Positions 1 through 36,077 of a stretch of 36,077 nucleotides of DNA are shown here, in pieces. Position 1 is the first letter of the stretch. Every line of letters starts with the position of its first letter. The position numbers were made by a program, and so were the translations under genes. The notes below the pieces were generated by a model. That model saw only the letters and a list, made by a program, of their open reading frames with translations. It had not been told where the DNA came from and ran no database searches. This stretch comes from Motiliproteus sp. Its GTDB lineage: Bacteria > Pseudomonadota > Gammaproteobacteria > Pseudomonadales > Balneatricaceae. The DNA lies in assembly GCA_026196225.1 (NCBI GenBank), contig JAPHRD010000121.1:1-36077 (forward strand), read 5' to 3'.

Positions 1-95
1 ATGGGTTTTTTAGGTATCCAGTAAGGCTGCTGGCCCTAAATCCATAACGCACAACTGAAAATATCGGTATCAGAGCGGCTCATGAAAAATGCGGG

Positions 96-935
96 CTAGG
101 ATGACTGTAATTCAGCCGAATGTCGCAACCATTGGCTGGGTGACAAACCGGTTCTCTTACGAAATGCTCGAGCCAGTCCAGACGGATTTCCATAGCCCAC
201 CTCATTGGCGATCCAGGCCAGAGGCCGGCCCTCTTTAAGCAGCTTCTGGGCATTACTGATCCGCCACTCCAACAAGTATTCACCTGGGGATTTGCCCAGG
301 GTGGCCTTAAAACGTTCGGCAAATACAGAGCGAGACATTGCCGCTTTCTCCGCCAGACTGGCTAAAGTCCAAGGAGCCCCTGGCTGCTGGTGGATGGCAA
401 CCATCGCCCGCGACAGCTGAGGATCACAGAGTCCAGCCAGCATTCCCTGGTGGGTATAGCCGGTCTCCAGCAGGTGCCGTAGCAGCTGAATGATAAAGAG
501 CTCCATCAGTCTGTTGACCACCGCATCACGCCCTTGCTCCGCAGCAAAAGCTTCTTCAAACAGCATATCGACAATCGTATCCAGCGCTTTGATCTTACAT
601 AGAGGAATGATCAGCGGTGACGGCATGGCGTGAGCCAGGGGGTTATCGGGCCCGGTTCCAAAACGCACGGTGGCACAAACCAGTTCCGCTTCTGATTTTG
701 TGTTTGCCTGAAGCAGATGCGGGGTCGGTCGTGGATAAAAAAGTAGCGATGGTTGTGACAACTCAATCACCGACTCCGCACCATGGCTGATCTTCAACTG
801 GCCGCTACGGAGGATATGAATATGTCCAACCTGACAGTCTGGCTCCTCAAAACGGGACAGATTACAGAGCAGGCCGTGGTAGAACACCCCGGCAGAGACC
901 GAAAACCGGTTTAGTACTTCAGAAAGCTTATCCAC
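96..935 (-). CDS. AraC-family transcriptional regulator with cupin-type sensor domain
   Basis: Cytoplasmic DNA-binding regulator of 279 residues. The N-terminal half (about 1-170) looks like the cupin_6/AraC_binding_2 effector domain: a small beta-rich segment with a GHIHILRSG stretch near residue 37. The C-terminal 100 residues carry the two helix-turn-helix units of the AraC/XylS family, with WTLASLAEKAAMSRSVFAERFK as the first and the family signature IANEVGYGNPSGLARAFRKRTGLSPSQW as the second (both seen in the translation). It is divergent from the cytochrome P460-like gene, sharing a 122-nt intergenic region, so that gene is a plausible target. The effector cannot be told from sequence. 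Family call is firm; the target is inferred. Confidence 0.9.
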   Translation of the reverse strand: MDKLSEVLNRFSVSAGVFYHGLLCNLSRFEEPDCQVGHIHILRSGQLKISHGAESVIELSQPSLLFYPRPTPHLLQANTKSEAELVCATVRFGTGPDNPLAHAMPSPLIIPLCKIKALDTIVDMLFEEAFAAEQGRDAVVNRLMELFIIQLLRHLLETGYTHQGMLAGLCDPQLSRAMVAIHQQPGAPWTLASLAEKAAMSRSVFAERFKATLGKSPGEYLLEWRISNAQKLLKEGRPLAWIANEVGYGNPSGLARAFRKRTGLSPSQWLRHSAELQSS

Positions 936-1057
936 CCCTCACCTCGGACGATTGGGTTCAATTTACGGACGATCTAAAGACTTCGGCTCCCCGCGCTTCG
1001 TTACAGTGATCGCAGGTTTTCCAGCATCGCTTTTTAGAATAAAACGAGGTTACCACC

Positions 1058-1618
1058 ATGAAACTACGTCAAGCGCTTCCCGCTACCCTGGCTGCCCTCA
1101 GCCTGGGCATAACCCTAAGTCAGCCTCTGACTGCTGGCGAATTCAGCCAAGCCGTCGACAGCCAGGGCAATATCTCGCTTCCCGCCGATTTTAGGAAGAA
1201 CATGACTCACCTGGGATCCTGGTTTGTACCCGAAGGCCCAGCTAGCGGCTTTCATGACGTCTACACCGAAAATTCCTCCGTGGAAGCTTTTCGGAGAGAG
1301 GGTAAATTCCCAGACGGAGCCGTACTTATCAAAGAGCTTCGAGCTTCAGAATCAGGGGACTACACCACCGGAAAAGGCGTTCACTACGCCACCTCAACAG
1401 CAACTAAACAGCATTTCGTTATGATCAAAGACAGCAGCAATCGCTTTAAAAATAACGGCTCCTGGGGGGATGGCTGGGGCTGGGCGCTTTTTAAAGGAGG
1501 AGCCGGCAGCCCCAATGTCAGTACTGATTACACAAAAGACTGTCTTGGCTGTCACATCCCGGCAAAAGAGCGCGATTGGCTATATACCGAAGCCTATCCC
1601 ACTCTGTCCGAGCCCTAG
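1058..1618 (+). CDS. Secreted cytochrome P460-like c-type haem protein
   Basis: Protein of 186 residues with a cleavable signal peptide (MKLRQALPATLAALSLGITL, cleavage near LTAGE) and one C-terminal haem c attachment site, CLGCH, at residues 162-166. The body (WFVPEGPASGFHDVYTE, FPDGAVLIKEL, GWGWALF) has the pattern of the cytochrome P460 family, known for hydroxylamine/NO chemistry or as a periplasmic electron carrier. The usual lysine cross-link cannot be confirmed by eye. The start is supported by a GAGG Shine-Dalgarno site about 8 nt upstream. It stands alone, divergent from the AraC regulator and followed by a probable terminator. The physiological substrate is not determinable here; catalytic P460 and a simple electron-transfer role are both possible. 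Confidence 0.85.
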   Translation: MKLRQALPATLAALSLGITLSQPLTAGEFSQAVDSQGNISLPADFRKNMTHLGSWFVPEGPASGFHDVYTENSSVEAFRREGKFPDGAVLIKELRASESGDYTTGKGVHYATSTATKQHFVMIKDSSNRFKNNGSWGDGWGWALFKGGAGSPNVSTDYTKDCLGCHIPAKERDWLYTEAYPTLSEP

Positions 1619-1685
1619 GCAGCGGGGCAATAGTTGCACCAAATTTATCCTGGTCTCTGGACTGGATTAAGCCTTGAGCCAAGTT

Positions 1686-1720
1686 GGCGGGAACACCTAG
1701 CAGGTCGCCCCGCCTTTTTT
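1686..1720 (+). terminator. Rho-independent terminator after the P460-like gene
   Basis: GGCGGG (1686-1691) pairs with CCCGCC (1709-1714) across a 17-nt loop and is followed directly by six T residues. It lies about 70 nt past the cytochrome P460-like stop codon. The long loop lowers confidence. Confidence 0.55.
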
Positions 1721-1960
1721 CCGCAGCCTTTCGTTGTCCTCTTCTTGAATGCTTTCGCTACAGCGCCCTATCCACACACCTCCCCACAAAAACACTCAGA
1801 CACTTATGCAATCAGTACCAAAGTAGCCCGGCAACCGACACTGAAGTACCATCCGCAACGGACCATTTTCTTTTAAGCTACCTTTAGGCGACAAATCTGA
1901 GACAGCAAAGTCCGCCCCGTCCATGGACCTCTGGTAGCGAACCACATTGGGAGTTGCGAC
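1721..1960. other. Intergenic region, no gene recognised
   Basis: The gap between the P460-like gene and the glyoxalase gene spans 1619-1960 (342 nt). Apart from the terminator at 1686-1720 and a GGGAG ribosome-binding site just before 1961, I see no coding sequence with a ribosome-binding site and no recognisable RNA. It presumably holds the promoter of the glyoxalase pair. Confidence 0.5.
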
Positions 1961-2356
1961 ATGACTAAAGCGATCCATTCCATGATTCGAGTTTTCGAAC
2001 TTGATCGATCACTGGATTTTTATCGTAATGCTTTGGAGCTGGACGTCGCTGACCGCTACGATTTCGACGACTTTACCCTGGTTTACCTGCGTAACGACGC
2101 CAACGATTTCGAGCTTGAACTTACCTACAATCACAACCAAGCAGAACCCTACAGCCATGGCACTGGATACGGCCACCTGGCGGTCTGTGTCGAAGACCTG
2201 GACAGCAGCCATGAAAGGTTGTTGCAGCAGCAACTCCAACCTACCGATATCAAAGAGTTCTTCCGAGAAGGCGCATTGATGGCGCGGTTCTTTTTTATCC
2301 AGGATCCAGACGGATATAAGATTGAATTTTTGCAACGCCACGGCCGCTTCCAATAA
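1961..2356 (+). CDS. gloA: Glyoxalase I / lactoylglutathione lyase (VOC family)
   Basis: 131 residues, about the size of bacterial GloA. The enzyme isomerises the methylglyoxal-glutathione hemithioacetal to S-lactoylglutathione in the cytosol. The metal ligands fit the family pattern: His6 (KAIHSMIRV), Glu53 (FELELTYN), His72 (GYGHLAVCV) and Glu122 (DPDGYKIEF). RSLDFYRNALEL and DPDGYKIEF are hallmark segments. A GGGAG ribosome-binding site precedes the ATG. It is followed after 55 nt by a small gene in the same direction, probably co-transcribed. Aldehyde detoxification fits the aldehyde/alcohol-oxidation theme of the neighbourhood, but that link is inference. Confidence 0.88.
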   Translation: MTKAIHSMIRVFELDRSLDFYRNALELDVADRYDFDDFTLVYLRNDANDFELELTYNHNQAEPYSHGTGYGHLAVCVEDLDSSHERLLQQQLQPTDIKEFFREGALMARFFFIQDPDGYKIEFLQRHGRFQ

Positions 2357-2411
2357 CTAAAAGCTGCACCATTTCAATAAATTAAGTGATGGTAAAATAA
2401 GGAAAACAACC

Positions 2412-2774
2412 ATGAGCACCACCGACAACTGCGTTACTATCGTCCCCTATTTCAAGATTCAAGATGGGCAAACCGATGCATTTAAAGCCCTGTGCGAACA
2501 GTGCGTCAGCAACACCGAACCAGAACAAAAATGCCTGTTTTACGGCTTCAGTTTCTATGAGGATATGGCCCATTGCCGGGAGGGGTACCAAGATGCTGAT
2601 GGTTTGCTGATCCACCTGGACAGAATCGGATCACTGCTACAGGAAATTTTGGCCATCGCATCCCTAGAACGCCTGGAAGTTCATGGTCCTGAACAGGAGC
2701 TAGCCAAGCTCCGTGGTCCACTGGCCGAGCTCAGCCCGCAATTCTATACCCTGGAGTACGGCTTCCGCCGCTAA
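2412..2774 (+). CDS. Small cysteine-rich protein, possibly ABM-like ferredoxin fold
   Basis: 120 residues, no signal peptide or membrane segment. Five cysteines lie in the first half (VTIVPYFKIQDG then ALCEQCVSN, EQKCLFYGFSF, MAHCREGYQDADGLL). The order strand - helix - FYGFSFYED - REGYQDADGLLIHLD resembles dimeric alpha-beta-barrel (ABM/Dabb) monooxygenase-like proteins, where the motif YxDxxALxxHL is common. That match is suggestive only. AAGGA lies 8 nt before the ATG, and the gene follows gloA closely, so an operon is likely. I cannot name a substrate. Confidence 0.7.
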   Translation: MSTTDNCVTIVPYFKIQDGQTDAFKALCEQCVSNTEPEQKCLFYGFSFYEDMAHCREGYQDADGLLIHLDRIGSLLQEILAIASLERLEVHGPEQELAKLRGPLAELSPQFYTLEYGFRR

Positions 2775-2800
2775 AACTCGAACAAGGTGCCTTACTTGCT

Positions 2801-2827
2801 GGCAGCCCACTTTAGCGCTGGGCTGCC
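2801..2827 (+). terminator. Hairpin terminator after the gloA pair
   Basis: Perfect 9-bp stem GGCAGCCCA/TGGGCTGCC with a 9-nt loop, 27 nt after the stop codon at 2774. The T-tract downstream is broken (CTGTTCTCGTTTGTTT), so termination may be partial. Confidence 0.6.
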
Positions 2828-2957
2828 CTGTTCTCGTTTGTTTACCCTTTGCTCATCGCCCCTGTTCACTGTCATTTGACCGATCTCACCTTTAAAGCTG
2901 GAATTCCCCCCTGACAATCGGCCACACTTAGATAGATCAAACAACATTCTGGCGATC

Positions 2958-4337
2958 ATGCTAAAAATCTTCGAGCCGCTAAAAGACCACACATTTCGGT
3001 GGCTATTCCTGGGCCAATTAATATCCCTGATCGGTACTGGACTAACTACCGTTGCCCTGGCTCTGTTGGCTTTTGATTTGAGTCCTAGCGATGCCGGCTT
3101 AGTACTAGGTGTAGCGCTGGCGATCAAGATGGTCGCTTATTTAAGCGTTGCTCCAGTCGTTGGAGGTTATGCCAGTCGTTTGCCAAGACGACGCTGGTTG
3201 GCTGGTCTTAATGTCGCTCGGGCAACACTGGTTGCAGTGCTGCCCGTCTGCAGTGAAGTCTGGCAGCTGTTCCTGTTGATGTTCCTGCTCAACGCCCTCG
3301 CTGCCGGCTACACCCCGGTCTATCAAGCCCTGCTGCCCGATATTCTGCCCGATGAACCACGTTATACCGAGGCGTTATCTCTATCCCGTATGGCGATGGA
3401 GATGGAAAGTTTGATGAGCCCGGCGCTGGCGGCACTGCTGTTGATTTTTACCGGCTATACCCTGCTGTTCCAGCTCAATGCCATCGCCTTTATCGGCGCT
3501 GCACTGTTGCTGCTGGCAGCGCAGATCCCCAATGCCAAGATCAGCGACCGCAGTGGCGGTATCTGGCAGCATGTCAGTTTCGGTATCCGCAGCTACATTA
3601 GAACGCCCAGACTCCGGGGCGTATTGCTGCTGAACCTAGCCCTGTCTGCGGCGGGAGCGATGATTATCGTCAATACCGTGGTTTATGTGCGATCCGTGTT
3701 AGGACTCTCTGAGCAGGCCGTGCCGCTATTGATGATAGCGGCAGGATTGGGCTCCATGCTAGCGGCCATCTTACTGCCAAAATTATTGGATCGTTGGCCA
3801 GACCGTTCTGTGATGCTATGGGGGGCAGCTCTGTTAGTCGCAGCGCTCTCAACTGGCTTGTTGCAGCCTGGCTACCTGGCACTCTTCCCCATCTGGTTTA
3901 TCATTGGCATCGGTAGCAGCGTGATTCTGATTCCCACCGGGCGAGTGGTTCGCAACTCCTGTGGAGCCAGCGACCGCAACGACTTCTTCTCGGCCAGTTT
4001 CGCCCTCACCCACGGCATGTGGTTGGTCGCTTATCTGTTGTCCGGCTGGTTGGGCAATCAGTTTGGCATGTCTGGCGCTTTTGGAGGGCTGGCCGTCGTT
4101 TGCCTCCTGGCGACCCTGATGGCGGCACGATACTGGAGCAAAGAAGACCCCGATGCACTCTGGCACCAACATCCCGCTATTCAGCATCAACATCTACACG
4201 TACATGACCAACACCACCAGCACGAACACCAAGGTGACGAAGGCCCCGAACCTCATAGTCACCCCCACCACCATCCAGAACACCGTCATCGTCACCGATT
4301 TACGATCGATGAGCACCACCTTAAATGGCCCGGTTAG
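2958..4337 (+). CDS. MFS exporter with histidine-rich C-terminal tail (probable metal efflux)
   Basis: 459 residues. The first ~395 form an MFS_3-type transporter with about 12 hydrophobic spans, starting FRWLFLGQLISLIGTGLTTV, with the loop-2 basic patch SRLPRRRWLAG. The last ~60 residues are soluble and contain about 20 histidines (HQHLHVHDQHHQHEH, PHSHPHHHPEHRHRHR). MFS proteins with such tails, NreB and NrsD, give nickel resistance, so inner-membrane export of Ni or another divalent metal is the best inference. No metal-responsive regulator lies beside it. No strong ribosome-binding site precedes the ATG. The ends agree with the family; the substrate is unproven. Confidence 0.82.
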   Translation: MLKIFEPLKDHTFRWLFLGQLISLIGTGLTTVALALLAFDLSPSDAGLVLGVALAIKMVAYLSVAPVVGGYASRLPRRRWLAGLNVARATLVAVLPVCSEVWQLFLLMFLLNALAAGYTPVYQALLPDILPDEPRYTEALSLSRMAMEMESLMSPALAALLLIFTGYTLLFQLNAIAFIGAALLLLAAQIPNAKISDRSGGIWQHVSFGIRSYIRTPRLRGVLLLNLALSAAGAMIIVNTVVYVRSVLGLSEQAVPLLMIAAGLGSMLAAILLPKLLDRWPDRSVMLWGAALLVAALSTGLLQPGYLALFPIWFIIGIGSSVILIPTGRVVRNSCGASDRNDFFSASFALTHGMWLVAYLLSGWLGNQFGMSGAFGGLAVVCLLATLMAARYWSKEDPDALWHQHPAIQHQHLHVHDQHHQHEHQGDEGPEPHSHPHHHPEHRHRHRFTIDEHHLKWPG

Positions 4338-4600
4338 GCATCTACTTCAGAGGCTCTTTGCTATCAGGTTGATGGTTGAGATAATCCCCAAGCCATTTTC
4401 TTGAATACTGTTAGGCGACTTCACTCCTATTGCTGCGGGCTTTCCACTAACACTAGAAATTCAACTTAGACCAGTAACCAAAAGAAGACCAAAGACCCCG
4501 GAACGGATTCAGATCAAGAAGGGAATTTGCGTTTTCTAGACTAATCCTGGCGCACACTATACTATCCCGCCGGGACTAAAATTTTATATAAGGAAATGAA

Positions 4601-4996
4601 ATGAAAAAGCTAATTGCGGTTGCTGGAATTTTGGCTGTATCTGGATGTGCAACCCTAGTCAACGACGCTAACATCCCCCTCACCATGAGCTTTTCTGATG
4701 GCAGCGAAGGAAGCTGTGAATTTCAGAACAAGCGCGGCTTGTGGAAGGCAGAGATACCCGGTACTCCAATGATTCGTCGTTCTGATGACCCGCTCATCTA
4801 TCGCTGCGAAACAATTGATGGTCGTAAGGTTGTCGGATCCATTGAAAGCGAAATCGAAGGTGAGAAGCTGGGAGCCAGCGTTGTATTCTTCGACCTCGGC
4901 ATCACCGACGCCATTACCGACAAGCACAGGACTTACCAGCGAAATATTGCTATTCCTGTGAAGCCAAAGAGCTCAGACGCACTCGTAAGCAAATAA
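4601..4996 (+). CDS. Small lipoprotein of unknown function
   Basis: 131 residues. A lipoprotein signal peptide with lipobox AVSGC places the mature N-terminal cysteine at about residue 16. The rest is polar, with CEFQNKRGLWKAEIPGTP and a hydrophobic patch ASVVFFDLGITDAITD; two further cysteines (in GSCEF and YRCET) could form a disulfide. AAGGA lies about 6 nt before the start. It is monocistronic, and its 3' end faces the PQQ operon. Short proteins starting SGCATLVN are seen beside TRL/CsgG-type lipoproteins, but I cannot assign a role. Confidence 0.8.
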   Translation: MKKLIAVAGILAVSGCATLVNDANIPLTMSFSDGSEGSCEFQNKRGLWKAEIPGTPMIRRSDDPLIYRCETIDGRKVVGSIESEIEGEKLGASVVFFDLGITDAITDKHRTYQRNIAIPVKPKSSDALVSK

Positions 4997-5047
4997 TTGA
5001 TGACGCCTCTTCATCAAGAAATCTATGTGATTCTGTGGTGAATTTAC

Positions 5048-5085
5048 TATTGGCAGTCTTTTAAGACCTTTAAAGTCTGCCAATA
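5048..5085. terminator. Inverted repeat between convergent operons
   Basis: Perfect 9-bp arms TATTGGCAG/CTGCCAATA enclose an AT-rich interior that can itself pair (CTTT/AAAG). It lies between the 3' ends of the lipoprotein gene and the PQQ operon. There is no T-run, so a transcript-end stabiliser is as likely as a terminator. Confidence 0.5.
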
Positions 5086-5140
5086 CTCTCAGCCCCCCTA
5101 AATCGCCGCCTTTTTCAAAGCTCTATCTAATTTCTGGTCA

Positions 5141-7039
5141 TTACCGAGCAGTATAAAAATCCAGTTCACGCTGTAAAACTTCGACTCGATTCTCCGCCCG
5201 CTTAAATCCATGCCTTTCTTCTGCAAAGGCGACATACTGCACCTCCAAATCTCGCTCACAGAGCTTGTCATAGAGACCTCGAGTCTGTTCGGCTGGTACC
5301 ACTCTATCCAGTTCGCCCTGAAAAAAAATCACTGGCTTGGCAAAACAGTCAGCTGAAAAGATAGGTGAGCGTTCTCGGTAGCGATCGGCACAGCTATCAG
5401 GATCGCCAATCAGCCAATGCAGATAGTGAGACTCAAATTTGTGGGTCAGCTGATTCAGCCGGTCCAGATCGCTGATGCCATAGTGGCTGGCTCCGGCACA
5501 AAAGCCTTGCTCAAATCCGGGCAGATCGAAACCTGACCGGCACAGAGCCTGCAGAACCGTATAGCCGCCAGCGCTACCGCCACGGATAAAGACTCTTTGA
5601 GGGTCCACCCACCCCTGGGCAATGCAGTAGGCAGCAGCATAGGCGGCGTCCTCGACATCTGTCACACCCCATTGTTCGTGGAGGGCATGGCGGTAATCAC
5701 GACCGTAACCGGTGCTTCCTCGGTAATTGAGATCTAACAGGGCAAAGCCGCGCTGACACCAGTACTGTTTCATCGGGTCATAGCTGGCATTGGCCATCGC
5801 CGTCGGCCCACCATGAAGTTGGATAATCAGCGCCGGTAGCTTCCCCTGTTGGAGATTCTGAGCGGGATAGTAAAATCCATAAGCAGAGCTCTCCCCGGCG
5901 GTTTCAAACTGAATATGATTAGGCAGACTGAAAGCTGCGGAAGACAGCTGGTCGCCATTAAGGTCAGCAAGGACATCGATCTGTGGGGCTTCCAGCAGAT
6001 CACCGCTAATCTTTAGTAACTCAGCACCCTTGTGGGGATACTGGGCGATGGCATAGACCTCCTCCTGGTCCGAAACCACTGATTGCAGTGCAGACCAACG
6101 CTGTGGCAACCGCCGCAAACGTCCATTGCGCAGGTCGATGACCATCAACCCAAAACGTCCCTCTTCGACAAAGCTGCACACCGCCAAGTGATCGCCGATC
6201 AGGGTGTAGCGGCTCAGGCCTAATTGCCACTGCGCAGCCCCTAGCTCTAGCGCCAGCGGTTCTGTAACCGCTTTTAAGTTGCCATCGGTAGAGCAATATA
6301 GATTCCACCAGCCACTACGATCGGAGGTGAAATAGAGGCAACCGTCTTCAGCATATTCCGGTTGGTAGATCGATTCAGATTTGCCGCCAAACCAGCCATC
6401 GGCGAGCTGCTGAATCAGTTGAATATTGCCGCTAGAATCCAGCTGGGCTTCCATCAAACAGGTTGACAGCCAGGGTTGGTCGGGATGATTCCAGCTAAGC
6501 CAGGCCAGCTTGCGACCATCACTGCTAACCCGGGGTGAGGCATAGAAATCAGCCCCCTCTACCAGGACACTGCGTTGACCGTTGTCGGGATCAATAGCGA
6601 CTAGTCGGTTAATCACCTGAGCAGGCAGGTCACCTTCGGGGTGGTATTCCTCCACCGCCAGCAACCGATGATGGCAGTGATCGTAAACCAGATCGCCGTA
6701 GCGATAGCCGGACTGATGGAGCAGGACTTGCAACTCACCCAGGCCATCCTTGCTAACAGGCAAACGGCAAAGAGCCTGATCCTGTTCGCGCACCAACAAC
6801 AATGCATCCCCGGCAACACAGAAGGCGCCACCGCCGTACTCATGCACGCGGCTACGAACGCAAAGATCATCGTCAGTCATCGATTTTGGCAGTCGTTCGC
6901 CGCGCGGGGTAACCACCGATGTGATGGCGCCATTAGGATCGAACTGTAGCCAGTAGACCTGACCGCCAGACACCTGAATCTCCGACCATTCCACTCCCTG
7001 TTGGCAAGCTTCTAGTGCGGAGATTGGCGCTCTATTCAC
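5141..7039 (-). CDS. S9 (prolyl oligopeptidase/acylaminoacyl-peptidase-like) serine peptidase of the PQQ operon
   Basis: 632 residues. An N-terminal beta-propeller-like region (about 1-370) is followed by an alpha/beta-hydrolase domain. The catalytic triad reads as Ser489 (GGSAGGY), Asp578 (GELDRVVP) and His610 (EERHGF); LHGGPTAMANASYDP is the oxyanion-side loop. No signal peptide, so cytoplasmic. The start is GTG, 11 nt after the pqqE stop, so it is co-transcribed. In P. aeruginosa the equivalent place (PA1990, pqqH) also holds an S9 peptidase. A role in releasing or trimming the cross-linked PqqA peptide is inferred from position and family; PqqF/G-type M16 proteases do this in other species. 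Confidence 0.88.
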   Translation of the reverse strand: MNRAPISALEACQQGVEWSEIQVSGGQVYWLQFDPNGAITSVVTPRGERLPKSMTDDDLCVRSRVHEYGGGAFCVAGDALLLVREQDQALCRLPVSKDGLGELQVLLHQSGYRYGDLVYDHCHHRLLAVEEYHPEGDLPAQVINRLVAIDPDNGQRSVLVEGADFYASPRVSSDGRKLAWLSWNHPDQPWLSTCLMEAQLDSSGNIQLIQQLADGWFGGKSESIYQPEYAEDGCLYFTSDRSGWWNLYCSTDGNLKAVTEPLALELGAAQWQLGLSRYTLIGDHLAVCSFVEEGRFGLMVIDLRNGRLRRLPQRWSALQSVVSDQEEVYAIAQYPHKGAELLKISGDLLEAPQIDVLADLNGDQLSSAAFSLPNHIQFETAGESSAYGFYYPAQNLQQGKLPALIIQLHGGPTAMANASYDPMKQYWCQRGFALLDLNYRGSTGYGRDYRHALHEQWGVTDVEDAAYAAAYCIAQGWVDPQRVFIRGGSAGGYTVLQALCRSGFDLPGFEQGFCAGASHYGISDLDRLNQLTHKFESHYLHWLIGDPDSCADRYRERSPIFSADCFAKPVIFFQGELDRVVPAEQTRGLYDKLCERDLEVQYVAFAEERHGFKRAENRVEVLQRELDFYTAR

Positions 7040-7050
7040 AGTCTATTTCT

Positions 7051-8223
7051 CTATCCTTTCCGGGCCAAAGCCTGATCGATATTGCGAGCGTTACGCAGGA
7101 TTAACGGTTGCACGTCATCCTGTGTTTCCGCTTTCAGTCGGGCCTCTTCGATGAGGTGATGGTGAGGAGACTTACTGCACACAGGGTCTGCATTGGCGGC
7201 ATCCCCTGTCATCATAAAGGCCTGGCAACGACAGCCACCAAGATCCTTCTCCTTCTCATCGCAGGAACGACAAGGCTCTTTCATCCAACCGTAACCACGG
7301 AAGTGATTGAAGCCATTGGAGCCATACCAGATCTCCTCCAGAGACATATCACGGACATTGGGGAACTCAATGGGTAACTGACGAGCGCTGTGACAGGGTA
7401 AAGCCATGCCGTCGGGCGTGATAGTCAGAAACATATTACCCCAGCCGTTCATGCAGTCTTTGGGGCGCTCTTCGTAGTAATCCGGCACCACAAAAATCAG
7501 CTTGGGACCGCTGCCATCCAACTCTTCACGATAGCGATTGGTAGTAGCCTCGGCCCGAGCAATCTGCTCACGGCTCGGCAGCAGCTGATCGCGATTGATC
7601 TCTGCCCAACCATAGTACTGAGCGGTAGCCAGCTCGACGTAATCGGCTTCTAATTCGATGGTCAGTTCGATGATCTGGTCGATCTGATCAATATTGTCGC
7701 GATGGATTACGAAGTTAAGCACCATGGGATAACCCTGGGCTTTAACTTCTCGAGCCATCTCCAGCTTCTGCCTGAAGGCCTTGTCGCTGCCCGCCAAGCG
7801 GTTGTTGAGTTCAGCATTGCTGGCCTGAAAACTAACCTGAATATGATCCAGGCCGGCTTTATGGAATACTTCCATGCGCCCAGCATCCAAGCCCATTCCA
7901 GAAGTGATCAGGTTGCTGTAATAGCCCATCTGCCGGGCTTCACGAATCAAGATTTCCAGATCTTTTCGCAACAGCGGCTCACCGCCGGAAAACCCGAGCT
8001 GGGCGGATCCTAGCTGGCGACCTTGAGCAAATACATCGAGCCACTGGTCGGTGGTCAGCTCTTCCCCGCTGTTTTTAAAATCGATGGGATTGGAACAATA
8101 GGAACATTGCAGCGGGCAGCTGTAAGTCAGCTCAGCCAGCAGCCACAGAGGCTGACTGGCACTATTACTACCATGTTCCCGATTCCGGTAATCAGCCTGG
8201 GAATTGGATCCACTGTTGTCCAT
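7051..8223 (-). CDS. pqqE: PqqE, PqqA peptide cyclase (radical SAM/SPASM)
   Basis: 390 residues. PqqE forms the Glu-Tyr carbon-carbon cross-link in PqqA, the first step of PQQ synthesis, with PqqD as chaperone. The radical SAM cluster motif is C36-x3-C40-x2-C43 (CPLQCSYC), followed by [12 protein letters not shown] for SAM binding. The C-terminal SPASM region keeps its cysteines: [31 protein letters not shown] and [10 protein letters not shown]. The start overlaps the 3' end of pqqD by 32 nt, indicating translational coupling. It is a paralogue of the gene at 30068-31228, the two sharing long blocks such as KSPHHH and GDAAN. Confidence 0.96.
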
Positions 8224-8467
8224 GGGCGTCCTCCAGAAAAGCCATCACGTCGGCGTCGATCCCTTCGGCTTCAGGAAATTTCTGCTGCAACTTGGCGATA
8301 ATCGTCGCCACATCGGCTTCGCCATCACACAGCTGCAGTACTTCAGCCGCACTGCCATTGAGCTTAACCATACCTTCAGGATACAGCAAGACATGTGCAT
8401 CTTGAGCCGGTTCCCACTGCAAACGAAAGTGACGATTGATGGCAGGCACACTATCAGCATTGATCAT
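8192..8467 (-). CDS. pqqD: PqqD, PqqA-binding chaperone
   Basis: 91 residues, the usual PqqD length. It binds the PqqA precursor and delivers it to PqqE. Family features are [25 protein letters not shown] and a [12 protein letters not shown] segment typical of the PqqD/RiPP recognition element fold. Its ATG overlaps the pqqC stop (TAATG), and its 3' end overlaps pqqE. The second PqqD in the window (31197-31493) has the same core motif [13 protein letters not shown]. Confidence 0.95.
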
Positions 8468-9270
8468 TATAGGATCCCCTGATGATAGCGCACAGGCTGG
8501 CTCAGCTGATCTTTAACCGTATGGTAAGGCTCACGCCCCAACTCATAGGCCATGGACATGGAATCCAGCATCGACCAGAGGATATCCAGCTTAAACTGGA
8601 GGATGTTCAAGGCGTGCTCCTGCTGTTCGCGGGTGTTGAAATAATCCAAGGTAATCTGCAAGCCGTGTTGCACATCGCGACGGGCTTCGGTGAGGCGATT
8701 GCGGAAATACTGGTAACCCTCAGCTTCGATCCAAGGGTAGTCGGTGGGCCAGGTATCCAGACGCGATTGGTGGATAGTCGGTGCAAACAATTCGGTCAGT
8801 GAAGAGCTGGCTGCTTCCTGCCAGCTAGCACGGCGGGCGAAGTTAACGTAGGCGTCCACGGCAAAACGAACGCCGGGCAGTACGTGCTCCAAAGACAAGA
8901 TCTCCTCACGACTCATGCCGCAAGCTTCTCCCAGGCGCAACCAGGCTTCGATACCACCTTCGGCACCCTCGTAACCGTCGTGATCCAACACCCTCTGGAC
9001 CCAATGACGACGAACATCACGCTCGCGACAGTTAGCCAGAATAGCCGCATCTTTCACCGGAATATTGATTTGGTAGTAGAAACGATTGGCGACCCAACCA
9101 CGGATCTGCTCAGGGGTGCAACGACCCTCGTGCATAGCGACATGGTAGGGGTGGTGAATATGGTAAAGCGCGCCTTTATCACGGAGTTTCTTTTCAAACT
9201 CTTCACGGCTCCAGGCCGATAGTTCCATGGAGGCGACGTTGCTCTCACACTGTGATGGATTAGCGGTCAT
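8467..9270 (-). CDS. pqqC: PqqC, pyrroloquinoline-quinone synthase
   Basis: 267 residues. This cofactor-free oxidase carries out the last ring closure and eight-electron oxidation giving PQQ. Recognised from [38 protein letters not shown] and [26 protein letters not shown], all conserved in the TENA/PqqC family. An internal ATG at 9228 ([12 protein letters not shown]) would give 253 residues, closer to the usual length; neither start has a strong ribosome-binding site. Coupled to pqqD by TAATG. The second pqq-like cluster lacks this gene. Confidence 0.95.
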
Positions 9271-9321
9271 AACTTTTCTCTGCTTATAATCAATTCGTTA
9301 TTGTTATGGGGTTGTTCGTTT

Positions 9322-10251
9322 TTAGAGTTCGATTTCCATACCGTCCCAGGAGACTTCCACGCCCTGGCGAGCCAGTTCCGCTCGTTCCTCGGAGTCTTCA
9401 TTCAGAATCGGATTGGTGTTGTTAATATGGATCAGAATCTTACGGGCCTGCTGAGTGGCTAAAAACTCCAGCATGCCTCCTTCACCACTCTGGGGCAGGT
9501 GCCCCATCTGCAAGCCACGCTGGGTTCCGACCTCTTGCACGATCATCTCGTCGTCACGCCACAGAGTGCCATCCACCAGCAGGCAGTCAGCTTTTTCAGT
9601 CCAAGGCAACAGGTGGGGTTCGATCTCGCCAAGGCCCGGTGCGTAGAATAGTTTGCCGCCAGTCACAGTGTCTTCGACAAACACCCCCATGTTGTCACCC
9701 ACAACCGGGTTATGACGGTGTGGCGAATAAGGAGGCGCCTTGCTGGTCAGCGGAATGGCGGTGATTTTGATGTTCTCGATCTCGGGAATAGTAAAGGGTT
9801 CGGCGCTATCGTAGCTGGCAGACAAAGGCACCGGATGACGCTTAAGACCACCCCCATTCCAGCTCTTCAACATCTCAAAAATAGGGAAACCAACACTGAG
9901 ATCCTCAAACACCGGATCGGCGCAGTAGACATCAATAGGGCAACCTTCGCGCAGCATCAACAGACCGGTGGTATGGTCGATCTGAGCATCCATCAGCATC
10001 ACAGCGCTGATACCAGTATCACGCAGAGCGCGAGCCGGTTGCATTGGATCGAAAGAGGCTAGTTGGGCGCGAATATCGGGGGAAGCATTCATCAGTAACC
10101 AATGCTCGCCATCAGAACTGATAGCGATAGAAGACTGAGTGCGGGCCTTGGCGTTGAGACTACCGTCGCGATAACCCTTACACATGGCACAGTTGCAGTT
10201 CCACTGGGGGAAGCCGCCACCGGCAGCTGAACCTAAAACTCGTATTTGCAT
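9322..10251 (-). CDS. pqqB: PqqB, metallo-beta-lactamase-fold oxygenase of PQQ synthesis
   Basis: 309 residues from the ATG at 10251, chosen because the protein then begins [19 protein letters not shown], the normal PqqB N-terminus; the reading frame stays open upstream to 10299. PqqB is a non-haem iron hydroxylase acting on the cross-linked Glu-Tyr intermediate. The structural zinc cysteines are seen in CNCAMCKG, and metallo-beta-lactamase-like motifs [11 protein letters not shown] and [11 protein letters not shown] are present. It lies between pqqA and pqqC. There is no second copy in the window. Confidence 0.95.
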
Positions 10252-10405
10252 GATTGGACTCGTGGGCAATTGACTGATTAAGCCGTCCTGGAAACCCACT
10301 CACCGGTAAAAGATTGGAAAGCACATTTAAATTGGTGATAAACAGCCCGTCTCTGGGCTTCGGGTCAACTCCACTACATCCGTGAATGGACCAGGACGAC
10401 GTAAA

Positions 10406-10431
10406 GACCGCCTCGCAGAAGCGAGGCAGTC
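10406..10431 (-). promoter_or_regulatory. Hairpin 9 nt after pqqA stop (attenuator or 3'-end stabiliser)
   Basis: On the minus-strand RNA, GACUGCCUCGC pairs with GCGAGGCGGUC through a UUCU loop: 11 bp including one G-U wobble that pairs only in the pqq transcript, not in its complement. There is no clear U-run, so full termination is unlikely. It would make the short pqqA message more abundant than the pqqBCDE part, as is known for other pqq operons. A matching hairpin follows the second pqqA-like gene. Confidence 0.7.
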
Positions 10432-10440
10432 GTAACACAG

Positions 10441-10512
10441 TTAGCGGTTGCTGAAGTACATAGTCACTTCAAAACCAACACGCATATCCGTATAAGCGGG
10501 TTTAGTCCACAT
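10441..10512 (-). CDS. pqqA: PqqA, PQQ precursor peptide
   Basis: A 23-residue peptide starting [19 protein letters not shown] and ending FSNR, almost the Pseudomonas PqqA sequence. Glu15 and Tyr19, the two residues whose carbons become PQQ, are in the EVTMY core. A GGAGG ribosome-binding site lies 8 nt before the ATG. It is the first gene of the pqqABCDE-peptidase operon, with a 189-nt gap to pqqB that contains a strong hairpin. Confidence 0.96.
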
Positions 10513-10710
10513 AGTATCTACCTCCATCTTGTTATTTGATCTCGGAAACCAGTGGATTCCCGAGTCTTAATAGTAGTTGATGATAATTGTCACTAAACAG
10601 ACCACCTTCGGCCTTAACATAGGGGTCAGAAGTAGTAGATCTTAGGAAGGGCGACCCAACCCTGTCCCGAAACTGTTCGCGTCCAGACCCATGATTCAGC
10701 GACATCCAGC
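10513..10710. other. Upstream region of the PQQ operon
   Basis: No gene seen. The region should contain the pqqA promoter. Two copies of AGTAGT (10572-10577 and 10631-10636; ACTACT on the operon strand) occur here and similar words occur upstream of the aldehyde dehydrogenase and porin genes. I could not pick a convincing -35/-10 pair. Confidence 0.4.
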
Positions 10711-10739
10711 AAAAAAAAACCCCGGCGCATAGGCCAGGG
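10711..10739 (-). terminator. Rho-independent terminator of the aldehyde dehydrogenase gene
   Basis: On the minus strand CCCTGGC (10739-10733) pairs with GCCGGGG (10726-10720) across a 6-nt loop, followed by nine T residues. It separates the aldehyde dehydrogenase transcript from the pqqA operon, so pqqA needs its own promoter. Confidence 0.88.
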
Positions 10740-10800
10740 CATTAAGGTGCAGCGACAGCTTATAAACCGCACATGATAGGAACAATCAATTCCGGAATAC

Positions 10801-12321
10801 TTAGAAGAAGCCCAGCGGACTAGCGCTGTAGCTAACCAGCATATTCTTGGTCTGCTGGTAATGCTCAAGCATCATCTTGTGAGTTTCACGGCCAACACCA
10901 GACTTCTTGTAACCACCGAAGGCGGCGTGTGCAGGATACAGGTGGTAGCAGTTCATCCAGACTCGACCGGCTTGAATACCACGACCCATGCGGTAAGCAA
11001 CGTTTGTATCGCGAGTCCATACACCGGCACCCAGACCAAACTCAGTGTCGTTAGCGATGGCCAGGGCTTCTTCTTCGTCCTTAAAGGTAGTTACAGAAAC
11101 TACTGGACCAAAGATCTCTTCCTGGAACACGCGCATGCTGTTGTCACCTTTCATCAGCGTAGGCTGAATGTAGTAACCCGTGTTGAGGCCTTCGCCCAGC
11201 ACTTCAGCACCACCACCCATAAGGATTTCAGCACCTTCGTTTCTACCGATCTCCATGTAGGACAAGATCTTCTCGTATTGCTGCTGAGAAGCCTGAGCAC
11301 CAACCATGGTTTCGGTATCCAGCGGGTTGCCGCGCTTAATCTGGCCAGCACGTTCTACCACCTTGGCGATAAACTCATCGGCGATATCTTCGTGAACCAG
11401 CAGACGGGAAGGACAGGTACAAACTTCACCTTGGTTGAAGTAAGCCAGAACCGCGCCTTCAATCGCCTTGCTAACAAACTCGTCGTCCTGATCCATAACA
11501 TCAGCGAAGTAGACGTTAGGGGACTTACCACCCAGCTCAGTGGTGGAAGGAATAATGTTCTCTGCTGCGCACTTCATGATGTGCGAACCAACAGGAGTAG
11601 AACCGGTGAAAGCGATCTTGGCGATACGCGTACTGGTAGCCAGCGCCTCACCCGCTTCCCGACCGAAACCATTAACTACGTTCAATGTACCAGCAGGCAG
11701 CAAGTCGCCAATACATTCCATCAAAATCAGAATAGATACAGGAGTCTGCTCAGCAGGCTTCAATACAATGCAGTTACCAGCAGCCAGAGCAGGGGCCAGC
11801 TTCCAGGCAGCCATCAGCAGCGGGAAGTTCCAAGGAATAACCTGACCCACAACACCCAGAGGCTCGTGGAAGTGATAAGCAACCGTGGTCTCGTCGATTT
11901 CACCGAGAGAACCTTCCTGGGCACGGATACAACCGGCAAAGTAGCGGAAGTGATCAGCCGCCAGCGGCACATCGGCAGCCAGAGTTTCACGAACCGCTTT
12001 ACCGTTGTCCCAAGTTTCAGCTACAGCCAGCTTCTCCAGGTTCTCTTCGATACGATCAGCAATTTTCAGCAGAATGTTGGAACGCTCACCAACAGAAGTC
12101 TTGCCCCAAGCGTCCTTGGCAGCATGTGCCGCATCCAACGCCTTGTTGATATCATCAGCGTCAGAGCGTGGAATTTCGCAAACAGCTTCGCCGTTCACTG
12201 GCGAAGTATTGGTAAAGTACTGACCATTAACCGGTGGAACCCACTCGCCACCGATAAAGTTACCGTAACGGGGTTTGAAGGAAATGACGGCTCCCTCGGC
12301 GCCTGGATTTGCGTAGATCAT
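10801..12321 (-). CDS. exaC: NAD-dependent aldehyde dehydrogenase, ExaC-like
   Basis: 506 residues from the ATG at 12321 ([10 protein letters not shown]), which matches the usual ExaC/acetaldehyde dehydrogenase II start; the frame is open to 12462 but the extra 47 residues look non-coding. It oxidises acetaldehyde and similar aldehydes to acids in the cytosol. Motifs: [32 protein letters not shown] with Glu262, and catalytic Cys301 in [11 protein letters not shown]; the C-terminus ends LGFF. It sits upstream of pqqA in the same direction, with its own terminator. In P. aeruginosa exaC likewise adjoins pqqA, acting after the PQQ alcohol dehydrogenase ExaA. Confidence 0.92.
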
Positions 12322-12468
12322 AGCGATACCTATTTTGATTGTTTTCTTAGAAGTCGCTGACGACTTTTCCCTGCGTAGTTGTTCGTAAACAGTTACCCAT
12401 CTCACAGGCATGGCATTTATCTTAGCCGCGGCCCCTAAAATCCAGGTATGCTCCTTTGGCATTCAAAA

Positions 12469-12485
12469 ACTACTTACTTAGTAGT
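12469..12485. promoter_or_regulatory. Palindrome in the exaC-like / cytochrome c divergent region
   Basis: ACTACTTACTTAGTAGT is a perfect 6+6 palindrome with a 5-nt centre, placed between the divergent aldehyde dehydrogenase and cytochrome c genes. This is the expected size for a dimeric regulator site. A related ACTAC-N5-GTAGT element lies upstream of the porin (24911-24925). The binding protein is unknown. Confidence 0.4.
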
Positions 12486-12674
12486 AACCACAGGGTTTAT
12501 GCCGTTGTTGAGCGGAAGATGGCAGTATAGACAAAGGGGCCATGGAAACTTCGTAGGGTCAAAAAAACGGTACCAAAGGCCTAGAAAATCACTACTTTTG
12601 AGGTGAGGATTCGTTTTTAGCGGTCACTTAAAATTTGTAGGGAAATAACCACGGACCCTATAAAGGACGCCGCC

Positions 12675-13082
12675 ATGAAAATGAAAACCCTATTGTTGGC
12701 CCCAGCCATGGCGCTGGTGCTGGCCAATACCGCCCAAGCCGGCGACCCAGACAACTACGCTGCAGACAGCGAAGCTGCCATGGCTGCTGCGGGCGAGATT
12801 ATCTTTAATCACAACTGCAAAGCCTGCCACTCATCCGATGCATCAAAAAATACTTTTGGTCCTCGACTGCACGGTGTGTTTGGCCGTAAAGCTGCAAGCG
12901 TGCCTCGTTATGCATACTCGGACGCGCTAAAAAATTCCGGCATTACTTGGGATCAAAAGAAGCTGCGTCAGTGGATCAACGCCAATGACCTGCTGGTTCC
13001 TGGCACCCGTATGCGCCACGTTAATATCAATGACGAAGCAGCACAGGATTACCTGATTGCGTTTATAAAAACGCTGAAGTAA
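12675..13082 (+). CDS. Periplasmic class I cytochrome c
   Basis: 135 residues with a signal peptide cleaved after AQA (about residue 22). One haem site, C48-KA-C51-H52, and a probable axial Met113 in PGTRMRHV. The insert GPRLHGVFGRKAASVPRYAYSDALK is typical of the cytochrome c2/c550 group. AAGGA precedes the start. It is divergent from the ExaC-like gene and close to pqq, so by analogy with exaB it could carry electrons from a PQQ alcohol dehydrogenase; the sequence is more of the mitochondrial/c2 type, so direct ExaB identity is not claimed. Followed by a good terminator. Confidence 0.9.
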   Translation: MKMKTLLLAPAMALVLANTAQAGDPDNYAADSEAAMAAAGEIIFNHNCKACHSSDASKNTFGPRLHGVFGRKAASVPRYAYSDALKNSGITWDQKKLRQWINANDLLVPGTRMRHVNINDEAAQDYLIAFIKTLK

Positions 13083-13107
13083 TCGGCAGTTAACAACCTG
13101 CTACAAA

Positions 13108-13137
13108 AATGGCTACCTTAGAGTAGCCATTGTTTTT
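13108..13137 (+). terminator. Rho-independent terminator of the cytochrome c gene
   Basis: AATGGCTAC/GTAGCCATT, a perfect 9-bp stem with a 6-nt loop, followed by GTTTTT, 25 nt after the stop codon. A second, weaker inverted repeat (CCGGGAACG at 13143 with CGTTTCCGG at 13166) follows and may serve the convergent TetR gene. Confidence 0.88.
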
Positions 13138-13241
13138 AGAGTCCGGGAACGGTGCCTGATCCGTACGTTTCCGGGCTCGCTCCTTTCTATATTTTTATCC
13201 CAACTTCTATAGCTGCCTCAACACCACTCAATCCAAAACGG

Positions 13242-13823
13242 TCAAGCCATAAAGCTCAGGGCGTCATCCACCAATTGCTCTACCTGTGATCGGTCGGTAT
13301 TGGCCCGGGCATAGGCGCGCAAGCCCATAATCTGCATCTCCAACAAACGCGCTAACCGCTCCGGATCCTGACTGGCATCCAACTCACCACAATCGATCGC
13401 CCGTTGGAATAAAACTGCAAACTCGTTCTCGATCAATTTCAGCAACTGCCGAGCCTCCATCAGCAGCTCTGACTGATCCTCAGTCAATTCCGCCACAGTT
13501 TTGACCAACATGCAGAGATCGCTAGGAGCCGTACCCTGGCGATTTCCGATCAGATAGATAACAAAAGAACGTAGAGCCTGAAGTGGTGATTCATGCTCCT
13601 GAGCATGCTGGCGAAGCAGTGACAGCGAGCGTTGGGCGTAGTGATTGAGACTCTCCTTAAACAACCCTTCCTTGCTGCCGAAACAGGCGTAAATACTGCC
13701 AGGACGCATATCGATCGCATCCTGAATATTACGCATGGACGTGGCGTGAAAGCCTTTTTCCCAGAATAACTGGGTGGCATTGTGCAAGGCCGCCTGGCGG
13801 TCATATTTGGCAGAATTAACCAT
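13242..13823 (-). CDS. TetR-family repressor
   Basis: 193 residues. The N-terminal helix-turn-helix is clear (ATQLFWEKGFHATSMRNIQDAI then MRPGSIYACFGSKEGLFKESL). The C-terminal ligand domain resembles the AcrR/TetR_C_33-like group and gives no ligand. Divergent from the AhpD-like gene over a 111-nt region that contains two palindromes (13838-13853 and 13862-13875); self-regulation and control of the AhpD-like gene are likely. The start is the ATG at 13823. Confidence 0.92.
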   Translation of the reverse strand: MVNSAKYDRQAALHNATQLFWEKGFHATSMRNIQDAIDMRPGSIYACFGSKEGLFKESLNHYAQRSLSLLRQHAQEHESPLQALRSFVIYLIGNRQGTAPSDLCMLVKTVAELTEDQSELLMEARQLLKLIENEFAVLFQRAIDCGELDASQDPERLARLLEMQIMGLRAYARANTDRSQVEQLVDDALSFMA

Positions 13824-13837
13824 TTCTCAACCCTATT

Positions 13838-13875
13838 TTGAATACTTGTTCAATTTTATATTGAACGACCGTTCA
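13838..13875. promoter_or_regulatory. TetR operator region with overlapping promoter
   Basis: Two palindromes sit side by side: TTGAATACTTGTTCAA (13838-13853) and TGAACGACCGTTCA (13862-13875, perfect 6+6 arms). TTGAAC at 13861-13866 followed after 17 nt by TAAAGT (13884-13889) makes a plausible sigma-70 promoter for the AhpD-like gene; its -35 box lies inside the second palindrome. This is typical of TetR repression. Confidence 0.65.
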
Positions 13876-13934
13876 TTATCAACTAAAGTAAAAACACTTA
13901 AGCAAAAACCTCATTCGTAAAAGGTGTTTTTAAG

Positions 13935-14474
13935 ATGACTGACTTTCCTCTTCACGACCTGGACACCGCTCCTGAACAGAGCAAGCCACTGCTGCAAAAC
14001 TCGATCAAAGGCTTTGGCATGATCCCCAGCCTCCATGCGGTTATGTCCAGCTCTCCACAACTGCTGGAAGGCTACCAACTGCTGCATAAACTGTTTCAGG
14101 AAACCTCCTTCAATAAAGAGGAGTTGACCGTTGTATGGCAGACTATCAACGTCGAGCACGAGTGCCACTACTGCGTTCCTGCTCACAGCCTGATTGCAAA
14201 TATGATGGGCGTCGATTCTGAGCTGAACCAAGCCCTAAGAGATCGATCACCACTGTCCGATCCTAAGCTTCAGGTTTTGCATGAAACGACCCTGGCGATG
14301 GTTCGCGGTCGCGGTCAGATCAGCCCTGAGCAGACCCAAGCCTTTTATAACGCCGGTTATGGCCATCAACAGATGCTGGAAATTGTTCTTGGTTTGGCTC
14401 AGAAGGTGATGAGCAACTACGTCAACCATATTGCCGACACCCCGATTGACGAACGTTTCAAGCAGTTTATCTAA
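13935..14474 (+). CDS. Carboxymuconolactone decarboxylase / AhpD-like protein
   Basis: 179 residues, all-helical, with the AhpD signature Glu76-Cys77-x2-Cys80-x3-His84 (EHECHYCVPAH), which supports a thiol peroxidase-type reaction. No signal peptide. AAGGTG lies 8 nt before the ATG. It is divergent from the TetR repressor, with an operator-like palindrome over its promoter, and ends in a strong terminator, so it is probably a one-gene TetR regulon responding to oxidants or electrophiles. The exact substrate is unknown. Confidence 0.88.
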   Translation: MTDFPLHDLDTAPEQSKPLLQNSIKGFGMIPSLHAVMSSSPQLLEGYQLLHKLFQETSFNKEELTVVWQTINVEHECHYCVPAHSLIANMMGVDSELNQALRDRSPLSDPKLQVLHETTLAMVRGRGQISPEQTQAFYNAGYGHQQMLEIVLGLAQKVMSNYVNHIADTPIDERFKQFI

Positions 14475-14496
14475 CCCTTATAAACCGGCCTCTATA

Positions 14497-14527
14497 CAGC
14501 AGGTGTCCAAACCACCTGCTGATTTTT
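14497..14527 (+). terminator. Rho-independent terminator of the AhpD-like gene
   Basis: CAGCAGGTG/CACCTGCTG, perfect 9-bp stem with a 7-nt loop, followed by ATTTTT, 22 nt after the stop codon. Confidence 0.88.
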
Positions 14528-14732
14528 CAACCTGATCTTCTGCCATTAAGACCACTGGTATCAGACCAATCCCGCCTTAAAACATCTAAATCCAACGCAA
14601 CGTTCATTGCTCCCTATTCCGGCAAATTGTCTCAATAACGTCTTATGTCAATGACAAAATAAACCTTTCCGCCTATCACAAACTAGTGCATGATAGGGGT
14701 TTTCCCGTATTTGCATCCTGGAGGTAATTTAG

Positions 14733-15581
14733 ATGACGATTAAACATATTGGTGTCGTAGGCGCTGGACAGATGGGCAGCGGTATCGCTCAGGTATGCGC
14801 AGCAGCAGGATTTCAGGTCACCCTTAACGATCTGAATAATGATGCGATACAGCGGGGAATCAGCAGTATCGAAAACAGCCTCGCCCGCCTGGTCAGTAAA
14901 GAAAAGATCTCCGACCAACAGGCCCGGGATCTAGTTGCTCTAATCTCCACAGATACCGACATGAATGGCCTGTCTGATTGCGATATCGTCGTCGAAGCCG
15001 CAACCGAAAACGAGCCCTTGAAACTGGATATCTTTCGCCGTCTGGACGAAGTCTGCAAGGCCAGCGCCATCCTCGCCAGCAACACCTCGTCCATCTCTAT
15101 TACCCGTTTGGCCGCAGTCACCTCCCGTCCGGGCCAGGTTATCGGTATGCACTTTATGAATCCGGTACCGATGATGGCTTTAGTGGAAGTAATCCGCGCC
15201 CTGCAGACTGAAGACAAAGTCTTTGAGGATGTCACCGAGCTAGCCAAAGCGATTGGCAAGGTCCCCGTAGACGTCAAAGATGGCTTTGGTTTTGTTGCCA
15301 ACCGTATTCTGCTGCCGATGATTAACGAAGCTATCTACTGCCGTTACGAAAACCTGGCTTCTGCCGAAGAGATCGATACCGTGATGAAGCTTGGTATGGC
15401 GCACCCTATGGGACCGCTGGCGCTAGCGGATCTGATCGGTCTGGATACCTGTTTGAGCATTATGGAAGTACTCCACGACGGCTTTAACGACAGCAAGTAT
15501 CGCCCCTGCCCGTTGCTGAAGCAGATGGTGGATGCCGGTTATCTGGGACGCAAGTCCGGCCGTGGCTTCTACGAATATTAA
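14733..15581 (+). CDS. hbd: 3-hydroxyacyl-CoA (3-hydroxybutyryl-CoA) dehydrogenase
   Basis: 282 residues, the standard length for the short single-domain-pair enzyme. It interconverts 3-hydroxyacyl-CoA and 3-oxoacyl-CoA with NAD(P). The Rossmann motif GAGQMGSGIAQ is at residues 10-20; SNTSSISIT and GMHFMNPVPMMALVEVI contain the catalytic Ser and His; the C-terminal domain ends GRKSGRGFYEY. GGAGG precedes the ATG. It is 12 nt upstream of an enoyl-CoA hydratase, so the pair forms part of a short-chain beta-oxidation or butyryl-CoA route. Confidence 0.94.
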   Translation: MTIKHIGVVGAGQMGSGIAQVCAAAGFQVTLNDLNNDAIQRGISSIENSLARLVSKEKISDQQARDLVALISTDTDMNGLSDCDIVVEAATENEPLKLDIFRRLDEVCKASAILASNTSSISITRLAAVTSRPGQVIGMHFMNPVPMMALVEVIRALQTEDKVFEDVTELAKAIGKVPVDVKDGFGFVANRILLPMINEAIYCRYENLASAEEIDTVMKLGMAHPMGPLALADLIGLDTCLSIMEVLHDGFNDSKYRPCPLLKQMVDAGYLGRKSGRGFYEY

Positions 15582-15593
15582 GAGGGGGCAACC

Positions 15594-16397
15594 ATGAAAA
15601 GCGAAAACACTCAGACTAACGATTTTAAAAACATCCTGCTGGAGGCCGTCTCTTCCGGGGTCTACCTGCTGACAATCAATCGCCCCAAGGTACTCAACGC
15701 CCTAAACGCCGATACGTTGGAGGAGATGAATCAGGCTCTTTCCAAGATCAGCGCAGACAGATCAGCCCGCGTACTATTGATTAAAGGTAGTGGCGAAAAA
15801 GCCTTTGTGGCCGGCGCCGATATCGAACACATGAGCCACCTGACTCCGATCGAAGCAAAAACTTTTGCGGAACACGGCATGCATCTGTTCCGCCGCTTGG
15901 AAACTCTGAATATTCCAGTGGTGGCCTTGGTCAACGGTTACGCCCTCGGAGGCGGCTGTGAGCTAGCCATGAGCTGTGACTTTATCCTCGCAGCCGACAA
16001 CGCCAAATTTGGCCAGCCGGAAGTGAATCTCGGTATTACCCCGGGCTTTGGTGGCAGCCAGCGTTTAACCCGTCTGGTAGGACGGGCCATGGCCATGGAA
16101 CTGCTGGTGACAGGTCGAAGCATGTCTGCTGAAGAGGGCCTACAGCGGGGACTGGTGAATCACGTTTATCCTCAGTCTGAACTGCTGGATCGCGGTCTGG
16201 AATTGGCCTCGATGATTGCTGGCAAAAGCAACAACGCCATCCAGTTGACCAAGCAACTGGTGCAACGTGGACAGGATCTCGATCTGGACAACGCTTGCGT
16301 GATGGAAAGCGATCTATTCGGTCTCAGTTTCTCTACCCCCGACCGCACCGAAGGTATGGCTGCGTTTCTGGAAAACCGCAAACCCAACTTCGACTAA
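15594..16397 (+). CDS. Enoyl-CoA hydratase (crotonase family)
   Basis: 267 residues. It hydrates trans-2-enoyl-CoA to 3-hydroxyacyl-CoA. The oxyanion hole segments AFVAGADIEHM and ALGGGCELAMSCDFILA, and the catalytic glutamates in GGGCELA and FGQPEVNLGITPGFGG, are all present, so it should be active. A GGGGG ribosome-binding site is placed right after the dehydrogenase stop. Together the two enzymes perform consecutive steps. The next 286 nt up to 16684 hold no gene. Confidence 0.94.
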   Translation: MKSENTQTNDFKNILLEAVSSGVYLLTINRPKVLNALNADTLEEMNQALSKISADRSARVLLIKGSGEKAFVAGADIEHMSHLTPIEAKTFAEHGMHLFRRLETLNIPVVALVNGYALGGGCELAMSCDFILAADNAKFGQPEVNLGITPGFGGSQRLTRLVGRAMAMELLVTGRSMSAEEGLQRGLVNHVYPQSELLDRGLELASMIAGKSNNAIQLTKQLVQRGQDLDLDNACVMESDLFGLSFSTPDRTEGMAAFLENRKPNFD

Positions 16398-16683
16398 CCG
16401 ACTGTCAGCGAGATACCCTATCCAAATCTGTGGGCGCTTGTTTGCGCCTACGGATACTTCTACTCGTCAATATTCCGGCCCCCGACTTCTTTTCTTCTCT
16501 CACCTCTTCTCTCGTTTAAGCAACGGCATCATTATCAATTTTTGATCCCACCAGACTAAATCCACCTCAACATTAACAAAATCAGTGAATTAACTTATTG
16601 AGATATGAGAATAATCACTTAAACTGGGCTCTCGCCTATATTTTGCTCAATGTGCACCCTGGCCTGTATTTATTGGACTAGCC

Positions 16684-17598
16684 ATGCCGACCAATAGCCT
16701 CATTACAGCTGTCCTTCGTTGCTGTCTGATAACACTGTTGTTATCAGCTCCCCTACAGGCTATACAGGCTGAAACCCTGGTCATTGCCCAACTAAGCGAC
16801 CGTCCGAAGAAAGATTACAAACAACTCCGCCCCATGGTAGAAGCGATCGCCTCTCGTCTGAAAGCTCAGGGAATTACAGGAGGAAATGTCGCACTGTTTG
16901 CCGACAGATCCTCCCTTGTCGCCGCCCTTAAAGCTGGCAAGGTACACTGGGTTACCGAAACGCCCTATACCGCATCAGTCCTCGTTCATGAGGCCGGCGC
17001 TCGACCACTTCTGCAAAAATGGAAATCAGGACAACGTCGTTACCAAAGTCTGATTTATACGCGCAAAGACTCCGATATCAAGACCCTTGCGGATTTGTCT
17101 GGTAAGCGTATCGCTTTTGAGCATCCTCAATCCTTCAGCAGCTATTACCTGCCTCGTATCCTGCTGGAATCAAACAACCTGCAACTCTATAACCTCAGAG
17201 GGCAGCACTCCCTGGCTACGGATCAACAGTTGGGCTATCAGTTCAGTCGCAATGAGAAGAACAATTTATTATGGGTCCACAAGCGACTGGTGGATGCCGG
17301 CGTGCTAAACAATAACGATTGGCAGAATTCCAGCAGGGTACCGACAAAACTCAAATCGGATCTGCGTATTATCCACCGCTCCAAGCCCTATCCCAGAGCC
17401 TTAGAGTTGGTAGCCCCCCATGTCACGGAGGATCTGGCGGCGGCACTAAAAAGAGAGCTGTTGGCAATGACCGTCGAAACAGACAAATACCTCTTGGCAC
17501 GTTATGAAGGCACCACCGGTTTTGAACAAGTTGGCGAAGAAGTGACTGAGCTTTTGGCCGAAATCTACCGCAAAAGCCGCCAATGGCAGTCTCAATGA
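16684..17598 (+). CDS. PhnD-like periplasmic substrate-binding protein
   Basis: 304 residues with a signal peptide (hydrophobic LRCCLITLLLSAPLQAIQA, cleavage near QAE). The mature part matches the PhnD/phosphite-binding type 2 periplasmic fold: RPMVEAIASRLKAQGI, VHWVTETPYTASVLVHEAGARPLL, LADLSGKRIAFEHPQSFSSYYLPRILL. No ABC transporter genes adjoin; instead the gene overlaps a GGDEF-EAL gene (stop inside its start region), so it probably acts as a periplasmic ligand sensor for that protein rather than in uptake. The ligand could be phosphate, phosphonate or another anion. Confidence 0.85.
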   Translation: MPTNSLITAVLRCCLITLLLSAPLQAIQAETLVIAQLSDRPKKDYKQLRPMVEAIASRLKAQGITGGNVALFADRSSLVAALKAGKVHWVTETPYTASVLVHEAGARPLLQKWKSGQRRYQSLIYTRKDSDIKTLADLSGKRIAFEHPQSFSSYYLPRILLESNNLQLYNLRGQHSLATDQQLGYQFSRNEKNNLLWVHKRLVDAGVLNNNDWQNSSRVPTKLKSDLRIIHRSKPYPRALELVAPHVTEDLAAALKRELLAMTVETDKYLLARYEGTTGFEQVGEEVTELLAEIYRKSRQWQSQ

Positions 17599-19736
17599 AA
17601 AGCTCCCTGGCAAAGCGCTACGGCCTGCTACTGGCCCTTTCCATTACCGTCATCGGTATTGGCGAACTATTGCTGAATTTACACTACCTTGATCGCTACT
17701 CCGAACGCTCTGTCCAAACCGGCCAAAAACAGCTGACCTCTGTAATCGAGCAACAGATTATTCGGGATGCAGAGTTGGTCACCTCGACACTGGCCAGCAG
17801 TCTAGACATCTACGTGTACAACTCTGACTTCAGTGCCATACAGGAATTATTGGAATCCCTGTCCATTGAGGGAGATGTTCTCTATACCTACATCAGCGAT
17901 AGTGATGGCCTGATCGTTCACGACGGTAGCAACGAACTCAACAGCTATGGAAAAGCAGTGGCAGAATATTTGCCCGCTGACATCCCTTTAGGCATGACGC
18001 CATCCACTCGCAAAATTGGTCCCTACGTACATATCGCCCAGCCGATCCAGTCAGGAAACCAAACCTTTGCCATGCTGCATGTAGCCATCTCTTACACCCA
18101 AGCTGAAGAAGATATTCAGCGCCTGACCCAGAGCCTGGCAGACAACTCTGATCAGCTCCGCGATAACATCAGCCACACCATGTTCAGCGTTATTCTGCTA
18201 CTACTATGTCTATCGGCAGTATTGGCATTTTTCCTCTCCCAGAGACTACTTAAACCGCTGAAGCAGCTGGCCGAGTACTGCCGCCAGTACGCAGATGGTG
18301 ATAAGAAAGTCCAATTTACCCTTGAGCGGGATGACGAGATCGGCCAACTCAGCGACGCGCTGGAGGACATGAAGGGAGCGATCGCTAAATCCCAGTCGCA
18401 GATTGAAGAGCTCGCCTACCTCGACCCCCTGACCCACCTACCCAACCGCCGCATGTTCAACGAAGAGCTCAACAGTCTAATCGCCTGGACCGATCGCAAC
18501 GATGACCAGTTGGCGATTATTTTTATCGATCTCGACCACTTCAAGGATGTCAACGATACCGCCGGCCACGATGTTGGTGACCAACTCCTAAAGATGACCG
18601 CAGATCGGCTCTCATTACTGCTTCACTCTCAGGACTCCCTGCCTGATTTCCCAGTGCTAGGTGATCTTTTGCTATCCCGTTTGGGTGGTGATGAGTTTGT
18701 CATGCTGCTACCGGCCTATCGCCACAAAAAGGAGGTGGAGAATCTTTGTCGTTTGATACGAGACCGTCTGGAAGAGGGGTTTGTTATCGACGAACACCGC
18801 TTCCACATCTCCGCCAGCTTAGGGGTCACTTTCTATCCAGATAACGCCGGTAGCGCTCAGGAGCTGCTGAAGCAGGCAGATATTGCCATGTACGCTGTCA
18901 AGAATTCTGGGCGTCGTGGTTATCAACTCTACCACCGGGAGATGGATACCGAGGTCAATCGCGATATTGCCCTGATCCAGCAATTTCGGATTGCCCTTGA
19001 GCAAGACCAGCTTTATCTCGACTATCAACCAATTCACGACCTTAGCAACGGTAGTCTGGTCGGTGCAGAGGCGCTGTTACGATGGCAGCATCCGGAGCGT
19101 GGATTGATTCCACCGGACGACTTTGTACCGGTCATCGAGAAAACAGAGCTGATCACCCCACTGACTCTCTGGGTGCTGAACCAGGCCTGTAATGACCTAT
19201 CCAGTCATATCCTCTTCCACCACCCCCGATTCAACCTGTCGGTAAATATTTCCGGGGCAGCCCTTGAGGATGAATCGATCCGGGAAAAGGTCAGCCAGAT
19301 CATCAAATTCTACAACCTGCCCGAGCGACAACTGCACCTTGAGATCACTGAAACCAGCATGATGGAAAACGTCGAAAGTTGCGCCGATATTCTCTACGAG
19401 TGGAAAAATGCCGGTACCGATATCTGGATCGATGATTTTGGCACTGGTTACTCTTCCCTTAATTACTTACACAACCTGCCCATTGATGGGCTTAAAGTTG
19501 ATCGCAGCTTTATCAGCTCCATCAGTACCGATCAGCAAAGCCAGATTATCGAAACCATTGTCGCTCTCGGTAGCTCACTGGAAATAAAAACCATCGCCGA
19601 AGGGATCGAAACCGAGATCCAACGCCAACGCCTGCAAGCTATGGGCTGTCGATACGGTCAGGGCAATCTGTTTTCACGGCCGCTGCCACTACGCCCGCTC
19701 ATCCGCAAATTTAATCAGAAAATCGTCAATGCCTAA
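17583..19736 (+). CDS. Membrane HAMP-GGDEF-EAL cyclic-di-GMP enzyme
   Basis: 717 residues: TM helix near 12-30, periplasmic sensor region about 31-197, second TM about 198-222, HAMP, GGDEF (LGGDEF at 368-372) and EAL (motif at 496-498). EAL catalytic residues appear intact (AEALLRW, SVNISG, LEITETS, IDDFGTGYSS, EGIETE), and GGDEF is intact, so both synthesis and hydrolysis of c-di-GMP are possible. There is no RxxD inhibitory site at the usual place. An ATG at 17595 overlaps the upstream stop as ATGA and may be the true start. The operon suggests control by the PhnD-like protein. Confidence 0.93.
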   Translation: MAVSMKSSLAKRYGLLLALSITVIGIGELLLNLHYLDRYSERSVQTGQKQLTSVIEQQIIRDAELVTSTLASSLDIYVYNSDFSAIQELLESLSIEGDVLYTYISDSDGLIVHDGSNELNSYGKAVAEYLPADIPLGMTPSTRKIGPYVHIAQPIQSGNQTFAMLHVAISYTQAEEDIQRLTQSLADNSDQLRDNISHTMFSVILLLLCLSAVLAFFLSQRLLKPLKQLAEYCRQYADGDKKVQFTLERDDEIGQLSDALEDMKGAIAKSQSQIEELAYLDPLTHLPNRRMFNEELNSLIAWTDRNDDQLAIIFIDLDHFKDVNDTAGHDVGDQLLKMTADRLSLLLHSQDSLPDFPVLGDLLLSRLGGDEFVMLLPAYRHKKEVENLCRLIRDRLEEGFVIDEHRFHISASLGVTFYPDNAGSAQELLKQADIAMYAVKNSGRRGYQLYHREMDTEVNRDIALIQQFRIALEQDQLYLDYQPIHDLSNGSLVGAEALLRWQHPERGLIPPDDFVPVIEKTELITPLTLWVLNQACNDLSSHILFHHPRFNLSVNISGAALEDESIREKVSQIIKFYNLPERQLHLEITETSMMENVESCADILYEWKNAGTDIWIDDFGTGYSSLNYLHNLPIDGLKVDRSFISSISTDQQSQIIETIVALGSSLEIKTIAEGIETEIQRQRLQAMGCRYGQGNLFSRPLPLRPLIRKFNQKIVNA

Positions 19737-20682
19737 ATCCGCTTCCCGCTCTCCAATTCCCCCCCAACAGCGCTACCTCCTCGCCGCCATTTTGCTCGGT
19801 TTCGCCACAAGCCTGTTCGCTGGTGAGTGGGAGATCAAAACTGATCTCAAATACACCGATGGTGCCCGCTCCGACATCACCACCTACAAAAATGACAGCA
19901 GTTTCGACAAGCGCAAGGTCAAGCATAAATACAGCACAAAGATCGAAACCCTGCTCACCTATACCGAAGAGACCACCGTTCCCGATCTCGCCTATAGCCT
20001 TCGTGCCGGCCACATCTACAAGCGGGTCAAAGACACCGATCTGCGCTTAAAAGAAGATGGCTCTGTGAAGAAGGACGAAACCCGCACCTAAGTGGATCGC
20101 ATCATCTATTTGGGCCTAGGTAGCAAATACACCCTGCGTAATTTCCTCGGCGCCAACCGTTGGAAGTTATCCGGCCGATTTGATTACTACTTGGATGTTT
20201 CCTACAGCGCCCACGATTTGCATGAAGATGCCAATGAACGATCCGGTGACCTCAATGGCCACGAGTGGGAAATAAAAGCCAGCGGCGAATACTCTACCCC
20301 TTGGAGCAGCCTCTACCTATCACCCTATGCGGAATTTAAAGAGGAGCGACTGGACTTCTGGCACGACGATCTGAGAGACAAGGATCAGGAAGCGGAGAAA
20401 GAACGCCAATACGAGGCAGGGCTGTTTTTGGACTGGGTCTCGCCACTTCCGGGCTGGGATCTGACTGTTGGTGGATATTGGCAGAAAGAGCGGGATGCCG
20501 AGAAGAACCCCGGTGAAACCGAGTGGCAGTGGGAGGATGAAGAGCGCTGGATCGGAAAACTAAAGCTGGAGTACGAAGCGCCCTGGCCAGGTTTCGAACT
20601 GGAGCTCGGCTACGAAGAACATCTTAACGGTGTCGATGAGGGTGAGAAGGAGTTTAACCTTGAACTCAGTTATGAGTTCTAA
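19729..20682 (+). pseudogene. Outer-membrane beta-barrel-like gene interrupted by an in-frame stop
   Basis: Starts at an ATG overlapping the end of the GGDEF-EAL gene by 8 nt. A signal peptide (LAAILLGFATSLFAGE) leads into alternating aromatic/charged strands. Codon 121 is TAA (20089-20091), after which the same frame continues for 196 residues (20092-20682) with the same strand-rich, Trp/Tyr/Glu-rich character, ending LELSYEF, a typical C-terminal aromatic of outer-membrane barrels. Full length would be about 317 residues. A GTG follows the stop directly but has no ribosome-binding site. One base change explains it: recent nonsense mutation or sequencing error. I do not recognise the family with certainty. 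Confidence 0.7.
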
Positions 20683-20829
20683 GCCGATCATAGGCGAGCG
20701 GAACTGAGGTTGGGATTGGCCCCATCAAAAAAGCTGAGAAACACAGTAATTGCTGCAATACTGATAGAGATCGCTTGAAACGGAATGGCACAAACGCCTT
20801 TCCAGGGAATTTTCGCTAAGGAGAAGGTA

Positions 20830-21459
20830 ATGATTCGTAAACTGCTGCTGACCGTTTTAGTCACCCTGCTTGCTTTTCAAAATCAGGCATCCGCCGACAA
20901 CGCCTTCAAAAACTATCAGCTGATCATTGACGGCAAGGTCTTTGAACTCAATCTGGACGAAGATATTGAAGTGATCACAGGCAACGGTGCCAAATCCATG
21001 GTGCGAATTGTCGAAAAGCCTTTCTCCGAATACACCGACGACTTTATCGCCTTCCACCATAAAAGCGGACTCAGTGTTTCATCCCACCATCTGGGCAACG
21101 GCATCACCCAGCTGATGACGGCAACAGCCACCGGAACCGTGGTACTGGTGCAGGAATACACCAGTATCGACCCCTCCTCACTCACTCGGCTGATGCTCAA
21201 CGAAGTAACCAAAGAATCGGTTCAATACGGTTACCAGCTAACGGACAGCCCTCACAGCCGCTCCCTGAAATCCGGAGAAACCATGAACGGTCTGAAGGCA
21301 ACCTTGAGCTATCGAGACGAAGAAACCTACGTGGAAGTACTCGCCTATGGTAAAAAAGATGTGGGCGTACTGGTCATCACCCAGATTGACAAATCCTACC
21401 TGGATTCCGATCGGGAAGTACTCAGCCGTTTCTGGGATACCTTCCAGCTAAAGTTCTGA
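20830..21459 (+). CDS. Secreted protein of unknown function
   Basis: 209 residues from the ATG at 20830, chosen because GGAG lies 7 nt upstream and a signal peptide (MIRKLLLTVLVTLLAFQNQA, cleavage near ASA) starts there; the frame is open to 20785. The mature part is predicted mixed alpha/beta, without cysteines or known motifs (YQLIIDGKVFELNLDEDIEVI, FWDTFQLKF). It follows the broken barrel gene at 147 nt in the same direction and may belong to the same periplasmic system. No function assigned. Confidence 0.75.
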   Translation: MIRKLLLTVLVTLLAFQNQASADNAFKNYQLIIDGKVFELNLDEDIEVITGNGAKSMVRIVEKPFSEYTDDFIAFHHKSGLSVSSHHLGNGITQLMTATATGTVVLVQEYTSIDPSSLTRLMLNEVTKESVQYGYQLTDSPHSRSLKSGETMNGLKATLSYRDEETYVEVLAYGKKDVGVLVITQIDKSYLDSDREVLSRFWDTFQLKF

Positions 21460-21508
21460 GCAACTAGTCGACAGACCATGCTAAACCTACACAGGGATCG
21501 CCCAAGCT

Positions 21509-21913
21509 TTGATTGAATCCGTTGCTGGAAAAGCTGCCGTCTCAGCCTTAGCCACCCATATTGTCCGTTGGATAGCGAACTTAGGCCGGGCAGGAGATTA
21601 CCGCAAAGAGCAATCCCGCCAATGCCTGGAGCGAGTCATTCTGGCGGTGCGAAAAACCGCCGTCTATTGCCGCTCGCTGGATCAAGGCAAACCGGTTAGC
21701 CACGACAAAGAAGCCGAGATAGCCATCGAGTGGACCCAATTGGCCCTGGAACTGGAACGCCTGAAACTGGATAAACTGGCCAAAAAATGTCGGGTAAGTG
21801 GCTGGTATTGGGAAGATCAGGGTCGCTTTGATGAAGAGTTTCTACGCAAAGCCCAGGTTAGTTTCAACCATATAGAAACCCTAGCCAGCCGCTTATTGAA
21901 AAGCATCGGTTAA
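21509..21913 (+). CDS. Hypothetical all-helical cytosolic protein
   Basis: 134 residues with a TTG start and only a weak ribosome-binding site (AGGGAT). The composition is normal for coding sequence and strongly helical: ECLERVILAVRKTA-type amphipathic stretches, then ALELERLKLDKLAKKCRVSGWYWED. No signal peptide, membrane span or recognised domain. It lies 49 nt after the preceding secreted-protein gene. Reality as a gene is likely but not certain. Confidence 0.6.
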   Translation: MIESVAGKAAVSALATHIVRWIANLGRAGDYRKEQSRQCLERVILAVRKTAVYCRSLDQGKPVSHDKEAEIAIEWTQLALELERLKLDKLAKKCRVSGWYWEDQGRFDEEFLRKAQVSFNHIETLASRLLKSIG

Positions 21914-22316
21914 ACTGATCAGCGCTCACGCCGCTATTCAATATAGGAGCACAGCTGGAACAACGGTTAATTGATGACGCGGAAAAATGCTCCAACCAGT
22001 CACCCCAACGTCATAAAAGCGGTCTATAGTTAACTCAATTGATCAGCTCCCGAACAGGCAAATACCCAAGCCTATTCAGGGACAACAGGGGGATCAAAAG
22101 CGCAGATGACACGGCAGCATATCTCTGCTCAAGCCATAGCCCGACAGACATCGCTAACCCAACCGGCGACCCGAAATCCCCTCCCCCTAATTTCCAGCAA
22201 TTCTAACTTCATCCCACCGCCTCTTCGGTGGTTAATGCTGCTCTTCGGCCATACTCTGGCCACCAGTATTCAGTTTCTCGATCTCCCTTTATGCAAGGCG
22301 AACAACAGGAGCGTTT
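21914..22316. other. Intergenic region before phoH
   Basis: About 400 nt with no convincing gene. A short open frame at 22106-22324 lacks a well-placed ribosome-binding site and overlaps the phoH start. A small inverted repeat, CCACCG (22214-22219) with CGGTGG (22226-22231), lies about 90 nt upstream of phoH. The phoH promoter is presumably here. Confidence 0.45.
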
Positions 22317-23171
22317 ATGGCTAATCAACAGTTATCCAGAGCGGAACGTCGGCAGATGAAACAGTCACGTAGAAAGGAGAAGAAACAACAATCCCGTATG
22401 CACCCTGAGAACGAGACCAACCAACCCCTTTGGGCCAATTTCCGGCGTGGACGCTGTAGCCAGCCTTTCCAACCGCTCAATCGAACCCAACGGCAATTTG
22501 CCGCTTTGATCGAGTCCAAGAAAGTGGCCATCGCGACCGGAGCGGCCGGTACAGGCAAGAGCTACGTGGGTCTGGCTATGGCTTGCGAAGCCCTGGAGGC
22601 GGGCGAGATTGAACGCATCATTGTGGTTCGCCCGTTGATCGACAGCGAAGAGGGCCGTATCGGTATTCTACCAGGTGAACTCAACGACAAAATCGGCCCC
22701 TACTTTCAACCCGCCCGGGATATCCTTGAAGAACGTATGGGCAGCGGCCAGGTCAAAGGGCTGATCGAATCCAAGCGGATCGAATTCTCCCCCCTGGCCT
22801 TTATGCGCGGAACCACCTTCAACGACTGCTGGATCATCATGGATGAAGGCCAGAATGCCAGCGCCGGGCAGATGAAGATGCTGCTCACCCGATTAGGCCG
22901 CAACAGCAAACTGATCATTAACGGTGACACCCGTCAGTGTGATCTGCCGGTAGGTGGGGAAAGCGGTTTGGCCGATGTGGTTAAACGTTTCCGCAACAGC
23001 CCATCGGTAGGTGTGCAGAATTTCGTCCAAGCGGATATTGTTCGGGATGACTTTGTGAAGGAGGTAGTGCTGGCTTACGAAGGTAATGACGGTAGCGTTG
23101 AGCCGATAAGACAGCCCCCGAAACTACAACTGACTCCGGTTTCAGGGGTGATAGACCGCAAGGTCCACTAA
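22317..23171 (+). CDS. phoH: PhoH-family P-loop ATPase
   Basis: 284 residues. A very basic, glutamine-rich N-terminal tail (about 1-35) precedes the PhoH ATPase core: Walker A GAAGTGKS at 75-82, Walker B WIIMDEGQN at 172-180, and TRLGRNSKLIINGDTRQCDLP with the sensor motif. The family links to phosphate starvation and RNA metabolism; no PIN domain is present, so this is the short PhoH type rather than PhoH2. AGGAG sits 7 nt before the ATG. It stands alone and converges on the DUF4242 gene with only 15 nt between stops. Confidence 0.92.
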   Translation: MANQQLSRAERRQMKQSRRKEKKQQSRMHPENETNQPLWANFRRGRCSQPFQPLNRTQRQFAALIESKKVAIATGAAGTGKSYVGLAMACEALEAGEIERIIVVRPLIDSEEGRIGILPGELNDKIGPYFQPARDILEERMGSGQVKGLIESKRIEFSPLAFMRGTTFNDCWIIMDEGQNASAGQMKMLLTRLGRNSKLIINGDTRQCDLPVGGESGLADVVKRFRNSPSVGVQNFVQADIVRDDFVKEVVLAYEGNDGSVEPIRQPPKLQLTPVSGVIDRKVH

Positions 23172-23186
23172 CAAATGAGCTAGCCG

Positions 23187-23459
23187 TTATTCGGCGGTGG
23201 TCGGATCGATCACCGTCGCAATCTCCGCCACGCTATTGGCCGGAAAGCCACCCTGAGATGCGTGCTCACGGACCATCTCTTCATTGGGTGCGATGTAAAC
23301 GCAGTAGATTTTATCACCGGTTACATAACTATGCTGCCACTGAATCTCTGATCCCAGCTTCTGCAGCACGCCACATGAGGTCTGCGAAATCCCCTGCAGC
23401 TCCTCGGCTGTCAGATTTCCCGCTCCGGGTATTTCACGTTCGATCAAATATTTGGGCAT
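23187..23459 (-). CDS. DUF4242 (SCO4226-like) small protein
   Basis: 90 residues. The layout MPKYLIEREIPGAGNLTAEEL...SYVTGDKIYCVYIAPNEEMVREHASQGGFPAN is that of DUF4242 proteins, a ferredoxin-like fold; SCO4226 of Streptomyces binds nickel. The conserved EHAS-x-GGFPAN segment is present. Cytosolic, monocistronic, convergent with phoH. The function is unknown in Gram-negatives. Confidence 0.85.
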   Translation of the reverse strand: MPKYLIEREIPGAGNLTAEELQGISQTSCGVLQKLGSEIQWQHSYVTGDKIYCVYIAPNEEMVREHASQGGFPANSVAEIATVIDPTTAE

Positions 23460-23530
23460 GATAGTGCTCCTTGTTGTTTTAATTGTATTGATGCTTTAAC
23501 GGAAATGGATTTGAGGAATTACCAATCCCC

Positions 23531-23577
23531 AAAAAAAGAAGGGCCGCGAATCTGTTGAAGGGGGCAGAGTCGCGGCC
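23531..23577 (-). terminator. Rho-independent terminator of the porin gene
   Basis: On the minus strand GGCCGCGA (23577-23570) pairs with TCGCGGCC (23549-23542) over a 20-nt loop, followed by CTTCTTTTTTT. It lies 45 nt after the porin stop. Confidence 0.8.
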
Positions 23578-23621
23578 AAGTTTAACTACCAGTTTGGAGG
23601 TGGCAGTTTGGAACTTAAATC

Positions 23622-24725
23622 TTAGTAGGTCAGAACAGCACCGATCGCGAACTGGTCTACATCGCCTGTTGCAGAAGAGCTAGCATTGAAGACATTCTGC
23701 TTACTCTCGTTATACTCAGCCACAATCTGCAAGTTGTCGTTGATCTTGTGGAAGTAGGCAATGGCATTCAATTCAGTTTTTGCAGGACCTCCAGGTGCCA
23801 AAATGATGTCATCTGTGTCGGTCTCAGACGTAGACAGTACGATGCGGCTATTACCCCAGCTGTATGAGGCCTGCAGCAAATAACCATCAGAATCCATACC
23901 ATCGGCAGTAGTGAGATCAGCAATAACAGAAGAGATACCATCGGAATCAAATCCAGAGGCAGTCAGCTTGAAACCACCAAAGGCAACTTGAGCACCATAA
24001 CCAACACCGCTCACACTATCGCCTGAGCTGTTTTCGCCAGTGGCACCGTTTACCCATGCGGTATAGGAACCGCCATCAAAAGAGCCGTTATAGGTCAATT
24101 CGGTTTCAAAACGAGCGCTGATGTCTTCACCTGGGGTTGAAGTAGTACCTGTATCAGGATCTAAAACACCAACAGCCACTTTAAAGCCATTCATATCAGG
24201 GCTGCGATAAGTAATCTGAGCCACAGGAGTTGCATAAGGATAGCCGGCAGAGATATTACCGAAGGTTACCGCACCACCTGTTGGTGCTGGCAGACCGGTA
24301 CCCAGCAGCAGCTCGTCCAGGAAGATGTTGCTACGACCGTAAAGACCGAAGTCCTTACCGAACAGAACCTGACCCCACTCGCCATCTACGGTGCCGTAGA
24401 ACTGACGAATATCGATATTTGTATCACTTGCACCGGAGGTTCCGTCGTTAATGGTTACCCAGAAAGAAGAACGTGCGCCTAGTTTCAGATCGCCCATCTG
24501 CTTGCCGACGTTGAAACCGATGTAGTTAGGCAGGAAGCCCATGCGTACACGACCTTTCTCTTCGTCAGTGCTTTTGTCATCAGTGTGAACGTAAAACGCA
24601 TTAAGAAGACCATCAGCAGCAAAGGTAGTACCTGCGTGATCGTACAGTTGAATCTCAGCGCTGGCTTGTGCGCTCATACCCATGGCTACTGCCACTGCTA
24701 AAAGCTTAACTTTATTGTTCTTCAT
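23622..24725 (-). CDS. General outer-membrane porin (Gram-negative porin family)
   Basis: 367 residues from the ATG at 24725, which gives a standard signal peptide (MKNNKVKLLAVAVAMGMSAQ, cleavage after ASA) and a GGGGGG ribosome-binding site; an ATG 15 nt upstream is less likely. The mature barrel has the porin_4 pattern: strands such as RMGFLPNYIGFNVGKQM, GQVLFGKDFGLYGRSNIF and the C-terminal FAIGAVLTY ending in an aromatic residue. It forms a trimeric diffusion channel in the outer membrane. It has its own terminator. The palindromic element at 24911-24925 may regulate it. Confidence 0.92.
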   Translation of the reverse strand: MKNNKVKLLAVAVAMGMSAQASAEIQLYDHAGTTFAADGLLNAFYVHTDDKSTDEEKGRVRMGFLPNYIGFNVGKQMGDLKLGARSSFWVTINDGTSGASDTNIDIRQFYGTVDGEWGQVLFGKDFGLYGRSNIFLDELLLGTGLPAPTGGAVTFGNISAGYPYATPVAQITYRSPDMNGFKVAVGVLDPDTGTTSTPGEDISARFETELTYNGSFDGGSYTAWVNGATGENSSGDSVSGVGYGAQVAFGGFKLTASGFDSDGISSVIADLTTADGMDSDGYLLQASYSWGNSRIVLSTSETDTDDIILAPGGPAKTELNAIAYFHKINDNLQIVAEYNESKQNVFNASSSATGDVDQFAIGAVLTY

Positions 24726-25114
24726 GTCGCCCCCCGGCATTACGGATTTAATGTATTTGAATCGATGGATCGATTATCGGGAAGCGAAGCCAATAACGGC
24801 ATTCGGCAAAGGCAGGCTTTTTTTGCGACTTTCGGACTGCGGTACTTTTAACTATTTAAGACCACAGACAAGGGGGGGATAGAGCGAGAGACGAAAGCAC
24901 TACACCTAGGACTACGACCGGTAGTACGACCAAAGAGAGGCTTTTTACTACTTGACCTACTTCAATTTCAACTCACTGAAACCAGATCATTTGTGCAGTT
25001 CGGAAACTATAACGCAGGCGCAAAAAAATTTAACTGAGTCAGATCAAGATTGGCGGCAATATCGCTACAGGAAGTGACCACAACAACAGCCAAAATACTC
25101 CATATTCATGAAGA
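24726..25114. other. Intergenic region between the histidine kinase operon and the porin gene
   Basis: About 390 nt with no gene. It should hold the porin promoter and the 3' end of the operon to the right. ACTACGACCGGTAGT (24911-24925, 5+5 palindrome) and ACTACTTGACC (24947-24957) are the only distinctive words seen. Confidence 0.45.
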
Positions 25115-26164
25115 TTATTTTTCAGTGCTGTTGTGAATCAGTGGCAATTTCAACAGAAACTCCGCGCCAACTGCCGGAGAGGGCAAACATTCAAGACTCC
25201 CGCCCAACACCTCACTGCAAAGGTTGTAGGAGATATGGAGGCCAAGACCAGTCCCTCCTTCTCCACGGCGAGTGGTGTAAAAGGGCTCGAAAACATGATC
25301 GATAACATCAGCGCTGATGCCTTTACCCGTATCTCGAAAATAGAGATAGATCTGCTCACCGTCGTGCTCCAACTGTACGGTAATTTTACCGGAGCCACCG
25401 TCGTCAAAGGCATGCTCTAAAGTGTTAATGACCAGGTTGGTGATTACCTGGGCGATCACCCCAGGGTAGCTATCAATCTCCAAGGGGCCCGCACCGGCCA
25501 CTTCAAATTCAACATCACTTTCTTGCAGTCGAGGTTTTAGACTGTCCAATACTTCCCAAAGCAGCTGTGGCAGATCAAACACTCGCTGTTCGTAGGTGGC
25601 CTGATCCACAGCAGCCTGTTTAAATCGCTGAACCAATTCATGAGCACGCTGAAGATTGGTCAAAACCAGTTCTGAGTTTTCTTGAATATCTGTCAGATAA
25701 TCTTCCAGGGTTCCCTTGGTCAGTTGCCCCGCTTTGACCTGAGCAACGATCTGACGGTTATGCTCTCGCAAGTGGGAGACCGCGGTAACCCCCACACCAA
25801 CAGGCGTATTGATTTCATGGGCAACACCGGCCACTAAATGACCTAGAGCTGCCATCTTTTCAGATTCAATCAATTGTTGCTGTGTCTGATGCAAGGTCTG
25901 CAGCGATTGTTCCAATGCAGCGTTAGAATCGTCCAATTGCTGCATCGCCGATTCCAATTCTTCGGTACGACGGCGGATTTTATCTTCTAAGGTAATGGTG
26001 GTTTGGAACAGGGAAAAATCCGTCGCTTCGGAGTTAACGCCCTGCTCAGCCCGATCCATCAATACATAGATGATCTTCTGTAGCCGATCGATTTCAGTCA
26101 GCAATTCCGATTTACTGGCGCCGCCACCGATAGGTGAAAAACTGTCAGTCACTTGGGTATCCAA
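25115..26164 (-). CDS. Sensor histidine kinase partner of a FIST/NosP-like protein
   Basis: 349 residues, soluble. A coiled-coil region (about 55-105) leads to the H-box MAALGHLVAGVAHEINTP with His116. The ATPase domain has the N-box (NLVINTLEHAF), G1 (DTGKGIS) and G2 (GGTGLGLHIS). There is no PAS, membrane or receiver domain, so input must come from a partner. It overlaps the FIST gene by 20 nt. In P. aeruginosa the FIST protein NosP is co-cistronic with the kinase NahK, and NosP controls its autophosphorylation in response to NO; the same logic is inferred here. No response regulator gene adjoins. Confidence 0.9.
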   Translation of the reverse strand: MDTQVTDSFSPIGGGASKSELLTEIDRLQKIIYVLMDRAEQGVNSEATDFSLFQTTITLEDKIRRRTEELESAMQQLDDSNAALEQSLQTLHQTQQQLIESEKMAALGHLVAGVAHEINTPVGVGVTAVSHLREHNRQIVAQVKAGQLTKGTLEDYLTDIQENSELVLTNLQRAHELVQRFKQAAVDQATYEQRVFDLPQLLWEVLDSLKPRLQESDVEFEVAGAGPLEIDSYPGVIAQVITNLVINTLEHAFDDGGSGKITVQLEHDGEQIYLYFRDTGKGISADVIDHVFEPFYTTRRGEGGTGLGLHISYNLCSEVLGGSLECLPSPAVGAEFLLKLPLIHNSTEK

Positions 26165-27305
26165 TGGCCACTCCGGTACAAGTCTGGTTCACATGCACGC
26201 CGTTGAACTGTTCCCCATAGGTGCTGAAGCCAATGCAACGATGTTCAGCCAATATCTCAGAGACAGGATCCATCAGGGACTCCTGCTGCAGCTCCAAACG
26301 ACGCAGAATGCAGTCGCAGGTGATAACCGCCTGAGGTTGACCCAACTGCTCCCGCACTCGCTGCATGGATTGATCAAGGTCGCTGACCATATCGACACCA
26401 CAAGCGATACGCAATACGATGCCAACATCGATAGCACAGAAAAAGGTCAGGCTTCCGTCGTCATTCACCTTCTGGATCGAGCGTACAAACTCTGCATCCC
26501 CCATGCGCACCACCACCGGATGAGCGGCAAAGACCAGTGGTGATAGCTGCTCACTGCTGATGCCCAGCAATCGAGCGTATTCCAATGCAGCGGGATGGCC
26601 GTTGATCTCGGTAACTTTTCTTTTCTCCGGAACCGCTTCGGTGACCACCATACGCTGTTCCGTGGCCTGAAAATGCTGAGTCTTGAAGACTTTAAACGGG
26701 AGCTGGGTAGTAATCATCAATAGCAGGGCGGCATCTTCCAACAGCTCACCTTGATGAAACAGATAGGTGGCTTTAAAAGCCAGATCATCGCCGGCAGAAC
26801 CACCGATCAACGGCACCTTGGGCATGGCGCTGGCGATCATTCTCACCAAAGGCTCCTCTCGCACAGACATCCCATCAACTAACAGCAGCGCAAAGGTGTT
26901 GCTGTCATCATGCAGTTGATAACGGGTATTATGAACACTGTGGCCTTTAGCAGCGGTTTTACGCCAGTGATTCAAGGACAGTCCCTGAAGATCATCGAAC
27001 TGCTGCAGAGAGACGGAGAACTCGCTGGCGGAGAAAGAGATAGCGGTGATACTTTCACTACTATAACCCTTGGGTCCAATCTCTCCGGCGGTGCTGCAAC
27101 CCACCACCAAAGTATCTGGAAACGCCCTTTGTAATGCCTGCGCCAGGGCATGAATATCATAGTGAAGCGAACAGAACACCAGAATCAGCGATATCTCAGG
27201 TTGCGCTATCTGCGTTTTTAGATCGATCACCGCCGATTCTGCATCGCCACTTTTTGAATACCCCTGTCGGGTACCGAGAACTTGTTTGGTCATGAACTTT
27301 ACCAC
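26145..27305 (-). CDS. nosP: FIST-domain protein, NosP-like haem/NO sensor
   Basis: 386 residues (GTG start, overlapping the upstream stop as TAGTG; an ATG at 27293 is an alternative). FIST_N covers about 30-220 (VVGCSTAGEIG, PLIGGSAGDDL) and FIST_C about 225-375 (CDCILRRLELQ, GFSTYGEQFNGVHVNQT, TGVAIGYP). No signal peptide. Length, architecture and the adjacent kinase match NosP, the cytosolic NO-binding haemoprotein of P. aeruginosa (PA1975), itself located next to the exa/pqq region. The haem ligand histidine cannot be named from one sequence. FIST proteins can also sense other small molecules, so the NO role is inferred. Confidence 0.85.
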   Translation of the reverse strand: MVKFMTKQVLGTRQGYSKSGDAESAVIDLKTQIAQPEISLILVFCSLHYDIHALAQALQRAFPDTLVVGCSTAGEIGPKGYSSESITAISFSASEFSVSLQQFDDLQGLSLNHWRKTAAKGHSVHNTRYQLHDDSNTFALLLVDGMSVREEPLVRMIASAMPKVPLIGGSAGDDLAFKATYLFHQGELLEDAALLLMITTQLPFKVFKTQHFQATEQRMVVTEAVPEKRKVTEINGHPAALEYARLLGISSEQLSPLVFAAHPVVVRMGDAEFVRSIQKVNDDGSLTFFCAIDVGIVLRIACGVDMVSDLDQSMQRVREQLGQPQAVITCDCILRRLELQQESLMDPVSEILAEHRCIGFSTYGEQFNGVHVNQTCTGVAIGYPSD

Positions 27306-28294
27306 TAATGAACTGGCATACAGTGCGCCGATATTTCCCGCAGCAGGATAGGTCCCCGATAAACCAGCGCGTTATGCATCTGGACCAAAGATGCTCCGGC
27401 AAGCATGCGCTGCTCAGCGTCTGCCAGCGTTGCCATACCACCCACCGAAATCAGCGCAACATCCTCTCCAAGATACTGTTTTAGTGTAGTCAGTCGGGCA
27501 CCAACCTGCTGCTGAAAACACTGATCTAGCTCAGGCAGCGTGCCGCCTTTGCCAACATCTTCAGCAGCCATCACCCCGTCAAACCCAAGCTTTAAGATCA
27601 AATCTAGCACCGGTCGTAGAGGCACCAGGCCCACTCGGGTGTTGAGTTTGACCACTAGCGGACAGAATCGCAGTGTTTGCTCAGCCAAGCGCACTTGGCG
27701 CTGCTTAAGACTATTGAGCAGAAATTCCAATACCTGAAAGTTTTCAGACTGTAGATAAGAACGGGAGGTACCGCCACTGAGATTGATAACAATATAGTCA
27801 GCAAACGGCCAAGCCCATTGCAAGCCCTGAAGGTAATCGTCGACGCCATCGGCCAGACTACTGTCTAGCTGTTTGCCAATATTCGCACCCAGACGAAAAG
27901 AACCATTCTCTCTCGGTGACGGCAGCATAACCCGATCCATATCGGCGGGAGTCACAGTGCCTATTTCCAGATGACCAAAACCCAGTTTCCCCATGCCATC
28001 GCCAATTTGACCAAAACGGTCAAAACCGGCAGCCACGCCGAGAGCATTATCGAAATGAATACCCATGACCGATTTAGAACGTGCTATTTCAGATACCCCC
28101 CCCTTCGCTGAAGACAGCCCTTCATGGGAGAAATCATTGGGGCAGCTTATCTGAAGACGCCAACCGGCAAATACCAGTTTACGGGTCAGGCTGGGCGAAC
28201 AACGCATCATCGCACTCACCAATCGAGGGTAAAACCGAGAGTAGAATCGACTGTATGTTGATCCTGTATTTTCAGGTAGGTTCACAACTGCCAT
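27305..28294 (-). CDS. Dihydroorotate dehydrogenase-like flavoprotein with altered active site
   Basis: 329 residues from the ATG at 28294 (AAGG about 10 nt upstream; a TTG at 28303 is in frame). Class 2 DHOD fold segments are clear: GVAAGFDRFGQIGDG, GFGHLEIGTVTP, LISVGGMATLADAEQRMLAGASLVQ. But the catalytic motif, NISSPNT in E. coli PyrD, reads NLSGGTS (about 171-177), losing the catalytic Ser and an orotate-binding Asn, and the later Asn of the TNTT motif is replaced (GVMAAEDVGK). FMN binding seems kept, so a different substrate is likely. It is 9 nt from the SerC-like gene and overlaps the FIST gene, so it is in the operon. Confidence 0.8.
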   Translation of the reverse strand: MAVVNLPENTGSTYSRFYSRFYPRLVSAMMRCSPSLTRKLVFAGWRLQISCPNDFSHEGLSSAKGGVSEIARSKSVMGIHFDNALGVAAGFDRFGQIGDGMGKLGFGHLEIGTVTPADMDRVMLPSPRENGSFRLGANIGKQLDSSLADGVDDYLQGLQWAWPFADYIVINLSGGTSRSYLQSENFQVLEFLLNSLKQRQVRLAEQTLRFCPLVVKLNTRVGLVPLRPVLDLILKLGFDGVMAAEDVGKGGTLPELDQCFQQQVGARLTTLKQYLGEDVALISVGGMATLADAEQRMLAGASLVQMHNALVYRGPILLREISAHCMPVH

Positions 28295-28303
28295 GGACGA
28301 CAA

Positions 28304-29443
28304 CTACCTTAGTTTAGCGCCTGAGTTTAGCGCCTGCCGACAGGCACTCGATCCGGCCTGCACTGCAAAGCGATCCATAAACTCGATCAAGGCTTCAACA
28401 CCCTGTAGCGGCATTGCGTTATACACACTGGCGCGCACCCCACCCGCCGCCGGATGGCCGGTTAAATAGAGCAGCCCTTCCGCTTCCGCCTGTTGTAAGA
28501 AGACAGACGTCAACGACGAATCCACAACACCGAAGCAGTGATTCATGGTGGAACGAAAACCCTCTTCCACTCCACAGTGGTAGAAATCACTATGATCAAT
28601 TGCCCGATACAACAGACCGCTTTTGTTTTGGTTAAGACGCGCCATCGCTGCAACCCCACCCTCTGCCAACAACCATTTGAAAACCAATCCCGCCAGGTAG
28701 ACACCATAGGTGAGTGGGGTATTGAAACGGCCATTGCAGCTATCAATCACCTGATAGCTGAAGGCGCTGGGAGTTGTGGCCATCGGCTCCCGGATCAAAT
28801 CTTCCCGGATAATCACGATGGTCAATCCAGCCGGTCCAATATTTTTCTGGGCACCGGCGTAAACCAAACCGAAACGATTGAAATCAATTGGCCGGGATAG
28901 AAAATCAGAGGTCATATCGGCAACCAGCGGAACCGTCCCTGTATCAGGAAAATCCGGGTACTGAACCCCGTTTACCGTCTCATTGCTGGTGATATGACAA
29001 TAGCCTGCATCCGGGCTTAACTGCCAACGATCAAAATCGGGAATAGACCGATACCCCTCCTCCTGGGAAGAGGCAGCCACGCCCACCGAACAGTAGCGGC
29101 GGGCTTCGTTGATCGCTTTGGCGGACCAGTGACCAGTATCCACATAGTCAGCGCGGCCTCGCTGCTTTAGCAGATTCATCGGAATCAGGGAGAACTGTGC
29201 CGAGGCCCCGCCCTGCATAAACAGGATACGGAAATGGTCGGGAACCTGAAGCAGCTGGCGCAGATCCTCTCGTGCCTGGTCGGCAATCGCTTGAAATTGA
29301 CTGCCGGTGAAGGGCATTTCCCACACCGAATGGCCGCTGTTTGTCCAGTTAAGCATCTCCCGCTGAGCTTGTTGCAATACCTGCGACGGCATCATTCCCG
29401 GACCGGAACCGAAGTTGTAAACAGCAGAAGTGGATACAGCCAT
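28304..29443 (-). CDS. serC: SerC-like phosphoserine aminotransferase, divergent
   Basis: 379 residues from the ATG at 29443 (AGGG ribosome-binding site); the frame upstream overlaps another gene and is not used. Class V aminotransferase with PLP lysine in GAQKNIGPAG, and SerC motifs YNFGSGPGMMP, FMQGGASAQFSLIPMNLL, DMTSDFLSRPID, HPAAGGVRASVYNAMPL. The enzyme normally makes O-phosphoserine from 3-phosphohydroxypyruvate. The start motif (FNFSAGPAMLP in typical SerC) is changed, and it is not beside pheA/aroA but inside the pqq-like operon, so a special substrate is possible. A 12-bp tandem repeat in its last codons extends the C-terminus. Confidence 0.85.
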   Translation of the reverse strand: MAVSTSAVYNFGSGPGMMPSQVLQQAQREMLNWTNSGHSVWEMPFTGSQFQAIADQAREDLRQLLQVPDHFRILFMQGGASAQFSLIPMNLLKQRGRADYVDTGHWSAKAINEARRYCSVGVAASSQEEGYRSIPDFDRWQLSPDAGYCHITSNETVNGVQYPDFPDTGTVPLVADMTSDFLSRPIDFNRFGLVYAGAQKNIGPAGLTIVIIREDLIREPMATTPSAFSYQVIDSCNGRFNTPLTYGVYLAGLVFKWLLAEGGVAAMARLNQNKSGLLYRAIDHSDFYHCGVEEGFRSTMNHCFGVVDSSLTSVFLQQAEAEGLLYLTGHPAAGGVRASVYNAMPLQGVEALIEFMDRFAVQAGSSACRQALNSGAKLR

Positions 29444-29453
29444 TGGATTAACC

Positions 29454-29960
29454 CTAGTGGAACAGATGCAATCCATGGCTGCCAGCAGCCATAAAGAACA
29501 ACAACGGAATAGATAAAATAGTATTGGTACGGGACGCCAGGAAGGTGATTCTCGAGCAACGCACCCGCTCCTCCACAGGCGCTTCAACAAAACCCAGCAC
29601 CTTTTTCTGATGAGGCCACATAATAAACCACAGATTCAGCATCATCAGGGTACCGATCCAGGCACCGACACCAATCACTGCTAACGGACCATTTAGGGTC
29701 AGCGCATCCAGCAGCCAGCCTCGATACCAGAGCATCCCCATCCCCGTGCACCAAACGACGATGGAAGCGTACCTGAAGGTGCCATGCTCACGGGTCATCC
29801 GCTGCTTCAGATCGGCGGTGCGAGCATCTTCGCTGGTCTCGGCATTAAAAGGGCGAAAGCCTGGATGTTGGATAAAGCTGGCATAGTTGTGTCCGATCCA
29901 CACCAACGCAAAACCCAGGTGCAGCCAGCGCAACAGAAGATCTACGATCGGCAACTCCAT
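29454..29960 (-). CDS. Four-helix membrane protein, PuuD-like (urate hydroxylase membrane domain family)
   Basis: 168 residues with four hydrophobic spans (about 8-25, 62-80, 90-112, 145-162). The first, LLRWLHLGFALVWIGHNYASFIQ, matches the RWLH...WIG start of the PuuD (DUF989) membrane domain, which in full-length proteins is fused to a cytochrome c. The cytochrome part is absent here. Histidines in helices 1 and near 58 and 117 could bind haem, but this is not shown. GGGAG lies 6 nt before the ATG. It sits 15 nt after the small peptide gene and 10 nt before the SerC-like gene. Confidence 0.8.
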   Translation of the reverse strand: MELPIVDLLLRWLHLGFALVWIGHNYASFIQHPGFRPFNAETSEDARTADLKQRMTREHGTFRYASIVVWCTGMGMLWYRGWLLDALTLNGPLAVIGVGAWIGTLMMLNLWFIMWPHQKKVLGFVEAPVEERVRCSRITFLASRTNTILSIPLLFFMAAGSHGLHLFH

Positions 29961-29975
29961 AAGTGACTCCCGGTC

Positions 29976-30071
29976 TTAAGCCAAGAACGCGCGAAGCAGC
30001 AACACCAACAGCAGGGTCAAAGCGACCCCCGCCGTCAGGCTACCGGCCATGGTTTCATGGGGTAGTCTCAT
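29976..30071 (-). CDS. 31-residue single-span membrane peptide
   Basis: The ATG overlaps the stop of the second pqqE as ATGA, indicating translational coupling, and the ORF ends 15 nt before the next gene, filling the space exactly. The peptide begins MRLPHETMAGSLTAG and continues with an unbroken hydrophobic run (VALTLLLVLLLRAFLA), so it should be a bitopic membrane peptide. No homologue recognised. Position and coupling favour a real gene; shortness limits certainty. It could be a subunit of the adjacent four-helix protein. Confidence 0.6.
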   Translation of the reverse strand: MRLPHETMAGSLTAGVALTLLLVLLLRAFLA

Positions 30072-31228
30072 GCCTCGACCTCAGTTTTCAACTCCACCGC
30101 AACCGCACCGGCTTCCCGTACGATCAGACGCTGGTTAATCTCCAGCTCCCGCGCCATCTCAGCGCCACTGATAGCCTCTTGAATCACGTGGTGATGGGGC
30201 GATTTACTACAAGCTGGATCGGTATTGGCAGCATCGCCGGTTAGCGCCAGCGCCTGACATCGGCAACCACCGAAATCCTTCTCCCGTTCATCACAGCTAC
30301 AGCAGGGCTCTTTCATCCACTTGTCGCCGCGGTATTTCATAAAGGTCTCGGACTGTTCCCACAACCATTTCAAGCTATGGTCTTTCACCGTGGGGAAGGT
30401 CAGATCTTTTAGAGTGCGTGCCTGCGAACAGGGAAGTGCCGAACCATCAGGCGCGATGGTCAGGTGAATCGATCCCCAACCATTCATGCAGGCTTTGGGT
30501 CGACCGTCGTAGTAATCGGGAATAACGAAAAAGATCGTCATCTTATCGCCGATACGCTCGCGGAATTTATTAACTTCCCGCTCTGCCCACTCCAATTCGG
30601 CGCGGGTCGGCAACAGCTGATCACGATTAACCAGCGCCCAGTTGTAATACTGAACGTTGGCCAGTTCCATATATTCCACCTCCAGCTCTTCAGCCAGTAG
30701 CAGAATATCGGGGATCTGCGGCAGGTTCTGACGGGTTACCGGAACATTGAGCACCATGGGGAATCCCAGGGCTTTAATTTCTTTGGCGATCGACAACTTG
30801 CGCTGATAGCTTTCAACGCCAGCCATCTGATTGGCCACCTGCTCATCGCAGGATTGGAAACCCAACTGGATATGTTTCAGCCCCAGCTCTTTCAGCCGCT
30901 GCAGGCGCTCGACGGTCAGCCCCACTCCTGAAGTGATCAGATTGGTGTAAAAACCCAGGTCGTCGGCATAACCGATCAGTTCTTCCAGATCTTTGCGCAG
31001 GGTTGGCTCACCGCCGGTAAATCCGATCTGCATCGCCCCCATTTCACGGGCTTCACGGATCACCTTCTTCCACTGCTCGGTAGTCAGTTCACCCTCACGG
31101 TAGCTGTCATAATCCAGTGGATTACTGCAAAACACGCATTTGAGGGGGCATTGGTAGGTTAGCTCCAGGGATACCCAAATGGGTTTCCCGTCGCCATCAA
31201 TTCTTAGCTCTGATCCAGCCTTTGTCAT
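30068..31228 (-). CDS. pqqE: PqqE paralogue (radical SAM/SPASM peptide cyclase)
   Basis: 386 residues from the ATG at 31228 (MTKAGSELRIDGDG), inside the end of the second pqqD; an in-frame ATG at 31264 is an alternative. Radical SAM motif CPLKCVFC and FTGGEPTLRKDL are intact. The SPASM cysteines all remain: [41 protein letters not shown], so full activity on a PqqA-type peptide is expected. It shares large blocks with the first PqqE (for example NRDQLLP, IPDYY, GDAAN). It follows its own PqqD and PqqA-like genes and is coupled to a membrane peptide downstream. The substrate is probably the peptide encoded at 31616-31690. Confidence 0.92.
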   Translation of the reverse strand: MTKAGSELRIDGDGKPIWVSLELTYQCPLKCVFCSNPLDYDSYREGELTTEQWKKVIREAREMGAMQIGFTGGEPTLRKDLEELIGYADDLGFYTNLITSGVGLTVERLQRLKELGLKHIQLGFQSCDEQVANQMAGVESYQRKLSIAKEIKALGFPMVLNVPVTRQNLPQIPDILLLAEELEVEYMELANVQYYNWALVNRDQLLPTRAELEWAEREVNKFRERIGDKMTIFFVIPDYYDGRPKACMNGWGSIHLTIAPDGSALPCSQARTLKDLTFPTVKDHSLKWLWEQSETFMKYRGDKWMKEPCCSCDEREKDFGGCRCQALALTGDAANTDPACSKSPHHHVIQEAISGAEMARELEINQRLIVREAGAVAVELKTEVEA

Positions 31229-31493
31229 GGGAGGCCTCCAGGAACTTAACAACACTTTGGGCAATCACTTCCGGATCGGTCTGATCAAACTCGTTGGCGA
31301 TTTCGGTAATAAACTGGTCGACGGTTAACTCACCATCACAGTGTTTAAGGATGGTGGCAGCAGTTTGGTTAAGCTTCACCACTCCTTCGGGATAGAGCAG
31401 TACGTGGGATTCCTGGGACTCTTCCCAGCGGAACAGAAACAGCGGATTGATTTCGTACCGATCCTGCATCTGCACCTGATGTTGAGTACTCAT
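31197..31493 (-). CDS. pqqD: PqqD paralogue
   Basis: 98 residues. The core [17 protein letters not shown] and HCDGELTVDQFITEIA segments match PqqD; the N-terminus DRYEINPLFLFRWEESQ also fits. It overlaps the start of the second pqqE, as in cluster 1. Its role should be to bind the second PqqA-like peptide and present it to that PqqE. Its start is 122 nt from the pqqA-like gene, with a hairpin between. Confidence 0.93.
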   Translation of the reverse strand: MSTQHQVQMQDRYEINPLFLFRWEESQESHVLLYPEGVVKLNQTAATILKHCDGELTVDQFITEIANEFDQTDPEVIAQSVVKFLEASHDKGWIRAKN

Positions 31494-31581
31494 CTGCGAT
31501 ACTCCTAGTTAGCAACATCCGATGTCTTCGTTATTTCTTGTAGTTATGGCTGGCTCTGTAGGCCTGATTAGCGCGCTCGGG

Positions 31582-31605
31582 ACGGGATTGGGTGACCAAT
31601 CCCGT
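31582..31605 (-). promoter_or_regulatory. Hairpin 10 nt after the second pqqA-like gene
   Basis: ACGGGATTGG pairs perfectly with CCAATCCCGT over a 4-nt loop (10 bp). No T-run follows on the minus strand. Its position and size copy the hairpin after pqqA in cluster 1 (10406-10431), though the sequences differ, suggesting a shared control of precursor-to-enzyme ratio. Confidence 0.7.
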
Positions 31606-31615
31606 TGCTCCCAGA

Positions 31616-31690
31616 TCAACGTACGTAAACGTACGCAGTCACTTCGAAGCCGAGACGCAAATCGCAAAACGCGGGGTCAGTCCACTGCAT
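31616..31690 (-). CDS. pqqA: Second PqqA-like precursor peptide
   Basis: 24-residue peptide MQWTDPAFCDLRLGFEVTAY followed by VYVR. It aligns with the window's PqqA (W-T-x-P-A-x-x-D-x-R-x-G-F-E-V-T-x-Y) and keeps Glu16 and Tyr20 at the spacing cross-linked by PqqE. Differences are Cys9, Ala19 for Met, and the tail VYVR for FSNR. AGGGAGGA lies 6 nt before the ATG, an unusually strong site. It is followed by a hairpin and then pqqD and pqqE paralogues. Too short for most gene finders. The alternative, a decaying pqqA duplicate, is unlikely given the intact core and ribosome-binding site. Confidence 0.9.
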   Translation of the reverse strand: MQWTDPAFCDLRLGFEVTAYVYVR

Positions 31691-31883
31691 GGGAAAATCC
31701 TCCCTAAAAATGTGAAATTTAAAATACCTCGTGATGCTTTTCGTAACCTGCAAACAATGTTTGTGGCTACATAATCCATGCTAGTCCTGGGGCATTTAGG
31801 GCCATAGAACACCTTCGCACTAAAAAACTGGGTCGAAAGTATTAGCATGGTGAGATAAGTCATTTTTCCTGCACGATAACGTA

Positions 31884-31909
31884 AAAACCGGGCATTTAAG
31901 CCCGGTTTT
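31884..31909 (-). terminator. Rho-independent terminator of the repetitive secreted protein gene
   Basis: AAAACCGGGC (31884-31893) and GCCCGGTTTT (31900-31909) form a 10-bp stem with a 6-nt loop; on the minus strand it ends in a run of five T. It lies 29 nt after the stop at 31939 and isolates the pqqA2 operon, whose promoter must lie in 31691-31883. Confidence 0.85.
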
Positions 31910-31938
31910 GTTGCGCTTTTTAACGCGAGTTAGGTTGT

Positions 31939-32580
31939 TTATTTAGCGGCAGAGTTGCTCACCGCATCGATGCTGCCTACCCCAGAAGTGGCGTTCTGAG
32001 ATTGAGCATTGTTCTGAGCATTAACCACGTTACCCATCTGCATAGCAGACTGAGAGCCACCAATATGGCTACCGTACATGTTGCCCTTGCTCTGCGAACC
32101 AAAGCCAGAAGTGTAGCTAGGAGACAGGAAGTTATGACCCTTACGCTTGGAAACTGAAGTCTCCTTCACCAGTGACCCCACAGAAGTACCACCCTGAGTC
32201 TGATTCATCGAGTGACCGCTAGCACCACCGACGTTTGCAGCATTCTGGCCAACATTGGAACCGTAAGCACGGAACTGGTTCAGAGACTGGTTTGCCTTGA
32301 TGTTATCGATCTTGTAGTCCAGACCGTAGTTCAGACGGTAGTCACGGTTTATCTCGGTGCTACGGCTGCGGTCAATATCGTAGTTAAGACGGGTATCGGC
32401 CTTAAACTTCTGACTGCGATCAATAGAAACATCAGTGGTTCGATCAGTGTTAAAGCTATTGGTGTAATCGATCTTGTTAATCCCGTAGTAGTAACCTCCA
32501 GGGCCGGCCTGAGCCACACCAGCGGTCAGAGCAATAGCAGTTACAGCAGTAGCCAAAGTCATTTTAGAAAAAGTTTTCAT
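31939..32580 (-). CDS. Repetitive secreted protein of unknown function
   Basis: 213 residues with a signal peptide (cleavage after AQA at about 26). Residues 40-95 contain loose repeats built on Asp-Arg/Asn-Tyr: NTDRTTDVSIDRSQKF, RLNYDIDRSRSTEI, RDYRLNYGLDYKID. The rest is rich in Gly, Ser, Asn and Gln (NAQNNAQSQNATSG) with no cysteine. This is like an extracellular or outer-membrane-associated structural protein, but no family is recognised. AGAGGA precedes the start. Followed by a strong terminator. Confidence 0.78.
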   Translation of the reverse strand: MKTFSKMTLATAVTAIALTAGVAQAGPGGYYYGINKIDYTNSFNTDRTTDVSIDRSQKFKADTRLNYDIDRSRSTEINRDYRLNYGLDYKIDNIKANQSLNQFRAYGSNVGQNAANVGGASGHSMNQTQGGTSVGSLVKETSVSKRKGHNFLSPSYTSGFGSQSKGNMYGSHIGGSQSAMQMGNVVNAQNNAQSQNATSGVGSIDAVSNSAAK

Positions 32581-32780
32581 GGTTAAATCCTCTTGCGATC
32601 AATTTGATTAATGCGGCCATTTCGGCTGGCCAAATGGTGTTTTCAAACCGTAGGTCACAGTCAGTGGCAAGAAGGGTTCAAACTTTTTAAAAATTATTTA
32701 TAGAAATTAAAAGTGGAGAAATCCAACGAGAGAAATTCGGTGATTCTGTGCAGCGGAAGATGACTTATGAATGATGTTGG

Positions 32781-33029
32781 CTAAACCAGAATATCGATGC
32801 TCTGGCCCAGCGTGTTCGATCCAGAAATACTTTGCAGAGATACCCCCTGCCCCGGTTGCGGAAGCAACTGCAATGCCAGCTCTCCTTCAAATTCGATGGC
32901 CTGTTTCAGCACACTAAGAGTAACCTGCTGCTGTACGGCGGGCGCGGCGCTTTCCAATACCGCCCTAGTCGACGCTAGATTAGGGCTCGAAAGGGGGACA
33001 GCTGGGATAGAAATAGCAGGATTACTCAT
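32781..33029 (-). CDS. YjfB-like putative motility protein
   Basis: 82 residues. The central helix QQQVTLSVLKQAIEFEGELALQLL and the C-terminal LGQSIDILV are characteristic of the YjfB_motility family. Cytosolic; function unknown, linked to flagellar regulons in Bacillus. The N-terminal 30 residues are Pro/Ser-rich. AGGAGG-like sequence precedes the ATG. Monocistronic. Confidence 0.8.
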   Translation of the reverse strand: MSNPAISIPAVPLSSPNLASTRAVLESAAPAVQQQVTLSVLKQAIEFEGELALQLLPQPGQGVSLQSISGSNTLGQSIDILV

Positions 33030-33360
33030 CGCAACCTCCTCAGTACCTCAGGTGTTGCTACTTGCACAACCAAAACCGGTAGGAGCTAAAAGTATAGGCT
33101 AATGGCCGGAAAAGAGCGTAGAGCGGGGCGATAGGTTCGTCGGCTTCGAGTCGAAAAGTGAAGATTGTTGATCGTGGAGGGAGGTCTGCTCAATTTTGAA
33201 TATCTCAGACCACATCCACCCCACGCAATATTATTTCCCCCAACCTGCAGCTAGATACGATTTATTGCGCTACCCCCCTATCTACAGCAAAAAATAGAAA
33301 GATAATTCGCACAGCAAATCAATAAAATAGGAGGGCAGTTCCCCTCATTCAGGACCGGCT
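33030..33360. other. Divergent intergenic region
   Basis: 331 nt between the YjfB-like and LysE-family genes. No gene or clear hairpin seen; it presumably contains the two divergent promoters. Confidence 0.5.
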
Positions 33361-33966
33361 ATGGAATACCAGCAACTAATCGCCTTAGCGACCTTCGCAT
33401 TCGTATCGACTGCGACGCCAGGGCCCAACAACATCATGCTGATGACATCTGGAGCAAATGTTGGCTTCGTTCGCACCATTCCACATATGCTTGGAATCAT
33501 TTTCGGTTTTAGCTTGATGGTGGTGCTGGTGGGGGTTGGGATTATGGGAGTGTTCTCCCAGTATCCCATAGTGCTGCAAGCGCTGCAGGCTGGCTGTATT
33601 ATTTATCTGGTCTATCTGGCGATAAAGATAGCTTTCAGCAGCCCTGCTAGCGATACCAGCATCCAATACAAACCGATGAATTTTTTGGCAGCAGCCAGTT
33701 TCCAATGGATCAATCCCAAGGCCTGGTCGATGGCTCTCGCTGCGATCAGCATCTACAACCTGTCAGCCTCATGGCAGGGAATTCTTATCATTTCAGCGGT
33801 GTTCGCCGCTGTAAATATCCCTTCTGTGACCTTTTGGGCAGCGGCGGGAAAACAATCTCAGATATTCCTACGTAACCCGACGAGAATAAGATACTTCAAT
33901 GTCACCATGGCCGTGTTGCTGCTAGCCTCCACCTTGCCAACCATCTCTCAGCAAGTGGATTTTTAG
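33361..33966 (+). CDS. LysE/RhtB-family amino-acid exporter
   Basis: 201 residues with six hydrophobic spans. The N-terminal signature FVSTATPGPNNIMLMTSGANVGF and the mid-protein FQWINPKAWSMALAA are typical of LysE/RhtB exporters (YdhE/EamA-unrelated). It exports an amino acid or related metabolite across the inner membrane; the substrate is not predictable. AGGA lies 6 nt before the ATG. Convergent with the lipoprotein gene, with a hairpin between them. Confidence 0.9.
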   Translation: MEYQQLIALATFAFVSTATPGPNNIMLMTSGANVGFVRTIPHMLGIIFGFSLMVVLVGVGIMGVFSQYPIVLQALQAGCIIYLVYLAIKIAFSSPASDTSIQYKPMNFLAAASFQWINPKAWSMALAAISIYNLSASWQGILIISAVFAAVNIPSVTFWAAAGKQSQIFLRNPTRIRYFNVTMAVLLLASTLPTISQQVDF

Positions 33967-34043
33967 CTCTGCTAAGAATAGTGAATCGACCTGTTGTGAA
34001 GGTCATCGAAGCCGACGTTGGGGACAACAGCAGTCTCATCCTT

Positions 34044-34074
34044 ATCTGATCTAGCAACCACGGCTAGACCAGAT
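34044..34074. terminator. Hairpin between convergent LysE-family and lipoprotein genes
   Basis: ATCTG-a-TCTAGC pairs with GCTAGA-c-CAGAT (11 bp with one A/C mismatch) over a 7-nt loop. No T-run, so a bidirectional terminator is possible but unproven. Confidence 0.5.
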
Positions 34075-34094
34075 CGGATTATCTACCCATCGAT

Positions 34095-35360
34095 TTATAG
34101 GCGGGAAAACTTGATTAAGCCGTCTGCACCCGGGCTCATCTTGAAAGGAATGCCGCGACTGACATAGCGTCCTTTCACCGCCTGAGTAAAGTGTACAACA
34201 GCAATGCTGTCACCCTTTTGCAGTTGCTCAGGGGTCACCTTTGCAAAACGGCTGCCTAAACCTCGCACTCCGGCTTCTGGAGAAGAAAAGCCCATTCGAC
34301 GCCAGATTGGCGGTGGCATTTCAGACAACAACTGCTGCTGGTAGGCATCGCTACCGGCAAAGTCTGACAGGTTGATGCTTCCCTGCCCTAAATCAGTGGT
34401 TCCACTGTTAAAGTAGCTGCCCGACTCACTCTTCTGCGACGTCAGCTCATCGTTGGTGTAGTTCTTGGTGGTCTTTGTCCAACTGACTGACAGCGACCAT
34501 TCCAGCCACAACTTGTAGTTGAGCAACTTGTCTGGAAAATGACGACGACACTTAGAGTCCTCGATATAGATATGATGGAAAGTTGCCTTGTCCGGGGCAT
34601 CGTCTATTCGAGTGCTGAGCAACAGCCCTTCTTCGTTAACACGACCGGAAATACTAAGCTCCGTATCGCTAAGCTTATCGTGAAATTCCTGACGAGCGGA
34701 TTTGGGAATCGAGTCTTTTACGGTGGGCGGCTTGTCGTCATCGTCAAAATCACCACCACCTTCAGAGCCGAATAAACCGCCGCCTCCACCGCCGCCACCA
34801 AAGAGGCTACCCAGCGCACCCAACGCTGCCTGCTTGGCCTTTTTGGTCGCCCAGTTTTCCTTGGGGCCAATATCTAGCGGCGCAGCCGCAAATTCGGTAC
34901 CGCAGGGTAAGGTGGGATCTATGGGATCTCGAGCATCCGCTAAAGGCCCGGGCTTGGAAAAAGGAGGCATCACCAGACGAGGAATGGCTCTTCCCGGTCC
35001 ATAGCTGAAATTATCCTTAGCGGTTGGATAGTTGTTTTCAGAGGCTGGCACCGCATCCATCGCGCCCTTATCCATCGCCCCTTTATCCATCGCTTTAGTC
35101 AATTCCTTGCCACTTTGATCAGATGGCTGATTCTGCAGCGGTTGCTGGGCTTTTTCTTTAACCGGTTCGGTCTGCGACTTGGCTTTTATATCGGCCTGTT
35201 TAGCCTGAGCGGGCTTTTGATCGGCAGATGCCTTCTGTTCTGTTTGTTTAGCCTTCGCATCAGCCTTAGCCGTGTCGCCGTCCTGTTGCTGCACCGTCGG
35301 TTTTTTGCAGCCACCAAGGGCCAGCACAACCAGCCCCCAGATAATCAATTTGTTATTCAT
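34095..35360 (-). CDS. Large low-complexity lipoprotein coupled to a subtilase
   Basis: 421 residues. Lipobox ALGGC gives a lipidated Cys at about 18. Residues 20-85 are a Lys/Gln/Ala-rich linker; around 95 is the tandem repeat AMDKGAMDKGAMD; near 195 there is an eight-glycine run (LFGGGGGGGGLFG) followed by acidic DFDDDDK. The C-terminal half (about 225-421) is globular, with KWL/WSLSVSW-type strands and a FTQAVKGRYVSRGIPFKM end, unknown family. Its ATG overlaps the protease stop (ATGA), so the two are co-translated; it may anchor, inhibit or be cut by the protease. Confidence 0.8.
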   Translation of the reverse strand: MNNKLIIWGLVVLALGGCKKPTVQQQDGDTAKADAKAKQTEQKASADQKPAQAKQADIKAKSQTEPVKEKAQQPLQNQPSDQSGKELTKAMDKGAMDKGAMDAVPASENNYPTAKDNFSYGPGRAIPRLVMPPFSKPGPLADARDPIDPTLPCGTEFAAAPLDIGPKENWATKKAKQAALGALGSLFGGGGGGGGLFGSEGGGDFDDDDKPPTVKDSIPKSARQEFHDKLSDTELSISGRVNEEGLLLSTRIDDAPDKATFHHIYIEDSKCRRHFPDKLLNYKLWLEWSLSVSWTKTTKNYTNDELTSQKSESGSYFNSGTTDLGQGSINLSDFAGSDAYQQQLLSEMPPPIWRRMGFSSPEAGVRGLGSRFAKVTPEQLQKGDSIAVVHFTQAVKGRYVSRGIPFKMSPGADGLIKFSRL

Positions 35361-36077
35361 AGCGCACCTCCGCAGAGTCCGCTGACATCAGCCACCTGGC
35401 TGGCACCCTGACAGGCATTCAGCAATCCGGAGCCAAACTCGCTATCTATTCCCTCGGCCCCCAGATCTTCGCTGGTGGATTCCAAAATGGCAGCCACTTC
35501 GGTGGCAGTCATCTCGGGGTTAGCTTGCATCAGCAATGCTGCAACGCCCGTCGCATGCGCCGTCGCCATGGAGGTTCCGGACAAAATCGGCTGGCCACCT
35601 TCCGGTCCGGCGGTGATGATATCCACTCCAGGAGCGGCCACATTGATGTAGCTGCCGCGGTTGGCCATACGGTAGAGCTGTCGATCGGTATCCACCGCAG
35701 TCACCGCCAAACTTTGAGGTAAAGCCGCGGGATAAACCGGGCTTGCATTGGCGCCACCGTTACCGGCCGCCGCAAACACCATAAGTCCCCGTTGTTCTGC
35801 CACCTCCAGCATACGCTGCAGCAACGGAGATGGTGGTCCACCCAGGCTCATGTTAATCAGCGGAATATTCTCGCTGATCGCTTCATCCAGCGCCTTCACA
35901 ATACTGCTACTCCAGCACTGCGCCGACATTCCGCCGGGACGTCGGGGATGGCATGCTTTGTAGCTGGAGATCTCGACACCAGGGGCGATACCTGCAGCCC
36001 CGACTCCGTTGTTGCGTGCCGCTGCAATAATCGCTGCCACCGCGGTACCATGACCATCGGCTGAGTAGCCACGCCCC
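35357..36077 (-). CDS. Subtilisin-family (S8) serine protease, 5' end outside the window
   Basis: About 239 residues of the C-terminal part are seen; the frame is open through the right edge. The catalytic His is in DGHGTAVAAIIAA just at the edge, and the catalytic Ser in SGTSMATAHATGVAALL; the oxyanion Asn is in FAAAGNGGANASPVYPA. The catalytic Asp should lie beyond 36077. Cysteines (YKACHPRRPGG, AQCWSS, NACQGA, GLCGG) suggest disulfides and an exported enzyme. The GTG at 36038 is internal, not the start. The downstream lipoprotein overlaps by 4 nt. Confidence 0.92.
   Translation of the reverse strand, partial: GRGYSADGHGTAVAAIIAAARNNGVGAAGIAPGVEISSYKACHPRRPGGMSAQCWSSSIVKALDEAISENIPLINMSLGGPPSPLLQRMLEVAEQRGLMVFAAAGNGGANASPVYPAALPQSLAVTAVDTDRQLYRMANRGSYINVAAPGVDIITAGPEGGQPILSGTSMATAHATGVAALLMQANPEMTATEVAAILESTSEDLGAEGIDSEFGSGLLNACQGASQVADVSGLCGGAL

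Follow-up and report, generated by a model that had tools for sequence, protein, structure and literature searches.

A conserved pqqADE-type unit with altered SerC-like and DHOD-like proteins, a candidate alternative PQQ pathway in denitrifying bacteria

In section 2.9 of their paper, Li et al. 2025 described pqqADE-puuD-serC-pyrD clusters in denitrifiers (PMC12423496). Passages of the same paper identify the cluster of Hyphomicrobium denitrificans as Hden_0548-0553, offer the speculation, drawn from Hyphomicrobium, that such clusters support O2-independent synthesis of PQQ, and name organisms that have canonical genes only and make no PQQ anaerobically (PMC12423496). A passage in a 2024 paper on N2O-respiring methanotrophs attributes the limitation of PQQ-dependent methanol dehydrogenases under strictly anoxic conditions to the O2 requirement of PQQ synthesis (PMC11102522). 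Here we describe a related operon from Motiliproteus. The initial annotation of this DNA had presented its gene set as unfamiliar; on the evidence of section 2.9 of Li et al. 2025 (PMC12423496), it was already in print. To that description we add a separate PqqE2 clade, losses of substrate-site residues in the SerC-like and DHOD-like proteins, a conserved membrane peptide, FNR/DNR-type boxes, an association with NirS and the gene arrangement of strain MSK22-1.

We analyzed a 36,077-nucleotide stretch of Motiliproteus sp. DNA (contig JAPHRD010000121.1 of assembly GCA_026196225.1), referred to here as the window. Nine open reading frames (ORFs), all on the minus strand, run from 31690 to 25115 (Table 1), and the intergenic gaps in gene order are 122, -32, -4, 15, 10, 9, 11 and -20 nt. 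The ORFs and the measured gaps agree with the initial annotation, which had described nine tightly spaced or overlapping minus-strand genes except for the 122 nt after pqqA2. ORF and family searches also bore out its statements that the operon lacks pqqB and pqqC and that the window holds a full pqq operon besides, namely canonical pqqA-B-C-D-E with a prolyl-oligopeptidase gene at about 5141-10512.

Table 1. Positions of the operon genes and of the candidate promoter box in the window
Feature	Coordinates	Strand	Description
pqqA2	31616..31690	-	24-aa precursor; E-x3-Y motif kept (EVTAY), C-terminus AYVYVR
pqqD2	31197..31493	-	Peptide chaperone
pqqE2	30068..31228	-	Radical SAM/SPASM peptide cyclase, separate clade
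Membrane peptide gene	29976..30071	-	31 aa, one membrane-like stretch
PuuD-like gene	29454..29960	-	Urate_ox_N membrane protein, 168 aa
SerC-like gene	28304..29443	-	PLP aminotransferase
DHOD-like gene	27305..28294	-	Flavoprotein, class-2 fold
nosP	26145..27293	-	FIST-domain nitric-oxide sensor; local addition, outside conserved core
Histidine kinase gene	25115..26164	-	HisKA/HATPase; local addition
Candidate FNR/ANR/DNR-type box ATGACTTATCTCAC	31850..31863	-	Weak, 7/10; -173 from pqqA2

The initial annotation had proposed asking whether pqqA, pqqD and pqqE stay together with SerC-, DHOD- and PuuD-like genes in other genomes, and they do. A search with the PuuD-like protein collected 36 further loci in which pqqE2 and the PuuD-, SerC- and DHOD-like genes stand in the same order, which is thus kept in 37 out of 37 loci from Motiliproteus, Halomonas/Billgrantia, Pseudomonas/Stutzerimonas, Denitrificimonas and Marinobacter. 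Two alphaproteobacterial plasmids also carry the unit. A separate pqqD2 gene lies ahead of pqqE2 in 35 of the 36 further loci; in the exception (L025), which we omitted from the PqqD2/PqqE2 conservation counts, the two gene calls are merged. The conserved unit comprises seven of the nine genes originally grouped together (pqqA2-pqqD2-pqqE2-membrane peptide-PuuD-like-SerC-like-DHOD-like), and, judged from 18 representative loci, the NosP and kinase genes fall outside it. Within the genus of the window the unit is patchy, the DHOD-like protein being found in two out of six genomes, the window genome included (E 1e-20). A phylum scan of 398 genomes for PqqE2 at E 1e-158, a threshold strict enough that distant PqqE2 proteins may be missed, returned three matches, of which 2/398 remain, one of them the window genome; the third (G632, 528.9 bits) was rejected because its operon is of the canonical pqq type and the SerC near it is an ordinary one. 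The commonest outside neighbors in the 18 representative loci were an aldehyde dehydrogenase gene (12 loci) and canonical pqqB and pqqC (ten each), and the gene group containing the PQQ dehydrogenase of MSK22-1 lies beside the unit in six.

By its score (NF041558, 474.1; cut-off 450), the window NosP is a member of the FIST-domain nitric-oxide sensor family, and the Pfam matches of the neighboring histidine kinase included neither a PAS nor a receiver domain. The window has a gap of only 11 nt between the DHOD-like gene and nosP and a 20-nt overlap of nosP with the kinase gene, as would suit a single dedicated system in which the NosP-kinase pair placed the biosynthetic genes under NO control. 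We consider such a system highly improbable, however, since the window is the only one of the 18 representative loci in which nosP adjoins the unit (in L019 and L037, a nosP-like gene lies 5-7 kb off) and since, according to a passage in PMC12997753, the nosP-nahK pair of Pseudomonas is found beside the ped/exa alcohol cluster.

The three Pqq proteins of the unit scored above their family cut-offs: PqqA2 against PF08042 (41.8 bits, cut-off 21.1), PqqD2 against TIGR03859 (80.6, cut-off 46) and PqqE2 against TIGR02109 (500.3, cut-off 381.35). PqqA2 was found in 36 of the 37 loci (not in L022), and its last 15 residues are invariant across those 36. The C-terminus AYVYVR, with its second tyrosine, is present in all 36 and on both alphaproteobacterial plasmids. 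In a tree of 28 PqqE sequences, comprising 15 PqqE1 and 13 PqqE2 (11 from the 37 gammaproteobacterial loci and two alphaproteobacterial) and rooted at the midpoint for drawing only, PqqE2 formed one side of a branch with support 100/99, apart from PqqE1. On the strength of this phylogeny, which the initial annotation had called for, we rejected the idea that the canonical operon had recently been duplicated; PqqE2 did not arise recently from the window PqqE1. PqqE2 scores among Pseudomonadaceae were likewise bimodal: 20 genomes reached at least 730 bits, and none of the other matches listed exceeded 513.2.

The 31-aa membrane peptide had no family match in profile searches. Its counterpart was recovered by pattern in 34 of the 37 loci and by eye in two more, and its relatives have KLPHDS-like starts. 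The PuuD-like protein matched Urate_ox_N (45.4, cut-off 26.9) over profile positions 166-238 of 295 only, and H14, H24, H59, H117 and H162 are invariant in the 37 loci. No cytochrome c domain appeared among its Pfam matches, and comparison of its fold with solved structures gave a best E of 0.44, with none at 0.001 or better.

The SerC-like protein of the window scored above the TIGR01364 cut-off (457.4 versus 443.6), and the copy from S. stutzeri V81 fell under it (404.4). All 37 SerC-like copies have the PLP lysine. Two residues of SerC that we take to bind the substrate phosphate, H41 and R42 (E. coli numbering), are replaced: the first position is F in 37 out of 37 copies, and the second is T in 35 and G in two. 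No other SerC of the TIGR01364 type was found in the window genome or in MSK22-1, and the SerC-like protein of these two may therefore take part in making serine as well.

The DHOD-like protein matched DHO_dh (PF01180, 80.7; cut-off 27) and fell under the cut-off of every NCBIfam DHODH model listed (TIGR01036, for example, at 141.8 versus 200). The best structural match of its model was E. coli class-2 DHODH (1f76, E 4e-20), and an ordinary PyrD is encoded elsewhere in the window genome. K217 is kept in all 37 copies, and serine occupies the S175 position in six. Residues N111, N177 and N246 of PyrD presumably contact dihydroorotate; N was found at the N246 position in none of the 37 copies and at the N177 position in one. 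The protein diverges rapidly, other copies sharing 27-38% identity with that of the window. Conservation does not extend to the substrate loop, and the N-terminal extension is missing from both copies of alphaproteobacterial origin.

Upstream of pqqA2, an FNR/DNR-type box recurs at a shared position. In a 21-position slot, chosen once the box positions were already known, such a box scores at least 8/10 in 34 out of 38 loci (2.3% expected for each) and at least 9/10 in 18 out of 38 (0.2% expected). These 38 are the two plasmids and 36 gammaproteobacterial loci, since no PqqA2 was detected in L022. The box of the window is by itself at chance level and is a candidate solely by the position it shares with the stronger boxes of related loci. 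Among canonical pqqA genes, eight controls had no box above 7/10 within 300 nt using a narrower pattern, and the best of 18 controls under stricter scoring reached 7/10. When 300 nt were scored in this stricter way, at least 8/10 was reached by 17 of 38 unit loci versus 95 of 760 stretches drawn at random from these loci, and 10/10 by 11 of 38 versus 8 of 760; the random draws may have taken in the box itself. No riboswitch was matched in Rfam at gathering score in the window, L016, L017, L037 or L048, and a promoter/terminator scan returned fewer sites than shuffles did.

The unit is also associated with denitrification genes. NirS-family genes (Cytochrom_D1 match at E 1e-90) were present in 20 out of 20 PqqE2-bearing Pseudomonadaceae versus 26 out of 132 others bearing pqqE (Fisher p 1e-12), and within genus g36 in 17 out of 17 genomes with PqqE2 versus 8 out of 12 without it (p 0.02); all NirS counts except this within-genus test treat genomes as independent. 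Thirty of the 37 cluster genomes have a NirS-family gene, and the seven others all have NarG. The window genome has two Cytochrom_D1 (NirS-family) matches on one contig (C5) and no NarG match.

Most cluster genomes keep PqqC and a second PqqE. PqqC was found in 36 of the 37 cluster genomes (E 1e-10; the miss, G071, is a fragmented MAG) and two or more PqqE proteins in 35. The initial annotation had suggested examining the unit where pqqBC is absent; these genomes include no clean pqqC-less example, and hence no case of the unit sufficing alone. The only clean single-PqqE case is Motiliproteus MSK22-1 (G057), in which the single PqqA and the single PqqE found are both of type 2. In this strain the unit is followed in one gene run by pqqB, pqqC, pqqD and a peptidase gene, and a PQQ-dehydrogenase gene lies about 1.8 kb upstream of pqqA2. 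At locus L016, pqqB and pqqC come after the unit. Halomonas heilongjiangensis (G058), with one PqqE, three PqqA and two PqqC, was rejected as a genome with the unit and without canonical PqqE: both of its canonical loci end at contig ends, which points to an assembly gap.

Because pqqB and pqqC directly follow the unit in MSK22-1, the unit may only feed them. PqqA2, PqqD2 and PqqE2 would then supply extra cross-linked peptide at low oxygen for PqqB and PqqC to finish, with the other enzymes as helpers or in salvage. The MSK22-1 gene run and the near-universal retention of PqqC fit this account, but it leaves unexplained both the altered-site membrane, aminotransferase and flavoprotein genes that stand beside PqqE2 in 37 out of 37 loci and the presence, in most related loci, of a promoter box of anaerobic type, and we regard it as doubtful. 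It is also improbable, though conceivable, that the product is a different compound, either a PQQ relative or a modified Glu-Tyr, from which the aminotransferase would remove or move an amino group and in which the flavoprotein would set the oxidation state of the ring. The invariant C-terminus of PqqA2, an aminotransferase for which we know of no counterpart in the canonical PQQ pathway, and the co-occurrence with a second PqqE and with PqqC all argue for a separate product. By contrast, the E-x3-Y motif is unchanged in PqqA2, the sole PqqA and PqqE found in MSK22-1 are encoded in one run with pqqB and pqqC, and no conserved new client enzyme stands beside the unit in the 18 representative loci. 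A PQQ-like redox cofactor other than PQQ, made from the precursor with the invariant second tyrosine through the type of cross-linked peptide that canonical PQQ synthesis uses, via the SerC-derived aminotransferase and the DHODH-derived flavoprotein, seems unlikely to us.

We lean instead towards the view that the operon encodes an alternative route to PQQ, used when cells denitrify with little or no oxygen. Three observations favor PQQ being made under denitrifying conditions: the boxes upstream of pqqA2 in related loci, the association with NirS and the gene order seen in MSK22-1. Li et al. 2025 arrived at this idea independently from Hyphomicrobium (PMC12423496). In such a pathway, PqqD2 would present PqqA2 to PqqE2, which, judging from its family and the kept E-x3-Y motif, would form a Glu-Tyr carbon-carbon cross-link, and a cellular protease would free the cross-linked pair. 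The later oxidations, which use O2 in the canonical pathway, would here fall to the operon's own enzymes: the PuuD-like membrane protein, probably heme-bearing, with the small membrane peptide; the SerC-derived PLP aminotransferase, whose step is the least clear; and a protein derived from class-2 (quinone-linked) DHODH that probably binds FMN. Electrons would enter the quinone pool, with nitrogen oxides instead of O2 as their eventual acceptors. We infer this order of steps and this product from the sequences with modest confidence. If true, a conserved, anaerobically controlled pathway would explain how denitrifiers use PQQ alcohol dehydrogenases without O2, and three repurposed enzymes would be added to cofactor chemistry.

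Compared with the canonical PQQ operon, the window operon likewise has a PqqA with the E-x3-Y motif, a PqqD and a PqqE, but PqqA2 and PqqE2 are separate types, pqqB and pqqC are missing, and a membrane protein, an aminotransferase and a flavoprotein are added. PuuD, a membrane-bound urate hydroxylase, has a full membrane domain and a cytochrome c domain, whereas the window protein, at 168 aa, matches part of the Urate_ox_N profile, albeit significantly, and shows no cytochrome c domain among its Pfam matches. The SerC-like proteins belong to the family of SerC phosphoserine aminotransferase and keep PLP lysine K198, W102, H328 and R335 (E. coli numbering), but S40, H41 and R42 are replaced and R329 is lost in 13 out of 13 compared. 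Similarly, FMN-site residues of class-2 PyrD are kept and the window DHOD-like protein has the N-terminal helices, but N111, N177 and N246 are missing in 10 out of 10 proteins compared. The clusters of Li et al. differ from the window in its added nosP and kinase genes and from MSK22-1 in that the unit there is joined to pqqBCD and a second pqqA or pqqE was not found; in section 2.9 and the other passages of PMC12423496 cited here, we saw no mention of altered substrate sites, an FNR-type box or the small membrane peptide. The window nevertheless shares with these clusters the same genes, adjacent and on one strand, as well as a separate canonical pqq operon and a host with denitrification genes.

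The nine-ORF layout described in the initial annotation was borne out, as was the presence of a canonical pqq operon about 15 kb from the unit in the same window (contig C30 of a 3.96-Mb genome). The gene set, which that annotation offered as a candidate new pathway, is already in print: the sections of Li et al. 2025 (PMC12423496) consulted describe the cluster from Hyphomicrobium, Halomonas, Stutzerimonas, Methylophaga and Azoarcus, report regulator mutants with lowered transcripts, and describe PQQ synthesis without O2 as "tempting to speculate"; those sections contain no test of the cluster's product. A literature search of titles and abstract openings, covering few subscription journals or preprints, turned up no further publication on this set of genes, and the consulted part of a ped-cluster review (PMC12997753) mentions incomplete extra pqq operons. 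The cluster is genuine and was published earlier with a speculative function, and the window is a further member. With the sequence evidence added here, O2-independent PQQ synthesis is the likeliest reading of the unit, which we favor by a little over even chances, and the question is now directly testable.

Motiliproteus sp. MSK22-1 offers a natural experiment. Searches of this strain found a single PqqA (E 0.001) and a single PqqE (E 1e-80), both of type 2, the form encoded by the unit. Downstream of its DHOD-like gene lie pqqB, pqqC, pqqD and a peptidase gene; about 1.8 kb upstream of pqqA2 there is a gene for a PQQ dehydrogenase. Given this lone type-2 pair and these adjoining genes, PqqA2 and PqqE2 very probably feed PQQ synthesis in MSK22-1, where the unit's remaining enzymes may either take the place of PqqB and PqqC or assist them.

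Scanning contigs of one genome per species with the PuuD-like protein as query yielded 36 further named loci, and the order pqqE2, PuuD-like, SerC-like, DHOD-like is common to all 37, window included. Conservation as a unit, a check proposed in the initial annotation, is thus seen in loci that were all chosen by the PuuD-like protein; because of that choice, the count describes the company kept by this protein and says nothing on PqqE2 occurring without a PuuD-like gene, so PqqE2 without these neighbors may still occur. pqqD2 is a separate gene ahead of pqqE2 in 36 of 37 loci, the two calls being merged in L025. NosP, previously counted in the nine-gene set, drops out, since nosP adjoins the unit in the window alone among 18 representative loci of the 37. 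Distribution within the genus is patchy: the DHOD-like protein occurred in 2 out of 6 same-genus genomes, its own included (E 1e-20). True DHOD-like orthologues (about 40% identity) occurred in just two further genomes among 57 searched, and of 398 genomes scanned across the phylum at a strict threshold, two had the unit's PqqE, the window genome among them. Among 72,556 plasmid records, the PuuD-like protein matched two, both carrying pqqA, pqqD and pqqE with PuuD-, SerC- and DHOD-like genes; the MOBQ typing of the Acidibrevibacterium plasmid suggests spread of the unit by plasmid transfer.

Features of the window, the plasmids and the promoter loci
Sequence	Position	Feature	Remark
Window	1058-1618	Cytochrome P460 family protein	Canonical pqq operon in same window
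Window, minus strand	31690-25115	Unit, nosP and kinase	
Window	31939-32580	Protein of 213 aa rich in Asn, Gln and Ser, with signal-like start	No Pfam match; immediately upstream of pqqA2
Methylovirgula sp. HY1 plasmid (L062)	6980-9829	CbpA/CbpB, another radical-SAM-modified peptide pair	Near unit, which adjoins a Crp/Fnr regulator; no small peptide visible
Acidibrevibacterium fodinaquatile plasmid (L063)	-108	Perfect strict box	45.8 kb, mobilizable (MOBQ), carries unit; small peptide present
Marinobacter locus	-217	Perfect strict box	
Nine Pseudomonas-titled loci		Perfect strict box	

In a 28-row PqqE tree, the comparison with canonical PqqE that had been proposed, PqqE2 forms its own side of a branch with support 100/99, gamma- and alphaproteobacterial sequences falling together. 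When a PqqE2 profile was run on 198 Pseudomonadaceae, 152 had PqqE (E 1e-90) and scores split cleanly, with 20 genomes reaching at least 730 bits, a complete tally of positive genomes, and the others at 513.2 or less among the matches listed. The Cytochrom_D1 family comprises NirS and relatives such as NirN and NirF. It was present in 20 out of 20 of these pqqE-bearing genomes with PqqE2 versus 26 out of 132 without, and within genus g36, to which S. stutzeri V81 belongs, in 17 out of 17 versus 8 out of 12, hand-compiled counts that take genomes as independent. Cytochrom_D1 genes occurred in 30 of 37 cluster genomes (E 1e-30), and all seven others carry NarG. NarG was present in 10 of 11 genomes searched, a set with no control genomes; the eleventh, the window genome, gave no match.

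Upstream of pqqA2, we observed a palindrome, TTGAY-N4-RTCAA, which by its consensus we take to be of FNR/ANR/DNR type. At 166–186 nt, 34 of the 38 loci have it with a score of at least 8/10 (Markov shuffles predict 2.3% per locus) and 18 with at least 9/10 (0.2% predicted), in a slot fixed only once positions were known and among many closely related loci (34 distinct slots). Of the 38 loci, 11 have a perfect match to the strict form, TTGAT-N4-ATCAA. No palindrome scored above 7 upstream of canonical pqqA (n = 8); the window's own scores 7/10, alone not significant. The consulted part of PMC12530212 (Table 4) lists a c-di-GMP riboswitch ahead of a pqqA gene in Methylophaga nitratireducenticrescens; the window and four cluster loci gave no Rfam match.

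A pattern search located the small membrane peptide, encoded between pqqE2 and the PuuD-like gene, in 34 of 37 loci, and inspection by eye added two more; neither revealed it in L048. TTG precedes its motif in most loci. Five histidines of the PuuD-like protein are invariant across 37 loci, and its model is helical (pLDDT 84.3), with no significant solved-structure relative found. Compared with three ordinary SerC proteins (E. coli numbering; residue roles for SerC and PyrD are general background), the SerC-like protein retains K198, W102, H328 and R335, replaces S40, H41 and R42 by P, F and T/G, and has lost R329 (13/13 each); position 41 is F in all 37. S. stutzeri V81 has both an ordinary SerC and the SerC-like protein. 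Neither the window genome nor MSK22-1 has a second TIGR01364-type SerC at E 1e-40, so their serine pathway may use the cluster's copy or an unrelated enzyme; this lone SerC counts against a dedicated role.

The DHOD-like protein retains the FMN lysine (37/37), and the window model (pLDDT 84.9) most closely matches E. coli class-2 DHODH. N111, N177 and N246 are missing from all ten proteins compared; of the 37, a single one has N at the N177 position and none has it at N246, while six have serine at S175. By contrast, the ordinary PyrD of the window genome, MSK22-1 and S. stutzeri V81 keeps these residues. PqqA2, found in 36 of 37 loci, differs from its canonical counterpart: its last 15 residues, DLRLGFEVTAYVYVR, are invariant, whereas the canonical PqqA copies printed from the same loci end in EVTMYFANR.
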